Origin: Arthrobacter sp. APC 3897
Lineage (GTDB): Bacteria > Actinomycetota > Actinomycetes > Actinomycetales > Micrococcaceae
NCBI RefSeq assembly: GCF_030407495.1
Contig: NZ_JASDDG010000002.1
Coordinates: 62,001-126,000, forward strand
Direction: 5' to 3'
DNA length: 64,000 bases
In this document: positions 1 through 64,000 of the stretch, piece by piece
Layout of the letters: the number at the start of each line of letters is the position of its first letter
Position numbering within the stretch: position 1 is the first letter of the stretch
Program-made: the position numbers and the translations under genes
The notes under the pieces: generated by a model
Told to the model about the DNA's origin: nothing
Seen by the model: only the letters and a program-made list of their open reading frames with translations
Databases searched by the model: none

Positions 1-198
1 AGCACCCTCCCGTCCCCCTCCGGCGGTGCCGGGATCACTGTCCGCCCGGGTCCCGCCAGCCCGTGGCTGGGCACCCCGCCGGGAATTACTGCGCTCACGG
101 CACTGGTCCTGTCCCTTGTTGTTGTGCCGCTGTTTTTTCCGCTGGCCGGGCTCGCTCTGGTACTCGCGGTCGCGGCACTGGTCCGGCGGCACCGCTGA
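1..198 (+). CDS. C-terminal end of a membrane protein, cut by window start
   Basis: Frame 1 is open from the first base to a TGA at 196-198 and gives 65 residues. The second half is a long hydrophobic stretch (ITALTALVLSLVVVPLFF, then PLAGLALVLAVAALV) ending in basic RRHR, as expected for a terminal transmembrane hairpin with a cytoplasmic tail. The first part is Pro/Gly/Ser rich and looks like a linker. The family cannot be named from this piece. The other frames here give Arg/Trp-rich products and are rejected. Confidence 0.45.
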   Translation, partial: STLPSPSGGAGITVRPGPASPWLGTPPGITALTALVLSLVVVPLFFPLAGLALVLAVAALVRRHR

Positions 199-422
199 TC
201 CGCAGCCGGCTACAACCTCGGTGTCCGTTCCCGCCGGGGAACCCTAACCAAAGGAAAGGGCGGCCGACCCTTCGCCGCACTTTGATATTTCTCCCGTTTA
301 ATGCGGCTGCAGATGAGATGAAAACGTTACTGGCTGCAAGCATATTTCGGCCTCGGTTGTGAGGCATTCTTTGACGTACGTGAACTCGCAGGTTCACTGC
401 CGCCTTCCGAAAAAGGATTCCC

Positions 423-1439
423 GTGCATCATTCTCCGCGCGCTGCTGCGCTCCTTGCCGCTTTGTGTTTCTCCATCGTCCTCAGCGGGTGCGGTTCGTCC
501 GGCGAAGCTGAAGACCCGGCCCCCGCCAATGACTCACCCCTGGCTGAATTCATGTCCTCCGCCTATGAGAGCGGGATGAGCCAGGAGGAGCAGGAGAAGG
601 AATACGCCGAGCGGGAGCGCAAGCGGGAGGACCTCGTGGCGCAGTGCATGACGGAGGAGGGGTTCGAGTACACCCCGAATGTCCAGGACGTCTCCTTTTC
701 CATGGGAACGGAAACGGAGTGGAATCCTGACTCCCGGGAATGGGTGTCCCAGTACGGCTACGGAATGATCAATTACCCCGGCCGGGATGACGAGCCCGTG
801 GCCAGCGAACAGGAATACGTCGATCCGAACGCTGATTATGTCTCCAGTTTGTCGGAATCTGAGCGAACCGCCTTCTATGAGGCGCTGCACGGCCCCACGC
901 CCGACGAAGAGGACATGCCCGCCGAGGGGGAAATGGTGGAATGGGACTGGACCACCGCGGGCTGTTACGGATGGTCGGAGAACGAAATAAACGGCGACGA
1001 CGCCGACACCACCGAGAAGCACCAGCCGCTGATTGACTCCATGAATACCCTCTACGAGGACATGATGAGTTCCCCGGAACTCACCGAGGCCGATGCCGAG
1101 TGGTCCTCCTGCATGGCTGATGCGGGACACCCGGGCTTCACGGCTCAGCTGGATGCACAGAACAGCATCAATGAAAAGATGAACTCCGCCTACGACGGGA
1201 TGAGCGCCGGCAGCAGCGCCACCGCCGAGGCTGTTGAACCCGGCGCAATGGTCGAACCGGACATGGACGGGCTGGCCGAGGAAGAAATCGCCCTCGCCCT
1301 CGCTGACCTGGACTGCCGGGAGAAGACAAATTACCGGGACACCATGGAGAGCGTGCAGTTCGAGCTCGAGCAGCAGTTCATTGATGACCATAAGGCCGAG
1401 CTGGAAGCTTTCCGCGCGGACATCGAGCAGGGCAACTGA
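423..1439 (+). CDS. Secreted lipoprotein, function unknown
   Basis: 338 residues with a type II signal peptide: a short basic n-region, a hydrophobic core and lipobox LSGC, so the mature protein should be lipid-anchored on the outer face of the membrane. The mature part is very acidic (runs such as EEQEKEYAERERKRED) and has a few Cys/Trp motifs (QCMTEEGFEY, ACGYGW-like, SSCMADAGHPGF). The GTG start at 423 is preceded by AAGGA at 413-417. The stop abuts the start of the adaptor gene at 1440, so it is the first gene of a four-gene operon with a MacAB-like exporter. It could be a substrate-capturing or accessory lipoprotein for that exporter; that role is inference from position only. Confidence 0.85.
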   Translation: MHHSPRAAALLAALCFSIVLSGCGSSGEAEDPAPANDSPLAEFMSSAYESGMSQEEQEKEYAERERKREDLVAQCMTEEGFEYTPNVQDVSFSMGTETEWNPDSREWVSQYGYGMINYPGRDDEPVASEQEYVDPNADYVSSLSESERTAFYEALHGPTPDEEDMPAEGEMVEWDWTTAGCYGWSENEINGDDADTTEKHQPLIDSMNTLYEDMMSSPELTEADAEWSSCMADAGHPGFTAQLDAQNSINEKMNSAYDGMSAGSSATAEAVEPGAMVEPDMDGLAEEEIALALADLDCREKTNYRDTMESVQFELEQQFIDDHKAELEAFRADIEQGN

Positions 1440-3050
1440 GTGGCGGGGATTGGACGCAAAGGTGCCGGCCGGCAGGCGGACCAGGCATCGGGTCTGGGGC
1501 TGCTCCTCGACGAGGAACCGGAGCAGGCCCGGGAGCAGGACGTTCCCGCGCGCTCATCAGCCCGGGCAGGCGTCATCACTGTTTTCCAGCGCAACCGGAC
1601 GCTCTGGATTGTGGCCGCGGCCGCCGTTCTGAGCCTGATTGCCGGTCTGCTGCTGGGGCGGACGCTGATCGGGCCGGCTGACGCAGCAGGCGCGGCCGAG
1701 CCTCCGGCACCGGGTCTGGTGACCGTTCCCGTGCAGTTTGGCCAGCTCAGCAATGACGTGACCATCCGCGGGGAGGTGGCCTATGCGGACCCGGTGGAAG
1801 TGCGCATTGACACCACCTCCATCGCAGGCCCCGCCGTCGTGACGGGCCAGGTGCCGGACGTGGGAGCGGAATTCAAGCCCCTGTCGATAGCCCTTGAGGT
1901 TGCCGGCCGGCCCGTCATTGTCCTGCCCGGAGAACTCCCTGCCTACCGGACCCTCTCCCTCGGCGCATCGGGCCCGGATGTGGTCCAGTTCAAGACGGCG
2001 GTTCGGACCGTGGGAATTGACGCCGGAGATCCGTCCGACCCCGTGTTCGGTGCAGACGCAGCCAGCGCCGTCGCAACCCTCTACGCCACGGCCGGGTACT
2101 CGGTCCCGGAGTCGGCGGAGGGAAGCGCCGAATCCGTCCGCGCAGCACAGGAATCCGTACGAATGGCGGAGCAGGGTTTGTCCTCGGCCCAGAACGAACT
2201 GGCTCTGACGCCGGTGGGTGCAACACCCGTGGAAATCCGGGAGGCGGATAACGCTGTCGCCGCCGCACAGCGCGAGCTGACCGCCGCCCGGCAGGCCACA
2301 CCCCCGGATGCGCTGCAGATCGGCAACCTGGTGGATGCCCTCGAACTGGCTGAACTGCGCCGCCAGCAAATCGGCGCTGACCGGACCGATGCTCCGCAGC
2401 GGGCGGCAGTTGACGCCGCCGCGGTGCAGCTTGGGCAGGCACAGGAGGAACTGGTCCGCGCCGAGCAGGCGGCGCTGCCGTCGCTGCCCGCCGGAGAGGT
2501 GCTGTATCTGGCCCAGCTGCCCCGCCGGGTCGACACCGTCACCACCGAGCGCGGCTCCATCTTGGAGGGATCCTCCATGACGGTCTCCGGCGCAACTCTG
2601 GGACTGTCCGGATCCGCGGCGGAAGCCGATGCGCGTCTCCTTAAGGCCGGAGACAAAGCATCCTTTGACCTGCCGGACGGCACCGCGCACCCGGCCACCA
2701 TTACCTCTGTGGCGGCCGGCGAGGGAGACTCGGCGCGGTGGACCGTTCAGCTGCAGCCGGATCCCCTGGCCCCGGAGCAAATTTCGGAACTCCAGGGAAC
2801 CAACGTTCGCGTGTCGATCGCCGTCGGTGCCACGGACGGCGAGGTTTTGTCCGTCCCCTACGCGGCGCTCACTTCCGGGCCCGGGGGCGAAACCCGCGTG
2901 GAAGTGGTGGCGGGAGACCCCCGCGAGGGTGAACGGACGGCCACCCGTCTGGTGGTGGTCCGCAGCGGATTGGCGACTCCCGGTGCGGTGGAAGTCATCC
3001 CGGTGGAAGGAGAACTGGCCGAAGGAGATCTGGTTGTGGTGGGGACGTGA
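1440..3050 (+). CDS. HlyD/MacA-like efflux adaptor subunit with peptidoglycan-binding-like domain
   Basis: 536 residues. A cytoplasmic N-terminus of about 54 residues precedes one transmembrane helix (about 55-77). Outside are a barrel/lipoyl-like region, a segment resembling a peptidoglycan-binding domain around 160-220 (LGASGPDVVQFKTAV) and an Ala/Gln/Glu-rich coiled coil at about 230-345. The C-terminus is beta-rich. This is the order seen in actinobacterial adaptor proteins that partner MacB-type ABC exporters. The GTG start directly follows the lipoprotein stop, and the 3' end overlaps the ATPase gene by 4 bp (GTGA), which argues for translational coupling. The exported substrate is unknown; antimicrobial peptide or cell-envelope compound export is typical of the family. 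Confidence 0.85.
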   Translation: MAGIGRKGAGRQADQASGLGLLLDEEPEQAREQDVPARSSARAGVITVFQRNRTLWIVAAAAVLSLIAGLLLGRTLIGPADAAGAAEPPAPGLVTVPVQFGQLSNDVTIRGEVAYADPVEVRIDTTSIAGPAVVTGQVPDVGAEFKPLSIALEVAGRPVIVLPGELPAYRTLSLGASGPDVVQFKTAVRTVGIDAGDPSDPVFGADAASAVATLYATAGYSVPESAEGSAESVRAAQESVRMAEQGLSSAQNELALTPVGATPVEIREADNAVAAAQRELTAARQATPPDALQIGNLVDALELAELRRQQIGADRTDAPQRAAVDAAAVQLGQAQEELVRAEQAALPSLPAGEVLYLAQLPRRVDTVTTERGSILEGSSMTVSGATLGLSGSAAEADARLLKAGDKASFDLPDGTAHPATITSVAAGEGDSARWTVQLQPDPLAPEQISELQGTNVRVSIAVGATDGEVLSVPYAALTSGPGGETRVEVVAGDPREGERTATRLVVVRSGLATPGAVEVIPVEGELAEGDLVVVGT

Positions 3051-3724
3051 GTGTTCCCCTCCTGGAACTGCGTGATGTCACGAGGTCTTTTCCCGGACCG
3101 CCCGAAGTGCAGGCCCTGAAAGGCATCAACCTCACGGTGCAGCAGGGCGACTACGTGTCGATTGTGGGCCCCAGCGGCTCCGGCAAATCCACCATGCTCA
3201 ATATCCTTGGCCTGCTGGACCGGCCCAGCGTGGGCGAGTACCGCTTTGACGGCCATCTGACCGGGGTTCTGGACGAGGACATCCGGGCTGCCGTCCGAGC
3301 CCAGCGCATCGGGTTTGTTTTCCAGGCCTTTCACCTTATGCCGCGGCGGTCAGTTCTGGAGAACGTGATGATGCCCATGCTGTACAGCGGAACCCCGCGC
3401 GTGGAACGTGCCGACCGTGCCCGGGAGGCGCTTCAGCGCGTCGGTCTGGGCCACCGGATCGATTTCCTGCCCGGCACCCTCTCGGGAGGCGAACGCCAGC
3501 GCGTGGCTGTGGCACGCGCCGTCGTCACCCGCCCCAGCGTGCTCCTGGCCGACGAACCCACCGGCAACCTCGACGGCGGCACCACCCAGGATGTCATGGC
3601 ACTGTTCGAAGAACTGGTGACCGACGGGCTGGCCCTGGTCATCATCACGCACGATCAGGGGGTAGCCCGGCGCGCACCCCGGTGCGTCCGGATTGCAGAC
3701 GGAAGGGTGGTAACACCCGCATGA
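3047..3724 (+). CDS. MacB/LolD-type ABC transporter ATP-binding protein
   Basis: 225 residues, the usual size for a stand-alone MacB/LolD-like ATPase. Walker A GPSGSGKST is at 41-49, the Q-loop FQAF near 92, the ABC signature LSGGERQR at 145-152, Walker B VLLADEPTGNLD from 165 and a switch His in IITHDQG. It hydrolyses ATP to drive the permease encoded next. The GTG start overlaps the adaptor stop, and its own stop overlaps the ATG of the permease (ATGA at 3721-3724). All catalytic motifs are intact. Confidence 0.95.
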   Translation: MSVPLLELRDVTRSFPGPPEVQALKGINLTVQQGDYVSIVGPSGSGKSTMLNILGLLDRPSVGEYRFDGHLTGVLDEDIRAAVRAQRIGFVFQAFHLMPRRSVLENVMMPMLYSGTPRVERADRAREALQRVGLGHRIDFLPGTLSGGERQRVAVARAVVTRPSVLLADEPTGNLDGGTTQDVMALFEELVTDGLALVIITHDQGVARRAPRCVRIADGRVVTPA

Positions 3725-5013
3725 AGCTCGCCCGCGCCGTACGAGACCGCGCCCCCGCCGCTTCGCCGGCTGCAGGACTCCTTTCACCCGTTCCTTCCGC
3801 AGACCGCTTCAGCTTCATTGACCTGCTGATCGAGGCCACCTCCGACCTCGGAACACGGCCCGGCCGGCTCCTGATGACGCTGGCCGGAACCATCCTCGGC
3901 ATCGGAGCCCTGGTGGCCACCCTGGGCTTCGCCCAGACCACCGCCGGACAGCTGGCCAAACAATTCGATGCCTTCGCAGCCACCCAGGTCATCGCGTCTC
4001 CGGCCACGGCCCAGAACTCCGACGGCAACAGTGTTGCCACCGCTACCCTCCCCTGGGACGCTGTGGAACGCATGGAACGCCTTTCCGGAATTGAACAGGC
4101 AGCTTTGATCACGGAAGTGAAACTCCGTGAGGGCACCGTCACCGCGGTTCCCGTCAATGATCCTTCCGCACCCCTCACCGCACCGCCGCGGGTTTTTGCC
4201 GCCTCCCCCGGACTCATCGACACACTGGAGGGAACCGTCCTGCACGGCCGGCTCTTCGACACCGGACATGACCAGCGGCAGGACCGCGTGGCGGTACTGG
4301 GCAACCGGCTCGCGGACCGTCTTGGCATCACCCGGGTGGATTCCCAGCCGTCCATCTTCATTGACGGCCTGCCCTACGCCGTCGTCGGTGTCTTCGGCGA
4401 CATCCGGCAGCGCTCCGAGCTGCTGGAGAGCGTGGTCATCTCCACCGGCGCCGCCCGGTCAGACTTTGGCCTGGCCGCGCCGGGAGAGGTGCAGGCCCGC
4501 ATCGCCATTGGCGCCGGACCGCAGGTGGCTGAGCAGGCTGCCCTGTCCCTCTCGCCGGATGAGCCCGAACGCATCGACGTCGCCGCCCCGCAGGGAAGGT
4601 CCCAGCTCGCAGGCAATGTCCAGGCGGACGTCAACCTCATTTTTGTGGTGCTGTCCGTGGTGGTGCTTCTGGCCGGAGGCGTCGGCATTGCGAATGTGAC
4701 CATGCTTTCCGTCATGGAACGCACCGGGGAAATCGGCCTGCGCCGTGCCATCGGTGCCACCCGTCGGCAAATTGCCGCGCAGTTTGTCGCGGAGTCGGTC
4801 ATCATCGGGCTTCTGGGCGGGGTACTCGGCGCAGCCGCAGGGGTTTTCGCCGTCATCGGCATCTCCCTGTCCCAGCAGTGGACCCCCGTGCTTGACCCGC
4901 TGCCCGCCTGCGGCGGGGCGCTCCTCGGAGCGCTGGTCGGGCTCGTTGCCGGCGGGTTCCCGGCCCGCAAGGCCACGAGCATTGAGCCCGTCGCGGCCCT
5001 GCGGGGAGCCTAG
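3721..5013 (+). CDS. MacB-like ABC transporter permease (FtsX domain)
   Basis: 430 residues from the ATG at 3721, which overlaps the ATPase stop; an upstream in-frame start at 3682 lies inside the ATPase gene and is less likely. One transmembrane helix near residues 45-65 (LLMTLAGTILGIGALVATLGF) is followed by a large extracytoplasmic domain of about 220 residues. Three C-terminal helices carry the FtsX-type region with ANVTMLSVMERTGEIGLRRAIGATRRQI, the conserved coupling segment of MacB permeases. It completes the lipoprotein-adaptor-ATPase-permease operon and ends just before the convergent gldA. Confidence 0.92.
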   Translation: MKLARAVRDRAPAASPAAGLLSPVPSADRFSFIDLLIEATSDLGTRPGRLLMTLAGTILGIGALVATLGFAQTTAGQLAKQFDAFAATQVIASPATAQNSDGNSVATATLPWDAVERMERLSGIEQAALITEVKLREGTVTAVPVNDPSAPLTAPPRVFAASPGLIDTLEGTVLHGRLFDTGHDQRQDRVAVLGNRLADRLGITRVDSQPSIFIDGLPYAVVGVFGDIRQRSELLESVVISTGAARSDFGLAAPGEVQARIAIGAGPQVAEQAALSLSPDEPERIDVAAPQGRSQLAGNVQADVNLIFVVLSVVVLLAGGVGIANVTMLSVMERTGEIGLRRAIGATRRQIAAQFVAESVIIGLLGGVLGAAAGVFAVIGISLSQQWTPVLDPLPACGGALLGALVGLVAGGFPARKATSIEPVAALRGA

Positions 5014-5033
5014 CGCCGCCCCCTAAACGAACA

Positions 5034-6179
5034 TCAATGCGCCTTGTACGGCACCGGTTCCGGCAGCCCGGCCTCACTGCGCACCCGGCGGGAGAACCGT
5101 TCAATGGATTTCAGTGCGGCTTTGACGTCGGCCGGGCCAACGTCGAAGGGCATGGACTTCATCGTCTCGCCGGGGACAGTGGCGGCCTCCGCCACGAGGT
5201 CCAGTTCCCGCGCGTCGTCCACGGACAAACCCACCTCGGTGAGGGTGTTCGGCAGGCCCACTCGCGTGGTGAACTCCACAAAGTCACGAATCTCCGCCGT
5301 AGGAGCACCCTCCAGCACCAGCTGCGTCAGTGAACCGATGTTGACCTTCTGTCCGTGGGCCAGGCCGTGCGTCTGGGGTGCTGCGGTCAGTCCGTTGTGG
5401 ATGGCATGGGCTGCCGCCAGTCCGCCTGACTCGAACCCCAGGCCGGAGAGGAGGGTATTGGCTTCGATCACCTTTTCCAGCGCCGGGGTCACCAGGTTGT
5501 CCCGGACGGCGTCCAGTGCGGGAAGTGCGAACTCCCACAACACGTCCCAGCTCAGCCGCGCCAATGCGGTGCCGGTCTCGGTGGGCAGCCCGCCGGCCAT
5601 GGTCAGCGAGAAGGACGCAGCCGTAGCCCGTGCTTCCAGCCAGGTGGCCAGCGCGTCGCCTACCCCGTAAGCCAGGAAGGACGCCGGGGCGTTGGCCACA
5701 ATCTGCGAGTCCACCAGCACCAGGTCCGGGTTCCGGGTGAAGAACCGGTATTCCTCGAACGCTCCGTCCGCGGTGTAAACGACGGCGAGCGCCGACGTCG
5801 GCGCGTCGGTGGAGGCGACGGTGGGGACCGATGCCCAGCGGATTCCGGCCGCATCACCGGCGGCCTTGCACGCATCGATGGTGCTGCCGCCGCCCACCCC
5901 CACCACCACGTCAGCCTTGGCCGACCGGATGGCACCGGTCAGCCGGTCAATCTCCGCGGCCGTAGGCGTTCCGTTGAAGACCTCGCGGGTGAGCGGGAGT
6001 TCGGCAATCCGGAGGGAGGTGCCAATGTCATGCCCCACAAAACCCCAAACGACGTCGTCGGCCACCAGCAGGGGTGTCTTGCCAACCTGGCTGAGGAATT
6101 CACCGAGCCGGTGGATGGCGCCGGCGCCCTGCACATAGCGGCCGGGACTGATGACGGTACGTACTGGTGTCTGCTTCAT
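5034..6179 (-). CDS. gldA: Glycerol dehydrogenase (iron/zinc-containing alcohol dehydrogenase family)
   Basis: 381 residues. The family oxidises glycerol to dihydroxyacetone with NAD. Nucleotide-binding GGGSTIDACKAAGD, followed by PTVASTDAPTSALAVVY, is the GldA/dehydroquinate-synthase-like core. The metal site is represented by HAIHNGL and THGLAHGQKVNIG. The start MKQTPVR at 6179 has CAGGAG about 6 bp upstream and matches the family N-terminus; the frame is open further upstream without support. It is monocistronic, divergent from the umuDC operon. Exact substrate could be another small polyol. Confidence 0.87.
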   Translation of the reverse strand: MKQTPVRTVISPGRYVQGAGAIHRLGEFLSQVGKTPLLVADDVVWGFVGHDIGTSLRIAELPLTREVFNGTPTAAEIDRLTGAIRSAKADVVVGVGGGSTIDACKAAGDAAGIRWASVPTVASTDAPTSALAVVYTADGAFEEYRFFTRNPDLVLVDSQIVANAPASFLAYGVGDALATWLEARATAASFSLTMAGGLPTETGTALARLSWDVLWEFALPALDAVRDNLVTPALEKVIEANTLLSGLGFESGGLAAAHAIHNGLTAAPQTHGLAHGQKVNIGSLTQLVLEGAPTAEIRDFVEFTTRVGLPNTLTEVGLSVDDARELDLVAEAATVPGETMKSMPFDVGPADVKAALKSIERFSRRVRSEAGLPEPVPYKAH

Positions 6180-6329
6180 CGTGAACTCCTGGGGCGGTTT
6201 CGGAAACGGTGATTCGGGAACAGCAGCTGGCTGGTGCCAGCGTAGGGGGCCGTTTCCGCTGCGGCCAGACACAGTGGACATGAGCGGGCGGGCGCACGGA
6301 ATTTCGAGTGGATGCTACTCTGAGATCAT

Positions 6330-6345
6330 TCGAAGGTGTGTTCTA
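6330..6345 (+). promoter_or_regulatory. Candidate LexA (SOS) box upstream of umuDC
   Basis: The 16-mer TCGAAGGTGTGTTCTA matches the actinobacterial/Gram-positive SOS consensus TCGAAC-N4-GTTCGA at 10 of 12 fixed positions. It lies 13 bp before the GTG of the umuD-like gene, just upstream of AGGGAGG. Position and target make LexA repression likely. Confidence 0.62.
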
Positions 6346-6358
6346 GGGAGGTTGTGCG

Positions 6359-6790
6359 GTGCCCGTCTTTTCTTCCGCTCCCGCGCCGCATTCAGGCGGC
6401 GCGAAGGAGCAGCCGCCGTCCCGGGGTTCAACGCTTCCGGCCGGGTTCGCCTCCCCCGCCCAGGACTATTACGACGCCGGCATTGACCTGAACCGGCATC
6501 TGATCCGTGATGCCACCTCCACCTTCATCATGCGGGTCTCCGGAGACGCGATGGACGGAGCAGGCATCAGCGACGGCGACGAGTTGATTGTGGACCGGTC
6601 CCTGACACCCAAAGACGGCTCCGTCGTCGTCGCCGTGCTCAACGGAGAGCTGATCATTCGGCGGCTGCTGCTTACCGGGCAGGGGATCTTCCTGCACGCG
6701 GACAGCCCGGGTTCAAAGGACATCAGGGTGCCGGATCCGGCGGAGCTTTCCGTCTGGGGCGTTGCAACCCGGTGCCTTCACCATGTCTGA
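6359..6790 (+). CDS. umuD: UmuD-like S24-family protein lacking the Ser-Lys catalytic dyad
   Basis: 143 residues aligning along the whole of UmuD, the RecA-activated self-cleaving subunit of DNA polymerase V. The cleavage region is kept ([11 protein letters not shown], Ala28-Gly29), as are the flanking MRVSGDAM and [12 protein letters not shown]. However, the catalytic serine of the SGDSM motif is Ala64 (GCG at 6548-6550), and the catalytic lysine position is Arg101 (IIRRLLL). Self-cleavage is therefore not expected. The GTG start has AGGGAGG 7-8 bp upstream. It sits 26 bp before umuC behind a candidate SOS box. It may act as a fixed UmuD or UmuD'-like partner of UmuC; that is inference. Confidence 0.85.
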
Positions 6791-6816
6791 CGCGCCGCTG
6801 GAACACGAAGTGCGCC

Positions 6817-8103
6817 ATGGCTGAGCGGCACCGCATCGCACTGGTGGACGTCAACAGTTTCTACGTCTCCTGCGAGCGCGTCTTCGACCCCCGGCTGGCC
6901 GGCATTCCCGTGGTGGTGCTCTCCAACAATGACGGCTGTGTGGTGGCGCGTTCCGATGAGGCCAAGGCCCTGGGCATCAAGACCGGTGAGCCGTGGTTCA
7001 AGCTGGCCGAGGCTGCCCCGAAACTGGGGCTGGTGCAGCGCTCCAGCAACTATGAGCTGTACGGGGACCTGAGTTCGCGCGTGATGCAGCTGCTGTCCCG
7101 GTTCTCCTCCGAGCAGGAGATCTACTCCATCGACGAGTGTTTCCTGCACCTGCACGGCACCGACGATGAGCTGCGGGGCCGGGGCACTGACATCCGGGCT
7201 GCCGTGGCGAAGAATATTGGCCTGCCGGTCTGCGTGGGGATCGGCCCCACTAAAACCCTGGCCAAATTTGCGAACCGGATTGCCAAGCAGAATCCCCATA
7301 TGGGAGGGGTCTGCAACCTTGATGCCCTGGATCCCGCCGTCGTCGACACCATCATGTCCCGTGTCCCGGTCACCGGACTGTGGGGCGTGGGCTCCCGCAA
7401 CGGCACCCGGCTGAACGCGCTGGGCATCCACACCGTCGCAGATCTGCGGGACGCCGATCCGGCGGTCATCCGGGCTAAGTTTTCGGTGGTGCTGCAGCGC
7501 ACGGTGCTGGAGCTGAACGGCACTTCCTGCATTCCCATGGACACCGAGTCCGCGGATAAGCAGCAGGTCCTGTTTTCCCGCAGCTTTGCAACGCCCGTGA
7601 CAACGCGTGAGTCGATGCGCCAGGTCATGAGCCTGTACGCCCAGAAAGCGGCCATCCGGCTGGCCAGGGAGGGACAGCTGGCCGGGGTGATGACGGTCTT
7701 CGCCTCCACGTCACGGTTCAGCGGTACAGATGCGTCCTCGCCTTCGGCCACGGTCCGGCTGCAGCGGCCCACTGCGGATCCGCTGATGCTCACCCGGGCC
7801 GCGATTGACGCCATGGATCCCCGGATGGTGGAGGGTGCCCGGTATGCCAAGGCCGGGATCATGCTCACCGGCCTCTCCCCCGCCGGAGCCGAACCGGTGT
7901 TTGACCTGTTTGACGCCGGACCCGAGCAGAAGGACATCGGTCCGCTCCTGGCGAAGGTTACGGACAAGTACGGTGCCGCGAGCATTGGCCTGGGTCTGGC
8001 CGGGATGTCCACGGCAAAGCCGGACTGGACCATGGCGCGGAACTTCGCCTCGCCGCGCTACACCACGGAATGGTCGGACCTGCCGGTGGTGAAGGCCGTT
8101 TAG
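6817..8103 (+). CDS. umuC: Y-family translesion DNA polymerase, UmuC subunit
   Basis: 428 residues, close to the 422 of E. coli UmuC. Catalytic acidic residues are visible in [18 protein letters not shown] and YSIDECFL. The thumb has helix-hairpin-helix-like [20 protein letters not shown], a little-finger domain follows, and the C-terminal [20 protein letters not shown] matches the UmuC-specific DUF4113 tail. It copies past damaged bases during SOS induction. The ATG at 6817 was chosen over an upstream in-frame ATG that lies inside umuD. Co-transcribed with the umuD-like gene; its 3' end overlaps the convergent gene by 4 bp. Confidence 0.93.
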
Positions 8104-8468
8104 CGGTCTTTGCCGTCCACGGATTCCAAGACCGCATGTTCCGCCGCCCGGCCGGCTTTGACCGATGCCGCGATCACCAACCCCAGAGCAACCAGGCAGC
8201 AGGTCAGGGCGATGACGGCACCGGTTTCATCCGTAATGCCGGGAATCACCAGCGACAGAACACCGGCGAGTGCGAAGGCTGCACTCGAAGCATGCAGGAG
8301 AGGCCGTGCCGCACGGTGCCCGGCCAGCCATGCCTCTTCTGAATGGGCCACATAGCCCACCCAGAGTCCAACGGCTGAATTCACCCCGAGCTTGCCCCGT
8401 GCGGTTGCTTCCGCCGTCCAGGACACGGCTATGGCGGACACGATCAAGACTATTTCCAGTAACCCCAT
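8100..8468 (-). CDS. Small integral membrane protein, unknown
   Basis: 122 residues from ATG 8468 ([17 protein letters not shown]). Four hydrophobic segments are visible: the N-terminus, a segment near [31 protein letters not shown] and [19 protein letters not shown] charged tail follows ([17 protein letters not shown]). I do not recognise a family. It starts 10 bp after the PadR gene stop and may be the third gene of a unit with 8895-9338 and 8479-8892. The frame is open upstream to 8660, but that part overlaps the PadR gene. Confidence 0.6.
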
Positions 8469-8478
8469 GCGGGGGAGT

Positions 8479-8892
8479 CTAGCCGCGGGCTGCGCCGAGG
8501 CCGCTAATCCCCCCGGGCCGACCGTCCGCACCCCTGCCGGATTGGGGGTCCGAAAGCTCAACGAGACTGGCGGTGATTCCTGCCAGGAACTGTACGCCCA
8601 GGCCCGTGAGCGAGATTTCCTTGCGCTTGGCCCCGGTGCGCGGAACATCAACCTCCGCACTGTGCAGGAGTCCGGTGTCCTGCAGTCTCTTCAGAGCGCG
8701 GTAGAGACTGCGTTCGGTAATCTGCCAGCCGCTGGTTGCCGCAATGTCTGCTGCAACACTGGCCACGGTCACCGGTTGCCGCTCGGCGACCGCCCGCAGA
8801 ATGACCGGCGTCAGCATGGATTTCTTGTAAGTCTCCACCCAGGATTCAACCCGGGCTTCCACCCATTCCTGTTCCTCGCCGGGATGCGGCAC
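8479..8892 (-). CDS. PadR-type winged-helix transcriptional regulator
   Basis: 137 residues from a GTG at 8892, 2 bp after the stop of the membrane-protein gene. The segment TYKKSMLTPVILRAVAE, then ERSLYRALKRLQDTGLLHSAEV and RKEISLTGLGVQFL, is the PadR winged helix: helix, recognition helix and wing, followed by the ISLTGxG signature. These dimeric regulators often control the membrane protein or transporter beside them. The C-terminus is short, so this is a minimal PadR. No operator was identified. The target is probably its own operon (inference). Confidence 0.75.
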   Translation of the reverse strand: MPHPGEEQEWVEARVESWVETYKKSMLTPVILRAVAERQPVTVASVAADIAATSGWQITERSLYRALKRLQDTGLLHSAEVDVPRTGAKRKEISLTGLGVQFLAGITASLVELSDPQSGRGADGRPGGISGLGAARG

Positions 8893-8894
8893 GC

Positions 8895-9338
8895 TCAGTC
8901 CTCCCAGCCGCGGCCCAGCACGACGCCGGCGAGATGGATGAGAAGTCCGGCTCCCCAGGCGGCACTCATGACGAGGGTGGCGCCGAACCACGGCGTGGAC
9001 AGGAACTCTTGGGCAGCGGCGCCGTCCGCCGCACCAAGGGACAGTGTACGGATCACCGCGTGCAGGTTGAAGGATGCCGTTACGGTGACAAACGCAAGGG
9101 TGTGGGCGACGGCCGCCCCGAAACGGATCTTGGTGAGTGTCCGGTAGTTGCGCCAGGACCAGACGGTGATCCCGGCTGCCACGAGGGCGGTGAGAATCCC
9201 GGCGAGAAGCGTGATGTCCCCTCCGGCGAGGGCAATCACGGCTTGAATCGCCGCCATGGCGAGTACCAGAATCACCACATACGGCAGCAGCACCGACCGG
9301 GCATTGACAGGGGCATGAGGCAGGGCGTGTGTAGTCAT
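8895..9338 (-). CDS. Four-helix membrane protein, unknown
   Basis: 147 residues from ATG 9338 (MTTHALPHAPVNARS). Hydrophobic segments are visible at VLLPYVVILVLAMAAIQAVI, ITLLAGILTALVAAGITVW, FGAAVAHTLAFVTVTASF and GATLVMSAAWGAGLLIHLAGVVLG, giving a compact four-helix protein. It heads a unit with the PadR regulator (2 bp apart), a common arrangement in which PadR represses a small transporter-like protein. No family name can be given from the sequence alone. Confidence 0.75.
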   Translation of the reverse strand: MTTHALPHAPVNARSVLLPYVVILVLAMAAIQAVIALAGGDITLLAGILTALVAAGITVWSWRNYRTLTKIRFGAAVAHTLAFVTVTASFNLHAVIRTLSLGAADGAAAQEFLSTPWFGATLVMSAAWGAGLLIHLAGVVLGRGWED

Positions 9339-9423
9339 GTGCGGCACTGTACCAATGGGACACTACCTGTGGAAGAGGGATTCGGCAGATGTTCCGGTGC
9401 CGAAATCATGCGAGGCTGGTTGC

Positions 9424-9846
9424 ATGGACTTGACCGTGTTGCCCGGGCTCACGATTCCCGCGTCGGAACTTGCCTGGCGCTTCTCGCGCTCATCCGGCCC
9501 CGGCGGCCAGCACGTGAACACCTCGGACAGCCGTGTGGCGCTGTCCTGGAATGTGGCCGCTTCGACGTCGCTGTCGGATACCCAGCGGCAGATCCTGCTG
9601 CGGCGCCTCAAACGGCGCCTGATTGCGGGAACCGTCACCGTCACCGCGTCGGAGCAGCGCTCCCAGCTGCGCAACCGGGAGATCGCGCTGGCCAAGCTTG
9701 CGGAGCTCGTGGCGGACGGCCTCGCCCCGGAGTCCGCAGCCCGGCGGAAGACCAAACCCACCCGGGGCTCGAATTTCCGGCGCCTCGACGCGAAGAAGCA
9801 GCGCTCCGCCACCAAACGGCAGCGGCAGCGCCCTCCTGCGGATTAG
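9424..9846 (+). CDS. arfB: Alternative ribosome-rescue factor ArfB (peptidyl-tRNA hydrolase, YaeJ type)
   Basis: 140 residues, the same length as E. coli ArfB. The release-factor domain has FSRSSGPGGQHVNTSDSRV, with the catalytic GGQ at 27-29, and the C-terminus is the basic tail (RRKTKPTRGSNFRRLDAKKQRS) that enters the empty mRNA channel of stalled ribosomes. It hydrolyses peptidyl-tRNA on non-stop complexes. The ATG at 9424 fits the family start; the frame is open to 9337 without homology. It overlaps the convergent epimerase gene by 4 bp. Confidence 0.9.
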   Translation: MDLTVLPGLTIPASELAWRFSRSSGPGGQHVNTSDSRVALSWNVAASTSLSDTQRQILLRRLKRRLIAGTVTVTASEQRSQLRNREIALAKLAELVADGLAPESAARRKTKPTRGSNFRRLDAKKQRSATKRQRQRPPAD

Positions 9847-10745
9847 CCGGCTGCGCCGTCGGCCTTCCCCGGCGCTCTTCCGTCAGCATCCAGGTAGTCG
9901 CGCCAGGAGCGCTTGGGCTTCCAGCCGAGCATCCTTTGAGCCTTGGCACTCGAGATGCCTGAAGCATCGGTCCGGTCGAGATCCTTCAACTGGATCCGGT
10001 CGCCGTAGTACTTCGTCAGGACCTCGGCGAAGTCGTGACCGCCCGCGTTGTCCGGTGAGGCGATGTAGAAGACTTCGTGTCCGGGCAGGTCGGATTCGGC
10101 GGCGAGGACAATGGCGTCGGCCAGGTCATACACGTCGATGTAGCTCCACAGCCCGGGACTGAGCACTGAAGCGTCGCGGATCTGCGGGCCCAGATTGTTT
10201 TCGTAGTTGCCCTCGAACTGCACCCAGCTGGGCCGGATGGAGATGCACTGGATGTCGGACCGGGCAACAGCGGCGTCCATGAGCTGCTCGCTGAAGTGCT
10301 TGGCGAGCGCGTAGGGGTCCTGCGGGTGGATCGGGTGCTCTTCATCCACAGGGGCGTACTCCGGAAGGAAATCGCGTTCCGGGAAGAAGAACCCGGGCAC
10401 CGTTTCGCTGGAGATGAAGACAAAACGATTGATGCCGAAGCTGACGGCTGCCTCAAGGACGTTGAACGTGGACATGAGATTGTTCTGGAAGACAACGTGT
10501 GGAGCGTGGCCCGTGGGCTCGGGGATGGCGGCGATGTGTACGACGGCGTCTGCTCCGCGTACGACGGCGTAGGCCTGGCCGGCGTCGGTGAGGTCGGCCA
10601 TGACGTAGCGCGGAGTGCCTTCCGGCTTCCGTTCGTAGCTTGGCCGGCTCAGATCGGTGGTGGTGACTTCGTGTCCGGCATCGATCATTGCCTGGGTGGC
10701 GGCGCGTCCGACTTTTCCGTGGGCTCCGGTGATGAGGACTTTCAT
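9843..10745 (-). CDS. NAD-dependent epimerase/dehydratase family protein
   Basis: 300 residues. The extended-SDR Rossmann motif ITGAHGKVGRA opens the protein, and ADAVVHIAAIPEPTG and DPYALAKHFSEQLM provide the cofactor and active-site (YxxxK) elements. VQFEGNYENNL and WRDYLDAD are substrate-domain features of sugar or uronate epimerases and dehydrogenases. The start MKVLITG at 10745 follows GGAGCAACC; an upstream start at 10769 is less likely. The exact substrate cannot be read from the sequence. It is transcribed alone, convergent with arfB. Confidence 0.85.
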   Translation of the reverse strand: MKVLITGAHGKVGRAATQAMIDAGHEVTTTDLSRPSYERKPEGTPRYVMADLTDAGQAYAVVRGADAVVHIAAIPEPTGHAPHVVFQNNLMSTFNVLEAAVSFGINRFVFISSETVPGFFFPERDFLPEYAPVDEEHPIHPQDPYALAKHFSEQLMDAAVARSDIQCISIRPSWVQFEGNYENNLGPQIRDASVLSPGLWSYIDVYDLADAIVLAAESDLPGHEVFYIASPDNAGGHDFAEVLTKYYGDRIQLKDLDRTDASGISSAKAQRMLGWKPKRSWRDYLDADGRAPGKADGAAG

Positions 10746-10925
10746 GGTTGCTCCTTGGATGTTTGGCACGCCGGCTGTTTGGCACGCCGGATCTGTGCTG
10801 TCGGATTCATTGCACGTCGCCCGAGTATAGGGCAGGGAATCCCGCAGGACTCAGCCGCATGGCCGCGGGACACACCTTCTAAAATGGAGGTATGTCCTCC
10901 CTCATCAACTGCTGAAAGGAAGACA

Positions 10926-11279
10926 GTGAGCATCCCGATCCTCGGGTTCGCCTCCCACACCAAAGGCAGGAACGCGCGGGTTCGCATTTTCCACGACCGC
11001 ATTGAGTGGGAATTGAAGCCGGGCCTGTCCGCCGGCAAGCTCACCGCCGGGTTAATGACCGGTGGCGTATCCCTCCTGGGTACCGGAGTGAAGCGCGGAA
11101 ATGCCTTCACGGAGATGATTCCGCTCAGGAGGGTCTCGTCGGTGACCACAAGGCGTGACGGAATGATGTACACCGTCGTTTCCGTGCTCACGACAGGAAA
11201 TTCCATCGATTTCCGTGTCTCACACTCCGAGGCAAAGCATGTAACGGACACTCTGAACCGCCTCATCATGCAGGCGTGA
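10926..11279 (+). CDS. Small cytosolic protein, possibly PH-like fold
   Basis: 117 residues from GTG 10926 with GAAAGGAAG just upstream. The pattern of short beta strands (ARVRIFHDRIEWEL, AFTEMIPLRRVSSVTTRRDG, YTVVSVLTTGNSIDFRV) followed by a C-terminal helix (SEAKHVTDTLNRLIMQA) is that of bacterial PH-like domain proteins. There is no signal peptide or membrane helix. Function is unknown. It is monocistronic, between the epimerase and tRNA-Ala. Confidence 0.72.
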   Translation: MSIPILGFASHTKGRNARVRIFHDRIEWELKPGLSAGKLTAGLMTGGVSLLGTGVKRGNAFTEMIPLRRVSSVTTRRDGMMYTVVSVLTTGNSIDFRVSHSEAKHVTDTLNRLIMQA

Positions 11280-11328
11280 CCATTCAGCGTTGTGTCGGCG
11301 CAACTGATTGGCCTCTTTCCCGACATAG

Positions 11329-11368
11329 AAAAGGGCCCTCCTTCCTGTGTGACGAGGAAAGCGGGCCC
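11329..11368 (-). terminator. Rho-independent terminator of tRNA-Ala
   Basis: On the minus strand, GGGCCC-G-CTTTCCT pairs with AGGAAG-GA-GGGCCC (11333-11368) and is followed by TTTTC. It begins 12 bp past the 3' end of the tRNA and so should end the tRNA transcript. It could also stop read-through from the opposite gene. Confidence 0.7.
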
Positions 11369-11379
11369 CTGCAAAACTG

Positions 11380-11452
11380 TGGAGCTTAGGGGAATCGAAC
11401 CCCTGACCTTTTCATTGCGAACGAAACGCTCTACCAACTGAGCTAAAGCCCC
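11380..11452 (-). tRNA. tRNA-Ala (anticodon CGC)
   Basis: 73 nt fold into a full cloverleaf on the minus strand: acceptor GGGGCTT/AAGCTCC, D-arm GCTCAGTTGGTAGAGC, anticodon stem TTTCG/TGAAA with loop TTCGCAA, and T-arm AGGGG-TTCGATT-CCCCT. The acceptor stem has the G3:U70 pair that identifies alanine tRNAs, and the anticodon CGC reads GCG codons, which are frequent here. Discriminator base is A; CCA is not encoded. Confidence 0.95.
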
Positions 11453-11699
11453 AGCCCGGCCGTGGCCGGACAACCCCGAGGGGCATAAGCACGATTCTAG
11501 ACCCGGGCACAGGTTCATAGGCAAATCGCCGCGGCGTTCTGGCCTCCCGCACCGTCTCTGGCCGCCTGGGCTCTGGTTCGGCTTTCCGGCGCAGGGCTAT
11601 CCTGACAGCCCGGGCCGCAGCACCCCCGGCCGCACTCCCGGCGAAACCGCACCGATCAGTGAACACACCACCAATCAGCGAACGCAACTAGGAGCAGCC

Positions 11700-12119
11700 A
11701 TGAGCCTCATCGAATCCATCCTCAGTGAACGTCCCGACGGCGCCGGAACGGACCTCTTGGCCGTCTCCACCTGCGTCATTGCCTGCTTCGACTGCGTGCA
11801 GGTGTGCACCGCCTGCGCCGACGCCTGCCTTAGCGAGGACATGCTGGGCGACATGGTGGAATGCATCCGCAAGGACCTCAACTGCGCCGATATCTGTGCT
11901 GCCACTGGAACCGTGGTGGCGCGGGTCGGCACCCGGTATGCCGGATATCCGGACAGCACGGCGGCACTGCTGCGGGCGTGTGCAGCAGCCTGCCACCAGT
12001 GTGCGGAAGAATGCGCCCAGCACGCGGCGGAACACGGACACTGCAGGATCTGTGCCGAAACCTGCCGCCGCTGCGCCGCCATGTGCGAAGAACTCCTGGT
12101 GGTCATGTCCCGCAGCTGA
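11700..12119 (+). CDS. csp: Cytosolic copper-storage protein (Csp, DUF326 four-helix bundle)
   Basis: 139 residues with 18 cysteines spaced along four helices (VSTCVIACFDCVQVCTAC, CIRKDLNCADIC, CAAACHQCAEEC, CRICAETCRRCAAMC). This is the pattern of Csp proteins, which fill a four-helix bundle with Cu(I) bound to cysteine thiolates. No signal peptide is present, so it resembles cytosolic Csp3. ATG 11700 is preceded by AGGAG. It is not next to a recognisable copper ATPase or CsoR; the closest metal transporter is the P-type ATPase at 13962. Confidence 0.88.
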   Translation: MSLIESILSERPDGAGTDLLAVSTCVIACFDCVQVCTACADACLSEDMLGDMVECIRKDLNCADICAATGTVVARVGTRYAGYPDSTAALLRACAAACHQCAEECAQHAAEHGHCRICAETCRRCAAMCEELLVVMSRS

Positions 12120-12161
12120 GGAATACTGCCTATCCAAAGAACGCCCGACGGCGGCTCCCGG

Positions 12162-12677
12162 CTACGCGCCGGCGGCGAGCACCATCCCGCGGACGTAGGC
12201 TGCCTGACCTGCATGTTCCAGCCCGTCTGCCAGGATGCTCACCAGCCGCACCCCGAGGGTCACGGGCGGATCCCAGGCAGTGTCCACCACCTGGTCCAGG
12301 TCCTGTCCGGTAACTCCGGACACAAAGGCGGCCGTCCGCGAGTGCACCGCCTCGTAATAGCCCAGCAGGACCTCGGCCGACTGTACCTGCACGGCAGCCA
12401 CCTGCTCGGAGTCGTGGCCGTATCCGGTGTCTTCAACAGCAAGCGGCAACCCCACCCGCTGGTACCATCCCTCCGCCGTCCAGGCCTGTTCGTGTCCGGC
12501 CAAGGGAGCAATCTGGGCGTCTTCGCTCCGGGCCAGATGCCAGATCAGCCAGGCGATGGAGTTGCCCTGCGGATAGGGGCGGTGGTTCAGAGCCCCCGCG
12601 TCCAGGCCGTGTGTTGCGTGGCGGACGGCCTGGGGAAGCCGGCCGAAGGCATCAATGAGGAGATCGCTTTGTTCCAT
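12162..12677 (-). CDS. DinB/DUF664 superfamily protein, mycothiol-dependent type
   Basis: 171 residues in a four-helix DinB fold. Three candidate metal-binding His are visible in WLIWHLARSEDAQIA, the His of VHSRTAAF and LEHAGQAAYVRG. In actinobacteria such proteins include mycothiol-dependent isomerases and S-transferases, with detoxification roles. Substrate unknown. ATG 12677 has a weak AGGAGT upstream. It stands alone on the minus strand. Confidence 0.84.
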   Translation of the reverse strand: MEQSDLLIDAFGRLPQAVRHATHGLDAGALNHRPYPQGNSIAWLIWHLARSEDAQIAPLAGHEQAWTAEGWYQRVGLPLAVEDTGYGHDSEQVAAVQVQSAEVLLGYYEAVHSRTAAFVSGVTGQDLDQVVDTAWDPPVTLGVRLVSILADGLEHAGQAAYVRGMVLAAGA

Positions 12678-12868
12678 GTCGGTACTCCTGGGGTCACAGT
12701 GACGGGCAGCCGCAGCGGCAGGTTGCAGGAGGGCGGCCCGGCGGGGATCGCCGCCATCCTTTCATGTGCGCCCGCGCCGGGATAGAGCAACCGCAGGGAC
12801 GGGTTCGTCTGAGAAGAAAGCCATCCCGTGCCGGGTGCAATCGGCACGGGCAGGCTTAACCTATCCGC

Positions 12869-13093
12869 ATGAGTTGGACCGACGAGCGTCCGCCGTGGCT
12901 TCCGCCTCTGCCTTCCCCCCACCGCGGCCGCATCCGCATTGTGGTGGGTATGACCATGGTGATTGCCTGCATGCTGGGGATCCTGGTGGTTGCCTTTCTG
13001 GGCGAAACCCTGAGCATGTACGTCTGGTGGCCGCTGGCTGCCGGCCTCGCGTTCCTGATGTCCGGCCTGCTGAGCCGCCGCCGGATGCCGTAA
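12869..13093 (+). CDS. Small two-helix membrane protein
   Basis: 74 residues: a Pro-rich cytoplasmic N-terminus, then hydrophobic segments IRIVVGMTMVIACMLGILVVAF and MYVWWPLAAGLAFLMSGLL, ending in SRRRMP. The Pro-Arg-rich start, two helices and basic tail are typical of small actinobacterial membrane proteins. No clear ribosome-binding site is seen before ATG 12869, so the call rests on composition. It precedes the IclR gene by about 35 bp. Confidence 0.58.
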   Translation: MSWTDERPPWLPPLPSPHRGRIRIVVGMTMVIACMLGILVVAFLGETLSMYVWWPLAAGLAFLMSGLLSRRRMP

Positions 13094-13126
13094 CTGCGGC
13101 TGTCCGGCGGTACGAGTCATCCTAAG

Positions 13127-13891
13127 ATGGGCTCCATGACTGATCCCTCCGGCCACGACGGCGCATCCGTATCTTCCAGCTCCCCGGGCACCGGCGGAGC
13201 CGGCTCGCTGTCCCAGACCCTCTCACGCGGCCTGCGGGCCCTGGAGCTGCTGGCAGAGTCCGAGTCACCCATGACCATCGCCGAATTGTCGCAGAGCCTC
13301 GGGGTCCACCGGTCCATTGCCTACCGCATCCTGCGCACGCTCGAGGCACATTCGCTGGTGATGCGCGACGACGCCGGCCGGGTGGCGACGGCACCCGGCC
13401 TCGCCGCGCTGGCCCGCGGCGTATCGCGGGACCTCCAGACGGCGGCGCTGCCCGAGCTGACGGCACTGGCCGATGAACTCTCGATGACCGCTTTCGTAGC
13501 TGTGTGGGACCAGCACGACTGCGTGACGCTGGTGACGGTGGAACCGCGGCACAGCCGCACGGCACTGGTCCAGCGCCCGGGAACCCGGCACTCCTTCGCT
13601 TCCGGAGCTCCGGGGATTGCCATCCAGTCAGCCGTGGGTGAAGAACAATGGGCCAAGCTGGCACCCGGACAGCCCTACCGGCCGGAATCCGCTCTGGCAC
13701 GAACCCGGGGCTACGCCGTCAGCCACGACGAAGTTATCGGCGGCGTCTCCGCCGTCGCGTCTCCCATCACCGTTTCCGGGCAGCTCCCGGCCGCCGTGTC
13801 CGTGGTGTATTTCGGCTCCGGAAGGGACGAAGAAACGCTGGGCCGGCGGCTGGCGGAAACAGCACGCTCGATCACCGCGCGGCTGAACTAA
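13127..13891 (+). CDS. IclR-family transcriptional regulator
   Basis: 254 residues (start at 13127, or ATG 13136). After a Ser/Gly-rich leader, an N-terminal winged helix (SRGLRALELLAES, TIAELSQSLGVHRSIAYRILRTLEAHSLV) precedes the IclR effector-binding domain (GTRHSFASGAPGIAIQSA, ARTRGYAVSHDEVIGGVSAVASPI). These regulators control catabolic genes in response to small carbon compounds. The following gene is a metal ATPase, an unusual target, so the regulated gene may be elsewhere. Confidence 0.87.
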   Translation: MGSMTDPSGHDGASVSSSSPGTGGAGSLSQTLSRGLRALELLAESESPMTIAELSQSLGVHRSIAYRILRTLEAHSLVMRDDAGRVATAPGLAALARGVSRDLQTAALPELTALADELSMTAFVAVWDQHDCVTLVTVEPRHSRTALVQRPGTRHSFASGAPGIAIQSAVGEEQWAKLAPGQPYRPESALARTRGYAVSHDEVIGGVSAVASPITVSGQLPAAVSVVYFGSGRDEETLGRRLAETARSITARLN

Positions 13892-13961
13892 TCCGGCCTG
13901 CTGAGTAAGGCAAGCCATCTCTTGCTGGCGGGGTCCCTGCGGCAGGCCTATAACAGGAAAC

Positions 13962-15875
13962 ATGAAGGTTCTTAGCGCAATCCGGAAGTACCCGGTGGTG
14001 GCTGCAACCGTCGTCGTCGGTCTGGCGGTTTTCGCACTGCTCGGCGCCGCTCTCCCTCAGGCTGCCGCCTGGATCGCCTCAATCTTTGCCCTGCTGATCG
14101 CCGCCGGAACGGGCGTGCGGATGATCCGGGACATTATGCGCGGCCACTGGGGCCTGGACATCCTGGCGGTGGTGGCCATCCTGTCCACCGTGGCGGTGGG
14201 CGAATACGTTGCCTCCCTGATCATCGTGCTCATGCTCTCGGGCGGCGAGGCACTGGAGGATTACGCGGCGGGGCGTGCGCGCGGAGAGCTGGATGCACTG
14301 CTCGCACGGGCACCGCAGGCCGCACACCGTTTGCCGGCCGGCTCCCGGACGCCCGTTGATATCTCCGCGGACGAAGTGGTCCCGGGCGATGTGCTGCTGG
14401 TCAAACCTTCTGAGCTCGTGCCCGTGGACGGTGTCCTGCTCAGCCCGGAGGGCAGCTTTGACGAATCTTCGCTGACCGGTGAACCGCTGCCGGTGACCAT
14501 CACTGACGGGCAAACGGTCATGAGCGGCTCGGTCAACGGGCCGCAGGCGGTACTGATCCGGGCCACTGCGGCCACGGAGGACAGCCAGTACCAGCGCATC
14601 GTCGCCCTGGTGCGCGAAGCCGCGGAATCCAAGGCCCCGGTGGTCCGTCTGGCGGACCGCTTTGCCGTCCCGTTCACTGTCTTTTCCCTGCTCCTCGCCG
14701 GCATTGCCTGGTGGGTAAGCGGCGAACCCGTCCGTTTCGCCGAGGTGCTGGTTCTGGCCACTCCGTGTCCCCTGCTGATCGCCGCTCCGGTAGCCTTCAT
14801 GGGCGGCATGAGCCGGGCTGCCAAGGACGGCATCATCGTCAAGGGCGGGGCAACCCTGCAGCAGCTGGCCGGAGCCCGCAGCATTGCCTTCGATAAGACC
14901 GGCACGCTGACCTACGGCAGGCCGGAGCTCACCGGTGTCCTGCCTGCTTCCTCCTTCGCCGCCGACGACGTGCTGCGGCTGGCTGCCTCGGCCGAACAGT
15001 ACTCCTCCCATGTGCTGGCAGCCGCTGTGCAGAACGCCGCCCTGGAACGCGGGCTGCAGCTGAGTCCGGCCACCACTGCTTCCGAGGTGGCGACCAACGG
15101 CGTGCGTGCCGTTGTGGACGGCCACACGGTCCTGGTGGGCAAGCGCCGCTTCGTGGCGGCGGAGGCTCCGGAAACCGCAGACGGCGGTGAAACGGCGGCC
15201 GGCGCCGGGCAGCTGAGGGTGTACGTGGCAGTGGACGGACGCTTCGCCGGCACCCTTCTCCTTAGTGACACCCCGCGCCGGAATGCACGGGCCACGCTGG
15301 AGCGGCTCGCCGGCCTGGGGCTGGAACCGCCCGTCATGCTCACCGGAGACGGGCGCGCTTCGGCTGAGAGCACTGCCGGGGCGCTGGGTATCCGGCAGGT
15401 CCACGCGGAGCTCCTGCCCGAGGACAAGGTCCGGCTGGTCGCGGAGATGCCCTCGCGTCCGGTGATCATGGTGGGCGACGGCGTCAACGACGCGCCGGTG
15501 CTGGCTGCGGCCGACGTCGGCATTGCCATGGGCGCACGGGGTTCCACCGCGGCCGGGGAGTCTGCCGATGCCGTGATCGTGACCGATGACATTTCCAAGG
15601 TGACCGACGCCGTCGTCATTGGCCGGCGGACCATGCGCATTGCCCTGGGCAGTATCTGGCTGGGGATTTCGCTCAGCGTCGGTCTGATGGTGCTGGCGGC
15701 GTTCGGATTCATTCCTGCCGTGGCCGGAGCCCTGATTCAGGAGCTCGTGGACCTGGCGGCCATCCTCAACGCGCTGCGCGCCCTCGGCGGCGGATCCGCC
15801 CTTGGGCAGCCTGGAACCGGACCCTCGGAGCGGAGGAAGTCTCCCGGCGTTGTGCCGGGAACGGTTCAGAACTGA
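13962..15875 (+). CDS. Heavy-metal translocating P-type ATPase without metal-binding domain
   Basis: 637 residues. Actuator motif SSLTGEPLP, phosphorylation site AFDKTGTLT, and hinge MVGDGVNDAPVL are intact. The transmembrane metal motif is TPCPLL instead of the CPC of Cu and Zn/Cd pumps. The usual SEHP nucleotide-binding loop is SSHV. There is no N-terminal HMA domain. ATG 13962 is near GGAAAC and no longer reading frame fits. It ejects or imports a transition metal; the TPC motif does not fix which. The 3' end overlaps the convergent SDR by 10 bp. Confidence 0.92.
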   Translation: MKVLSAIRKYPVVAATVVVGLAVFALLGAALPQAAAWIASIFALLIAAGTGVRMIRDIMRGHWGLDILAVVAILSTVAVGEYVASLIIVLMLSGGEALEDYAAGRARGELDALLARAPQAAHRLPAGSRTPVDISADEVVPGDVLLVKPSELVPVDGVLLSPEGSFDESSLTGEPLPVTITDGQTVMSGSVNGPQAVLIRATAATEDSQYQRIVALVREAAESKAPVVRLADRFAVPFTVFSLLLAGIAWWVSGEPVRFAEVLVLATPCPLLIAAPVAFMGGMSRAAKDGIIVKGGATLQQLAGARSIAFDKTGTLTYGRPELTGVLPASSFAADDVLRLAASAEQYSSHVLAAAVQNAALERGLQLSPATTASEVATNGVRAVVDGHTVLVGKRRFVAAEAPETADGGETAAGAGQLRVYVAVDGRFAGTLLLSDTPRRNARATLERLAGLGLEPPVMLTGDGRASAESTAGALGIRQVHAELLPEDKVRLVAEMPSRPVIMVGDGVNDAPVLAAADVGIAMGARGSTAAGESADAVIVTDDISKVTDAVVIGRRTMRIALGSIWLGISLSVGLMVLAAFGFIPAVAGALIQELVDLAAILNALRALGGGSALGQPGTGPSERRKSPGVVPGTVQN

Positions 15876-16627
15876 ATTCCGCGCGAGAGCCCGCCGTCTA
15901 CGAGGATATTTGCCCCGGTGGTGCGGCTGGAGACCGGACTCGAAATAAAGACAACGGTGTCGGCAATTTCCTGCGGCGTTCCCATCCGGTGCGTCGGGTT
16001 GAGGTCCATTGATTGCTTAAAGAGCTCCGGGTTGCCTGCCTCGATACCCTGCCACACTCCGCCGTCGTGGTAGGTGTTGCCCGGTGACACCGTGTTGGCG
16101 CGGATGCCGCGGCCGGCCAGCTGGAAGGCCAAACCGGCCATGTAGGCGATGAGGGCGGATTTCACCGTTCCGTACGGGCCCGACGCGAAGTCCACTTCCC
16201 GTCCCGAGACACTGGAGATGGCGAGCAGGGACGGAGAATCACTGCGCTCCACGTGCGGGAGCGCAGCCTTCATGAGGTTCACGGTTCCAAGCAGATCCAC
16301 CCGCAGACAGTTTTCCCAGGCTTCCGGAGTGTCCGCGATGTCCAGCGCGCTGACGTTGCTGACCACCGCATCAAGGCCGCCGAATTCTGCTGCTGCCGCG
16401 TTCACCCAACGGGTAACCGCATCGGCGTCACCCATATCTGCAACGGTGCCCTGCACCCGCACGCCGAAACGAGCGAGGGCAGCTTGGGTGCCGGCAATCT
16501 CGGCGGCGCTGCGGGCACAGAACGCGACGTTGGCGCCCTCCGCGGCGAATGCCTCCGCAATGGCCCTTCCGATGCCGCGGGTTCCGCCGGTCACCAGTGC
16601 CGTTTTGCCCTCTAGCTGCAGATCCAT
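15866..16627 (-). CDS. Short-chain dehydrogenase/reductase
   Basis: 253 residues from ATG 16627. The classical SDR features are present: TGGTRGIGRA cofactor loop, SNVSAL in place of the NNAG region, catalytic Ser in ISSVSG and YGTVK as the Tyr-Lys pair. The C-terminus ends INILVDGGLSRGIQF-like. Substrate unknown. It lies 19 bp downstream of the acetamidase gene, so the two are probably one operon. The frame is open upstream to 16810, but that region belongs to the acetamidase. Confidence 0.88.
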   Translation of the reverse strand: MDLQLEGKTALVTGGTRGIGRAIAEAFAAEGANVAFCARSAAEIAGTQAALARFGVRVQGTVADMGDADAVTRWVNAAAAEFGGLDAVVSNVSALDIADTPEAWENCLRVDLLGTVNLMKAALPHVERSDSPSLLAISSVSGREVDFASGPYGTVKSALIAYMAGLAFQLAGRGIRANTVSPGNTYHDGGVWQGIEAGNPELFKQSMDLNPTHRMGTPQEIADTVVFISSPVSSRTTGANILVDGGLSRGIQF

Positions 16628-16646
16628 GGAGCCTTCCGGGACGTCA

Positions 16647-17648
16647 TCAAAGGAGTTCTGCGCTGCGCCGGCGCAGGTCGGCATGAAGTCCGTCGTAGGC
16701 ATGGGCCTCAGGGAACAGGGCTTTGCGGGCCTTGACAACCACGCTGTAGTTGGCATCGACGGCATTGGCGATCGGAGCCTGCGCCGTCTGGGTGAGCAGC
16801 TGGTAGGCATCCATTTGATGCAGCCCGAACAGCTCCCCGAACCACCGGACCATCTCCACCTGTCCGATCCGCCAGGAGTCCTCCATGGGCCGGGAAGACC
16901 CCACCGCCATCCAGTCCGTGTCTGTTTCGAGCCGGGGCCAGGCCGGGGCGCCGCCCTTGATCAGTTCCACGATGATGGTGGAGCTCATGGCTCCCTCGAC
17001 AGCGGTACCGCACGCTTCGCCCTCACCCTGACGGTAGTGCCCGTCTCCGATCGAGAAGAGAGCGCCCTCCCGGTTTACACCCAGGTAAACCGTGGTTCCG
17101 GCCTTGACGTCCGGCGCGTCCATGTTCCCGCCGAAGCGCTCGGGCACCAGTGAGGAGCGGACCTCGCCTCCCGGCGGGGCCACTCCCACGGTGCCCAGCA
17201 TGGGTTCCAGCGGCAGGGCCACCTCAAAATCCCCGAAGCGGGCAGAAAACCCCACCGTGTTCCGTGCCGAATCGACGTGGTAGATCCAGGTGGTGTCAGG
17301 CAGCGGGTCCTGCAGAAATGCGGTCCGGTCGGTGCTTGTCAGTCCTCCAAAGAAGGGAATGGTGGCTGAGGCGCCGTAGCTGCGCGCCGGGGTTAGATCG
17401 GCGATGTGCAAGGCGAGGGTATCCCCCGGCTCGGCCCCTTCAACGTAAAAGGGGCCGGTTTGGGGATTCACAAAATTCAGGTCCACCTTTTCACTGGAAA
17501 TATCCGCAGCAGAGGTCAACGCATTGTTGAAGGCATCCTCCGACCACAGGAAAAGTGCCGTGCCCGGCTTGACCCGCATCACCGGGGCAGCACCGCCAAA
17601 AGTATAGACAAACTGATCACGGCTCGGCCGGTATTCGACGGTCTCCAT
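16647..17648 (-). CDS. Acetamidase/formamidase family amidohydrolase
   Basis: 333 residues. The FmdA/AmdA fold is indicated by the early GPFYVEGAEPGDTLALHI, FGGNMDAPDVKAGTTVYLGV and GDGHYRQGEGEACGTAVE, the last being the most conserved block of this family. It hydrolyses short amides to acid and ammonia. METVEY at 17648 was chosen as start because upstream codons up to 17807 read as non-coding. First gene of an operon with the SDR. A role in nitrogen scavenging is likely. Confidence 0.86.
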   Translation of the reverse strand: METVEYRPSRDQFVYTFGGAAPVMRVKPGTALFLWSEDAFNNALTSAADISSEKVDLNFVNPQTGPFYVEGAEPGDTLALHIADLTPARSYGASATIPFFGGLTSTDRTAFLQDPLPDTTWIYHVDSARNTVGFSARFGDFEVALPLEPMLGTVGVAPPGGEVRSSLVPERFGGNMDAPDVKAGTTVYLGVNREGALFSIGDGHYRQGEGEACGTAVEGAMSSTIIVELIKGGAPAWPRLETDTDWMAVGSSRPMEDSWRIGQVEMVRWFGELFGLHQMDAYQLLTQTAQAPIANAVDANYSVVVKARKALFPEAHAYDGLHADLRRRSAELL

Positions 17649-17755
17649 GCCCCGGATGCTATCGGTGCCCGCTCCCTGGGACAACAGCAGGGATAATGAA
17701 CTTTTGTCCGTGCTGCACCGCGGGCGCAGAAGCCAACAAAAACGGAGGGACGTCC

Positions 17756-18751
17756 ATGACTCTGATCGACAACGGGGTGTATGTGGACGGAAAGCGCCAG
17801 CACACACCGGACAGTTTGGATGAAACCTTCGAGCTGACCCGCACGTCCGGCGGCATGGCCTGGATCGGTTTGTACCGTCCCGACGACATTGAGCTGCTGG
17901 CCGTGGCCGAGGAGTTCGGCTTGAACCTGCTGACGGTGGAGGACGCGCTTGCCGGCCACCAGCGGGCCAAGCTGGAGCGCTACGACACTACGCTGTTCAC
18001 GGTGCTTCGGCCGGCCCGGTACCTGGACGACGTCGAACGCGTCGAGTTCGGTGAACTGCACCTGTTTGTCGGCCCAAACTTTGTGGTGACGGTCCGGCAT
18101 GCCGAATCCCCGGATCTGGGCCGCGTCCGCAAGCGGCTGGAACAGGAACCGGACCTGCTGGCTCTTGGTCCCCACGCTGTGCTGTACGCCGTCCTGGACC
18201 AGGTGGTGGACGAATACGCGCCCGTGGCCGCAGGGCTGGAAAACGACATCGACGAGATCGAGGACCAGCTTTTCGGCGGCGACGTTGAAGTGTCCCGGCG
18301 CATCTATGAACTCTCCCGCGAAGTCATCCAGTTCCAGCGCGCCATTGCACCGCTCGAAGGCATGGTGGGCACCCTGCGGAGCAACACCGGAGAGTTCGGA
18401 ATTCCGGATCAGCTGCAGGACAACCTGGGCGACGTCCTGGACCACGTCCTGCGCCTGATCGACCGTGCCAACGCCTACCGCGCCCTGTTGGAGAATGCCC
18501 TGAACCTCTCCTCCACCCTGGCGTCGAACCGGCTGGCAGAAACATCCATAGCGCAGAACGAGCAGGTCAAACGCATCTCCTCCTGGGCTGCCATCCTGTT
18601 CGCACCCACCCTCATTGGCGCCATCTACGGCATGAACTTCGAAAACATGCCCGAACTGTCCTGGGCATGGGGATATCCTTTGGCCCTGGGCGCCATGGTC
18701 ATCATGGCGGCCGCCCTATATCTAACCTTTAAGAGGAACAAATGGCTTTGA
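17756..18751 (+). CDS. corA: CorA-family magnesium/cobalt transporter
   Basis: 331 residues from ATG 17756, preceded by GGAGGG. A large cytoplasmic domain (with acidic ENDIDEIEDQLF helix) is followed by two C-terminal helices joined by the signature YGMNFENMPE. The protein ends in KRNKWL, as in most CorA proteins. It forms pentameric channels for Mg2+ or related ions. It overlaps the following lipoprotein gene by 10 bp. Confidence 0.92.
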   Translation: MTLIDNGVYVDGKRQHTPDSLDETFELTRTSGGMAWIGLYRPDDIELLAVAEEFGLNLLTVEDALAGHQRAKLERYDTTLFTVLRPARYLDDVERVEFGELHLFVGPNFVVTVRHAESPDLGRVRKRLEQEPDLLALGPHAVLYAVLDQVVDEYAPVAAGLENDIDEIEDQLFGGDVEVSRRIYELSREVIQFQRAIAPLEGMVGTLRSNTGEFGIPDQLQDNLGDVLDHVLRLIDRANAYRALLENALNLSSTLASNRLAETSIAQNEQVKRISSWAAILFAPTLIGAIYGMNFENMPELSWAWGYPLALGAMVIMAAALYLTFKRNKWL

Positions 18752-19146
18752 GCACGCGACGCCGCCCTGCTGAACGGCGCCTTCTGCGGACCGCCCTCCT
18801 GCTCGGTGCGGTGCTGGCCGCCGCCGGGCTGACGTCCTGCGCGGACTCCGCCGGCGCGCCCGTCCCGTCGGTGGAAGGCACCTGGGGAAACACCGCAGAT
18901 TCCAATGCTCCGTCCCTGGACTTTGCCTCCGACGGGAGGGTGACGGGAACCGACGGCTGCAACCGCCTTATGGGCCAGTGGGCCCAGGACGGCACCCTGG
19001 TAACCATCAGCAACCTCGCCTCCACCATGATGTTCTGCCAGGACGTGGACACGTGGCTCTCCGCTGCCTTCACCGCTGAAATCGACGGTGACACCCTGGC
19101 TGTGTTCAACGAGGACGGCGAGCCGATTGGAACGTTGGAGCGCTAG
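18742..19146 (+). CDS. META-domain lipoprotein
   Basis: 134 residues with a basic n-region, hydrophobic core and lipobox LTSC. The mature part has the META/HslJ pattern: EGTWGNT, DGCNRLMGQW and STMMFCQDVDTWLSAAF. Such proteins are surface-anchored; heat or stress roles are reported for HslJ. The gene starts inside the end of corA, with AAGAGGAAC as ribosome site, which suggests coupling, and its stop overlaps the convergent dehydrogenase. Confidence 0.82.
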   Translation: MALSTRRRPAERRLLRTALLLGAVLAAAGLTSCADSAGAPVPSVEGTWGNTADSNAPSLDFASDGRVTGTDGCNRLMGQWAQDGTLVTISNLASTMMFCQDVDTWLSAAFTAEIDGDTLAVFNEDGEPIGTLER

Positions 19147-20261
19147 CCGGAGGCTTCCCCCTCAAAATGGATAATCTGGCGCAGGGCACGCCCGCCGGCC
19201 AGATCATCCATGGCAGCGTTGATGTCCTCCAGCCGGATCCGGGCCGACACCAGTTTCTCCACCGGAAGCCGTCCCTGCCGCCAGAGGTCGGCAAAGACGG
19301 GCACATCGCGTGCGGGAACTGCTGATCCCAGATAGCTGCCGATGATGGTCCGGGCCTCAGCCACCAGCATGAGCGGCGAAACCTGCGCCATGGCATCCGG
19401 CGCCGGCAGGCCCACTGTGATGGTGGTGCCGCCGGGTTCGGTCAGGGCCACTGCTGTCTCGAAGGCACGGGTGTTACCGGCTGCTTCCACCACGGTGGGC
19501 GCAGTGATGCCCAGCTCCGCTGCAGCCGCCGGCGTATAAGCAGCCGAGGCGCCCAGAGACCGGGCCTGCCCCAGTTTCTCCTCATTCGCGTCAATCCCGA
19601 TGACCTCCGCGCCAAGTGCACGTGCCGTCAGCAGGGCAGCCATTCCCACACCGCCCAGGCCCACCACCACCAGGGTGTCCCCCGGCTCCGGCCTGGCCAG
19701 GTTGAGCACCGCCCCGCCTCCGGTCAGAACGGCGCAGCCCAGCAGCGCGGCAACCTCGGGCGGCACGTCGGCGGGTACTTTCACCACCGACCGCTTGTCG
19801 ACAACGGCGTGGGTGGCGAAGCCGGAAACCCCCAGATGGTGCAGCACATCTTCGCCGCCGCGGTGCAGCCGGACCTGTCCCGACAACAGGGTTCCCTTGG
19901 TGTTGGAAGCCGTTCCTTCGCTGCAGGGAAGCAGCCCGTTGGACCGGCACCCGCGGCATTGACCGCAGCGGGGCAGGAATGTCATGACAACGCGGTCCCC
20001 CGGAACCAGATCCGTCACGGAGTCCCCCGCCTGCTCCACGATTCCGGCGGCCTCATGGCCCAGAAGCATGGGCACCGGGCGCACCCGGTCGCCGTTGACC
20101 ACGGATAAGTCCGAATGGCAGATCCCGGCGCATTCGATCCGCACCAGGATTTCGTCGCCGGCCGGCTCATCCAGTTCCAGGTCACAGATGGTCAGCGGCG
20201 TCGAATCTGCGTACTTGGGTGCCCTGCCGATCTCTTCGAGCACCGCTCCACGGATTTTCAC
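19143..20261 (-). CDS. Zinc-dependent alcohol dehydrogenase (MDR family)
   Basis: 372 residues. Catalytic zinc residues are in GICHSDLSVV and MLLGHEAAG. The structural zinc loop CGQCRGCRSNGLLPC is present, and the NAD site is VVGLGGVGMAALLTARALG. It oxidises an alcohol or a related substrate. Its ATG overlaps the stop of the MHS-type transporter (4 bp), so the transported solute is likely linked to its substrate. The 3' end overlaps the META lipoprotein gene. Confidence 0.9.
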   Translation of the reverse strand: MKIRGAVLEEIGRAPKYADSTPLTICDLELDEPAGDEILVRIECAGICHSDLSVVNGDRVRPVPMLLGHEAAGIVEQAGDSVTDLVPGDRVVMTFLPRCGQCRGCRSNGLLPCSEGTASNTKGTLLSGQVRLHRGGEDVLHHLGVSGFATHAVVDKRSVVKVPADVPPEVAALLGCAVLTGGGAVLNLARPEPGDTLVVVGLGGVGMAALLTARALGAEVIGIDANEEKLGQARSLGASAAYTPAAAAELGITAPTVVEAAGNTRAFETAVALTEPGGTTITVGLPAPDAMAQVSPLMLVAEARTIIGSYLGSAVPARDVPVFADLWRQGRLPVEKLVSARIRLEDINAAMDDLAGGRALRQIIHFEGEASG

Positions 20262-21610
20262 CGTTTGATCTTGTGCACTTCGTCGACGTGCAGGTCAGCG
20301 CCCCTGGTCTCCTTGACCATGGTCACTGCGGCGAACGAGATCACGCACAGCACCATGATGTAGATGCCGATTGACGGCGACCATCCCGTTTCATTGAGCA
20401 GCAGCTGAGCGACGGTGGGGGCAAACGCGCCGCCGAGGATTGCTCCCAGGGCATAGCCGATGGACACCCCCGAGTATCGGACTCGGGCGGGGAACATCTC
20501 CGCATAGAGCGCTGACTGCGGGCCGTAGGACAACCCCAATCCGATGGTCAGCACAAAGATGGCCACGGCAAACAGGACGATGTTGGCGGTATCGATGAGC
20601 AGGAACATGGGCACGGCCCAGAGGAACACCCAGGCGTAACCGATCTGGAAGGTCCGGATCCTGCCGATCCGGTCCGAGAGGATCCCGCCGTACATGGTGA
20701 AAATCAACCAACCGAAGGACCCCAAGGTGGTGGCCAGAAGCACTGACGGCCGGTGCATCCCCAGCCCGCCGTCGACGACCTTGGTTGAGGCATAGGAGGC
20801 GAAGAACGCGATGACCAGGTAACCGGCGGCGTTGTTGGCGATGAAGATCAGGGCGCTGAGCACCACTTCGCGGGTGTTGTGCTTGAACAGCTGAGCAAGC
20901 GGCGCGGAGGATTCCTTTTTGCGTTCCTGGATTTCCAGAAAGACCGGGCTCTCATCGACGGACCGGCGGATGAAGTACCCAACGCCGATCAGCACTACGG
21001 AGAACAGGAACGGGATCCGCCACCCCCAGGAAAGGAACTGCTCTTCTGTGAGGCTGGTGCTCAGCACGTACATGACGAACGTCGCCAGGATCATTCCGAT
21101 CGGCACGCCGATCTGCGGATAGGCGCCAAAGAGGCCGCGCTTGTTCACCGGTGCGTGCTCCACCGACAGCAGGGCGGCGCCGCCCCACTCCCCACCGGCC
21201 GAGAAGCCCTGCAGGATCCGCAGCAGCACCAGGAGAATGGGAGCGGCCACGCCAATCTGGGCGTAGGTGGGAACCAGGCCGATGAGGGCGGTTGAAGCTC
21301 CCATCATCAGCAGGGTGAAGACGAGCATTTTCTTCCGGCCCAGCTTGTCGCCCAAATGGCCGGCTACCACGGCGCCCAGCGGCCGGAACAGGAAGCTGAT
21401 GCCGATCGTGGCGAAGGACACCACCTGCCTCAGCGGGCCCTCGCTGACCGGTCCAAAATAGAGGGTGGCCAGGACCAGCCCGGCCGCCTGGGCATAAATG
21501 AAGAAGTCGTACCATTCGATGGTGGTGCCCACCAGGGTTCCCGCAAGGACCTTGCGTTCCTCCCTGGTCATCTTGCCGTCGGCGGGGGCTCCCGCGATGC
21601 TGCTGCTCAT
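20258..21610 (-). CDS. MFS transporter, metabolite:H+ symporter (MHS) family
   Basis: 450 residues from ATG 21610; the frame is open to 21691. The MHS signature is TTIEWYDFFIYAQAAGLVLATLYF, and the loop motif GDKLGRKKMLVFTLLMMG follows. Twelve helices are visible. Family members import organic acids such as citrate, ketoglutarate, proline or shikimate. Being coupled to an alcohol dehydrogenase, it probably brings in a hydroxy compound. Confidence 0.9.
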   Translation of the reverse strand: MSSSIAGAPADGKMTREERKVLAGTLVGTTIEWYDFFIYAQAAGLVLATLYFGPVSEGPLRQVVSFATIGISFLFRPLGAVVAGHLGDKLGRKKMLVFTLLMMGASTALIGLVPTYAQIGVAAPILLVLLRILQGFSAGGEWGGAALLSVEHAPVNKRGLFGAYPQIGVPIGMILATFVMYVLSTSLTEEQFLSWGWRIPFLFSVVLIGVGYFIRRSVDESPVFLEIQERKKESSAPLAQLFKHNTREVVLSALIFIANNAAGYLVIAFFASYASTKVVDGGLGMHRPSVLLATTLGSFGWLIFTMYGGILSDRIGRIRTFQIGYAWVFLWAVPMFLLIDTANIVLFAVAIFVLTIGLGLSYGPQSALYAEMFPARVRYSGVSIGYALGAILGGAFAPTVAQLLLNETGWSPSIGIYIMVLCVISFAAVTMVKETRGADLHVDEVHKIKR

Positions 21611-21706
21611 GAAAACTCCATTGTTCATGGGGGAATAACTGAAAGAACGTTCGGTATGCACCTTGCGGAGAGAATACCGGAATTGTGACATAAAACACAG
21701 AGCTGT

Positions 21707-22702
21707 TCAGAGTGTGACCCGGCAGTGAAAATACAGCTGCGATGAGGACGTCACCTGTTCTTTCGGAGCCGGCGCAGGGAGTGCCCGGCCGTCAAGAGCC
21801 GCTTCCCCGCGTAGGGGACGCCTCCCCGCAGCCGCCAGCCAGACGCTGACCGCGCGCTCCGCCACCCACAACGGCGCCCACAGAGCAGCGTCCGCGCTGA
21901 ACACCCGCACTCCGCCTGCCCGGCGGCGGCCGAGCTCGGCCGCCATAACGCTGGCTGCCGCAAGCATCGCCAGCCGTGCCGGTTCCCTCCGGAGCCTCAG
22001 CGCCAGCGGCAGCAGGGCGGCCTCAACCGCCAGCCGCCCCGGCTGGGCGAAGTCGTCATAGGCCTGCCGCACCCGCTGGCCCAGGAAATGCCGGACCGAA
22101 CAGCAGGTCCGGGGAACAAACAGGTCATCTGCGCGAATCTCCCGGCCGCCTGCCGCCCGGATGGTACGAAGGAGTTCAAGGTTTTCGAAGAGGACATCGC
22201 CGCTGTACCCGCCGGCGGCCTGCAGCGTGGACCTGCGGATGGCCAGCGTCCCGGGGTAGTCGGACCCAAACGCCCGGTTAATCAAAGTTCGCGCGGTATC
22301 CCACCGGGCATGCCAGGGACGGGGATCCAAAAAATAGTTCTGCGGCCGCACAATATCGGCCTCCGCGAGCAGTCCCACGGCGCGCTCAAGGGAATCCCGG
22401 GTGTACCGCACGTCGTCGTCCGCGATCACGAGGTACTCGCACCTGCTGAGCTGCACTCCGGTCAGCACGCCCTCCACTTTTCCGTTGGTGCACCCCAATG
22501 GAAGCGGACGGCTGTGCCGCACCGCGGCGGGGAACGCTTTTGCGTGCTGGGCAAACAGGCCGGGAGGGGACCCGTCAACAACCAGGACGGCGATCCACCG
22601 GCTCAGGTCCTCCAGATACCTGCACAGCGAAGCCAGGTCTCCGCCGTCGTTCCATTTGAGCGGCAGGATGTATTCCGCTTCCGCCAACCCCGGTCCACCC
22701 AA
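21707..22702 (-). CDS. Family 2 glycosyltransferase
   Basis: 331 residues starting from a TTG at 22702. The GT-A fold shows in WIAVLVVDGSPP, a GCTNGK-containing loop, YLVIADDDVRYT (the metal-binding DDD) and GYSGDVLFENLELLRTI (acceptor-site ED/EN region). Two C-terminal hydrophobic stretches may anchor it to the membrane. Donor and acceptor are unknown; no other cell-wall or polysaccharide genes are nearby. Confidence 0.85.
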   Translation of the reverse strand: MGGPGLAEAEYILPLKWNDGGDLASLCRYLEDLSRWIAVLVVDGSPPGLFAQHAKAFPAAVRHSRPLPLGCTNGKVEGVLTGVQLSRCEYLVIADDDVRYTRDSLERAVGLLAEADIVRPQNYFLDPRPWHARWDTARTLINRAFGSDYPGTLAIRRSTLQAAGGYSGDVLFENLELLRTIRAAGGREIRADDLFVPRTCCSVRHFLGQRVRQAYDDFAQPGRLAVEAALLPLALRLRREPARLAMLAAASVMAAELGRRRAGGVRVFSADAALWAPLWVAERAVSVWLAAAGRRPLRGEAALDGRALPAPAPKEQVTSSSQLYFHCRVTL

Positions 22703-22814
22703 CTCCCGTCCCCCTTGTCGAACCTGTGCCTGGTGGCAGCACTCGCTGATAGATGATCCTTTGCCGGCGGGACTGCCGCATAACCTGCCGGCAGCCCCGC
22801 CGCATGCCGTTCAG

Positions 22815-23695
22815 TTACTCCTTATGCAGCTTGTCCTGCACCGCTCCGGCAGCCTTCTCTACGACGTTAGGCAGGTCAGTGGTGCCGTAGTAGCGGGCAT
22901 CCACCCGGGTGGGCGGCGGCATGGGGGAGGACGTCGTCGGGCCGTCATGGTAGGTAAACTCGCCGTGCCCGTCCGGCGTGGGGCCGGACGCCCAGGTGCC
23001 TTCGGAAGCGGCCTCTCCGTCTGAGAAATTCAGGTACTGGTAGGAAACCTCGCGGTGTTCCTTGCCCAACGGGAAGTTGCTGGGCACGGGAAGCTGTTCC
23101 GCGCCGCTTGCCTGCAGCTCCAACGCGGCGGTGGTCCATTGGTTCTGGTGCATGGTGTCACGGGCCAGCAGGAAGGAGAGCAGGTCCCTGACACCATGGT
23201 CATCGGTCATGTGATAGAGGCGGGCCACAGCGAGCCTGCCCTGCATTTCGGCGTTGGCGTTGGCCGTGAAATCCGCCAGCAGGTTTCCGCTGGCCGTGAT
23301 GAAACTGCCCTGCCAGGGGTTGCCGTTGGAGTCCACCGGGCGTGCGCCGGCGCCGGCCAGGATGGCGTGCTGTACGTCCATGCCTCCCACCACAGCCGCC
23401 ACTGTGGGGTCATTCTGGACCGCGTCATCAGTGATTCCCAGCGGTGCCTTTTCCAGCAGCTGCGCAATCATGACGGCCAGCATCTCCACGTGGCCCATTT
23501 CCTCCGCTCCGATACCGAAGAGCAGGTCGCGGTACTTGCCTGGGATGTGGGTGTTCCACGCCTGGAATTCGTACTGCAGGGCCACCGTGATTTCGCTGTA
23601 CTGGCCGCCAAGCACCTCCTGCAGCTTTCGGGCGTAAACCGCGTCAGGCTGGTCCGGGTGGATTTGAACTGGAGTTCCTGCTTATGGAAAAACAT
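22815..23695 (-). pseudogene. Manganese catalase, frameshifted near the N-terminus
   Basis: Reading from ATG 23695 (strong GGAGGT upstream) gives MFFHKQELQFKST, the family N-terminus, then shifts frame. The rest continues in another frame as PDAVYARKLQEVLGGQYSEI to the stop at 22815. One base missing in the CCC run at 23656-23658 (coding strand ACCCGG where ACCCCGG is expected) explains it, and restoring it yields 293 residues, the family length. Mn ligands are present (YEFQAW, GAEEMGHVEM, AEMQGRL, DTMHQNQW). It would destroy hydrogen peroxide. A start inside, at the GTG before LGGQYS, would lose the first helix. It could be a sequencing error. Confidence 0.86.
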
Positions 23696-23808
23696 AGGTA
23701 CCTCCGTGAGGGGTTGGAGCACCGCCTCCGTACCGCTGTGACAGCCGGCGAGCCGGTGCGCGTGAGTTCCAAATTAGCGGCGGCAACCCCCGGAATCGAA
23801 GAGTGATC

Positions 23809-23820
23809 AGCATACTTACT
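23809..23820 (-). promoter_or_regulatory. Near-palindrome shared with two other stress-type promoters (site A)
   Basis: On the minus strand this is AGTAAGTATGCT followed by GA, matching 11 of 12 positions of the TAAGTATGCTTA motif found again at 26226 and 28325. It lies about 113 bp before the Mn catalase start. Confidence 0.5.
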
Positions 23821-23906
23821 AATTGGTTCCGGTGAGCTTCGCGTCGCGGGCGCGGGCCATGCGAGCCGGTGCGGGGCGCAGCTGGCTAACTGGTTAGACT
23901 GCTCCA

Positions 23907-25439
23907 ATGCCCCATGACGAGCAGCACCAGGACGCCGACAAGCAGCAGCAGAGCCGTGAGAACTCCCGGAACGGCGGTGAACCACAAGGTGGGAACCCGA
24001 AGATTACCGATGACTTCACTGTCCGCCGCCACGCCCTGCCAACCGGCCTGAAATACACCACCACCGCAGGGCGGCTGGTGCTTCGGCGGGAGGAAACCAG
24101 GGACGGAAGGGCGGACGGCTTCCTGCCCAAGGCGGAAATCTTCCTCGTTGCCTACACCGCCGATCCGGCCGACCCCTCGCCTGATGCTCAGCCGTCTGCT
24201 CCGGAGGCCAACCGCAGGCCCGTGATTTTCGCCTTCAACGGCGGACCCGGCTCGTCCTCGGTCTGGCTGCATATGGGCCTGCTGGGACCCCGGATGGTGG
24301 ATTCCGGGGACGTTGGAGCACTGACGCCTCCCCCGTTTGGCCTGGTGGACAACCCGGAAACGATCCTGCAGCACGCGGACCTGGTGATGATCGATCCGGT
24401 CAACACCGGGTTTTCCCGGGTGGTGGACGGCAACGAAGCCACAGAGTTCCACGGCTTCGAAGAGGACCGGGATCTGGTGGCGGAAGTCATCCGGCTCTGG
24501 ACCACCCGCAACAACCGCTGGCTAAGCCCCAAGTACCTCGTGGGCGAGTCCTACGGCACTCTGCGGGCCGTCGCCGTCGCCGGGCGGTTGTTCGATGCCT
24601 ACGGCATGGCCGTCAACGGGCTCGGGCTGATTTCCACAGTCCTGAACATGGCCACACTGGACTTTGCCCCGGGCCGCGACACTCCCTACGCGCTTCATCT
24701 GCCCACTTACGCGGCCATTGCACACTTCCACGGGCGGCACGGAGACCGGCCACTGGCTGAGGTGGTGCGCGAAGCGGAGGAATTCGCCGGACGGGAGTTC
24801 GGCTACGCACTGACGCAGGGTTCCCGGTTGAGTACGCAAGAGTTCGACGACGTCGTCCGCCGGCTGGCGGAAATCACCACCTTGGATGAGGGCTTTATCC
24901 GGCGTACGAACCTGCGGTGGGACTACGCCCAGTTCTCCGCGGAGCTGCTGCGCAGCGAGAACCTGGTGGTGGGGCGGATAGACGGCCGGTTTACAGCACC
25001 GCCCGCGAACCAGCAGGATTCCATCAACTGGGATGATCCCAGCCTGCAGGCCATCAACGGACCGTACTCCGCTGCAGTGAACCACTATGTCCGGGCCGAG
25101 CTGGGCTACGAAAATGACCTCCCGTATGAAATCCTCACCGGCCGGGTCCAGCCGTGGAGCTACAAAAGCTTTGAGGGGGTTCCCGTGGACGTGACCGGGA
25201 CACTCGAACGGCTGCTCGCGCACAACCCCTCCCTGCGCGTGCATGTGGACTACGGCTACCACGACGGCGCCACGCCCCACTTCGCGGCCGAGTATGTTTG
25301 GGCGCACATGCGGCTGAGTGATGCTGCGCGGGCACGGTTCACGCACCACTATCACGAGGCCGGACACATGATGTATCTCAAGCCGGAGTGCCGGACCGAC
25401 CAGCTCGCTGCCCTGGCCGAGTTCGTCAGCGCCGGCTAG
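23907..25439 (+). CDS. S10-family serine carboxypeptidase-like protein
   Basis: 510 residues, cytosolic by appearance (no signal peptide; the first 35 residues are Gln/Asn/Glu-rich). The oxyanion region FNGGPGSSSVWLHMGLLGP is followed by GESYG with Ser215, an Asp in VDYGYHD and the catalytic His in EAGHMMY. This matches serine carboxypeptidases and their bacterial relatives. It would remove C-terminal residues of peptides. Only the divergent catalase promoter region separates it from the catalase gene. Confidence 0.88.
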   Translation: MPHDEQHQDADKQQQSRENSRNGGEPQGGNPKITDDFTVRRHALPTGLKYTTTAGRLVLRREETRDGRADGFLPKAEIFLVAYTADPADPSPDAQPSAPEANRRPVIFAFNGGPGSSSVWLHMGLLGPRMVDSGDVGALTPPPFGLVDNPETILQHADLVMIDPVNTGFSRVVDGNEATEFHGFEEDRDLVAEVIRLWTTRNNRWLSPKYLVGESYGTLRAVAVAGRLFDAYGMAVNGLGLISTVLNMATLDFAPGRDTPYALHLPTYAAIAHFHGRHGDRPLAEVVREAEEFAGREFGYALTQGSRLSTQEFDDVVRRLAEITTLDEGFIRRTNLRWDYAQFSAELLRSENLVVGRIDGRFTAPPANQQDSINWDDPSLQAINGPYSAAVNHYVRAELGYENDLPYEILTGRVQPWSYKSFEGVPVDVTGTLERLLAHNPSLRVHVDYGYHDGATPHFAAEYVWAHMRLSDAARARFTHHYHEAGHMMYLKPECRTDQLAALAEFVSAG

Positions 25440-25481
25440 TTCGGCTGCGGGGCTGGGCTGCAGGGCTGGGCTGGAATTCAG

Positions 25482-25982
25482 TCAGCGACTGGAAAAATGC
25501 CACCAGATCCCGCCGGCAAATACGGATCCGGCGGCGAAGGCAAGGCCCAGTTCCACCAGGATGCCCAGCCCCATCGCTTTCAGTGCGGCATAGCTCGCTG
25601 ACCATGCCGCGGGCAGGCTGCGGCGGCGAATGAACTCGCTGAGCAGCAGACCGGCCACAAACCCCACGATGAGCCCCACCACGGGAATCACGAACATGCC
25701 CACTACGCCCACCACCACTCCCGCCAGGACCGAGGTGTTGGGGACCTCGCGCTGCTTCAGCCTCCTGCCGGTCAACACCGCACTGGCGAGCAATCCTGCC
25801 AGCGCCAGCACTGCGCCCACCCCGAAGGTCCACCAGGCAGCTGTACTTTGCATTCCGAGTGCCCAGCCCAGCAGTGCGGCGATGATCAGAATGCTGCCCG
25901 GAAGGACCGGAATGATGATTCCGGTCAGACCCACGGCGATGGCCAGGGCGGCAATGACGGTAATGATGATGTCGGGGTCCAT
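25482..25982 (-). CDS. DUF456 family membrane protein
   Basis: 166 residues with five to six hydrophobic segments. GLTGIIIPVLPGSILIIAALLGW and VVGVVGMFVIPVVGLIVGFVAGLLLSEF are the internal repeat-like halves of DUF456. Function is unknown. The ATG at 25982 has GGAGGA directly adjoining it, which is closer than usual; no better start exists in frame. It converges with the S10 peptidase. Confidence 0.85.
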   Translation of the reverse strand: MDPDIIITVIAALAIAVGLTGIIIPVLPGSILIIAALLGWALGMQSTAAWWTFGVGAVLALAGLLASAVLTGRRLKQREVPNTSVLAGVVVGVVGMFVIPVVGLIVGFVAGLLLSEFIRRRSLPAAWSASYAALKAMGLGILVELGLAFAAGSVFAGGIWWHFSSR

Positions 25983-26065
25983 TCCTCCAGTGTTTCATTG
26001 GGTCCCGGTCCCGCAGATTGGGCCTGCCCGCAGGTGGGCGCTCCCATACCGGTCTCCGGCTGGTT

Positions 26066-26119
26066 GATCCTCCTCCGGTTTGGGATCCTCCTCCGGTTTG
26101 GGATTCTGCTCCGGTTTGG
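26066..26119. repeat. Three tandem 18-bp repeats
   Basis: GATCCTCCTCCGGTTTGG occurs at 26066-26083 and 26084-26101 and, with two changes, at 26102-26119. The 303-bp stretch 25983-26285 between divergent genes holds nothing else recognisable except site B and the ribosome site of the next gene. A multiple-of-three unit could be coding, but no convincing gene contains it. Confidence 0.9.
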
Positions 26120-26225
26120 GAAAACCGTCCGGTCCGCCGCGGCAGGGATTTCCCATAACGGTCGATTTGTCCCCAACCGGAATTTCCGGTGGCCTGCGAG
26201 GATGAAGGACAGGTGGAGAAAATAA

Positions 26226-26237
26226 TAAGGATGCTTA
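26226..26237 (+). promoter_or_regulatory. Near-palindrome shared with two other stress-type promoters (site B)
   Basis: TAAGGATGCTTA, 11 of 12 identical to site C, sits 49 bp before the ATG at 26286 in an AT-rich patch. Confidence 0.5.
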
Positions 26238-26285
26238 TAAGCTGACCCTGACCGCCCGAACATTCGATGGCAACAGGAGAAACAG

Positions 26286-27248
26286 ATGAGCACGGAACCA
26301 GGCAACAACGGCCGGGCCGGAGCCAACAACTCCGGCGACTTCGGAAATCCCGCCGGACCGGACGGCGGACGCCTCCGTGACCGGCCGGACCGGCTGGGTC
26401 CCGCTGACGAAACCCAGGTCCTGCCCACGGGCAACGGAACCGCGGCAGAGAATACTCCGGCCGCCGGGACCGCAGGGGCAACCGCTGCCGGGACCGACGA
26501 CGGCGGGCACACCAAAGCGATGCCGCTAAGCCACACCAAGGACCCCAATGCGGACTATGACGACGGCACGGACTACCGCCCCGGAAACGGAAACGGCAAC
26601 GTTGGGAGCGAAACCGGGCGCGCCGGCACCGCACGCACCGCCGAGACCCGGAATCCGCTTCCCGGCAAGGCCAACCGCGAGGCATTGCTCGCACTGGAAA
26701 AGGAGCGTTTTGGCGGCATGAAGTTCGGCGCGGCCTTCTTCGGCTGGCTGACCGCCACCGGAATGGTGGTGCTCCTGTCCGCACTGGCGGCAGCCATTGG
26801 CGCCGCCGTCGACTTCAACACCGACAATGATCTGGGCCAGTCCCTGGACCAGGCGATGGCAAACCAGAGCGCCGGGATCATCGGAACGGTCATCCTGCTG
26901 GTGATCCTGGTGCTGGCGTATTACGCCGGAGGTTACGTCGCCGGCCGGATGGCCCGGTTCAACGGTCTCAAGCAGGGTCTGGCAGTGTGGCTCTGGGCAC
27001 TGATCGCCGGACTGGTTGTGGTGGTTCTTGGACTGATCTTCGGTGACGACATCCGCAGCATCACCCAGCTGAACACTGTGGCACCGCTGCCCGAGGACCT
27101 CAACGGCGCCACCGCCGCAACGTGGCTTGCCGTTGCCGCAACACTGGCTGCGACGCTCATCGGCGCGCTGCTCGGCGGCCTCGCCGGCATGCGGTACCAC
27201 CGGCGGATTGACCGGGCGGACTTCGGCGATGCGGACCTCCGCGTCTAG
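26286..27248 (+). CDS. Membrane protein with long disordered N-terminus
   Basis: 320 residues. The first 130 or so are low-complexity and hydrophilic (Asn, Gly, Asp, Thr rich), followed by a basic helix (KANREALLALEKERFGGMK) and four transmembrane segments: AAFFGWLTATGMVVLLSAL, GTVILLVILVLAYYAGGYVAG, GLAVWLWALIAGLVVVVLGL and LAVAATLAATLIGALLGGLAG. Actinobacterial stress-island membrane proteins often look like this. ATG 26286 follows AGGAGAAAC. No family can be named. A UUCG-loop terminator follows. Confidence 0.82.
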   Translation: MSTEPGNNGRAGANNSGDFGNPAGPDGGRLRDRPDRLGPADETQVLPTGNGTAAENTPAAGTAGATAAGTDDGGHTKAMPLSHTKDPNADYDDGTDYRPGNGNGNVGSETGRAGTARTAETRNPLPGKANREALLALEKERFGGMKFGAAFFGWLTATGMVVLLSALAAAIGAAVDFNTDNDLGQSLDQAMANQSAGIIGTVILLVILVLAYYAGGYVAGRMARFNGLKQGLAVWLWALIAGLVVVVLGLIFGDDIRSITQLNTVAPLPEDLNGATAATWLAVAATLAATLIGALLGGLAGMRYHRRIDRADFGDADLRV

Positions 27249-27272
27249 CATTTGAGCTCAAGCTTTTAAGAG

Positions 27273-27316
27273 GAACCGGCCCGCACCTTTCGAGGTGCGG
27301 GCCGGTTCTTGGTTTC
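27273..27316 (+). terminator. Intrinsic terminator with UUCG tetraloop
   Basis: A perfect 16-bp stem (GAACCGGCCCGCACCT at 27273-27288 with its complement at 27293-27308) closed by TTCG, followed by TTGGTTTC. It lies between the convergent membrane protein and SDR genes and could serve both. Confidence 0.85.
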
Positions 27317-27335
27317 TTCAGCGATGCGCCGCCGA

Positions 27336-28244
27336 TTACGGAGTAGGCATACCGCCGTTGACGTTCAGGGTTTCACCGATGACGTAGCTGGATTCCGGGG
27401 ACGCCAGGAAGACGTAGGCCGGGGCAAGCTCGGTGGGCTGGCCGGCGCGGCCGAGCGCGGTGTCCTTGCCGAATTCCGGCAGTGCTTCCTTGGGCTGGCC
27501 GTCGGAAACCTGCAGCGGCGTCCAGAACGGACCCGGAGCAACAGCGTTCACGCGGATACCCTTGGGTGCGAGCTGCATCGACAGACCCTTGGTGAAGTTG
27601 TTGATGGCAGCCTTGGTGCTGGCGTAGTCCAGCAGGAACGGCGACGGGCTGTAAGCCTGGATGGACGTGGTGTTGATGATGCTCGATCCGGCCGGCAGAT
27701 GCGGCAGAGCTGCCTTGGTGATGCGGAAGAACGCGTAGATGTTGGTCTTGAATGTGTCATCCAACTGCTCGTCGGAGAGATCTTCAAGGTTCTCCACGGC
27801 AACCTGCTTGCCCGCGTTGTTCACGAGGATATCCAGGCCGCCAAGCGCTTCCACCGCGTCTGCAACCAGCTGCCTGCAGTATTGCGCGTCCCGCACGTCG
27901 CCGGGAAGGGCCACAGCCTTGCGGCCGGCATCTTCCACGAGGCGCACGATTTCCCGGGTGTCTTCCTCTTCCTCGGGCAGGTAGGCCAGTGCGACGTCGG
28001 CGCCTTCACGTGCGTATGCAATGGCAACTGCCGCGCCAATACCTGAGTCGGCGCCCGTGATCAGGGCCTTGCGGCCTTCCAGCCGGCCGGTGCCGCGGTA
28101 CGATTCCTCGCCGCGGTCCGTCTTGGGCTCCAGGGTCGCGTCCAGGCCGGGCTCGGGCTGATCCTGCTTCGGCGGCGTAATGGACGGGAAGCGGTCCACG
28201 GGATTCTGGAAGGTGTACTGATCGCTTGTGTTGCCGTTGGTCAT
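27336..28244 (-). CDS. Short-chain dehydrogenase, general-stress (YdaD/YhdF) type
   Basis: 302 residues from ATG 28244. A long N-terminal extension of about 50 residues (QNPVDRFPSITPPKQDQPEPG) precedes the SDR core, which is characteristic of the general-stress SDR subgroup. TGADSGIGAAVAIAYAREGADV, NNAGKQ, catalytic Ser in NTTSIQAY and YASTKAA are present. It reduces carbonyls or oxidises alcohols with NAD(P). Its promoter carries site C. Confidence 0.9.
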   Translation of the reverse strand: MTNGNTSDQYTFQNPVDRFPSITPPKQDQPEPGLDATLEPKTDRGEESYRGTGRLEGRKALITGADSGIGAAVAIAYAREGADVALAYLPEEEEDTREIVRLVEDAGRKAVALPGDVRDAQYCRQLVADAVEALGGLDILVNNAGKQVAVENLEDLSDEQLDDTFKTNIYAFFRITKAALPHLPAGSSIINTTSIQAYSPSPFLLDYASTKAAINNFTKGLSMQLAPKGIRVNAVAPGPFWTPLQVSDGQPKEALPEFGKDTALGRAGQPTELAPAYVFLASPESSYVIGETLNVNGGMPTP

Positions 28245-28324
28245 AGAGTTTCCCACTTTCGGTAGGTCATTCTGCATGCGGTACGCCGCTCAGGGACGGA
28301 CTTTCGCCGCCCCCGGAAGAAGCG

Positions 28325-28336
28325 TAAGTATGCTTA
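28325..28336 (-). promoter_or_regulatory. Palindrome TAAGTATGCTTA (site C)
   Basis: The arms TAAG and CTTA flank TATG, 81 bp before the SDR start at 28244. The same 12-mer, or 11 of 12 bases of it, occurs upstream of the Mn catalase and the 26286 membrane protein. Confidence 0.5.
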
Positions 28337-28409
28337 GCATTCTAAGCCCATGAGTCAGCAGGCCTCAAGTTCGGACTTGCCGTGCGCGCCGGAAGAAGGT
28401 GGCGGCGGG

Positions 28410-28508
28410 TCAGAAAAGCATGCCAAGGAACCCCACGCTGAGGCTGCCCACCAGTGCAATGATGAGGAGCCAGACAATGAGCGTTCGGTACTTATTCATG
28501 GTTCGCAT
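28410..28508 (-). CDS. Possible 32-residue single-helix membrane peptide
   Basis: An ATG at 28508 (or 28499) opens MRTMNKYRTLIVWLL, continuing IIALVGSLSVGFLGMLF to TGA at 28410. One strong transmembrane helix with a basic N-terminus is what known small membrane peptides look like. It lies 12 bp after the Bcr-type MFS gene on the same strand. No clear ribosome site is seen, so confidence is low. Confidence 0.42.
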   Translation of the reverse strand: MRTMNKYRTLIVWLLIIALVGSLSVGFLGMLF

Positions 28509-28520
28509 AGTGCGTCGAGT

Positions 28521-29726
28521 CTACCGGCCGGCGGCAGAACGCGTCCGGGTGGCAATCAGTGCACCCGCTGCCACCAATGCGGACAGCGTCATAATGACCG
28601 CCAGCGGCACCGCGGATTCCTTGCCGGCAAGTCCCGTCAGCGGCGAAACCAGGGCGCCGGCAAAGAACTGGCCCCCGCCCAGCACAGCGGATCCGCTGCC
28701 CGCGGCGAGGCCCACCTCAGCAAGGGCGAGGGACGTTGTGTTTCCCATAATGAAGCCCACAGAGGTGGATGCGAAGAAGATGGGGACCGCCAGAAACACC
28801 GGCGGTGCGGATCCGGCCGCAAGAGCCAGAAGGGCGGCGGACATGGTGAGCAGCACACACACCGCCGCCGTCACCGTCTTTCTCGGCGGTATCCGGCGGG
28901 CCAGCCGGGCGGAGACAAACCCGGCGCCCACCAGGCCCATGGCGTTCACGCCGAAGACCAGTCCATAGGCTGACGCGGACAGCCCCATGAGGTTTTGATA
29001 GACAAACGGCGAGGCCGAGATGTAGGCCATGAGTACACCGAAGGTACTGGCAAACAGCACGGCGTAACTGAGGAATTTGCGGTTCGCCACCACGCCTGAC
29101 AGCCCTGCAAGCAGCGGGCCGCTGCTGCGGTGGTGCGGGGGCTGGGATTCGGCCAGCACGCCCGCCACGCACACGAACATCACCAGTGCCAGCCCGGCAA
29201 GGACCCAGAGGACGCCGCGCCAGCCAAGATACTCTGCCAGCAGCCCGCCCACCGTCGGCGCAACCACCGGCGCCACGCCTCCGATGGTCATGAGCAGGCT
29301 GAAGGTCCGTGCCGACGCCGCGCCCGTCGTCAGGTCGGCGACCATGGCGCGTGCAATCACCACCCCGGCCGAAGCACACAGCCCCTGCAGCAGGCGTCCC
29401 GCAACAAGGACGCCCAGGTTCGGCGCGAGGGCGCACACGGCCGAGGCCAGGACGAATCCGGCTGATCCCAGGAACAGCGGGCGGAAACGGCCGTACCGGT
29501 CCGAGAGGGGGCCGAACACCAGCTGGCCGGCGCCCATGCCGAGAAGGAATGCAGTGAGGGTCAGCTGCACCGCGGTGGCGGACGCTTCGAGCTCATCGGT
29601 CATGGCCGGGAAGGAAGGCAGGTAGAGATCGGTGGCAAACGGCCCGGTGGCGGAGAGCAGGGCCAGAACCAGCAGCAGGCCGGTTGTCATGGAGGTAACC
29701 GGCTTGCGGTGAAACGGACTAAACAT
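28521..29726 (-). CDS. Bcr/CflA-type MFS drug exporter
   Basis: 401 residues, twelve helices. DLYLPSFPAMTDEL in helix 1 and GQLVFGPLSDRYGRFRPLFLG between helices 2 and 3 are signatures of the Bcr/CflA (DHA1) subfamily. It likely expels a small drug-like compound. It is monocistronic except for the possible small ORF behind it. Start M at 29726 is the only good one. Confidence 0.9.
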   Translation of the reverse strand: MFSPFHRKPVTSMTTGLLLVLALLSATGPFATDLYLPSFPAMTDELEASATAVQLTLTAFLLGMGAGQLVFGPLSDRYGRFRPLFLGSAGFVLASAVCALAPNLGVLVAGRLLQGLCASAGVVIARAMVADLTTGAASARTFSLLMTIGGVAPVVAPTVGGLLAEYLGWRGVLWVLAGLALVMFVCVAGVLAESQPPHHRSSGPLLAGLSGVVANRKFLSYAVLFASTFGVLMAYISASPFVYQNLMGLSASAYGLVFGVNAMGLVGAGFVSARLARRIPPRKTVTAAVCVLLTMSAALLALAAGSAPPVFLAVPIFFASTSVGFIMGNTTSLALAEVGLAAGSGSAVLGGGQFFAGALVSPLTGLAGKESAVPLAVIMTLSALVAAGALIATRTRSAAGR

Positions 29727-29834
29727 AGGCCTGATGGTACGTGGCCCCTCGCCCGCAGCTCCATTCAGGGGGAGGATGGCAGCACGGCACCATCCGGCAC
29801 GTCACACGCCGACATTCAGAAGGACGGATGCACC

Positions 29835-30278
29835 ATGAGCAACGGTGAAGACCGCAAACGCATTGTTGTGGGGGTGGACGGCTCCCGGCTCTCCATTGAA
29901 GCACTCTGGAAGGCCCGGCGCCTGGCCGCTGTCCTGGGCTGTTACTTGGAGGTGGTGACGGTTTGGGAATACAGCATCTCCCTCGCCCCGCCTGTCCCCA
30001 CCGACACCTGGTCTCCGCAGACCCAGGCCGAGCTGACACTCAGAGAAGCGGTGGAGGAAGCCTTCGGTGATGATGTGCCGGCGGATCTCAAAGAGACTCC
30101 CCTGGTGGGACTGCCGGTGGAGCTCCTCATCGAGGCCAGCCGCGGGGCGGAAATGCTGGTGGTGGGCAACCGCGGACGCGGCGGCTTTGCCGGACTGCTG
30201 CTCGGTTCCGTCAGCTCAACGCTGGCGGCACATGCCCATTGTCCGGTGCTGATCGTGCACCGCGGAGAATCAGCTTAG
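29835..30278 (+). CDS. Universal stress protein (UspA family)
   Basis: 147 residues from ATG 29835. IVVGVDGSRLSIEALWKA is the family start; the ATP-binding motif is GNRGRGGFAGLLLGSVS and the end CPVLIVHRG is typical. It should bind ATP and act in stress survival. The frame is open to 29709 without support. Confidence 0.92.
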   Translation: MSNGEDRKRIVVGVDGSRLSIEALWKARRLAAVLGCYLEVVTVWEYSISLAPPVPTDTWSPQTQAELTLREAVEEAFGDDVPADLKETPLVGLPVELLIEASRGAEMLVVGNRGRGGFAGLLLGSVSSTLAAHAHCPVLIVHRGESA

Positions 30279-30291
30279 GGCAGCATCACAG

Positions 30292-30331
30292 CAGCCCCCG
30301 CCAAAGCGCTCCAGGCGGGGCTGCCGGTTTT
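30292..30331 (+). terminator. Intrinsic terminator between convergent genes
   Basis: CAGCCCCCGCC at 30292-30302 pairs with GGCGGGGCTG at 30314-30323 (one bulge), followed by CCGGTTTTCG. It lies between usp and the MFS gene. Confidence 0.6.
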
Positions 30332-30336
30332 CGCCG

Positions 30337-31863
30337 TCAGTGTTCGACCGAGGCCCGCCGCAGGGTGACCACGGCACCGGCGGCTGCGGCCAGCATCAGG
30401 ACGACGCCGATGAGTGAGGTGGTGCCTACACCGGAGTCGAAGGCGTGGCGGGCTGATTCCAGCAGTGCCATGGCTTGGTCGCCGGGCAGCCGCTGTGCAG
30501 CTTCAACCGCGCCGCCCAGGGTTTCCGAGGCGGCCGCGGCGTCCGCCGCGGAGAGCCCCTCCGGCAGGGATACGCCGTTGCGGTAACCGGCGGTGAGGAT
30601 GCTGCCCAGGACGGCAGTGCCCAGCACAGCGCCCACTTCGTAGGCGGTTTCGGAGATGGCCGACGCTGCTCCTGCCTTGGTGGGCGGCACGGACGAGAGG
30701 ATGAGGTCATTGGAAATAGTCTCCGCTGCACCTACTCCCAGCCCCAGCACCATGAACGCAATCATCAGGCCTGCGATGCCGTCCTCGGCTCCGGCGGCCA
30801 GGATGATCGTGTAGCCCACGGCGTTCAGGAGCAGGCCGCCGGCCACGACATAGCCGGGCCGGATGTGCCGGACGAGACGAACCACGGCCAGCCCGGCGAT
30901 GATGGTCAGCACCAGCCCCGGCAGCATAATCAGGCCCGCCTCCTGCGGGGACTTCTCCAGGACCAGCTGCAGGTGCTGGGAGAGGAAGAAGATGAAGCCC
31001 ACCAGGGAAAACACACTCACCAGGTTGGCGCCGATGGAACCGCTGAACGTGGGGTTGCGGAACAGCCGGACATCCAGCATGGGATGGATCCGCCGCAGCT
31101 GCCGGCGGACAAAGAGCACACCAAAGACCAGGCCGACGGCGATGGGCACCAGGGATTGCGTGCCGACGCCCGCCACGGCAATTTCCTTGATCCCGTAAAC
31201 GACGGGGAACATGGTTGCCATCACCAGCAGGAGGCTCCACACATCCACCGGACCGGGGTTGGGGTCTCGGGATTCAGGCACCAGCATGGGAGCGAAGACC
31301 AGCAGCGGAATGAGGACCGGAACGGAGAGCAGGAAGACCGAGCCCCACCAGAAGTGCTCCAGCAGCACGCCGCCGACGATCGGACCCAGGGCGGCGCCGC
31401 CGGAGAACCCGGCAGCCCAAACGGCAATCGCGATCCGCCGCTGGGACGGAACAGTGAAGATGTTCCGGATCAGCGACAGGGTGGCCGGCATGAGCATAGC
31501 GCCGAACAGGCCGAGCAGGGCGCGGGCGCCAATAAGGGCCCCGGCGCTGGGCACGAACGCCGCGGCCGCGGAGACCAGGCCAAACCCGGCGCTTCCGACC
31601 AGCAGCAGTTTCCGCCGGCCAATCCGGTCACCGAGCGCACCCATGGGAACCAGCAGCCCCGCCAGCACCAGGGCGTAGATGTCCACGATCCACAGCAGTT
31701 CCGTGCCGGACGGCGCAAGCGCGCGGGAAAGGGACGGGATCGCAAAACTGAGAACGGTGTTGTCTACGGAAATCAGCAGCACCGGCAGCATCAGGACGGC
31801 AAGTCCCAGCCATTCGCGCCGGCCGGCTCGCTGGATCCGAGGCTTCTCCTGTACGGAAAGCAC
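30337..31863 (-). CDS. DHA2-type MFS multidrug exporter (14 helices)
   Basis: 508 residues from a GTG at 31863, with GAAGGAGA about 7 bp upstream; an ATG at 31923 is possible but overlaps the operator. LLISVDNTVLSFAIPSLSRAL, DIYALVLAGLLVPMGALGDRIGRRKLLL and GAALGPIVGGVLLEHFWW are family motifs of the QacA/SmvA group. It exports lipophilic or cationic drugs. It diverges from the TetR gene and is almost certainly controlled by it through the palindrome at 31939. Confidence 0.92.
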   Translation of the reverse strand: MLSVQEKPRIQRAGRREWLGLAVLMLPVLLISVDNTVLSFAIPSLSRALAPSGTELLWIVDIYALVLAGLLVPMGALGDRIGRRKLLLVGSAGFGLVSAAAAFVPSAGALIGARALLGLFGAMLMPATLSLIRNIFTVPSQRRIAIAVWAAGFSGGAALGPIVGGVLLEHFWWGSVFLLSVPVLIPLLVFAPMLVPESRDPNPGPVDVWSLLLVMATMFPVVYGIKEIAVAGVGTQSLVPIAVGLVFGVLFVRRQLRRIHPMLDVRLFRNPTFSGSIGANLVSVFSLVGFIFFLSQHLQLVLEKSPQEAGLIMLPGLVLTIIAGLAVVRLVRHIRPGYVVAGGLLLNAVGYTIILAAGAEDGIAGLMIAFMVLGLGVGAAETISNDLILSSVPPTKAGAASAISETAYEVGAVLGTAVLGSILTAGYRNGVSLPEGLSAADAAAASETLGGAVEAAQRLPGDQAMALLESARHAFDSGVGTTSLIGVVLMLAAAAGAVVTLRRASVEH

Positions 31864-31938
31864 AGCTGTCTCCTTCGCAGGTAGTCGTAGGGGTCCGCAG
31901 CAGCGGCGGGGCGGGATCATCACGCCCGATGCGGATTA

Positions 31939-31960
31939 CTGTACCGTCTAGACTGTACAG
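31939..31960. promoter_or_regulatory. Probable TetR operator between MFS and tetR genes
   Basis: A 22-bp palindrome with 20 matching positions: CTGTAC and GTACAG flank a centre GTCTAGAC. It is 25 bp before the tetR ATG and 76 bp before the MFS GTG, as expected for a shared operator. Confidence 0.75.
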
Positions 31961-31984
31961 CATTTGATGGCGTAGCGTAAACGT

Positions 31985-32557
31985 ATGCCTGAGCACATTT
32001 CCACCCGGGACCGCATCCTCTCCGCTTATGAAGAGCTGCTGATCAATGAAGGCCCGCGCGGTGCCACCATGGATGCCGTGATTGCCCTGGCCGGGGTATC
32101 CAAAGGCGGGCTCCTCTACCACTTCAAAAACAAGGAAGCGCTGGCCGCAGCCCTTATCGAGCGGCTCGAGGAGCTGGCCGCCGTCGACCTCCTGCGAATG
32201 GGCGCCGACCCGGAAGGCCCGTCCCGGTACCTGGTTCGGGAGTCCGTTTATGTCGGCAGCGCCCTGGACCGCGCGCTGATCGGCGTCGTCCGTCTTGCCC
32301 AGGCATCCGATCCGGATGCCTCAGCGGTACTGGAACGGATTCACCGCAGCTGGATGGATATGATCCTGGAGGAAGTAGGGAATCCGGCCATTGCACGCGC
32401 CATTGTCCTGCTCGGCGACGGACTCTATTACAACGAGGGTTTGCCCGGCGGCTGGCCGCGGGACCGGGACCCTTCCACCGCCCGGTCGGTCGCTGACCTG
32501 CTGGAGGTCGTGGACGTCCTGAAGGCGCACGCCTCCGGCGTTCCGCAAAACGGTTAA
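31985..32557 (+). CDS. TetR-family repressor of the divergent exporter
   Basis: 190 residues. TRDRILSAYEELLINEG and MDAVIALAGVSKGGLLYHFKNKEALAAALIERL form the TetR helix-turn-helix. The C-terminal ligand domain is less conserved. It likely represses both its own gene and the exporter by binding 31939-31960 and releases DNA on drug binding. It is followed 19 bp later by the rraA-like gene, so read-through is possible. Confidence 0.92.
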   Translation: MPEHISTRDRILSAYEELLINEGPRGATMDAVIALAGVSKGGLLYHFKNKEALAAALIERLEELAAVDLLRMGADPEGPSRYLVRESVYVGSALDRALIGVVRLAQASDPDASAVLERIHRSWMDMILEEVGNPAIARAIVLLGDGLYYNEGLPGGWPRDRDPSTARSVADLLEVVDVLKAHASGVPQNG

Positions 32558-32576
32558 CTCATGCCACAGTGGTCCC

Positions 32577-33044
32577 ATGGAAATCAGCACAGCAGACCTC
32601 TATGACCAGCACGGTGAGTCCTTGGCTTCCGTCTCCCTGCAGTTCCAGGACCTCGGGGGCCGGCTGTCCTTCACCGGCCCGGTACGCACCATCCGCTGCC
32701 GCGAAGACAATGGTCTGGTGAAGTCCGTCCTCAGCTCCCCGGGCAACGGTGCCGTGCTGGTGGTGGACGGCGCAGGGTCCCTCAACAGCGCCCTCATGGG
32801 AGACATGATTGCCGAAGCCGCGGTTGCCAACGGCTGGGCCGGTGTTGTCATCAACGGACCCATCAGGGACCGCGCCGCCGTCGCCAAGCTGCCCCTGGGC
32901 GTGAAGGCGCTGGGCTCCAACCCGCGCAAGAGCGCCAAGGACTCGGTTGGCGAAGTGGACGTGCCTGTAGAGTTCGGCGGTGTCACTTTCCGTCCCGGCG
33001 CCACGCTGTACGCCGATATGGATGGCATCCTCGTCGAGCCCTAG
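32577..33044 (+). CDS. rraA: RraA-like protein / HMG aldolase fold
   Basis: 155 residues. The RraA signature is GDMIAEAAVANGWAGVVINGPIRDR, followed by GVKALGSNPRKSAK. In E. coli RraA inhibits RNase E; other members are 4-hydroxy-4-methyl-2-oxoglutarate or oxaloacetate aldolases. The Gly-Asp motif and Asp/Arg of the metal site are kept, so enzyme activity is possible. It is 8 bp upstream of the hydrolase gene. Confidence 0.86.
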   Translation: MEISTADLYDQHGESLASVSLQFQDLGGRLSFTGPVRTIRCREDNGLVKSVLSSPGNGAVLVVDGAGSLNSALMGDMIAEAAVANGWAGVVINGPIRDRAAVAKLPLGVKALGSNPRKSAKDSVGEVDVPVEFGGVTFRPGATLYADMDGILVEP

Positions 33045-33052
33045 GAGACGGC

Positions 33053-33658
33053 ATGGCAAATATCCTGCTTTTCCACCACGCCCAGGGCCTGACTCCGGGC
33101 ATGGATGCGTTCGCGGACGTCCTGCGCGGGGCCGGCCATACGGTGACGGTGCCTGATCTCTACGACGGGCATACCTTTATCGGCCTGGCGGACGGAGTTG
33201 CGTACGCCCAGGAGATCGGCCTGGACACGATCGAAGAGCTGGGCGTGCGTATCGCGAACCGTTTCCCGCAGGAAATGGTCTATATCGGCTTCTCCCTCGG
33301 CGTGATTCCGGCACAGCGGTTGGCGCAGACCCGCCCCGGCGCCCGCGGCGCGGTACTGATCAGCGCCTGCCTTCCGCTGGGCATCTACGGGGACACCTGG
33401 CCTGCGGATGTGCCCGTGCAGATCCATGGCATGGATGCCGACGAGGAGTTTGTCGACTCCGGAGACCTGGACGCCGCCAAAAACCTCGCAGCCTCCACTC
33501 CGGACGCCGAATTGTTCCTGTACCCGGGCGCGTCACACCTGTTCGCGGACATCAGCCTGCCGGATTATGACCCGGAGCAGGCCTTTGCCCTCACCCGCGC
33601 GGTGCTGGAGATGCTGGACCGCGCGGACGGCGGCCCTGCCGGACCCGCCGGCGAGTGA
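33053..33658 (+). CDS. Dienelactone-hydrolase-family alpha/beta hydrolase
   Basis: 201 residues. The nucleophile elbow is GFSLG (serine instead of the cysteine of classical DLH), with Asp in GMDADEEF and His in GASHLFAD. ATG 33053 follows GGAGA. It probably hydrolyses a small ester or lactone. It ends 10 bp before the convergent purine operon. Confidence 0.86.
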   Translation: MANILLFHHAQGLTPGMDAFADVLRGAGHTVTVPDLYDGHTFIGLADGVAYAQEIGLDTIEELGVRIANRFPQEMVYIGFSLGVIPAQRLAQTRPGARGAVLISACLPLGIYGDTWPADVPVQIHGMDADEEFVDSGDLDAAKNLAASTPDAELFLYPGASHLFADISLPDYDPEQAFALTRAVLEMLDRADGGPAGPAGE

Positions 33659-33668
33659 CTGCAGAAGG

Positions 33669-34514
33669 CTACGCGTTCCAGAGGCCGTAGGAGTCGGCCA
33701 GCGAGGAAATCTTCTGGGCGCGGGCCAGGCGCGGCAGGTAAGAACCGTCGCCCACAACGGCGCCTGCGGCGTGCGCTTCGAGAAGCTCATGCGCCCAGGT
33801 GATCTCGGATTCGCTCGGCGAAAGCCCGTGGTTGATGAAGTCAGCGGCCTCGGGCATCAGGCACAGCTTGCCGGTCATGCCCATGGACTGGGTGACTTTG
33901 CAGGCATCCAGCAGCTTTTCGCCCAGCGCACCGACGGTAGGACCGTCGATCGGGCCGGGAAGCTGCCCCACACGGGAAGCCACCACCAGCTTGGACCGGG
34001 CGTAGGCCAGCGCCATGGGATCGTCGGAGGCGCCCGTGTCGCGGCGGAAGTCGCCCACGCCGAAAGCCAGCCGGAAGGTACCGGGGGCCGAGGCAATCGC
34101 CGTCGCGTTTTCAATGCCCAGTGCGGACTCCACGAGGGCCAGCACAGGGGTGCCGGCCTGCAGGCGCATGGCTGTGTGGGTAACCTGTTCCGGCTTTTCG
34201 GTCATGGCAAGCATGACGCCGCGCAGGCCCGGAGCCTTGGACAGCGCGGCCAGGTCATCGGCCCAGTAATCGGTTTCGATGCCGTTCACGCGCACCCAGG
34301 CGGTCATACCGGTGGACAGCGCCTCCACAACGCGTTCACGCGCCTCAGCCTTGCCTGCCGCGGGTACGGCGTCCTCCATGTCGAACACCACGGAATCCGC
34401 TTCCGAGGCCAGCGCCGGGCCAAAATTCGCCTCATCGGCAGCCGATGCCAGAAGCCAGGAACGGGAAAGTTTTGCAGGCAGCGACGCAGCGCGGCTGTTA
34501 CGAAAAGGAGCCAT
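33669..34514 (-). CDS. CitE-like (HpcH/HpaI) CoA-ester lyase, last gene of the purine operon
   Basis: 281 residues. [21 protein letters not shown] has the Mg-binding Asp/Glu, WVRVNG the CoA/phosphate region, [13 protein letters not shown] the second metal Glu, and [13 protein letters not shown] the substrate loop. Relatives cleave or form malyl-CoA, citramalyl-CoA and similar esters, usually with glyoxylate or pyruvate. It overlaps allB by 17 bp and is the last gene of the eight-gene operon. A role in using glyoxylate from purine breakdown is inferred. Confidence 0.88.
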
Positions 34515-35934
34515 ACCTAGACCCTACTTTCCGTTCCGGCCGTTCCTTAAATGCGACGCATGGCTTTGTGGCGGCTATCACTGCCTGCCGGGCCAGCAGG
34601 CGTCCGGCCGGTACGGCGGGGTCGACGTCGGCACCGGCGAGCACGGTGCGGCGGACGACGCCGGTGAGCTGCTTCCCGGCGTAGGGAGTGATGGGATTCC
34701 GGTGCTGCAGCGCCGCCGGATCCACCGTGAAGGTGTCCTCCGCAGCGAACACGGCGAAGTCTGCGTCATTGCCCTCAACGATGCCGCCCTTGCGGTCAAG
34801 GCCGGCCAGTGCTGCCGGTGCGGCGGACATCCAGTGCAGCACCCGCTCCAGCGGAATGCCCCGCCGGCGGGCCTCCGTCCAGATCAGCGACAGGCCCAGC
34901 TGCAGAGAGGACACCCCGCCCCAGGCCACGCTGAAGTCTCCGTTCTCCAGATCCTTCAGGTCCAGGGTGCTGGGCGAATGGTCCGAGACGATGCAGTCTA
35001 TGGTCCCGTCCGCCAGACCGGCCCAGAGCTGCTCGCGGTTGGCGTCGCCGCGGATGGGCGGGCAGCATTTGAACGCCGTGGCACCGTCGGGAATCTCCTC
35101 GGCCGCCAGCGTCAAGTAGTGCGGGCAGGTTTCCGCCGTCAGCCGCACGCCGTCGGCCTTTGCCGCCCGAAGCAGGGGCAGGGCTTCGGCGGAAGACAGG
35201 TGCAGGATGTGGGCGCGGGCGCCGGTGCGCGCTGCGGCATCGATGACGCCGGCTATGGCGGTGTTTTCCGCTGCGGGCGGCCGGGACGCCAAGAAACCCG
35301 CGTAGCCGGTGCCCGGCGGTGTGTCCCGGATGGCTGCCGGATCTTCAGCGTGCACAATCAGCAGACCGTCAAAGGTCTTCAGCTCGGCGAGCGCCGCCTC
35401 CATTTCCGCCGGTTCCAGGTGCGGAAACTCATCCACGCCGGAATGGACCAGGAAACATTTGAACCCAAAGGCACCCGCTTCGTGCAGCGGCCGCAGGTCA
35501 GCCAGGTTTCCGGGGACGGCGCCGCCCCAAAAACCCAAGTCCACAAAGGCCTGCGGGGCCGCGCAGTCCCGTTTAATGTTCAGTGCCTCCACTGTCACTG
35601 TGGGCGGAATGCTGTTCAGCGGCATATCCACCAGAGTGGTGACCCCGCCCGCGGCCGCCGCGCGCGTGGCGGAGGAAAATCCCTCCCACTCGGTGCGGCC
35701 CGGTTCGTTGATGTGCACGTGCGTGTCCACCAGCCCGGGCAGCAGGGTCTCATCGGCGGCCAGGTCGATGCTCCGCTTCCCTTCCAGCCCGGTTCCCGGC
35801 GGTACGACGGCGGCGATCACCCCGCGGCGCACCCCCACCTCGGCCGGGATGGTTCCCCCGGGGGTCAGCACAGCATGCCCGCGGATCACCAGGTCGAAAG
35901 GTTCCGGCGCCGGGTCCGGCAGCTGAGCGCTCAC
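34498..35934 (-). CDS. allB: Allantoinase
   Basis: 478 residues. Metal ligands are in [19 protein letters not shown], the bridging Lys in [11 protein letters not shown], then [17 protein letters not shown] and IVSDHSPS. It opens the hydantoin ring of allantoin to give allantoate in the cytosol. Its ATG overlaps the allE stop (4 bp). It is about 20-30 residues longer than most AllB proteins because of an unusual C-terminal tail ([18 protein letters not shown]), which is also the segment overlapping the next gene. Confidence 0.95.
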
Positions 35935-36788
35935 GGCTGGCCGCCGAGCAGGATCTGGCGGTTGACGTCCTTATATAGGAGATAGCGGAAGTCGGCCGGA
36001 CCGCCGGCGTAACAGGCCTGCGGGCAGAAGGCCCGCAGGGACATGTAATCGCCTTCCTCCACCTCCACCCAGTCCTGGTTCAGCCGGTACACGGCCTTGC
36101 CCTCCAGGACGTACAGTCCGTGTTCCATGACGTGGGTTTCAGCGAAGGGAATGACGGCACCGGGTTCAAACGTCACCACGTTGACGTGCATGTCATAGGC
36201 GACGTCATCCACGGGGATCATCCGGGTGGTGCGCCATTTGTTGTCCGTGCCCGGCATGGGCGCGGGTTCAATCTCCGTCTCGTTGCCGAAGACCGGCTGC
36301 GGCGTGTGACCCGCCAGGGGCTGATATGCCTTGCGGATCCACTGAAACTTCACCGGTTCACCGGATTCGTTGAAGGCACTCCACGGGGCGCCGGGCGGCA
36401 GGTAGGCAAACCCGCCGGGGGTCAGGACCTTTTCCCCGCCGTGCAGGCGGACGGTCAGCGTGCCCTCGAGGATAAAGACGAAGGATTCCACGGTGGGCTG
36501 CGGTTCCGGCGAGGCGGAGCCGCCGCCGGGGGCCACCTCCACCAGGTACTGGGCGAAGGTGGTGGCACCGCCGGCAACCGGACGGTTCAGGATCCAGGTG
36601 CGGGTGCCGGTCCATTCGGGCAGCACGCTGGTGACAATGTCGCGCAGCACGCCGCGCGGAATCACGGTGTACGCCTCCGTCACCACGGCTCTTCCGGTGA
36701 GCAGCTCGGTCTGCGCGGGCAGCCCGCCGGCCGCGGCGTAGTAGCGCGGAGTGCCGCTGAGGTGGACGTTCTGCTCCTGGGTAGTCAT
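35931..36788 (-). CDS. allE: (S)-ureidoglycine aminohydrolase (bicupin)
   Basis: 285 residues containing two cupin domains. [13 protein letters not shown] and [13 protein letters not shown] mark the first and [21 protein letters not shown] and [18 protein letters not shown] the second, which binds Mn. It converts ureidoglycine to ureidoglycolate plus ammonia, preventing spontaneous loss. ATG 36788 directly follows the TAG of the DUF6986 gene. Its presence implies an allantoate amidohydrolase elsewhere in the genome. Confidence 0.94.
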
Positions 36789-38105
36789 CTAGCGGACCTT
36801 CTCTGTGAGGGGCGATACGGCAGTCTTGGGGTGGGCAAGAGCGGCGAGTTCGGAGCCGGTCAGCCCGGTGCCCTGTTCAATTTCCGTGTCGGTCAGGGCA
36901 CCGCAGAGCAGTCCGCGGTGCACAAATCGGGCCAGTGCCCGGGCGGTGGCGGGTTCGTCCAGGACCGTTCCCTCCTGTTTCCGGACGTAGGTGTCCAGCC
37001 GCCGGGCAGCGGCGTCGAACCCCTGCCGGTAGAAGGCATAGGTGGCCAGGAAACGGGTGGGAAGCTGCGCCGGATGCAGGTCCCAGCCCTGGTAGAAACC
37101 GCGTTCCAGCGAACGGCGCACCAGCCTGGCGTGCAGCTGCCAGGCGGACCGGATTTCCCCGGGCGTGCCCAGCGGCAGGATGTTGGTGGAGCCGTCCGAG
37201 AGCCGGACGCCGGTCCCGGCAGCCGCCGCCTGCATGACGGCCTTGGCAAAGTCCGCAGCCGGGTGCTCCATGGACTGGTACTGCGCGGCAACCTGCACCG
37301 CATCGCTGTAGTCATAAGTACCGTAGTGCAGGGCCGAAACGCGGCCGCTGCCGTGGTGGATCAGCTGCGCAGCGGGCACGGTGCCGTTGGCAGCCAGGAT
37401 CAGCTGCGGAGTTTCCACCTGCACCTCAAACCGCAGCCGTCCCGGTTCCAGGCCGTGGGCCTCTTCGAGCTGTCCGCAGATGTAGACCATGGCCTGCACC
37501 TGTTCCACGGTGGACACCTTCGGCAGGGTCAGCACCAGCCCGTCGGGCAGCTTTCCCGCCGCGAGCAGGCCGGCGAGGAACAGGTCCAGGGTCCGGATGC
37601 CGCGGGCCCGGGTGGCCGCTTCAAAGCACTTGAACCGGATCCCGATGAACGGCGGCGCGGTCCCGGCCGCCACCGCATCCGCCACGGCGGCGGCGGCCTG
37701 CCGGGCGTGGGTGTCTTCTTCCGGGTCCGGACGGATGCCGTAGCCATCCTCGAAGTCCAAACGCAGATCCTCGATCGGTTCGGTGCGCAGCTTCGCCTCC
37801 ACCAGGGGCACGACGGCGGCTGCCAGGTCTGCGTCCAGGCCCGCCAGTTGGGCCAGGTCCGTCAGGGACCCCTGCGCCGCGGCTGCAGCCAGGCCCTCCC
37901 GGCCCCAGTGGGCGGGCAGCGCCGGCACGCAGCGGTCCGCTGGGATGTAAACGGTGTGCACCGGCTGGCGGGTACCGGCGTCGCCCGGGTACGCGGCGGC
38001 CAGCAACCGGTCGGTGTCCGCGAGGACGTTGTCGAGCCTTTGCAGGTGCGCGGCACCGAGAACGGGTGCGGGTTCAGTGGTCGGAGGAGAGAAGTTCACG
38101 GTCAC
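36789..38105 (-). CDS. DUF6986 aldolase-like protein, malate-synthase/CitE-type barrel
   Basis: 438 residues, starting from GTG 38105. Unnamed family, but barrel motifs match the malate synthase/citrate lyase superfamily: LRLDFEDGYG (metal Asp/Glu, as DFED of malate synthase), FIGIRFKCFEAATRARGIRTL, LPKVSTVEQVQAM, LRFEVQVETPQLI and SALHYGTYDYS (compare GRWDY). It is embedded between the purine permease and allE with gaps of 4 and 0 bp. Its likely job is a carbon-carbon step on glyoxylate or a related C2-C3 product; this is inference. Confidence 0.82.
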   Translation of the reverse strand: MTVNFSPPTTEPAPVLGAAHLQRLDNVLADTDRLLAAAYPGDAGTRQPVHTVYIPADRCVPALPAHWGREGLAAAAAQGSLTDLAQLAGLDADLAAAVVPLVEAKLRTEPIEDLRLDFEDGYGIRPDPEEDTHARQAAAAVADAVAAGTAPPFIGIRFKCFEAATRARGIRTLDLFLAGLLAAGKLPDGLVLTLPKVSTVEQVQAMVYICGQLEEAHGLEPGRLRFEVQVETPQLILAANGTVPAAQLIHHGSGRVSALHYGTYDYSDAVQVAAQYQSMEHPAADFAKAVMQAAAAGTGVRLSDGSTNILPLGTPGEIRSAWQLHARLVRRSLERGFYQGWDLHPAQLPTRFLATYAFYRQGFDAAARRLDTYVRKQEGTVLDEPATARALARFVHRGLLCGALTDTEIEQGTGLTGSELAALAHPKTAVSPLTEKVR

Positions 38106-38109
38106 GGTC

Positions 38110-39606
38110 CTAATGGGGGTCGTTTTCGGTGCTGCCGGTGGCGGTCAGCGGGATTTCCCGGCCGTCGGCGTCGAGCAGTTTTCCGTCCAGCATGTGGTCG
38201 CCGTCCTTGAGCGCCGCAGTGTCCTCGAGGCGCACAATGCGGTTTGCACCCTCGGCCCACACGGACGGGTCCTTCGGGTTGCCGGTCCGGATGTGGTTGA
38301 AGAGGATGTTCATCAGGATGGCCATGACGGCGGCGGAGCTGATGCCGGAATGGAAGATGGTGCCAAACCAGGCGGGAAACTCGTCGTAGAAGGTGGGCGC
38401 GGCAATCGGAATCATGCCGAACCCGATGGAGGTGGCCACAATGATGAAGTTCATGTTGTTGCGGTAATCCACTTTGGCCAGGGTGCGGATGCCGCTGGCT
38501 GCAACCGTGCCGAAGAGGACTATCCCGGCTCCGCCAAGCACCGGCGTCGGCACCGCGGCCACTACCCGGCCCAGGACCGGAAGCAGGCCGAGGATCACCA
38601 GGATCAGGCCGCCGGCGCTGACCACAAAGCGGCTCTTGACGCCGGTGATGGCCACCAGCCCCACGTTCTGGGCGAAGGCGCTCTGGGTGAAGGAGTTGAA
38701 GACCGGGGACAGGGCGCTGGACAGCATGTCGGCCCGCAGTCCGTCGGCAATGCGTTTGGAATCCACTTTGGTTTCCACAATCTCGCCCACGGCGATGATG
38801 TCCGCTGTGGTTTCGGTCAGGGTCACCAGGATCACGATCACCATGGAGATGATCGCAGCTGCCTCAAAGGTCGGCATGCCGAAGGCGAAGGGTTCCGGAA
38901 CCGCAAACATCGCGCCGCTGCCGACGGCGGAGAAATCGGCTTTGCCGGTCACAACCGCGAAGATGGTGCCCAGCACGATGGCGATGAGGATGGAAAGCCG
39001 GGAAACGGCGGAATTGCCCACTTTGCTCAACAGCAGCACGAGCAGCAGGGTCAGGGCGGCCATGCCGATGTTCGAGACGCTGCCGTAGTCCGGGGCGGCG
39101 CTGCTGCCGCCCATGGCCCAGTTCGCGGCCACGGGCATGAGCGTCAGGCCGATGGTGGTGATGACAACGCCGGTGACCACCGGCGGGAAGAAGCGGATCA
39201 CCTTGGCGAAGACCGGAGTGATCAGCAGGCCGATCAGGGAGGCGACGATCACCGCGCCGAACACGGACTGCAGCCCGCCGCCGCCGTCGAGAATGGCGGT
39301 CATGGTGGCCACGCCGGCAAAGGAAACACCCTGGACCAGGGGCAGCCGGGAGCCGAAGAAGGGGATGCCGATGGTCTGCAGCAGGGTGGCCAGCCCGCCC
39401 ACAAAGAGGCAGGCGGCTACGAGCATGCCGACGTCGGCGGAATCCAGTCCGGCGGCGGTGCCGACAATCAGCGGCGGAGCGATGATCCCGCCGTACATGG
39501 TCAGCACGTGCTGGAAACCGTAGGCGAAAGTGCTGCCCAGCGGCAGCCGGGCATCTTCCGGGCGGGCGGCGGTGCCGGCCGCCCTGGCGCGGGGCTTGCT
39601 GCTCAT
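38110..39606 (-). CDS. NCS2-family purine (xanthine/urate) permease
   Basis: 498 residues, about 14 helices. The family marks are GFQHVLTMYGGIIAPPLIVGTA, PFFGSRLPLVQGVSFAG and the substrate motif VGEIVET plus FAQNVGLVAITGVKSRFVVSAGG (QNxGxxxxTG). It imports xanthine or urate with protons. Its ATG overlaps the urate oxidase stop by 1 bp (ATGA). Confidence 0.93.
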   Translation of the reverse strand: MSSKPRARAAGTAARPEDARLPLGSTFAYGFQHVLTMYGGIIAPPLIVGTAAGLDSADVGMLVAACLFVGGLATLLQTIGIPFFGSRLPLVQGVSFAGVATMTAILDGGGGLQSVFGAVIVASLIGLLITPVFAKVIRFFPPVVTGVVITTIGLTLMPVAANWAMGGSSAAPDYGSVSNIGMAALTLLLVLLLSKVGNSAVSRLSILIAIVLGTIFAVVTGKADFSAVGSGAMFAVPEPFAFGMPTFEAAAIISMVIVILVTLTETTADIIAVGEIVETKVDSKRIADGLRADMLSSALSPVFNSFTQSAFAQNVGLVAITGVKSRFVVSAGGLILVILGLLPVLGRVVAAVPTPVLGGAGIVLFGTVAASGIRTLAKVDYRNNMNFIIVATSIGFGMIPIAAPTFYDEFPAWFGTIFHSGISSAAVMAILMNILFNHIRTGNPKDPSVWAEGANRIVRLEDTAALKDGDHMLDGKLLDADGREIPLTATGSTENDPH

Positions 39607-40541
39607 CAGCAGAAACCGCCCGCGGTATTCCAGACCGGCGATTCGGAGACCGTGCCTTCGCGCAGGATGGAGGCTTCGATCAGGCCGTACGGGCGGTCCG
39701 CGGCGAAGAAGACCTCGTTGGGGTTGTCCAGGCCGAACGGTGCCAGGTCCACGAGGAAATGGTGGTTGTTCGGCAGCGAGAGCCGGACCTCGTCAATCTC
39801 CCGGTGTGCGGCGATGACGGCCTTGCCCATTTCGAACATGGACTGCTGAAGGGCCAGCGAGTGCGTATTCGCGAACGCGTCCAGCAGCAGGGTCCGGGCG
39901 GAAGCGTAGAGGGCGTTGAAGTCCAGGCTGCTCACGTCCGTGTCCGGCGCATAGCGCCACTTGGCGGTAACATCCGTGGCCAGAACCCGGTCCGTGGTTT
40001 CGGCCAGAGTGGTGTAGCGGTCCCGGGGGAAGCCGGAGAACTCGGACCCGGTGGACTTCAGGACGGTCAGGCCGCTGATGCCGGACACCAGATGCTGCCG
40101 GCCGGCTTCAGAGACCAGCACCGCGGTGCGGATCTCCGACTTGTCCTTGGAGAAGGCATGGTCATGGTCGCTGATCCGGTTCCAGAAGTACTGTTCAGCA
40201 GCCCAGCGCCCGCCGGACACCCACTCGAATCCGCCGGTGAAGTGCTGTTCCAGGCGCAGCAGGAACGCTTCCGGCGAGCCAACGCCGTCCCGGGCGAAAG
40301 CATAGACGGTGTTCTTCTGCGTATCGGTGGCGACCACGCGGGAATTGTCCCCCTGAGTGTGCGCGGCTTCGAAGTCGCCGTGGAGCTGGCTGGTGATGCT
40401 GAGGTCTTCGAGCTGGTGCCGGACTGTGTCCCGGGTGACCTTGACCAGCCGCACCTCGGCCTTGCCGTACTGGTTGCTGCCGAGGACAATTCCGGCACTG
40501 CCTGTCATCTCCCCTGAGGGGGCCTGAGTTGTTTCAGTCAT
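39606..40541 (-). CDS. Urate oxidase (uricase)
   Basis: 311 residues. Cofactor-free uricase motifs: VVATDTQKNTVYAFA (catalytic Thr and upstream Lys of GKAEVRLVK), FGGFEWVSGGRWA-like binding region, the FAxTHSxALQ segment (DAFANTHSLALQQSMFEMGK) and LPNNHHF with the catalytic His. It oxidises urate to 5-hydroxyisourate. It lies 3 bp after uraH. Cytosolic tetramer expected. Confidence 0.95.
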   Translation of the reverse strand: MTETTQAPSGEMTGSAGIVLGSNQYGKAEVRLVKVTRDTVRHQLEDLSITSQLHGDFEAAHTQGDNSRVVATDTQKNTVYAFARDGVGSPEAFLLRLEQHFTGGFEWVSGGRWAAEQYFWNRISDHDHAFSKDKSEIRTAVLVSEAGRQHLVSGISGLTVLKSTGSEFSGFPRDRYTTLAETTDRVLATDVTAKWRYAPDTDVSSLDFNALYASARTLLLDAFANTHSLALQQSMFEMGKAVIAAHREIDEVRLSLPNNHHFLVDLAPFGLDNPNEVFFAADRPYGLIEASILREGTVSESPVWNTAGGFC

Positions 40542-40544
40542 GGT

Positions 40545-40886
40545 TCAACTTCCTCGGTAGGTGGAGTAGGCGAACGGGCTCAGCAGCAGCGGTACGTGGT
40601 AGTGCTGGCCCGCGTCGGTCAGGGAAAAAGTGAGGGAAACGGCGGGGAAGAAAGTCTGAGTGCCGGCAGCCGCAAAGTACTCGCCGGTGGCGAAGTCGAT
40701 CCGGTAGGTTCCGGGCTCCAGCTGTTCCGGGCCCAGGCTGCCCACCCGGCCGTCGTCGTCGGTGGTTCCGTCCCCGATCCGGGTCCAGCCGCCGTCACCG
40801 CTCCCCCAGAGCGATACGGCGACGCCGGGAGCCGGCTTCCCGGCCGCGGTGTCCAGGATGTGGGTGGTGACGTGGCTGCGGGTCAT
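40545..40886 (-). CDS. uraH: 5-hydroxyisourate hydrolase (transthyretin-like)
   Basis: 113 residues. Starts with VTTHILDTAAGKPAPGVAVSLW (His of the active site) and ends with the diagnostic YSTYRGS. It hydrolyses hydroxyisourate to OHCU. Overlaps uraD by 4 bp. Confidence 0.95.
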   Translation of the reverse strand: MTRSHVTTHILDTAAGKPAPGVAVSLWGSGDGGWTRIGDGTTDDDGRVGSLGPEQLEPGTYRIDFATGEYFAAAGTQTFFPAVSLTFSLTDAGQHYHVPLLLSPFAYSTYRGS

Positions 40887-41464
40887 GGCGTAAGCAGTCC
40901 TTCCAGTCGCAGGATGGCAATGTCCCGCAGCTGGCCTGCGATCAGCGGGACTTCTTCCTCAGGGGTGTGTCCGAGGCGTTCCTGCAGGTTGGCGAGGATC
41001 TCCTCGGCGCTGCGGCCGGCCGCGCGGATCAGGAAGACGCGCCCGTGCTTGTCTTCATACGCGCGGTTGCCGGCGGCCAGCCGTTCCTGGACATCGTCCA
41101 GCCCGGCCACAGAGGCCTGCTCGCCGCGTGAGAAGGTGGCTTCGGCGCCCGCCCCTGCAAGGCGTTCGCCGATGCGGGGATGGTGGGCCAGGGCGGCGTC
41201 TATCTCCGCTTCGGTGAAGTCCGGGGCCGCCAGTTCGGCAAAGCTGAGCAGCTCACCGGGGGTGGCGAAAGGACGGGCAGCGGCAATCTCATTGCACCAG
41301 CGCTGGATGTCCAGGCAGGGGCGCAGCATGTCTTCAGCTTCTGCGTATCCTGCCGTGTTGAAGGTTGCAAGGAAGGCCGGTGCCGGCTCGGGAGCGGATT
41401 CCGGGGTTGGCTCTGAATGTGGTTCTGGGCGCACGGGTGTCAGCTTTCGGTAGATCTGTTCCAT
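40883..41464 (-). CDS. uraD: OHCU decarboxylase
   Basis: 193 residues. MLRPCLDIQRWCNEIAAARPF and HHPRIGERLAG are family hallmarks, with the catalytic His in HPRIGE. It makes S-allantoin from OHCU. The N-terminus is extended by an acidic, Pro-rich run (PHSEPTPESAPEPAPA), so the true start could be later. First gene of the eight-gene operon. Confidence 0.93.
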   Translation of the reverse strand: MEQIYRKLTPVRPEPHSEPTPESAPEPAPAFLATFNTAGYAEAEDMLRPCLDIQRWCNEIAAARPFATPGELLSFAELAAPDFTEAEIDAALAHHPRIGERLAGAGAEATFSRGEQASVAGLDDVQERLAAGNRAYEDKHGRVFLIRAAGRSAEEILANLQERLGHTPEEEVPLIAGQLRDIAILRLEGLLTP

Positions 41465-41712
41465 TGCCGGCGCTGAACACCCTTGACCATCGGCGGCGCC
41501 GACTTGATTCGATGTTTCCGGCAGTTGGAATTGCTATTTCGACAGTGTGGGTGCGGCCGGGTAAATCTGTCAACAGGTAAATAATTGTTGCGGAATAAAA
41601 CCGCATCGTGTTTCATGGCTGTTAATTCTGTGCAAACAATCCGCCGTTTATACCGCAATGCGTTGCAGCCGGTTCCGGGCTTTGCCACAATCCCGGGCCA
41701 GGCTCCCGGAAA
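41465..41712 (-). promoter_or_regulatory. Promoter region of the purine operon
   Basis: 248 bp between uraD and the 8-oxoguanine deaminase stop. It is distinctly AT-rich compared with its surroundings (GTAAATAATTG, GAATAAAACC) and has TGTGCAAACA at 41629-41638. The same 10-mer occurs at 43368-43377 in the other purine promoter region, so it is a candidate operator of a purine regulator. No gene seen. Confidence 0.5.
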
Positions 41713-43113
41713 TCAGCCCGCCATCATCCGCCGGGCAGCTGCCGTATGCCGGGCAACGAGCCCCGGCAGGTCCATGCCGGGCAGCTCCCCGTCCACCACC
41801 CGCCAGGTGCCGCCGACCATCACCCGGTCCGCCCGGTCCGCGCCGCAGAGCAGCAGGGCCGAGAGCGGATCGTGGCTGCCGGAGAAGCGCAGGTCATCCA
41901 GCCGGAACATCGCTAGGTCCGCCTGCCGGTCCGGCGCCAGCTCACCCACATCCTCCCGGCCCAGCGCCCGCGCCGACCCCCTGGTGGCCCAGCCCAGCAC
42001 CCGCTCGGGCGTAATGGCTTCGGCCCCGTAGCGCAGCCGCTGCAGATACAGTGCCTGCCGCGCCTCCAGAATCAGGTTCGAGGCGTCATTGGAGGCCGAG
42101 CCGTCCACGCCCAGCCCCACCGGCGCGCCGGCATCTTCCAGTTCCACCATCCGGCCGATGCCGCTGGCCAGGCGCATGTTCGACGTCGGACAGTGGGCGA
42201 CGGCGGTGCCCGCTGCCCCCAGCCGGGCAATTTCGCCGTCGTTGAAGTGCACTCCGTGCGCCAGCCAGGTCCGGTTCCCCAGCCAGCCGACGCTCTCCAG
42301 GTAATCCACCGTCCGCAGGCCGAACATCTTCAGGCAGAAGGCTTCCTCATCCATGGTTTCGGCCAGGTGGGTGTGCAGCCGGACGTCGTATTCCCCGGCG
42401 AGCGCGGCACTCTCGCGCATGATGTCCCGGGTCACCGAGAACGGAGAGCAGGGGGCCAGGCCTATCTGGATCACGGCGCCGTCACCGCGCTCGTGGTAGT
42501 CCCGGATGAGCCGCCGGCTGTCCTCGAGGATCACGTCCGGGGCCTGCACGGTGTGCTGCGGCGGCAGGCCGCCGTCGTCCTCCCCCAGCGTCATGGAACC
42601 GCGGGTGAGCATGGCCCGCATGCCCAGTTTCCGCACCACATCCACCTGCACGTCAATGCCATCCTCCAGCCCGTCGGGGAAGAGATAGTGGTGATCCGCC
42701 GCGGTGGTGCAGCCGGAGAGCAGCAGCTCGGACAGGGCCACGGTGGTGGCCAGTTCCAGATCCGCCGGAGTCAGGCGCGCCCACACCGGATACAGGTTCT
42801 TCAACCAGGGAAACAGCGGGGTGTTCACCACCGGAGCCCAGGCGCGGGTGAGGGTTTGGTAGAAGTGGTGGTGCGTGTTGATCAGCCCCGGCAGCAGCAC
42901 ATGGCCGGAGGCGTCAAACACCTCTGCGCAGGGGGCGGCGGGACTCTGGCCGACGGCCAGCACCTCGGCGATGACCCCCTTCTCCACCACCAGGCCGCCC
43001 GCGGCATCCAGTTCATTTGCGGTAAAGACGGCCAGCGGATTCTTGATCCAGAGCCGGCCGACGCCGGCGGCGGTGGCGGTGGCGGCTGTGCCGGAAGGCA
43101 TGGAAACAGTCAT
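41713..43113 (-). CDS. 8-oxoguanine / guanine deaminase (amidohydrolase)
   Basis: 466 residues. Metal ligands are in GLINTHHHFYQTLTRAW, HTHLAETMDEE, WLAHGVHFND and VGLGVDGSASND. The subgroup features (LPGLINTHHH, CPTSNMRLASG) fit the 8-oxoguanine deaminase group within the guanine-deaminase/chlorohydrolase superfamily. It turns 8-oxoguanine into urate, feeding the adjacent uricase. It is on the same strand as the uraD operon but separated from it by 248 bp. Confidence 0.88.
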   Translation of the reverse strand: MTVSMPSGTAATATAAGVGRLWIKNPLAVFTANELDAAGGLVVEKGVIAEVLAVGQSPAAPCAEVFDASGHVLLPGLINTHHHFYQTLTRAWAPVVNTPLFPWLKNLYPVWARLTPADLELATTVALSELLLSGCTTAADHHYLFPDGLEDGIDVQVDVVRKLGMRAMLTRGSMTLGEDDGGLPPQHTVQAPDVILEDSRRLIRDYHERGDGAVIQIGLAPCSPFSVTRDIMRESAALAGEYDVRLHTHLAETMDEEAFCLKMFGLRTVDYLESVGWLGNRTWLAHGVHFNDGEIARLGAAGTAVAHCPTSNMRLASGIGRMVELEDAGAPVGLGVDGSASNDASNLILEARQALYLQRLRYGAEAITPERVLGWATRGSARALGREDVGELAPDRQADLAMFRLDDLRFSGSHDPLSALLLCGADRADRVMVGGTWRVVDGELPGMDLPGLVARHTAAARRMMAG

Positions 43114-43561
43114 GGGACATCCTCAGGAATGCAGACCCCTCCCGGGGCCAGCTCAGTGGGCTTGTCTGCTGATCCAAGAGGCCGGGTTTTGCCGTGCCGG
43201 CGGCCTAACCGTTTGCACGCGCCCACCATACAACCACAACGGTGCCCTCCTTCGGAAGATAAAGCAGAAGGGTGTCCCGCCGCGCAGATTGCCGTGGTAG
43301 GCTTCCGTGCAATTACCGGAACAATTACGGCAGATCAGGTTCTTGGCAGCACTGGAACTTATATTGTTGTGCAAACATGCCAACATTTCTTCTTGCCCGT
43401 CATGGGCTTTAAAAGATATACCTATTATGTTTCGATAATGTCATTGTTTGCGGATTTAAGCCCCCAGCCCGGCAACTCCGGCAGGGGGAACTCACCGCTT
43501 GGTTACTGGGTTAGCCGGTGGCGGTCAGCCGACGGCAGTATCGCTGGAGGGCAGGTGGCGC
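43114..43561. promoter_or_regulatory. Divergent promoter region, deaminase and xdh operon
   Basis: 448 bp without a convincing gene. It has AT-rich patches (43350-43460) and two copies of CAATTAC(C)GG at 43310-43319 and 43322-43330, 12 bp apart (one helical turn plus). It also has TGTGCAAACA at 43368-43377 and an ATTAT/ATAAT inverted repeat near 43425-43440. These are candidate operators. Two short ORFs here look non-coding. Confidence 0.5.
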
Positions 43562-44707
43562 ATGCTTGACATGCTGGACGCGCTGGCTGCGGCCACGGCA
43601 GACGGCCTTCCCTGTGCCGCGGCAACTGTCATCCGCGCGTCCGGATCCGTGCCGCGTCCGGCGGGCACGTCCATGCTCATCCACCACAACGGCCGGATCA
43701 CGGGATCCCTCTCCGGCGGATGCGTGGAGGCCGCAGTGGTGGCCCTGGCCGAGGAGGTCCTTACCGACGGGCAACCCCGGCTTGAATCCTTCGCCTACAG
43801 CGACACTGATGCCTTCGCCGTCGGGCTCAGCTGCGGCGGCACCCTGGAGGTGCTGATCCAGCTCATCACTCCCGGCGCCTTTCGAGTCATCCCGAGTGCG
43901 GAAGCTCCCTGCGCCCTCGTCCGTCGGATCGATGCCCCCGGCACGGCACGGAACAGTGCTGCGCAGCCGCTGCTGGTCGCTGACCCGGGCGGTGCTGCCA
44001 CACCCGCTGGTCTGCTGGCTGCCCACGGCGCGGCCCTGGCGTCGATGCTCGACATGGACCCGGCCCATGCCGCGGCACGGCTGGCCCCTCTGCTTGCGGC
44101 CGGCCGCACGGGAATCGTGGAGCTCGGCGGTCCGGTGCTATTCCTCGAGTCCCGGCTCGCACCTGCCCGGCTGGTGGTGATCGGGGCGAACGATTTCTCG
44201 GCCGCGCTGGCCCGGCAGGGACGGATGCTCGGTTACCACGTGACCATTTGTGATGCCCGGCCTGCCTTCACTGCTGAGGAGCGCTTCCCTGCGGCCCATC
44301 AGGTGCAGGTGCAGTGGCCGGACCGCTACCTGCGTGCGGAGGCTTCGGCGGGGCGGCTGGATCCCCGCACCGTGGTTTGCGTACTCAGCCATGACGCCAA
44401 GTTCGATATCCCGGTGCTGGTTGAGGCGCTGCGGCTGGACATCGCCTACGTCGGAGCCATGGGCTCGCGCCGCAGCCATGAGCAGCGGATGACCGCATTA
44501 CGGGACGCCGGACTGAGTGAGACCGAGACGGCACGGCTGCATTCCCCCATCGGACTGGACATCGGAGCCGCGACACCCGAGGAAACCGCACTGTCCGTTT
44601 TCGCTGAAATAGTGGCCGCACGTTCAGGTGCCGCCGTCACCGGGCAGCCCCTGCGCACCCTCAGCGGCCCCATCCATCCGTTCACCCGCCAACACATCAG
44701 CCACTGA
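43562..44707 (+). CDS. xdhC: XdhC-family molybdenum cofactor insertion/sulfuration protein
   Basis: 381 residues from ATG 43562, preceded by GGAGGG; an upstream in-frame ATG at 43499 is unlikely. GSVPRPAGTSMLIHHNGRITGSLSGGCVEAAV is the N-terminal XdhC domain, and VVIGANDFSAALARQGRMLGY and YVGAMGSRRSHEQR the Rossmann C-terminal domain. It delivers sulfurated MoCo to xanthine dehydrogenase. First in the xdh operon. Confidence 0.93.
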   Translation: MLDMLDALAAATADGLPCAAATVIRASGSVPRPAGTSMLIHHNGRITGSLSGGCVEAAVVALAEEVLTDGQPRLESFAYSDTDAFAVGLSCGGTLEVLIQLITPGAFRVIPSAEAPCALVRRIDAPGTARNSAAQPLLVADPGGAATPAGLLAAHGAALASMLDMDPAHAAARLAPLLAAGRTGIVELGGPVLFLESRLAPARLVVIGANDFSAALARQGRMLGYHVTICDARPAFTAEERFPAAHQVQVQWPDRYLRAEASAGRLDPRTVVCVLSHDAKFDIPVLVEALRLDIAYVGAMGSRRSHEQRMTALRDAGLSETETARLHSPIGLDIGAATPEETALSVFAEIVAARSGAAVTGQPLRTLSGPIHPFTRQHISH

Positions 44708-44718
44708 GGGATTCATCC

Positions 44719-45567
44719 ATGGACATGCCCACCGTTTCCGATCTGGTCCGCACCAGCAACCCCGGCGACTGGCGTCCCGGCGATGCCTGGCTGGCCGGCG
44801 GCACCGTACTCTTCTCCTACGGCAGCGATTCCCTGCAGCGGCTGCTGGACATCACCGGTGCCGGCTGGGAACCGCTGAGCGTGTCCGACGGCGGACTGGA
44901 GATTGCGGCAACCTGCACCATCGCGGAACTGTACGCTTTTCCCGGCACAGCCCCTGCCGGCGTTAGGGCCGAGTGGCGGGCCCTGGATCTGGTGCCGTTG
45001 TGCTGTGATTCCTTTGTGGCGTCCTTCAAAGTCTGGAACGTTTCCACGGTGGGCGGCAACATCTGCACCGGCCTGCCCGCCGGGCCCATGACGGCCCTGA
45101 CCGCAGCGCTGGACGGTATTGCGGTGATCCACTCCCCCGGCGGGACGTCCCGCGAAATCCCCGTGGCTGACCTGGTGATCGGCGACGGCCGCACTGCACT
45201 GGCACCGGGAGAGCTGCTGCGCAGCGTAACCCTGCCGGCAGCCGCCCTGCGGGCCAGGACCGCGTTTCGCCGGCAGTCACTGACCAACCTGGGACGGTCC
45301 GGGGCGCTGCTGATTGGCCGGGTGGACGGGGACGGCACGTTTGTCCTGACCGTCACCGCCGCCACCAAGCGTCCGGTTCAGCTGCGGTTCGCCGCGCTGC
45401 CGACCGGCGTCGAACTCCGGGCGCAGCTCAGCGAACAGATCGACGCCGAACTGTGGCATGACGATGTCCACGGCCTGCCGGAATGGCGGCGCTACATGAC
45501 GGGCCGGCTGGCGGAAGAAATCCGGGCCGAGCTGGCCGCATCCGGGTCAAAGGAGGGTTCCCTGTGA
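44719..45567 (+). CDS. Xanthine dehydrogenase FAD-binding subunit
   Basis: 282 residues of the molybdopterin dehydrogenase FAD domain. WLAGGTVLFSYGSDS is the first FAD loop and FKVWNVSTVGGNICTGLPAGPM the second, with the conserved STVGGNI-type glycine motif. It takes electrons from the Fe-S centres to FAD and NAD. It overlaps the Fe-S/Mo subunit gene by 4 bp (GTGA). Confidence 0.92.
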   Translation: MDMPTVSDLVRTSNPGDWRPGDAWLAGGTVLFSYGSDSLQRLLDITGAGWEPLSVSDGGLEIAATCTIAELYAFPGTAPAGVRAEWRALDLVPLCCDSFVASFKVWNVSTVGGNICTGLPAGPMTALTAALDGIAVIHSPGGTSREIPVADLVIGDGRTALAPGELLRSVTLPAAALRARTAFRRQSLTNLGRSGALLIGRVDGDGTFVLTVTAATKRPVQLRFAALPTGVELRAQLSEQIDAELWHDDVHGLPEWRRYMTGRLAEEIRAELAASGSKEGSL

Positions 45568-48293
45568 CATACCGGATCAATAAGACCGAAGTGGAGGCTG
45601 CACCCTTCCCCGGCCAGTGCCTGCGCACCTTCCTGCGGGAGCAGGGCAGTCTGGGGGTCAAGAAAGGCTGCGACGCCGGAGACTGCGGTGCGTGCACCGT
45701 CCATGTTGACGGCAAGCCCGTCCACAGCTGCCTCTACCCGGCAGTGCGTGCCGAAGGCCGGGAAATCACCACCATAGAGGGGCTGGCCAACGGAGAGGAA
45801 CTGCATCCAATGCAGCAGCAGTTCCTGGACGCCCAGGGCTTCCAATGCGGTTTCTGCACAGCCGGCATGGTGATGACCGCCGCCGCGCTGGACGAGGAAC
45901 AGAAGCAGGATCTGCCCCGGAACCTCAAAGGAAATCTCTGCCGCTGCACAGGCTACCGCGCCGTCGGTGACGCGGTCTGCGGGCACCGCACCGTTGATGT
46001 CCCGGCCGGGACTTCTCCTGCTGCCCGGACCGTGGGCGCCTGCATCCCCGCCCCGGCCGGCCCGGACATTGTGACCGGCCGTGCCCGGTACACCATGGAT
46101 GTGCCGGCCGCGGAGCTGCCCGGGCTGCTGCATCTGAAGATCCTGCGCTCCCCGCACGCGCACGCACGGGTTGTTTCCATTGATGCGGGTGCCGCCCTGG
46201 CAGTGCCCGGCGTCGAGGCAGTCCTCACGCACAAGGACGCCCCGGGGCAGCTGTTCTCCACCGCGCAGCACGAACTGCACACCGATGACCCGGACGATAC
46301 GCGGATCCTGGATGACGTGGTCCGTTTCCGCGGCCAGCGTGTGGCCGCGGTTGTTGCCGCATCCGTGGGTGCCGCCGAAGAAGGGGTGAGGGCCCTCAAG
46401 GTTGACTACGAACTGCTCCCCGCGGTCCTGGACACCGCCTCGGCTCTGGCCGACGGCGCTCCCGAGGTCCATCCGGGCACCGCCGGCAACATCGTCGCGG
46501 AACTGCACTCCGAACTCGGTGACACTGCCGCCGGACTGTCGGCAGCCGACGTCGTGCATGAGAAAACCTACGAAAGCCAGCGCCTGCAGCACATGGCACT
46601 GGAAACGCACGGCTCCATTGCCTCCTTCGACGAGGCGGGCCGGCTGGTGGTGCGCACCTCCACGCAGGTTCCGTTCCTGATCCGGCGGGCGCTGTGCCGG
46701 GTCTTCGGGTTGAAGCCTGAATCCGTGCGGGTGCTCACCGGACGGGTGGGCGGCGGCTTCGGAGGCAAGCAGGAGATGCTCACCGAGGATCTGGCCGCAC
46801 TGGCCGCACTCAAGTTGAACCGTCCGGTGCAGCTCGAACTGACCCGCCGGGAACAGTTCACCGCCGCCACCGTGCGGCACCCCTTCTCGGTCCGGGTGCG
46901 GGCCGGAGCAACAAGGGACGGCACGCTGACCGCACTGGAGCTGGATGTCACCACCAACACGGGAGCCTACGGAAACCATGCCCCAGGCGTGATGTTCCAC
47001 GGCTGCGGTGAATCAGTGGCCGTGTACCGGTGTGACAACAAAAAGGTCGACGCGCGCGCCGTCTACACCAACACCGTTCCGTCCGGTGCCTTCCGCGGCT
47101 ACGGACTGAGCCAGATGATTTTCGCCGTCGAGTCCGCGATGGACGAATTGGCGCGCGGCATCGGGATGGATCCGCTGGAGTTCCGCCGCCGCAACGTCAT
47201 CGCCCGGGGTGACGCCATGCTCTCTACCTCCCCGGTTCCGGCGGAGGACGTCCATTACGGCAGCTACGGACTGGATCAATGCGTGGAACTGGTGCGTGCA
47301 GCGATGGAGCGGGGACAACTGTCCGCCGAAACTTCCGGCGACAACCTGGATGATCAGTGGCGGATTGGCACCGGGACCGCGGTCGCCATGATCGACACCG
47401 TTCCGCCGCGCGGGCACATGAGCCACGCCCGGATCCGGCTGCAGGAGGACGGACGGTACGGGCTCGACGTCGGCACCTCCGAGTTCGGCAACGGCACCAC
47501 CACTGTCCACACCCAGCTCGCGTCCACCGCCTTGCACACCACGGCGGACCGGATTGTCATCCGGCAGTCGGACACCGATCTGGTGGACCATGACACCGGG
47601 GCTTACGGCTCCACCGGCACCGTAGTGGCCGGCAAGGCTTCCCTGGCGGCGGCAGAGGAACTGGCCGTCCTGCTCAAGGGCTTCGCTGCCTCGCTCTTTT
47701 CCAACACGTCGGCCCAGGTGACGCTGCTGGCGGATGCGGTGGAGTGCGCCGGCGGGCGTATTTCGCTGGCCGACGTCGCAGTACGCGCGAAGGACGCCGG
47801 CATCGACCTGTCAGCACAGGGCCGCTGGGGCGGAACACCGCGCTCCGTAGCCTTCAATGTGCAGGGCTTCCGGGTGGGAGTGCACACCGGCACGGGTGAA
47901 ATCCGGATTCTGCAGAGCGTGCATGCCGCGGACGCCGGAGTGGTCATGAATCCGCTGCAGTGCCGGGGCCAGATTGAGGGCGGTATTGCCCAGGCACTGG
48001 GTGCGGCTCTGTTTGAAAAGGTTCAGGTGAGCAGCACCGGCGAGGTGACGACGAAGATCCTGCGCGAATACCATGTGCCGGCTTTCGCGGATGTGCCGCG
48101 CACAGAGGTGTACTTTGCGCAGACCAACGACTCGCTGGGTCCCATGGGTGCCAAGTCCATGAGTGAGAGCCCGTTCAACCCCGTGGCACCGGCCCTGGCC
48201 AACGCCGTCCGGGATGCCACCGGGGTCCGGTTCAGCGTTCTTCCGCTGGCCCGCGACGTGGTCTTTCTTGCGCTGCGCGAGGCGCGGGCCTAA
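45564..48293 (+). CDS. Xanthine dehydrogenase, fused 2Fe-2S and molybdenum subunit
   Basis: 909 residues from GTG 45564 (AGGAGGG upstream). Residues 1-80: plant-type [2Fe-2S] with GCDAGDCGACTVHVDG; 80-150: second [2Fe-2S] with CGFCTAGM and CRCTGY. Then a Mo-cofactor domain with GRVGGGFGGKQEM, the GAFRGYG motif and catalytic Glu in MGAKSMSESPFNP. It hydroxylates hypoxanthine/xanthine to urate. Fusion of the Fe-S and Mo parts with the FAD subunit separate resembles Desulfovibrio MOP more than the E. coli three-subunit or eukaryotic single-chain form. Confidence 0.93.
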   Translation: MTYRINKTEVEAAPFPGQCLRTFLREQGSLGVKKGCDAGDCGACTVHVDGKPVHSCLYPAVRAEGREITTIEGLANGEELHPMQQQFLDAQGFQCGFCTAGMVMTAAALDEEQKQDLPRNLKGNLCRCTGYRAVGDAVCGHRTVDVPAGTSPAARTVGACIPAPAGPDIVTGRARYTMDVPAAELPGLLHLKILRSPHAHARVVSIDAGAALAVPGVEAVLTHKDAPGQLFSTAQHELHTDDPDDTRILDDVVRFRGQRVAAVVAASVGAAEEGVRALKVDYELLPAVLDTASALADGAPEVHPGTAGNIVAELHSELGDTAAGLSAADVVHEKTYESQRLQHMALETHGSIASFDEAGRLVVRTSTQVPFLIRRALCRVFGLKPESVRVLTGRVGGGFGGKQEMLTEDLAALAALKLNRPVQLELTRREQFTAATVRHPFSVRVRAGATRDGTLTALELDVTTNTGAYGNHAPGVMFHGCGESVAVYRCDNKKVDARAVYTNTVPSGAFRGYGLSQMIFAVESAMDELARGIGMDPLEFRRRNVIARGDAMLSTSPVPAEDVHYGSYGLDQCVELVRAAMERGQLSAETSGDNLDDQWRIGTGTAVAMIDTVPPRGHMSHARIRLQEDGRYGLDVGTSEFGNGTTTVHTQLASTALHTTADRIVIRQSDTDLVDHDTGAYGSTGTVVAGKASLAAAEELAVLLKGFAASLFSNTSAQVTLLADAVECAGGRISLADVAVRAKDAGIDLSAQGRWGGTPRSVAFNVQGFRVGVHTGTGEIRILQSVHAADAGVVMNPLQCRGQIEGGIAQALGAALFEKVQVSSTGEVTTKILREYHVPAFADVPRTEVYFAQTNDSLGPMGAKSMSESPFNPVAPALANAVRDATGVRFSVLPLARDVVFLALREARA

Positions 48294-48337
48294 AGCCGTC
48301 CCGCCTCCGGGGATCCCTGCCGGGGGGGCTGAACTCC

Positions 48338-48697
48338 TCAGGCTCCGGACCAAAGCACGTAACCGCTCAGGTTGCTTAGCTGTGACATGTCATTCCAAGG
48401 CGTGCCATCATCAGCCGGCCGTACTTTATAGTCATCACCCATCCATCGCAGCGACATGCTCACGCGCATCAGATCGCCCTCCGCGGTTTCGAAGGCAAGG
48501 TCCATCTTTGCTTCCGAAGGGTTATAGGACTCGAGCGTGCAGCCACGAACTTGGATGCCGCTCTCCCCTGACGAATCCACGGCAGTGCCCGTGTCCCGGA
48601 CTGCGGCATCCCGGCCGGGCCCTGGTACCAGAAGCTGTTCGGACATCTTCATCATGACTTCGGGCGATCCCGAAGATCCCAGGGCGATGACGTTCAT
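48338..48697 (-). CDS. C-terminal half of a split protein
   Basis: 119 residues beginning with MNVIALGSSGSPEVMMK and ending LSNLSGYVLWSGA. Its start overlaps the stop of the upstream half by ATGA (48694-48697). Extending the frame upstream reads GGAL-stop-SAMNVIAL, which joins the other half (FASSPAGAL expected) except for one frame change and the TAG at 48704-48706. It probably was one protein of about 258 residues. Could be re-initiated translation, a sequencing error or gene decay. Function unknown; the soluble part looks like extracytoplasmic beta structure. Confidence 0.6.
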   Translation of the reverse strand: MNVIALGSSGSPEVMMKMSEQLLVPGPGRDAAVRDTGTAVDSSGESGIQVRGCTLESYNPSEAKMDLAFETAEGDLMRVSMSLRWMGDDYKVRPADDGTPWNDMSQLSNLSGYVLWSGA

Positions 48698-49113
48698 AGC
48701 CGACTAGAGGGCGCCGCCGGTGAGCTGGCGAAGCACGGCCGGAAGCCGCTCTCCTCCATTATTCCCGGGCCAAGGGATATCGGATCACGAGGCGTTGCCA
48801 TCCCATCCACCATCTTCCAGTTGGATATCGGCGCTGTATCCAGCGCCAGCTCATCGGTGGGCGGCAAGCCACACGCACTTTTCCGTTCAACGTTGTTGGT
48901 GCCGGTCGAGGCGGACGGGCCCGGAGCTTCAGAAGTGGAATTGCTGCTTCCGAAGGTTGGGGTTACAACAGACTGTGCACTGTCGTCTTTTGCAGGAAGC
49001 AGGAAGATGACAACGCCGGCAGCTATACAAGTGACCCCCAGCAAGACTGAGAGGACAAAGCCCGGCTTGGTGAACGGGGTGCTTTCAGGAGCGTTATCCG
49101 GGGACCTGTTCAC
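48694..49113 (-). CDS. N-terminal half of a split membrane-anchored protein
   Basis: 139 residues: short cytoplasmic part, one helix (GFVLSVLLGVTCIAAGVVIFLL), a Ser/Thr/Pro-rich linker and a domain (CGLPPTDELALDTAPISNWKMVDGMATP, PCFASSP) ending early. Proteins of this layout are common in actinobacterial mobile or conjugative regions, but no such genes adjoin. It precedes 48338-48697 and follows the 61-residue protein by 11 bp. All three probably form one operon. Confidence 0.62.
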   Translation of the reverse strand: MNRSPDNAPESTPFTKPGFVLSVLLGVTCIAAGVVIFLLPAKDDSAQSVVTPTFGSSNSTSEAPGPSASTGTNNVERKSACGLPPTDELALDTAPISNWKMVDGMATPRDPISLGPGIMEESGFRPCFASSPAAPSSRL

Positions 49114-49124
49114 GGAACCTCTCC

Positions 49125-49310
49125 TTAGTCACCGAGCCCTCCGCCTCCCGGGGCTCCCTGTCCGGCGGCGGCTGAACGCAGCTCGGCAATGCGCAGCCGC
49201 AGGAAGATGATCAGCAGCACCAGTGCCCAGACCGACAAAACCGCGACCGCCGCGACGATTAAGAAATAGAGGATGCCGAAAAGTGCGCCGATTCCGGACA
49301 TAGCTGCCAT
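49125..49310 (-). CDS. Small single-helix membrane protein
   Basis: 61 residues. One long hydrophobic stretch (GALFGILYFLIVAAVAVLSVWALVLLIIFL) precedes a basic-acidic amphipathic tail and a Gly-rich end. No family recognised. It is 11 bp upstream of the split membrane-anchored gene, so it may be its partner. Confidence 0.65.
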   Translation of the reverse strand: MAAMSGIGALFGILYFLIVAAVAVLSVWALVLLIIFLRLRIAELRSAAAGQGAPGGGGLGD

Positions 49311-49330
49311 TGATTCCCCCGATGAAAGCC

Positions 49331-49354
49331 GCCCGGAGCGGTGCCGCTCCGGGC
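49331..49354 (-). terminator. Hairpin, possible terminator after glcD
   Basis: GCCCGGAGCGG-TG-CCGCTCCGGGC is a perfect 11-bp inverted repeat 25 bp after the glcD stop on the minus strand. It is followed by only a short TTTC, so termination is likely but not certain. Confidence 0.45.
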
Positions 49355-49378
49355 TGGTGCCCCCGATCCTACACGGGC

Positions 49379-50776
49379 TCAGATGGCCTTGCCGGGGTTG
49401 AGGATGCCCAACGGATCCAGGGCCCGGCGGATGGAGTGCTGCACTCCCACCGATACGTCGCCCAGCTCGGCACCCACCCAGTCCCGTTTCAGCAGCCCCA
49501 CGCCGTGTTCACCGGTCAAGGTGCCGCCGAGCCGGTTGGCCAGGAAGAACATCTGCCCCAGGGCATCCTTGGCCGGACCCTCAGTGACCGAATCCTCGGG
49601 ATCCATCACGATCATGGGATGCAGGTTTCCGTCCGAGGCATGGGCGATGGTGAAAATCCTTACCCCGGTAGCAGCGGAAATCTCTTCAAGGCCGGTGACG
49701 GCTTCCGCCAGCCGTCCGCGCGGCACGCCGATGTCCCCGATCGAGACCCGCCCCATCTGCTCCAGGGAAGGAATTGCATCCCGGCGGGCACTCACCATCG
49801 CCGCTGCCTCGTCGTCGTCGGCCGCCTTCCCGCACGAGCCGGCGTAGGGGCGCACCGCTTCCAGCACTACGTCCTGTTCCAGGAACGCCCCGTAGCCGTC
49901 TGTCTGCACCAGGAGGAAAGATGCGCCTCGGGAGCGGTAATCGGAACCGGTGGCGGCGTCCACGGCTTCCAGGGTGGGCCCGTCCATCAGTTCCATCATG
50001 GACGGCTGGATCCGGGCGGCAACCACGGCCGACGCCGCGCGGGCCGCGCTTTCGACGTCGGGGAAGAAGGCGGCGACGGTGGCGGTGGCCACCGGCAGCG
50101 GCCGCAGGCGCAGCGTTGCCTCCACCACGATGCCGAGGGTTCCTTCGGAGCCGATAATCAGGGCGTTCAGGTCATAGCCGGTGACACCCTTGATGGTTTC
50201 CCTGCCCGTGCGCAGTTCGCGTCCGTCGGCCAGGATGACCCGAAGCGCCAGCACTGATTCGCGGGTGACACCGTACTTGGCGCAGCGCATGCCGCCGGCG
50301 TTGGTGGCAATGTTGCCGCCAATGGAACAGATGGCCGTACTTGCAGGATCAGGTGCATAAAACAGGCCGTACTCCGCGGCGGCCGCATTGATCTGAGCGT
50401 TCAGGACTCCGGGCTGGACCACTGCCAGCTGCTCCTGCGGGTCAATTCGCAGGATCTTGTTCATGCGGGAGACGTCCAGCACCACTTCGCCCGAGCGTGC
50501 TGATGACCCTCCGGCCAGTCCGGTTCCCGCACCTCGGGGCACCACCGGTACGCGGTGCCGGGTGGCAAGACGCAGGGTCTCCGCCACGTCCCCGGCGGAT
50601 TCGGCGAACACAACGCCGTCCGGATGGGTTTGGGCCACGAATCCGGAACGGTCGGTGCTGGCCTGTTCACGGTGACCGGGCTCGAGGGAGGCGTTCGGAG
50701 CCTGGCCCAGCAGGGTCGCGGCAGGGGCCGGGTCCGGCAGCCCTACAGTGGAATCGGAGTCGGAGAAGATGCTCAT
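49379..50776 (-). CDS. glcD: FAD-linked glycolate/lactate oxidase (GlcD type)
   Basis: 465 residues. The PCMH FAD fold is seen in PVVPRGAGTGLAGGSSARSGEVVLDVSRMN and CSIGGNIATNAGGMRCAKYGVT; the cap carries GSEGTLGIVVEATLRLRPL and ends with HASDGNLHPMI and GTLTGEHGVGLLKRDW (His of the active site). It oxidises glycolate or D-lactate to the keto acid. It overlaps the permease by 1 bp, so the pair is one operon. No GlcE/GlcF partner is here. Confidence 0.9.
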   Translation of the reverse strand: MSIFSDSDSTVGLPDPAPAATLLGQAPNASLEPGHREQASTDRSGFVAQTHPDGVVFAESAGDVAETLRLATRHRVPVVPRGAGTGLAGGSSARSGEVVLDVSRMNKILRIDPQEQLAVVQPGVLNAQINAAAAEYGLFYAPDPASTAICSIGGNIATNAGGMRCAKYGVTRESVLALRVILADGRELRTGRETIKGVTGYDLNALIIGSEGTLGIVVEATLRLRPLPVATATVAAFFPDVESAARAASAVVAARIQPSMMELMDGPTLEAVDAATGSDYRSRGASFLLVQTDGYGAFLEQDVVLEAVRPYAGSCGKAADDDEAAAMVSARRDAIPSLEQMGRVSIGDIGVPRGRLAEAVTGLEEISAATGVRIFTIAHASDGNLHPMIVMDPEDSVTEGPAKDALGQMFFLANRLGGTLTGEHGVGLLKRDWVGAELGDVSVGVQHSIRRALDPLGILNPGKAI

Positions 50777-52599
50777 CAGGGCACCATCCAGCCGAGGATG
50801 GACGTTGACTGCAGCCAGATCAGCAGCGTCATCATGACCAGCAGGCCAAGACTCCAGCCAATGAGTTTACGCAGCAGCGTGCTTTCAGCACCTTCCAGTC
50901 CCACGGCGGCTGAGGCGATGGCCAGATTCTGCAGCGACAGCATCTTGCCGAGCACTCCGGCGGAGGAGTTCGATGCCGCCATCAGGGTGGCGGACAGTCC
51001 CGTCTCGTTGGCCGCGGCCACCTGGAGCTGGCCGAACAGCGAGTTGGAGGAGGTGTCGGAACCCGTCAGCGCCACGCCAATCCAGCCCAGCAGCGGGGAC
51101 AACAGGGCAAAGAATCCCCCGGCGGAGGCCAGGGCCACACCCAGTGTGGTGGTTTGGCCGGACAGATTCATGACAAAGGACAGAGCCAGCACGGCGCAGA
51201 CGGTGACGATAGTCCAGCGCAGCTGCTTCAGGGTATCCCCGTACACGCGAACACCTTCGCGGGGCCGGATCCGGTACAGCAGCATGGTCAGGATCCCGGA
51301 GAACAGCAGGAGGGTTCCGGTGGCCCGGATGTGGTCGAACCGCAGGGTCTGCGCGGCAACCGCCGTCCCGTTGGAGTCCACCACGTCCAGCCCCGGCCAG
51401 TGGAAGGTGACACTGCCAATGGATGTCAGCCAGGTCTTGATCACCGGAATCTGGGCCAGCGAGAACACCACAATGATGATCAGGTACGGCGCTGTGGCCA
51501 TCCATACGCTGCGGGCATCGGGGCGGGCGGTGTTGCTCGTGGAACCGGGGCCGCCGGGAGCGGTGCTGCCTGCTCCCCCGGAACCGGCCGCGGCACCTGC
51601 CGATTCGCCGGCCGAACGCCGGCCCCGCCCGGTTTTGACCGGTTCTGCGGGGCCGGCCCCGTCGAGGGTTTCCGTTGTACTGCCGGAACCAGCGGCGCCG
51701 ACAGTTTCCCGCGGCGCTGCGGCAGCGTCCTGGTCTTCCTGCACCTGGCCGGACATGCCGATGATTTCTGCCGGCTGCCAAACGCGGAGCATCAGCAAAA
51801 CCGCAATCACCGTGGCGACCGCCGCCACGACGTCGGTCAGTTCCACGACAAAGAAGTTGGAGGCGAAGAACTGGGCCAGTCCGAAGACAAAACCCGCCAC
51901 CAGCGCCACGGGCCAGGTTTGTTTGAGGCCGCGTTTGCCGTCCACCAGGAACACCAGGATCAGCGGTACCACCAGGGCAATGAACGGGGTCTGCCGGCCG
52001 GTCATGGAGGACAACTCGTGCAGCGGAATTCCGGTGACGCCGTTCAGCGCAATGATCGGTGCGGCCATGGCTCCGAAGGCAACCGGAGCGGTGTTGGCCA
52101 GCAGGGCGACAATCGCCGATTTCAGGGGCTTCATGCCCGCTGCCATGAGCATGGCGGCCGCAATGGCTACCGGCGCACCAAACCCGGCCAGTGACTCCAG
52201 CAGCGCACCGAAGCAGAAAGCAATCAGGATGGACAGGATGCGCAGATCATCCGAGATGGAGCGGATGGTCCTGCCGAGGACTTCAAACCACGGGGTGGCC
52301 ACCGTGAGCTTGTAGATCCACAGGGCGTTGATCAGGATCCAGAGAATGGGAAAGATTGCGTAGAACGCACCCAGCCCGGTTGCCGCCGCCACCTGGCCGA
52401 TCGGCATCTGCCACCCGATCACCGCAAGCAGGATGGACAGCACCAGCGAGATGAGCCCGGCCTGGTAGGCCTTCATCCGGAAGACGCCCAGCAGGACAAA
52501 CAACAGCAGCAGCGGCAAGGCCGCAAGAACCGCGGACAGTGCCAGCGAATCGGCGATGGGATCGAGCGGCTGTTGGAACGCGGCTAGCTGTGTCCTCAC
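50776..52599 (-). CDS. LctP-family lactate/glycolate permease with long cytosolic insert
   Basis: 607 residues, about 12-13 helices. FGALLESLAGFGAPVAIAAAMLMAAGM and LLANTAPVAFGAMAAPIIALN are family motifs. Between helices, residues about 270-350 form a Gly/Ala/Ser/Glu-rich insert (for example RRSAGESAGAAAGSGGAG) not seen in standard LctP. It imports lactate or glycolate for GlcD. Its upstream region (52600-52734) shows no gene. Confidence 0.9.
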   Translation of the reverse strand: MRTQLAAFQQPLDPIADSLALSAVLAALPLLLLFVLLGVFRMKAYQAGLISLVLSILLAVIGWQMPIGQVAAATGLGAFYAIFPILWILINALWIYKLTVATPWFEVLGRTIRSISDDLRILSILIAFCFGALLESLAGFGAPVAIAAAMLMAAGMKPLKSAIVALLANTAPVAFGAMAAPIIALNGVTGIPLHELSSMTGRQTPFIALVVPLILVFLVDGKRGLKQTWPVALVAGFVFGLAQFFASNFFVVELTDVVAAVATVIAVLLMLRVWQPAEIIGMSGQVQEDQDAAAAPRETVGAAGSGSTTETLDGAGPAEPVKTGRGRRSAGESAGAAAGSGGAGSTAPGGPGSTSNTARPDARSVWMATAPYLIIIVVFSLAQIPVIKTWLTSIGSVTFHWPGLDVVDSNGTAVAAQTLRFDHIRATGTLLLFSGILTMLLYRIRPREGVRVYGDTLKQLRWTIVTVCAVLALSFVMNLSGQTTTLGVALASAGGFFALLSPLLGWIGVALTGSDTSSNSLFGQLQVAAANETGLSATLMAASNSSAGVLGKMLSLQNLAIASAAVGLEGAESTLLRKLIGWSLGLLVMMTLLIWLQSTSILGWMVP

Positions 52600-52734
52600 A
52601 AAAACTCCTTTGTCTTTGTTTCACATCCCTTCGCGCTGGGTAACCGAACCAGCCCCATCCGCGGTGACATTGGGTTGACCCTAGGCCCGAAGCCGCAAAT
52701 AGGTCAACGGTGGCGGCGGGAGAACTGCGGCTGC

Positions 52735-52764
52735 TCATGTGAGAGGACACTTTTGCTCACATGA
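52735..52764. promoter_or_regulatory. Inverted repeat before mannitol dehydrogenase
   Basis: TCATGTGAG at 52735-52743 and its exact complement CTCACATGA at 52756-52764, 12 bp apart, 44 bp upstream of the ATG at 52808. The TTTTGCTCA part also resembles three sites at 55287-55355 near the SorC gene, so it may be a SorC operator. Confidence 0.6.
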
Positions 52765-52807
52765 TAAATTGAGCCGCACCTATCCGACCCAGGCCTCAGG
52801 TGGAACC

Positions 52808-54292
52808 ATGAACAAGCTCAATTCCGCGTCCTTGTCCGGCCTTCCGGCCGGGCTTTCTGTTCCCGGGTATGACCGCTCCGAGCTGAGTGTGGGCATTGTC
52901 CATTTCGGGGTGGGAGGCTTCCACCGCGCGCACCAGGCAATGTACGTGGACCGTCTGATGAACGACGGCGGCGCCAGGGACTGGGCGATCTGCGGCGTGG
53001 GCGTCCTGCCGGGAGACTCGGCCATGAAGACGGTGATGGATGCCCAGGACTGCCTGTACACGCTGGTGCTGAAGAACCCGGACGGCACACGCGAGGGACG
53101 CGTCATCGGCTCCATGATCGAATACCTGCTGGCGCCCGAGGACCCGGAAGCCGTCATCGAGAAAATGGCCGCACCCGGTACCCGGATCGTTTCCCTGACC
53201 ATCACCGAGGGCGGCTACAACTTTCATCACGTGACCGGCGAGTTTGATGCCGCGAACCCCGCGGTGGCGGCGGATCTGCTGCCGGACGCCGTGCCGGCCA
53301 CCGTTTTCGGGCTGGTATGCGAGGCTTTGCAGCGCCGGAGGGACAGGGGGCTGCCGCCGTTCACGGTCATGTCCTGCGACAACATCCAGGGCAACGGGGA
53401 TGTAGCCCGGAAGATGTTCACGGCCTTTGCCTCCCTGCGGGATCCGGAGCTGGGCGCCTGGATGCGGGAGAACGTAGCCTTTCCCAATTCCATGGTGGAC
53501 CGGATTACGCCGGTCACCACGGATGCGGACCGGACGATGGTGGCCCGGGACTTTGAAGTGGAGGACGCCTGGCCGGTGGTCAGCGAGGACTTTGAGCAGT
53601 GGGTCCTGGAGGATCACTTTCCGCAGGGGCGCCCGCCCTTTGAAGACGCAGGGGTTCAGGTGGTGGAGGATGTGGAACCGTATGAACTCATGAAGCTGCG
53701 TCTGCTCAACGCCAGCCACCAGGGCCTGTGCTACTTCGGCTACCTGGCCGGCTACCGTTATGCCCACGAGGTCTGCCAGGATCCGTTGTTTTCCGGGTTC
53801 CTGCTGGATTACATGCTCCGGGAGGCAACCCCCACACTGGCGCCGCTGCCCGGGGTGGATCTGGACGCCTACCGGCACCGGCTGATCGAGCGGTTCTCCA
53901 ATGAGCACGTCCGCGACACGCTGGCCCGGCTCTGTGCCGAAAGCTCGGACCGTATTCCCAAGTGGCTGCTGCCGGTGATCCGCGAGAATCTGGCCTCGGG
54001 AGGAGAAATCCACCGCTCGGCAGCAATTGTGGCAAGCTGGGCGCGCTACGCCGAGGGTACGGACGAGCAGGGCGCACCAATCGACGTCGTCGACCGGCTC
54101 CGCGGCCCCCTGATGGCCGCCGCCGCGCGGAACCGCACTGAGCCGCTCGCTTTTGTTACGGACCCGGATCTCTTCGGAGATCTCGCGTCCGAGGACCGCT
54201 TTGTCCAGTCCTACACGGCCGCCCTGGCCGCACTGCATGAGCACGGCGCCCGGGCAACTCTGGAGGAATTGGCCGCGGGGCGGCTGACCTAA
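52808..54292 (+). CDS. Mannitol/polyol 2-dehydrogenase
   Basis: 494 residues from ATG 52808. The long-chain mannitol dehydrogenase family shows as HFGVGGFHRAHQAMYVDRLM (NAD-binding start), VMSCDNIQGNGDVARKM, PNSMVDRITPVTT, MKLRLLNASHQGLCYFGYLAG and catalytic Lys in KLRLLN. It oxidises mannitol or arabitol to the ketose. It converges with the SorC gene and lies next to a polyol ABC importer. Confidence 0.92.
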   Translation: MNKLNSASLSGLPAGLSVPGYDRSELSVGIVHFGVGGFHRAHQAMYVDRLMNDGGARDWAICGVGVLPGDSAMKTVMDAQDCLYTLVLKNPDGTREGRVIGSMIEYLLAPEDPEAVIEKMAAPGTRIVSLTITEGGYNFHHVTGEFDAANPAVAADLLPDAVPATVFGLVCEALQRRRDRGLPPFTVMSCDNIQGNGDVARKMFTAFASLRDPELGAWMRENVAFPNSMVDRITPVTTDADRTMVARDFEVEDAWPVVSEDFEQWVLEDHFPQGRPPFEDAGVQVVEDVEPYELMKLRLLNASHQGLCYFGYLAGYRYAHEVCQDPLFSGFLLDYMLREATPTLAPLPGVDLDAYRHRLIERFSNEHVRDTLARLCAESSDRIPKWLLPVIRENLASGGEIHRSAAIVASWARYAEGTDEQGAPIDVVDRLRGPLMAAAARNRTEPLAFVTDPDLFGDLASEDRFVQSYTAALAALHEHGARATLEELAAGRLT

Positions 54293-54305
54293 GCCGTCCT
54301 GCTTG

Positions 54306-55294
54306 TCAGGCGGGAGCGCCGACGGACAGCGCCGCAGCGAGTTCTCCATCCACCAGCAGAGTGGTGACAAATCCGGCGGCCAGCACCGCCCGCACTGCAT
54401 CCGCGCGGGCGGCACCCCGGGCCACTGCCACTACCAGGGGCGTGTGCTGAAGCTGGTCTATGGTCACGGCCAGCACGCGTTCATCCAGCTCCGAGACCAC
54501 CGGTTGCCCGGCCGCGTCCAGCAGGCGGCCCGAGCATTCGGCAACGGCCCCGGCGCGGGCAGCCTCCAGACGCAGGCGGTTGTCCACCCGGTCCCAGACG
54601 GTGGAGAGCCCGGGCTGCCAGGCACCCACCGCAACGATTGCGGCATCCAGGGCGCCGGCCTGGGCGAGGGTCCCGCCAATCTCGGGCAGCCGGCGCAGAC
54701 TCTGCGCGGTGGCGGCGTTTTCCACCACCAACGGAGCCCACAGCGGCCAGGTATCCACCCCGTCCAGCCGGCCCAGAGATTGAATCAGTTCCAGCGAATT
54801 GCCGCTGCCGGGAACCGGCAGCGCGCCTGCCAGCTGGACGATGCTGCAGGGCGGCAGGTCCGTCACATATCCGGCCGCAAGGTCCAGGGTCCGGGACCAT
54901 GACACTCCCAGGGTGGCGCCGTCGAACGCCGCCGCCATCAGCTCCCCGGCCGCACTCCTGCCGAGGGCCTCCCGGGTGCTGCGGTCATCAGCGCCGTCGG
55001 CGAGATGCGGACGCGGCCCACGCCGAGTTCAGCCGCCAGCTGCTGAGGATCCGGGCCGGAAACAGCTTCGGGAAAACGGACGTCAATGCGCACAATGCCC
55101 AGCGCGCGTGCTTCTTCCAGATAGCGGGCTACCTGAAACCGGGAAATGCCGAACCGGCGGGCAATATCAACCTTCGAATGGTTGTGCAGGTAATAGTCTC
55201 TGCCAATCCTGGCCAGCAATTCCTCATGGGACGCATCTGTACCGGTAATGATTCGATCCCGCCTGTCTTCGAAAGATCGCAGCCTATTGCTCAT
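54306..55294 (-). pseudogene. SorC/DeoR-type sugar-binding transcriptional regulator, frameshifted
   Basis: ATG 55294 opens 118 residues with a helix-turn-helix (HNHSKVDIARRFGISRFQVARYLEEARALGIVRIDV), then the frame shifts near 54990-55005. The sugar-binding domain resumes in another frame (DDRSTREALGRSAAGELMAAAF to the stop at 54306). 989 bp plus one base gives 329 residues, the SorC length, so a one-base loss in the TCGCCGAC run is enough. It would regulate the polyol genes around it. Truncated forms could bind DNA but lack the effector domain. Sequencing error not excluded. Confidence 0.84.
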
Positions 55295-55355
55295 TCGAGC
55301 CTATCTGTTTAGAGTTCCCCCCAAATGAGCAGAATGCAATTCTCAGATGAGCAAA
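55287..55355. promoter_or_regulatory. Three TTGCTCAT-like half sites in the polyol divergent promoter
   Basis: TTGCTCAT at 55287-55294 (over the regulator start), ATGAGCA at 55325-55331 and ATGAGCAAA at 55347-55355. The half site TTTGCTCAT repeats in both orientations. They are probable SorC-type binding sites, with a related sequence before the mannitol dehydrogenase gene. Confidence 0.6.
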
Positions 55356-55363
55356 GGTGAGGC

Positions 55364-56746
55364 ATGAGAGCAGAACGCAGCACGCCCGGCCGCCGCAGGC
55401 GGAGTTCCGGAAGGAGCATGGCAGCGGGTGCTGCGGCCCTGGCTCTCGTACTGGCAGGATGCGGCAGTGACTCCGGCGACGGCCCCGAGGAGATTGTGGT
55501 GGCCATTGTCTCGAACCCGCAGATGACCGACGCCATTTCCCTCGAGGACGAATTCCGGGCCCGGTATCCGGACGTTGACCCCCAATTTGTCTCACTCCCG
55601 GAAAATGAGGCCCGTGCCAAGATCACGGCGTCGGTGGCCACCGGCGGCGGGGAGTTCGACGTCGTCATGATTTCCAACTATGAGACGCCCATGTGGGCGG
55701 AGAATGGCTGGATTACCAATCTGCAGGAGTATGCAGATAACACTCCCGGCTACGACCCTGATGATTTCATTCCGAATATCCGCGAGTCCCTCAGTTACGA
55801 AGGCGACATGTACTCCGTGCCCTTCTACGGGGAATCCTCTTTCCTCGCCTACCGCGAGGATCTGTTCGAGGAAGCCGGCCTGGTCATGCCGCCCAAGCCC
55901 ACCTGGGCGGACATCAGCGCGTTCGCCGAGCGGCTCCATGACCCGGACAACGGCTTTTCCGGCATCTGCCTGCGCGGGCTGGCCGGCTGGGGCGAGGTCA
56001 TGGCACCCCTGACCACCATGATGAACACCTACGGCGGAGGCTGGTTCGACCAGGACTGGAACGCCACCCTGGATTCGCCCGAGGTGGAGGCCGCCGTCAC
56101 CGACTACGTGAACCTGGTCCGCAACTCGGGACAGCCGGGTGCGGCCACCTCCGGCTTCGGTGACTGCCTGACCCAGTACAGCCAGGGCAATGCGGCCATG
56201 TGGTACGACGCCACCTCCATGGTCTCCACCGTGGAAGATCCCGCCTCGTCCCTGGTGGTGGGCAAGACCGGATACGCGCAGGCCCCCGTGCAGGAAACCG
56301 ACTCGTCCGGCTGGTTGTACAGCTGGTCCCTGGCCATTCCCGCCACCAGCGAAAAGAAGGATGCCGCCTGGGACTTTGTCTCCTGGATGACCAACAAGGA
56401 CTACATCCAGCTGGTGGGGGACAAGATCAGCTGGGAGCGCGTACCGCCCGGCAGCCGGCTGTCGACTTATGAGATTCCCGAATTCGCGGACGTCGCCCGG
56501 GCCTACGCGGAACCCACGCTGACGGCCATGGCCGGGGCCTCGCAGGAGACCAGCATGACCGGTTCGGTGCCCTATCCGGGACTGCAGTTTGTGGGCATTC
56601 CGGAGTTCCAGGACCTTGGCACCCGCGTGGCCCAACAAATCTCCGCCGCGATCGCCGGACAGAAGACCGTGCCTGAAGCCCTTGAACAATCACAGCGCTA
56701 TGCCGAAACCGTTGCGGAAAGCTACCAGTCAGGAGAGAACAAATGA
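55364..56746 (+). CDS. Polyol ABC transporter substrate-binding lipoprotein
   Basis: 460 residues: Arg-rich n-region, hydrophobic core and lipobox LAGC (Cys33), then a family 1 solute-binding protein. DVVMISNYETPMWAENGWI, DDFIPNIRESLSYEGDMYSVPFYGESSFLAYREDLFEEAGL and GNAAMWYDATSMVS are typical of sorbitol/mannitol-binding SmoE proteins. It captures the polyol outside. Its stop overlaps the next start by 4 bp. Confidence 0.92.
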   Translation: MRAERSTPGRRRRSSGRSMAAGAAALALVLAGCGSDSGDGPEEIVVAIVSNPQMTDAISLEDEFRARYPDVDPQFVSLPENEARAKITASVATGGGEFDVVMISNYETPMWAENGWITNLQEYADNTPGYDPDDFIPNIRESLSYEGDMYSVPFYGESSFLAYREDLFEEAGLVMPPKPTWADISAFAERLHDPDNGFSGICLRGLAGWGEVMAPLTTMMNTYGGGWFDQDWNATLDSPEVEAAVTDYVNLVRNSGQPGAATSGFGDCLTQYSQGNAAMWYDATSMVSTVEDPASSLVVGKTGYAQAPVQETDSSGWLYSWSLAIPATSEKKDAAWDFVSWMTNKDYIQLVGDKISWERVPPGSRLSTYEIPEFADVARAYAEPTLTAMAGASQETSMTGSVPYPGLQFVGIPEFQDLGTRVAQQISAAIAGQKTVPEALEQSQRYAETVAESYQSGENK

Positions 56747-57687
56747 GCGCCCTGGTAGACAAGCACCATGCCAAAGTCCGGCGGGAGGCTGAGCAGCGCC
56801 AGGCCCGCGGCATGTCCCGGGCCGAAGGGTGGCGGCGCCGCGGACCCCTCCTGCCGGCGCTGATCTTCACGCTTGTGGTGACGCAGGTTCCGTTCCTCTT
56901 CACCATTTGGTATTCACTGCAGAACTGGAACCTGCTCAATCCCGAGGGAGACCGTTTTGTGGGGCTCTCCAACTACGTCGAAATCTTCGCTGATTCCACC
57001 TTCCGCCAGGCCGCGCTGAATTCCGTGATCTTTACCCTGGGCTGTGTTTTCTTCGCGATGCTGCTGGGCATCGTGTTCGCCATCCTCCTGGACCGATCCT
57101 TTGCCGGCCGCGGGGTGGTCCGGACCCTGCTGATCACCCCCTTCCTGATCATGCCGGTGGCCGGTTCCCTGCTGTGGTCCGTATCCATCCTGAACCCCAG
57201 CTACGGACTGCTGAACTGGCTGATCGGACTGGTGGGAATCTCCCCGGTGGACTGGACCTCGGCGCATCCGATCGCGTCCATTCTCATGTCCCTGGTCTGG
57301 CAGTGGACACCGTTCATGATGCTGCTGGTCCTTGCCGGCCTGCAGTCGCAGCCCAAGGACGTGCTGGAGGCGGCGCAGGTTGACGGTGCGGGATGGTGGC
57401 GGACGTTCATTTCGGTCACCCTTCCGCAGCTGCGCCGGTACATCGAGCTGGGCGTCCTGCTCGGGGCCATCTACGTGGTGAACACCTTTGACCAGATTTA
57501 CCTGATGACTGCCGGCGGTCCCGGGACCGCCAGCGCCAACCTGCCGTTCTACATCTACCAGCGGGCGTTCCTGGGCTTCGATATCGGCCAGGCGGCTGCC
57601 ATGGGCGTGGTGGTGGTCATCGCGACCATTGTCATTGCCACCTTCGCCCTCCGCCTGATTTTCCGCAGCTTCGACGTAAAGGACTAG
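56743..57687 (+). CDS. Polyol ABC transporter permease (SmoF type)
   Basis: 314 residues, six helices. The cytoplasmic coupling EAA loop is EAAQVDGAGWWRTFISVTLPQLRRYIELG. A long basic N-terminus precedes helix 1. It pairs with 57690-58583 in the membrane. No ATPase gene adjoins; a shared MsiK/UgpC-like ATPase elsewhere would be needed. Confidence 0.94.
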   Translation: MSALVDKHHAKVRREAEQRQARGMSRAEGWRRRGPLLPALIFTLVVTQVPFLFTIWYSLQNWNLLNPEGDRFVGLSNYVEIFADSTFRQAALNSVIFTLGCVFFAMLLGIVFAILLDRSFAGRGVVRTLLITPFLIMPVAGSLLWSVSILNPSYGLLNWLIGLVGISPVDWTSAHPIASILMSLVWQWTPFMMLLVLAGLQSQPKDVLEAAQVDGAGWWRTFISVTLPQLRRYIELGVLLGAIYVVNTFDQIYLMTAGGPGTASANLPFYIYQRAFLGFDIGQAAAMGVVVVIATIVIATFALRLIFRSFDVKD

Positions 57688-57689
57688 CC

Positions 57690-58583
57690 GTGAGCACGCA
57701 AACCGAACCGTCTCCCGCCCGGGGCGCTTCTTCCGCCTCCGGTTCCTCCTCCGCACGGCAGCGGAAAGGCAACCCCCGCACGGGAGCCTCCCTCCTGACC
57801 GCGCTGACCTGGATCCTGGCGATCGGGTTCTTCTCACCCGTGCTGTGGATGGTGCTGACCTCTTTCAAACAGGAATCCGCCGCCGCGTCCAATCCGCCCG
57901 TCTTCTTCTTCTCGCCCACGCTGGACCAGTACCGGGCAGTGCTCGACGCCGGAGCCGGCAGTTACTTCGTCAACTCCATGATCGCCACGGGCGTTTCCAC
58001 GCTGCTGGTGGTGATCATGGCCGTTCCGGCGTCCTATGCGCTGAGCATCCGCCCGGTAAAAAAGACCTCCGACGTCCTGTTCTTTTTCATCTCCACCCGG
58101 ATGCTCCCGGTAGTGGCGGTCATCATGCCCATCTACGTCATTGCCGGGCAGCTGAAGGTGCTGGACAACATCTGGACCCTGGTGGTCCTGTACACCTCCA
58201 TGAACCTCCCGATTGCGGTGTGGATGATGCGTTCCTTCTTTCAGGAAGTACCAGCCGAAGTGCTTGAGGCCGCCCAGATGGACGGCGCCGGCCTGATGAA
58301 AACACTCTGGCGGGTCCTGATGCCCATGGTGGCGCCGGGGCTGGCGGCCACCGCCCTGATCTGCGTGATCTTTGCATGGAACGAGTTCTTCTTCGCCCTG
58401 AACCTCACGGCGGCCAAATCCGCCACGGTACCGGTGTTCCTGGTGTCCCAGATGACCAGCGAAGGCCTGTACCTGGCCCAGCTCTCCGCCGCCTCGGTCC
58501 TGGCTTCCCTGCCGGTGGTGATTGCCGGGTGGGTGGCCCAGAAGCAGCTGGTGCGCGGCTTGTCGATGGGTGCCGTGAAGTAG
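57690..58583 (+). CDS. Polyol ABC transporter permease (SmoG type)
   Basis: 297 residues from GTG 57690, 2 bp after the previous stop. Six helices, with EAA loop EAAQMDGAGLMKTLWRVLMPMVAPGLAA and the Ser/Gly-rich N-terminus typical of MalG-like permeases. Ends close to the convergent AGCS gene. Confidence 0.94.
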   Translation: MSTQTEPSPARGASSASGSSSARQRKGNPRTGASLLTALTWILAIGFFSPVLWMVLTSFKQESAAASNPPVFFFSPTLDQYRAVLDAGAGSYFVNSMIATGVSTLLVVIMAVPASYALSIRPVKKTSDVLFFFISTRMLPVVAVIMPIYVIAGQLKVLDNIWTLVVLYTSMNLPIAVWMMRSFFQEVPAEVLEAAQMDGAGLMKTLWRVLMPMVAPGLAATALICVIFAWNEFFFALNLTAAKSATVPVFLVSQMTSEGLYLAQLSAASVLASLPVVIAGWVAQKQLVRGLSMGAVK

Positions 58584-58593
58584 GAGGAACCGC

Positions 58594-60162
58594 TCAGGCG
58601 TTGGCTGCGGCGTCCTTGATGTCCTCGTCCTCGATGCCCAGCATTTCCAGTTTTCCGCTCTTGCGGTCCGCCAGGTACTGCTTCATTTCCCGCTTGATTA
58701 CCGGAAGCAGGAGGTAGACGCCCAGCAGGTTCACAAAGGCGCAGACAAACAGTGCGGCGTCGGTGAATTGGATGACCTGGCTGAAGGACAGCACGCAGCC
58801 TGCAACGGTGAAGGTCAGGAAGATGACCTTGTAGGCGATTTCCCGGCGGCGCCCGCGGCCAAAGAGGTATTCCCAGGACTTCAGTCCGTAGTAGGACCAG
58901 GTGATGAGGGTGGAGTAGGCAAAGAGCACGACGGCGATGGACAGCACCACCGGGAACCACGGCAGGACGGTGGCAAAGGCATCGGAGGTGATGATTACGC
59001 CGTCGGCAGCGTCGCCGCCGCCCTGTACTTCAGCGATGCCTGCCTGCAGGCTCGGCGCACCTGCCATGATGATCGCCAGGGCGGTCATGGTGCAGATCAG
59101 GACCGTGTCCACCAGAGGCTCGTACATGGCCACAAAGCCTTCGCTGACGGGCCGGCGGGTCTTGACCGCCGAATGGGCAATGGCTGCGGAGCCCACCCCT
59201 GCTTCGTTGGAGAAGGAGGCCCGCTGGAACCCGATGATCATGACGCCGATAATGCCGCCGGCGAAACCTTCGGGCCGGAAAGCGCCCTCGATGATGGTGC
59301 CGAAGGCGGCAGGAACATTCTCGAAGTTCACCACGATGATAAACAGGCAGGCGAGGATATATACGCCGCCCATGGCCGGAACCAGCTTCGACGTAGTGGC
59401 CCCGATGGACTTGATGCCGCCCAGGATCACCACGGCCACCAGCGCGGCCAGGATTACCCCGAACAGCAGGGCAGCTCCGGCACTGCCCAGGATGCCGTCC
59501 TCGCCTCCGGTGACGTTCTGGACCTGGGCGAAGGTCTGGTTGGCCTGAAACATGTTTCCGCCGGCCACGCCGAAGAGCAGGATGGCGACGGCGAAGGTCC
59601 CGGTGAGGATTTTCGCGGGCCACCGCCCGAAACGCTTGAACGCCACGGGCAGGTACTTGAACGGGCCGCCGCTGATGGATCCGTCGTCGTGGACTTCGCG
59701 GTATTTCACTCCGAGGGTACATTCAGCGAATTTGGTGGCCATGCCCAGAAGGCCGGCCAGAATCATCCAGAACGTGGCGCCCGGGCCGCCAAGGGTAATG
59801 GCGGCACCGACGCCTGCGATGTTTCCCAGGCCTACGGTGCCGGACAGGGCCGACGTGAGGGCCTGGAAGTGCGGCACTTCCCCCGGGTCATCCTTTGAGG
59901 AGAACTTGCCGCGGACCACCTGGGCGGAAACTTTCATGCCGCGGAACTGGATGAAGCCGAAGTAAATCGTGAAGACAACGCCGGCGATAATCAGCCAGGC
60001 CACAACCGCCGGAAAGCTGAAGCCGCCAATCGTGATGGGAAAAAACACGATGGCGGAAAATGCGGCCGTTATGGGTTCGAAGAAGGAGTTAATGCCGGCA
60101 TCAACCGATCCCAGCCACTCCTCTGATGCAGGTGCCATGGGAACTGCCCGTGTTATGTCCAT
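58594..60162 (-). CDS. Sodium:alanine/glycine symporter (AGCS family)
   Basis: 522 residues, about 11 helices. SALSGTVGLGNIAGVGAAITLGGPGATFWMI is the family consensus, with GSISGGPFKYL and the N-terminal long loop FRGMKVSAQVVRGKFSSKDDPGEVPHFQALTSAL. It imports alanine or glycine with Na+. Start MDITRA at 60162. The upstream DNA is decayed. Confidence 0.93.
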   Translation of the reverse strand: MDITRAVPMAPASEEWLGSVDAGINSFFEPITAAFSAIVFFPITIGGFSFPAVVAWLIIAGVVFTIYFGFIQFRGMKVSAQVVRGKFSSKDDPGEVPHFQALTSALSGTVGLGNIAGVGAAITLGGPGATFWMILAGLLGMATKFAECTLGVKYREVHDDGSISGGPFKYLPVAFKRFGRWPAKILTGTFAVAILLFGVAGGNMFQANQTFAQVQNVTGGEDGILGSAGAALLFGVILAALVAVVILGGIKSIGATTSKLVPAMGGVYILACLFIIVVNFENVPAAFGTIIEGAFRPEGFAGGIIGVMIIGFQRASFSNEAGVGSAAIAHSAVKTRRPVSEGFVAMYEPLVDTVLICTMTALAIIMAGAPSLQAGIAEVQGGGDAADGVIITSDAFATVLPWFPVVLSIAVVLFAYSTLITWSYYGLKSWEYLFGRGRRREIAYKVIFLTFTVAGCVLSFSQVIQFTDAALFVCAFVNLLGVYLLLPVIKREMKQYLADRKSGKLEMLGIEDEDIKDAAANA

Positions 60163-60325
60163 TGTTCAATCCTCGGATAGAAGTAAGCCTGCTGCCGAAT
60201 GAAGAAACCCAGCCTTACTTAACCCATGAAGGTAATCCAAATCACAAGTAGTTTCCTGCGCCGCCCGGACCGCCACCCACCAGCCCTTCGAGATGGCAGA
60301 AGGGACCCTTCCGGCCTGGCGGGTT

Positions 60326-60790
60326 CTAGTGTCGTTGCAATCACGTAAACGCTCGGCGGGGCTGTCTGTCCAAGCCGAGCGTTTTGGCCATCCGTTGAGC
60401 TTGTGGACCATGAACTCAAGATCCTCCAGACTATGCACGGACAAATCCGTGATTTTGGGGAAGTACTGACCCAGCAGCCCGTTGGTGTTCTCGTTGGATC
60501 CGCGCTGCCAGGGGTGGCCGGGTCACGGAAATAGACTGGCATCCCGGTCGCCATGCTGAAGGAGCGGTGCCCGGAGATTTCCGCTCCATGATCTCCGGGA
60601 AGGTGCACCAGCATCACGTACCGGGGGCTGCGCTCGACCAGGGCACCGATCACGGAGCGGTTAGGGGCCCGGTGATCAGGTCTCCTCCCCAGTGCCCGGG
60701 CGCCGCACGGTCCGTACCCTCTGCCGGACGTTCGGAAATCATCAACATTTCATCCACGCACCGGGCCCGGCGCTGAGCCGGTTCGCTACG
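60326..60790 (-). mobile_element. Decayed IS30-family transposase remnant
   Basis: Minus-strand fragments in different frames match IS30 transposase: [33 protein letters not shown] (first catalytic Asp), then [48 protein letters not shown], a shifted NENTNG-like part and SLEDLEFMVHKLNGWPK ending AERLRD. The segment with the second Asp (WDQG) is deleted and at least two frameshifts exist. TTGCAACGACAC near 60330 may be one IS end. No complete copy or second end is visible, so it is inactive. Confidence 0.75.
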
Positions 60791-61269
60791 GGTAACCCAC
60801 TGGTCCCTGCCTGTAACGCCGAGGTCTTATGTCGTCCATGACTTGCTTCCACTGCTCCACAGTGCCCTCGCCCATGCCTCCGCTACCGACGGCAGCATGA
60901 CGAGGATGTCAACGGCCCTTAGGAATGGATCCTCCGGGGTCGCTTGGTCATCCGCTTAGTCCTTGATGAGCTCTTCAAACCGGGTCGCGACATGCATGAT
61001 GAGCAAGGCACTGAACTTCTTTTGGTCAACACTAGTAAAAATGCGGCCCGGATCACTCACGTACTGGTAGTAGCCGGCCCCGCGGACCATGACCCCAGCG
61101 GATCCACCGCGATGGGGGGTGCTTTTTTCATGCGAGACTGACGCGACCAGTGGCGGGGAGCGTTGCTCGTCTCCAGCAATGGTCCCCATGAACGTTTAAG
61201 CGTGGTGTACGTCGGATAACCTTGGGCGTGATGAGCGGCTGGTCCCGCCGCCACGCCTATGCTCGATCG
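60791..61269. other. Degenerate stretch without a recognisable gene
   Basis: About 480 bp between the IS30 remnant and the SDR fragment. A minus-strand reading (SDPGRIFTSVDQKKFSALLIMHVATRFEELIKD) is open for 77 codons from 61189, but I cannot assign it. A hairpin-like GCGGATCCACCGC followed by a T-run at 61094-61128 may be a terminator. Confidence 0.4.
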
Positions 61270-61424
61270 CTCAAACCGAACGATCCGGGCCGTCTTATTG
61301 ACCAGATTCCCTTAGGACATATTGCGGAACTAAGTGAAATTGCTAGTGCCGTGGATTGGCTGAGTTCCAGCGTGGCAGTATCGAAATTGCCTTGGACATC
61401 AACGGCGGTATGTGGATGGGCTGA
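61270..61424 (+). pseudogene. Remnant of a short-chain dehydrogenase C-terminus
   Basis: RLIDQIPLGHIAELSEIASAVDWLSS matches the region before the C-terminus of FabG-like SDRs (IPLGRxxxPEEIAxAVxFLAS). After a frame change, IEIALDINGGMWMG-stop gives the standard SDR ending. Nothing of the N-terminal two-thirds is recognisable, so it is a fragment. Confidence 0.65.
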
Positions 61425-61587
61425 GGGCAACACAGCCGGCCTAACCAATGCGATGTGCAGCCATAATGCTCTCTTCCTAGGACACCAATAACCATAAAAG
61501 TCCCAGGTCGAGTCGGACAGTGGCCGGCGGGGACCGCGACTCGGCCTGCAGGATTTCACAGTCGCTAGTCAGCATGCAAAGGACGAC

Positions 61588-61625
61588 GACCTTTGACGTT
61601 CAGGACTTCATAAACGTCAAAGGTC
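61588..61625. repeat. 13-bp perfect inverted repeat
   Basis: GACCTTTGACGTT at 61588-61600 and AACGTCAAAGGTC at 61613-61625, 12 bp apart. No T-run on either side. It may be a terminator remnant, an operator or an element end. Confidence 0.7.
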
Positions 61626-61701
61626 ATCATTCTGGAAAGCGAGGATCCCACCATCGGAGTAGATTTCTCGCTCACGTCCTCCGCCTCAAACAAAGGAAGC
61701 T

Positions 61702-62787
61702 TCAGACGAAACTTGTGACGGCTTCGCCATACTCCGCTACCAAACGATCTATGAGGGCGCCCACCGTTTCTCTCTTATGAAGCAGACCAACCCCCTGACC
61801 TGCGGGACTAATCATCAGTCGTGAGTTCTCTGATTTTAGGCCCGATACGACAGCGTTGGCCATCAGACGGCCCTGCAACGGTGATGGTAAGGGGTCTGGA
61901 GCGTCCTCGCGTTGCCAAGCATCCAGAATGTCGTTCTTCAACTGCCGAGATGGCTTACCACTTAGTGCGCGTGTTCGGTAAGTTTCATGTGTTCCGGCCT
62001 CAAGGAGTCGTTCTTTGAGTGTCTCGGGGAGCGAACTCTCTTCGGTCGGGAGCAATGCCGTTCCAATCCATACACCTTGTGCCCCTAGAGCCTGGGCCGC
62101 GGCGATCTGGCTCCCGTGTGACACGCCACCGGCCGCGAGAACGGGGATCGGAGCCATGGACTGCACGAGTTCCGGCACAAGCACGAAGGTGCTAACCGAC
62201 CCAGTATGCCCGGCCGCCTCGTACCCTTGGGCAACGATGCAGTCAAAGCCGTCGTCTTTCAAACGTTCCGCGTGTCGCCTCGACCCGGCCAGGGCCACCA
62301 TGATCGCGCCCATGTCGCGCGTTTGGTGCCTAACGGATTCGGGGGGGGCACCGAGCCCGAAACTCACGAGACGCGGAGACGCATTCGCACAGACATCCCA
62401 GAGCTCGAGTGCATGTTCGCGTGTCATTACGTCGCCACCGAAGGTGCGGTCGCTGACCCACTCATCCCCCGCCGGTAATCCAAGCTCTTCACACACGTCG
62501 GCGAAAAACTCCGTGTGCTCTTGGGGTATTGCGGACAAATCCTCTGCCGTCGCGGCTTTGGGCATCAGGAGGTTAACCCCATAGGGTGCTCCATTGATAG
62601 ATTGCTCGATCTTTTTCAGATCTTCAGCAAGCTCATCAGGGTCGTACCGGTTGGTTCCCAGTACTCCCACTCCCCCTGCGGCAGATACCGCAGCGACAAC
62701 TTCCCAGTCATGACTGAAGCCAAATACTGCATATCTCGCACCGAGCCGTTCAGCGAGTTCACTCTTCGGTCCTATATTAGTCATCAT
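61702..62787 (-). CDS. Nitronate monooxygenase-like FMN enzyme
   Basis: 361 residues, a TIM barrel. VVAAVSAAGGVGVLGTNRYDPDEL starts the FMN site, GFDCIVAQGYEAAGHTGSVSTFVLVPEL holds the catalytic His region (EAAGHxG), and IPVLAAGGVSHGSQIAAAQALGAQGVWIGTALL is the phosphate-binding end. Family members oxidise alkyl nitronates, though relatives include enoyl-ACP reductase-like enzymes. Its ATG overlaps the stop of the CoA-ligase gene. Base composition is less GC-rich than the left of the window. Confidence 0.88.
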   Translation of the reverse strand: MMTNIGPKSELAERLGARYAVFGFSHDWEVVAAVSAAGGVGVLGTNRYDPDELAEDLKKIEQSINGAPYGVNLLMPKAATAEDLSAIPQEHTEFFADVCEELGLPAGDEWVSDRTFGGDVMTREHALELWDVCANASPRLVSFGLGAPPESVRHQTRDMGAIMVALAGSRRHAERLKDDGFDCIVAQGYEAAGHTGSVSTFVLVPELVQSMAPIPVLAAGGVSHGSQIAAAQALGAQGVWIGTALLPTEESSLPETLKERLLEAGTHETYRTRALSGKPSRQLKNDILDAWQREDAPDPLPSPLQGRLMANAVVSGLKSENSRLMISPAGQGVGLLHKRETVGALIDRLVAEYGEAVTSFV

Positions 62788-64000
62788 TAACTTTCCTTCC
62801 TCTGGTCAATCACTCGCCGAAGCTTGCCTGCAGCGGCAGCCCCTATGAGGTCACCCATAGACACAGTTTCGATCTGCGGGGTAATGGACGTGGCCTTCTG
62901 GACGACTCGCTGCACCCGGTCTACGAATGAATCTTTGTCAACAGACACGCTCTCGTGCGGCGCCACTCGAATTCGGAGCGAGTCAAGTCCGTCTTTATAC
63001 TCAACGATCACCTGCATATCTTCGACTCCGGGAGTCTTGGACACGAGATCACACATGGCCGCTAAGTTCACGAGCGTGCCTTTGACCTTGACGATGTCTC
63101 CACTTCGAAAGGGGCCGGAGACCATCCGGGCGGATCCGGTTCGACCGCAGTGTGGACACGGTTCATGTGACAACACTGCACGGTCACCGACCGCGAATCG
63201 CAGGAGCGTGGTCCCCGATCGGTTTAGATGGGTAAAGGCGAGTTCACCTTCGACACCATCGGGGCACCGTTTTCCTGTCTCAGGGTCGAGAACTTCCATG
63301 AATACTGAGTCGGGCGCAAGATCGTGAAAACCGGATCCAGGCACACACTCGACCATCGCACTGCCCTGTTCAGTGGATCCGTAACGGTTCACCACGTTGT
63401 TGTCTTCTGCCCCTACCGCAGTCATCGCATCACGAATGTTCTGCTCCATCGCCTTGCTCAGTCCCTCTCCCGTCACCATCACAACACGCAGCCGATGCAG
63501 TTGCTGTCCGGTCGATGCAACCGACTTGAGGAATTTCAAAACGTAGCTCGGGATCCCCCACAAGATATGTGGTTGGTGCTCAAGCACCAGCTCCATGATC
63601 TCGGCGGTTCTCCTGTGTGGTGACACCAAGTCACCGGAATGTCCGGGATTGGTTTCCAATAATGCTGCGCCGCAGGCCGAAGCTTCTGCGATGGCTCGGC
63701 CTGCCGCCCCCATGGGGTACGGCGTCAGCGGGAAAAGGCTGACCATCAGGTCTCCTTTTCGAATATCGATGAAGTCACGTCGCCGAACCGACCGCAGCAT
63801 GTAGTCGTAGTGATCGGCCGCGGTCACATAAACAGGCGCAGGCACACCAGTTGTGGAGCCCGTTGTGTAGATGATTCTTGACAGCGCCTGGTCCTCAACC
63901 GGAAGGTCATCAAGCTGCAGACGGAAGGCTTCGGGGTTCGCAACAAAGTCCGCTTTAGTCGTGACGGGAAAGTTCTCCAGGTCGTCGATCGTCTGGATGT
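62787..64000 (-). CDS. Phenylacetate-CoA-ligase-like adenylate-forming enzyme, 5' end cut
   Basis: The frame runs open to the window edge, so at least 404 residues and probably about 430 in full. The P-loop YTTGSTTGVPAPVYVT is near the visible start, with VNRYGSTEQGSAMVEC as the A5-type motif, GELAFTHLNRSGTTLLRFAVGD as A7, and a zinc-like CPHCGRTGS loop as in PaaK. It would activate an aryl or acyl acid to its CoA ester. Stop and start overlap with the nitronate monooxygenase (TAATG), so they are coupled. Confidence 0.87.
   Translation of the reverse strand, partial: IQTIDDLENFPVTTKADFVANPEAFRLQLDDLPVEDQALSRIIYTTGSTTGVPAPVYVTAADHYDYMLRSVRRRDFIDIRKGDLMVSLFPLTPYPMGAAGRAIAEASACGAALLETNPGHSGDLVSPHRRTAEIMELVLEHQPHILWGIPSYVLKFLKSVASTGQQLHRLRVVMVTGEGLSKAMEQNIRDAMTAVGAEDNNVVNRYGSTEQGSAMVECVPGSGFHDLAPDSVFMEVLDPETGKRCPDGVEGELAFTHLNRSGTTLLRFAVGDRAVLSHEPCPHCGRTGSARMVSGPFRSGDIVKVKGTLVNLAAMCDLVSKTPGVEDMQVIVEYKDGLDSLRIRVAPHESVSVDKDSFVDRVQRVVQKATSITPQIETVSMGDLIGAAAAGKLRRVIDQRKES

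Follow-up and report, generated by a model that had tools for sequence, protein, structure and literature searches.

In the textbook account, mutagenic polymerase V (Pol V) is kept waiting by the need to cleave UmuD and is released only when damage persists. In E. coli, as described in PMC3901139, this cut comes some 20-40 minutes after the SOS response begins, and mutagenesis stays off as long as UmuD is full-length. Lineages that lack the cleavage residues and have kept the gene ask directly what this delay is for. One such gene lies in the window analyzed here (the whole 64-kb stretch of DNA, from Arthrobacter sp. APC 3897), and it raises the question of what a UmuD with both catalytic residues replaced does once it is made. 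The features of the locus are as follows.

6330..6345, + strand: SOS (LexA-type) box TCGAAGGTGTGTTCTA, predicted by pattern match
6345..6351, + strand: ribosome-binding site AGGGAGG, 7 bases before the GTG, read from the sequence
6359..6790, + strand: umuD, predicted to be catalytically dead (Ala64/Arg101), from alignment to E. coli UmuD and from models
6359..6442, + strand: N-terminal arm, 28 residues, hydrophobic-poor, with a clade arm dN/dS of 0.29, from composition and dN/dS
6440..6445, + strand: Ala28-Gly29, position of the scissile bond, from alignment
6548..6550, + strand: Ala64, codon GCG, replacing the nucleophile Ser (E. coli Ser60), from alignment
6659..6661, + strand: Arg101, codon CGG, replacing the general base Lys (E. 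coli Lys97), from alignment
6817..8103, + strand: umuC, Y-family polymerase with catalytic residues intact, from models and a residue check

The umuD-umuC operon of the window

The umuD reading frame begins with GTG and encodes a protein of 143 amino acids, which scores 132.8 bits against the NCBIfam UmuD model NF007621, above its cut-off of 110. Peptidase_S24 is the only Pfam family matched at an E-value of 0.001 (76.2 bits), and of the solved structures E. coli UmuD is matched best, over residues 26-136. The dyad positions were read by aligning the window protein with E. coli UmuD from NC_000913, and the residues aligned with Ser60 and Lys97 are Ala64 and Arg101, as the initial annotation had claimed; its further description of a UmuD homolog with the cleavage region kept also agrees with the model score and with the Ala28-Gly29 pair. 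The Ser-Lys dyad of UmuD and of the S24 LexA/UmuD peptidases is therefore absent from this protein despite its Pfam S24 match, and the name "autoproteolytic subunit" carried by the model that it passes is probably wrong for members with Arg at the Lys site.

An SOS box, a strong ribosome site, and an intact umuC had likewise been proposed for this gene, and all three are in place. The box is the sole match to the SOS-box pattern in the 64 kb, where 0.05 would be expected, and it is kept, with one mismatch to TCGAA-N6-TTCGA, in all eight members of the window's clade. The umuC gene starts at an ATG 26 bases past the umuD stop codon, on the same strand, and its product is one of three Y-family polymerases in the genome. 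The only other PF00717 match in the genome is a 278-residue protein with Ser and Lys in place, which we take to be LexA-like because its N-terminal region, recognized by eye, is typical of LexA; its gene also has an upstream box of the same SOS type as that of umuD.

The surroundings of Ala/Arg and Ser/Arg umuDC pairs differ within the genus (window 2145-9831 vs. loci L035-L043). Flanks of the window over 2145-9831 are shared with L035 on both sides and with L036 downstream, and not with L037-L043. The gene directly before umuD on the opposite strand (5034-6281), presumably a dehydrogenase judging by eye, has no counterpart at that place in L035.

Conservation in the genus

UmuD was found in all 29 genomes of the genus. 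Taking the best copy per genome, Lys is replaced by Arg in 29 of 29 species, and Ser is also replaced by Ala in eight of them. Two genomes (G001 and G022) carry an extra UmuD copy on a second contig with both Ser and Lys present. Another, G019, which belongs to the Ala/Arg clade, has an additional UmuD-like fragment (C1:433030-433161, residues 18-61, E-value 1e-10) that stops short of the dyad and was left out of the counts.

A sequencing or assembly error was ruled out, as the eight species share Ala/Arg with differing synonymous codons (GCG or GCC for Ala; CGG, CGC, or CGA for Arg), and a pseudogene was ruled out by a core dN/dS of 0.049 in the window's clade. The initial annotation had named normal Ser and Lys codons, or a second normal UmuD in the genome, as findings that would overturn its reading; the codons are GCG and CGG, and no second UmuD was found in the 60-contig assembly, from which a plasmid could have been lost. 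The conserved dead UmuD that it had considered is borne out by the Arg and Ala counts of the genus together with the core dN/dS; that the window UmuD is conserved, and predicted to be dead, follows from the sequence.

Dyad states and their origins across the Micrococcaceae

At an E-value of 1e-20, UmuD is found in 226 of 395 Micrococcaceae genomes; at 1e-15, it is found in four of 394 genomes drawn from the class, three of these being Micrococcaceae. UmuD matches also turn up on plasmids of other actinobacteria, from the genera Curtobacterium, Rathayibacter, Microbacterium, and others. The dyad census covers Micrococcaceae genes: 221 distinct umuD genes read from 246 loci, in a sample picked by genus and by closeness to the window. 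The dyad is Ser/Lys in 130 genes, Ser/Arg in 55, Ala/Arg in 28, Gly/Arg in 6, Ala/Lys in 1, and partial in 1. The alignment of Micrococcaceae homologs, which the initial annotation had suggested, thus places Ala/Arg among the recurrent states and finds it conserved in the eight species of the window's clade.

Ser has been lost in 34 of the 89 genes with Arg (Arg-type) vs. one of the 131 with Lys (Lys-type). Among the 220 genes readable at the Lys site, Lys and Arg are the only residues found, and because this holds while the Arg codons vary, the site looks reused rather than drifting and seems still to want a basic residue. The one gene in which Ser is lost and Lys kept (L233) has one start codon with a ribosome site, an ATG that would leave almost no arm. 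As a baseline outside the family, 160 viral-contig loci (approximately 99 distinct UmuD stretches) were read, which are the best 80 matches per list, the first 80 being close to E. coli UmuD (79-82% identity); Ser is kept in all of them and Lys is aligned in 156, the other four showing a one-residue gap with an adjoining Lys.

The main tree was built from the UmuD core plus UmuC, with 75 hand-thinned rows and the dyad columns removed, and it requires at least six Ser changes and at least two Lys/Arg changes. A UmuD-only tree (220 rows) needs nine Ser and two Lys/Arg changes, and a UmuC-only tree (121 rows) seven and three. A single origin of the Arg type is rejected on the UmuD-UmuC tree (p-AU 0.0018), with the proviso that the pair may move between species. 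The window's clade falls beside the Ser/Arg Arthrobacter genes in the main tree, a placement that is weakly supported (83/76). Independent branch pairs are too few to test whether Ser and Lys change together.

The N-terminal arm and the cleavage site

The change in Arg-type proteins extends to the arm. Hydrophobic residues make up 0.407 of the 20 positions before the cleavage Gly in Lys-type proteins (n = 127), vs. 0.127 in Ser/Arg proteins (n = 55) and 0.122 in those that have lost Ser (n = 34); the p-value for this difference, 4e-32, is uncorrected for relatedness and hence overstated, as these are related sequences of one family. The Arg-type arm also varies in length. At the cleavage site, Ala occupies P1 in 123 of 127 Lys-type genes vs. 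19 of 89 of the Arg type. Two positions past the cleavage Gly, 127 of 127 Ser/Lys genes have Pro, which is Ala instead in 32 of the 89. The window's clade is the sole Ser-lost group that keeps Ala at P1, in eight of eight genes vs. none of the 26 Ser-lost genes outside it, and its site, TLPA-G, with the aliphatic Leu at P3, is close to those of cleavable relatives (SVPA-G and AVPA-G), with the following Pro lost. AlphaFold gives the arm low confidence in a cleavable homolog also, and the prediction thus does not separate the two types.

Selection was compared by Nei-Gojobori counts in eight genes of the window's clade, nine Ser/Lys genes, and eleven Ser/Arg Arthrobacter genes. In the window's clade, the core has a dN/dS of 0.049, the arm 0.290, and UmuC 0.078. 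The nine cleavable genes give 0.058 for the core and 0.089 for the arm, and the eleven Ser/Arg genes 0.114 and 0.281, their core being less constrained.

A probable UmuD'-like subunit

We favor, as the probable explanation, a cleavage-independent, UmuD'-like subunit that serves UmuC once induced, in a Pol V that has no post-translational lock. UmuD lineages in the Micrococcaceae would have given up self-cleavage: the general base Lys was replaced by Arg, in several lineages the nucleophile Ser became Ala or Gly too, and the hydrophobic arm of cleavable UmuD gave way to a tail in which Pro, Ser, Gly, and Ala abound. The strongly selected folded core is most likely the UmuC partner. With both the hydrophobic arm and the cutting residues lost, UmuD'-like action would be expected at once, so that the window UmuD would act like UmuD' from its synthesis onward. 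LexA would control that synthesis through the SOS box, the second lock timed by RecA (cleavage of UmuD) would be absent, and Pol V would then be limited by LexA and by the direct role of RecA. The sequences themselves show the substitutions with their conservation and recurrence, the altered arm, the intact UmuC, and the SOS box; from these we infer UmuD'-like action with UmuC, absence of cleavage in the cell, and loss of the delay between SOS induction and mutagenic synthesis.

Several observations pull against this explanation. With Ala at P1 and an aliphatic residue at P3, the cleavage site of the window's clade stays close to that of cleavable relatives; 55 of the 89 Arg-type genes still have Ser, a hint that some constraint remains; and the core of the Ser/Arg Arthrobacter genes is less constrained. 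A dead UmuD is also not automatically a UmuD', because E. coli UmuD S60A, which has the native arm, greatly lowers UV mutagenesis according to PMC3901139, and UmuD 18, an arm-shortened, non-cleavable form described in PMC5342242 as a partial UmuD' mimic, gave only low mutagenesis. The initial annotation had offered a permanently uncleaved UmuD as one option. Both catalytic residues are indeed gone, as that option holds; however, the arm has changed too, in composition, in length, at P1 in 70 of 89 Arg-type genes, and in dN/dS (0.29 vs. 0.089 in cleavable genes), and this points to a UmuD'-like protein.

In its stronger form, a UmuD locked in the uncleaved state would be a brake or checkpoint factor with UmuC, like E. 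coli UmuD2C, and mutagenic Pol V would never form. This is unlikely. The uncleaved state presumably depends on docking of the arm against the core, and the arm here is poor in hydrophobic residues, variable in length, and far less constrained than the core (dN/dS 0.29 vs. 0.049); moreover, all 75 Arg-type partners of more than 300 amino acids retain the UmuC catalytic residues D10, D105, and E106. What speaks for a brake is the missing dyad itself, and the finding in PMC3901139 that E. coli UmuD S60A, besides lowering mutagenesis, sensitizes cells to UV.

Removal of the arm in trans, by LexA, another UmuD, or an unrelated protease, may still apply to the window's clade, where the Ala28-Gly29 bond and the Leu at P3 are kept and would suit it. 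A LexA-like protein with Ser and Lys is encoded in the genome, and PMC5342242 describes cutting of E. coli UmuD S60A in trans when its partner has a working active site. We nevertheless consider this quite unlikely, given that no second UmuD was found among the 60 contigs, that the hydrophobic arm is gone, and that Ala is missing from P1 in 70 of 89 Arg-type genes, among them all 26 Ser-lost genes outside the window's clade.

The core might instead serve some other partner, such as DinB, RecA, or the replicase, with UmuC incidental. The 13 of 55 Ser/Arg genes that have no adjacent umuC on the stretch read would fit such a role, which is improbable given that 33 of 34 genes without Ser and 42 of 55 Ser/Arg genes have umuC next to them. 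In ten genomes with an Arg-type umuD and no nearby umuC, an orphan UmuD was ruled out in nine, where umuC follows 3 to 21 kb farther downstream along the same strand of the contig (eight genomes of genus g25 and one of g23, with loci including L177, L182, L186, and L189); in the tenth, G227, none was found at an E-value of 1e-60. Residual self-cleavage with Arg as the base, to which the Ser kept in 55 Arg-type genes would lend itself, is very improbable, since the window protein has no Ser at position 64 and hence no nucleophile, and P1 and the arm are changed in the Ser/Arg group too. Decay toward loss, which the two lost catalytic residues might suggest, is just as hard to credit against a core dN/dS of 0.049, UmuD in 29 of 29 genomes of the genus, and a retained SOS box and umuC.

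SOS boxes upstream of umuD genes

When up to two mismatches in ten positions are allowed, an SOS box precedes 54 of 55 Ser/Arg genes, 19 of 34 that have lost Ser, and 113 of 127 Ser/Lys genes, with 5, 0, and 3 matches in the respective shuffled sequences. The exceptions among Ser-lost genes include the A. ruber group, where none of ten genes (L034, L067, L084, L117, L143, L147, and L153-L156) has a box within the 480 bases searched upstream; umuD is possibly free of LexA control in this group. In genus g4, three of six genes have no box over the same distance, and two of the three matches lie 368 and 392 bases off.

Relation to known systems and significance

Two relatives bear on a UmuD that would act without being cut: the triple mutant UmuD 3A of E. 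coli (T14A L17A F18A) is reportedly non-cleavable, a result attributed to Beuning in 2006, and HumD of phage P1 is said to be UmuD'-like, to need no cleavage, and to have no arm. The window UmuD reaches 67.7 bits against the HumD model NF051876, below its cut-off of 120. The arms of UmuD 3A bind the core weakly, and PMC5342242 describes it as considered a UmuD' mimic; the window protein is a candidate for similar action, but UmuD 3A is a laboratory mutant, whereas the state seen in the window is natural, conserved, and arose more than once. E. coli UmuD/UmuD' of Pol V resembles the window in core sequence, umuC operon, and SOS box, and differs in having Ser60 and Lys97 where the window has Ala and Arg, and in the hydrophobic-poor arm of the window protein. 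YolD/YqjX of Bacillus offers a parallel in arrangement, in that this small subunit has an unstructured N-terminal arm and accompanies a UmuC-like polymerase induced by SOS (PMC12926913, PMC6511836), although it belongs to an unrelated sequence family and the Pfam YolD model is not matched by the window UmuD. UmuDAb of Acinetobacter, also related to UmuD, has taken on another role, that of a repressor that needs its N-terminal domain for repression according to PMC4807011; that long extra domain is absent from the window protein, which has 28 low-complexity residues before the core. A 2026 survey covers Pol V and YqjW-YqjX types, and the part of it that was available holds nothing on dead UmuD (PMC12926913); among the literature matches listed, as far as their available portions go, no report of a natural dead UmuD in Micrococcaceae was found.

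The Arg-type UmuD proteins are candidate natural UmuD' mimics with their own polymerases, and 11 genomes offer Arg-type and Ser/Lys copies side by side. On a wider scale, and more tentatively, it is possible that Micrococcaceae have more than once dispensed with the post-translational switch that defines Pol V. UmuD, once a self-cleaving timer, would in independent lineages have become a small subunit without proteolytic action, in a convergence on the design of YolD/YqjX that would leave transcription as the sole lock, and perhaps not even that where no SOS box was found.

Minor observations on arm sequences

Direct synthesis of UmuD' by initiation at an ATG placed at the cleavage point was considered for the window and rejected, as such an ATG occurs in other lineages and is absent from the window's clade. 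Eight loci (L199, L201, L206, L211, L217, L224, L225, and L230) have an in-frame ATG exactly at the cleavage position (Met-Gly), from which the UmuD' part could be translated directly; none of the eight has a recognizable ribosome site there. Near the N-terminus of otherwise soft arms, a V-F-S or V/M-F-G motif occurs in the window (6359-6373) and in L011, L112, L173, L177, and L201, and this motif, found in several Arg-type lineages, may bind something.
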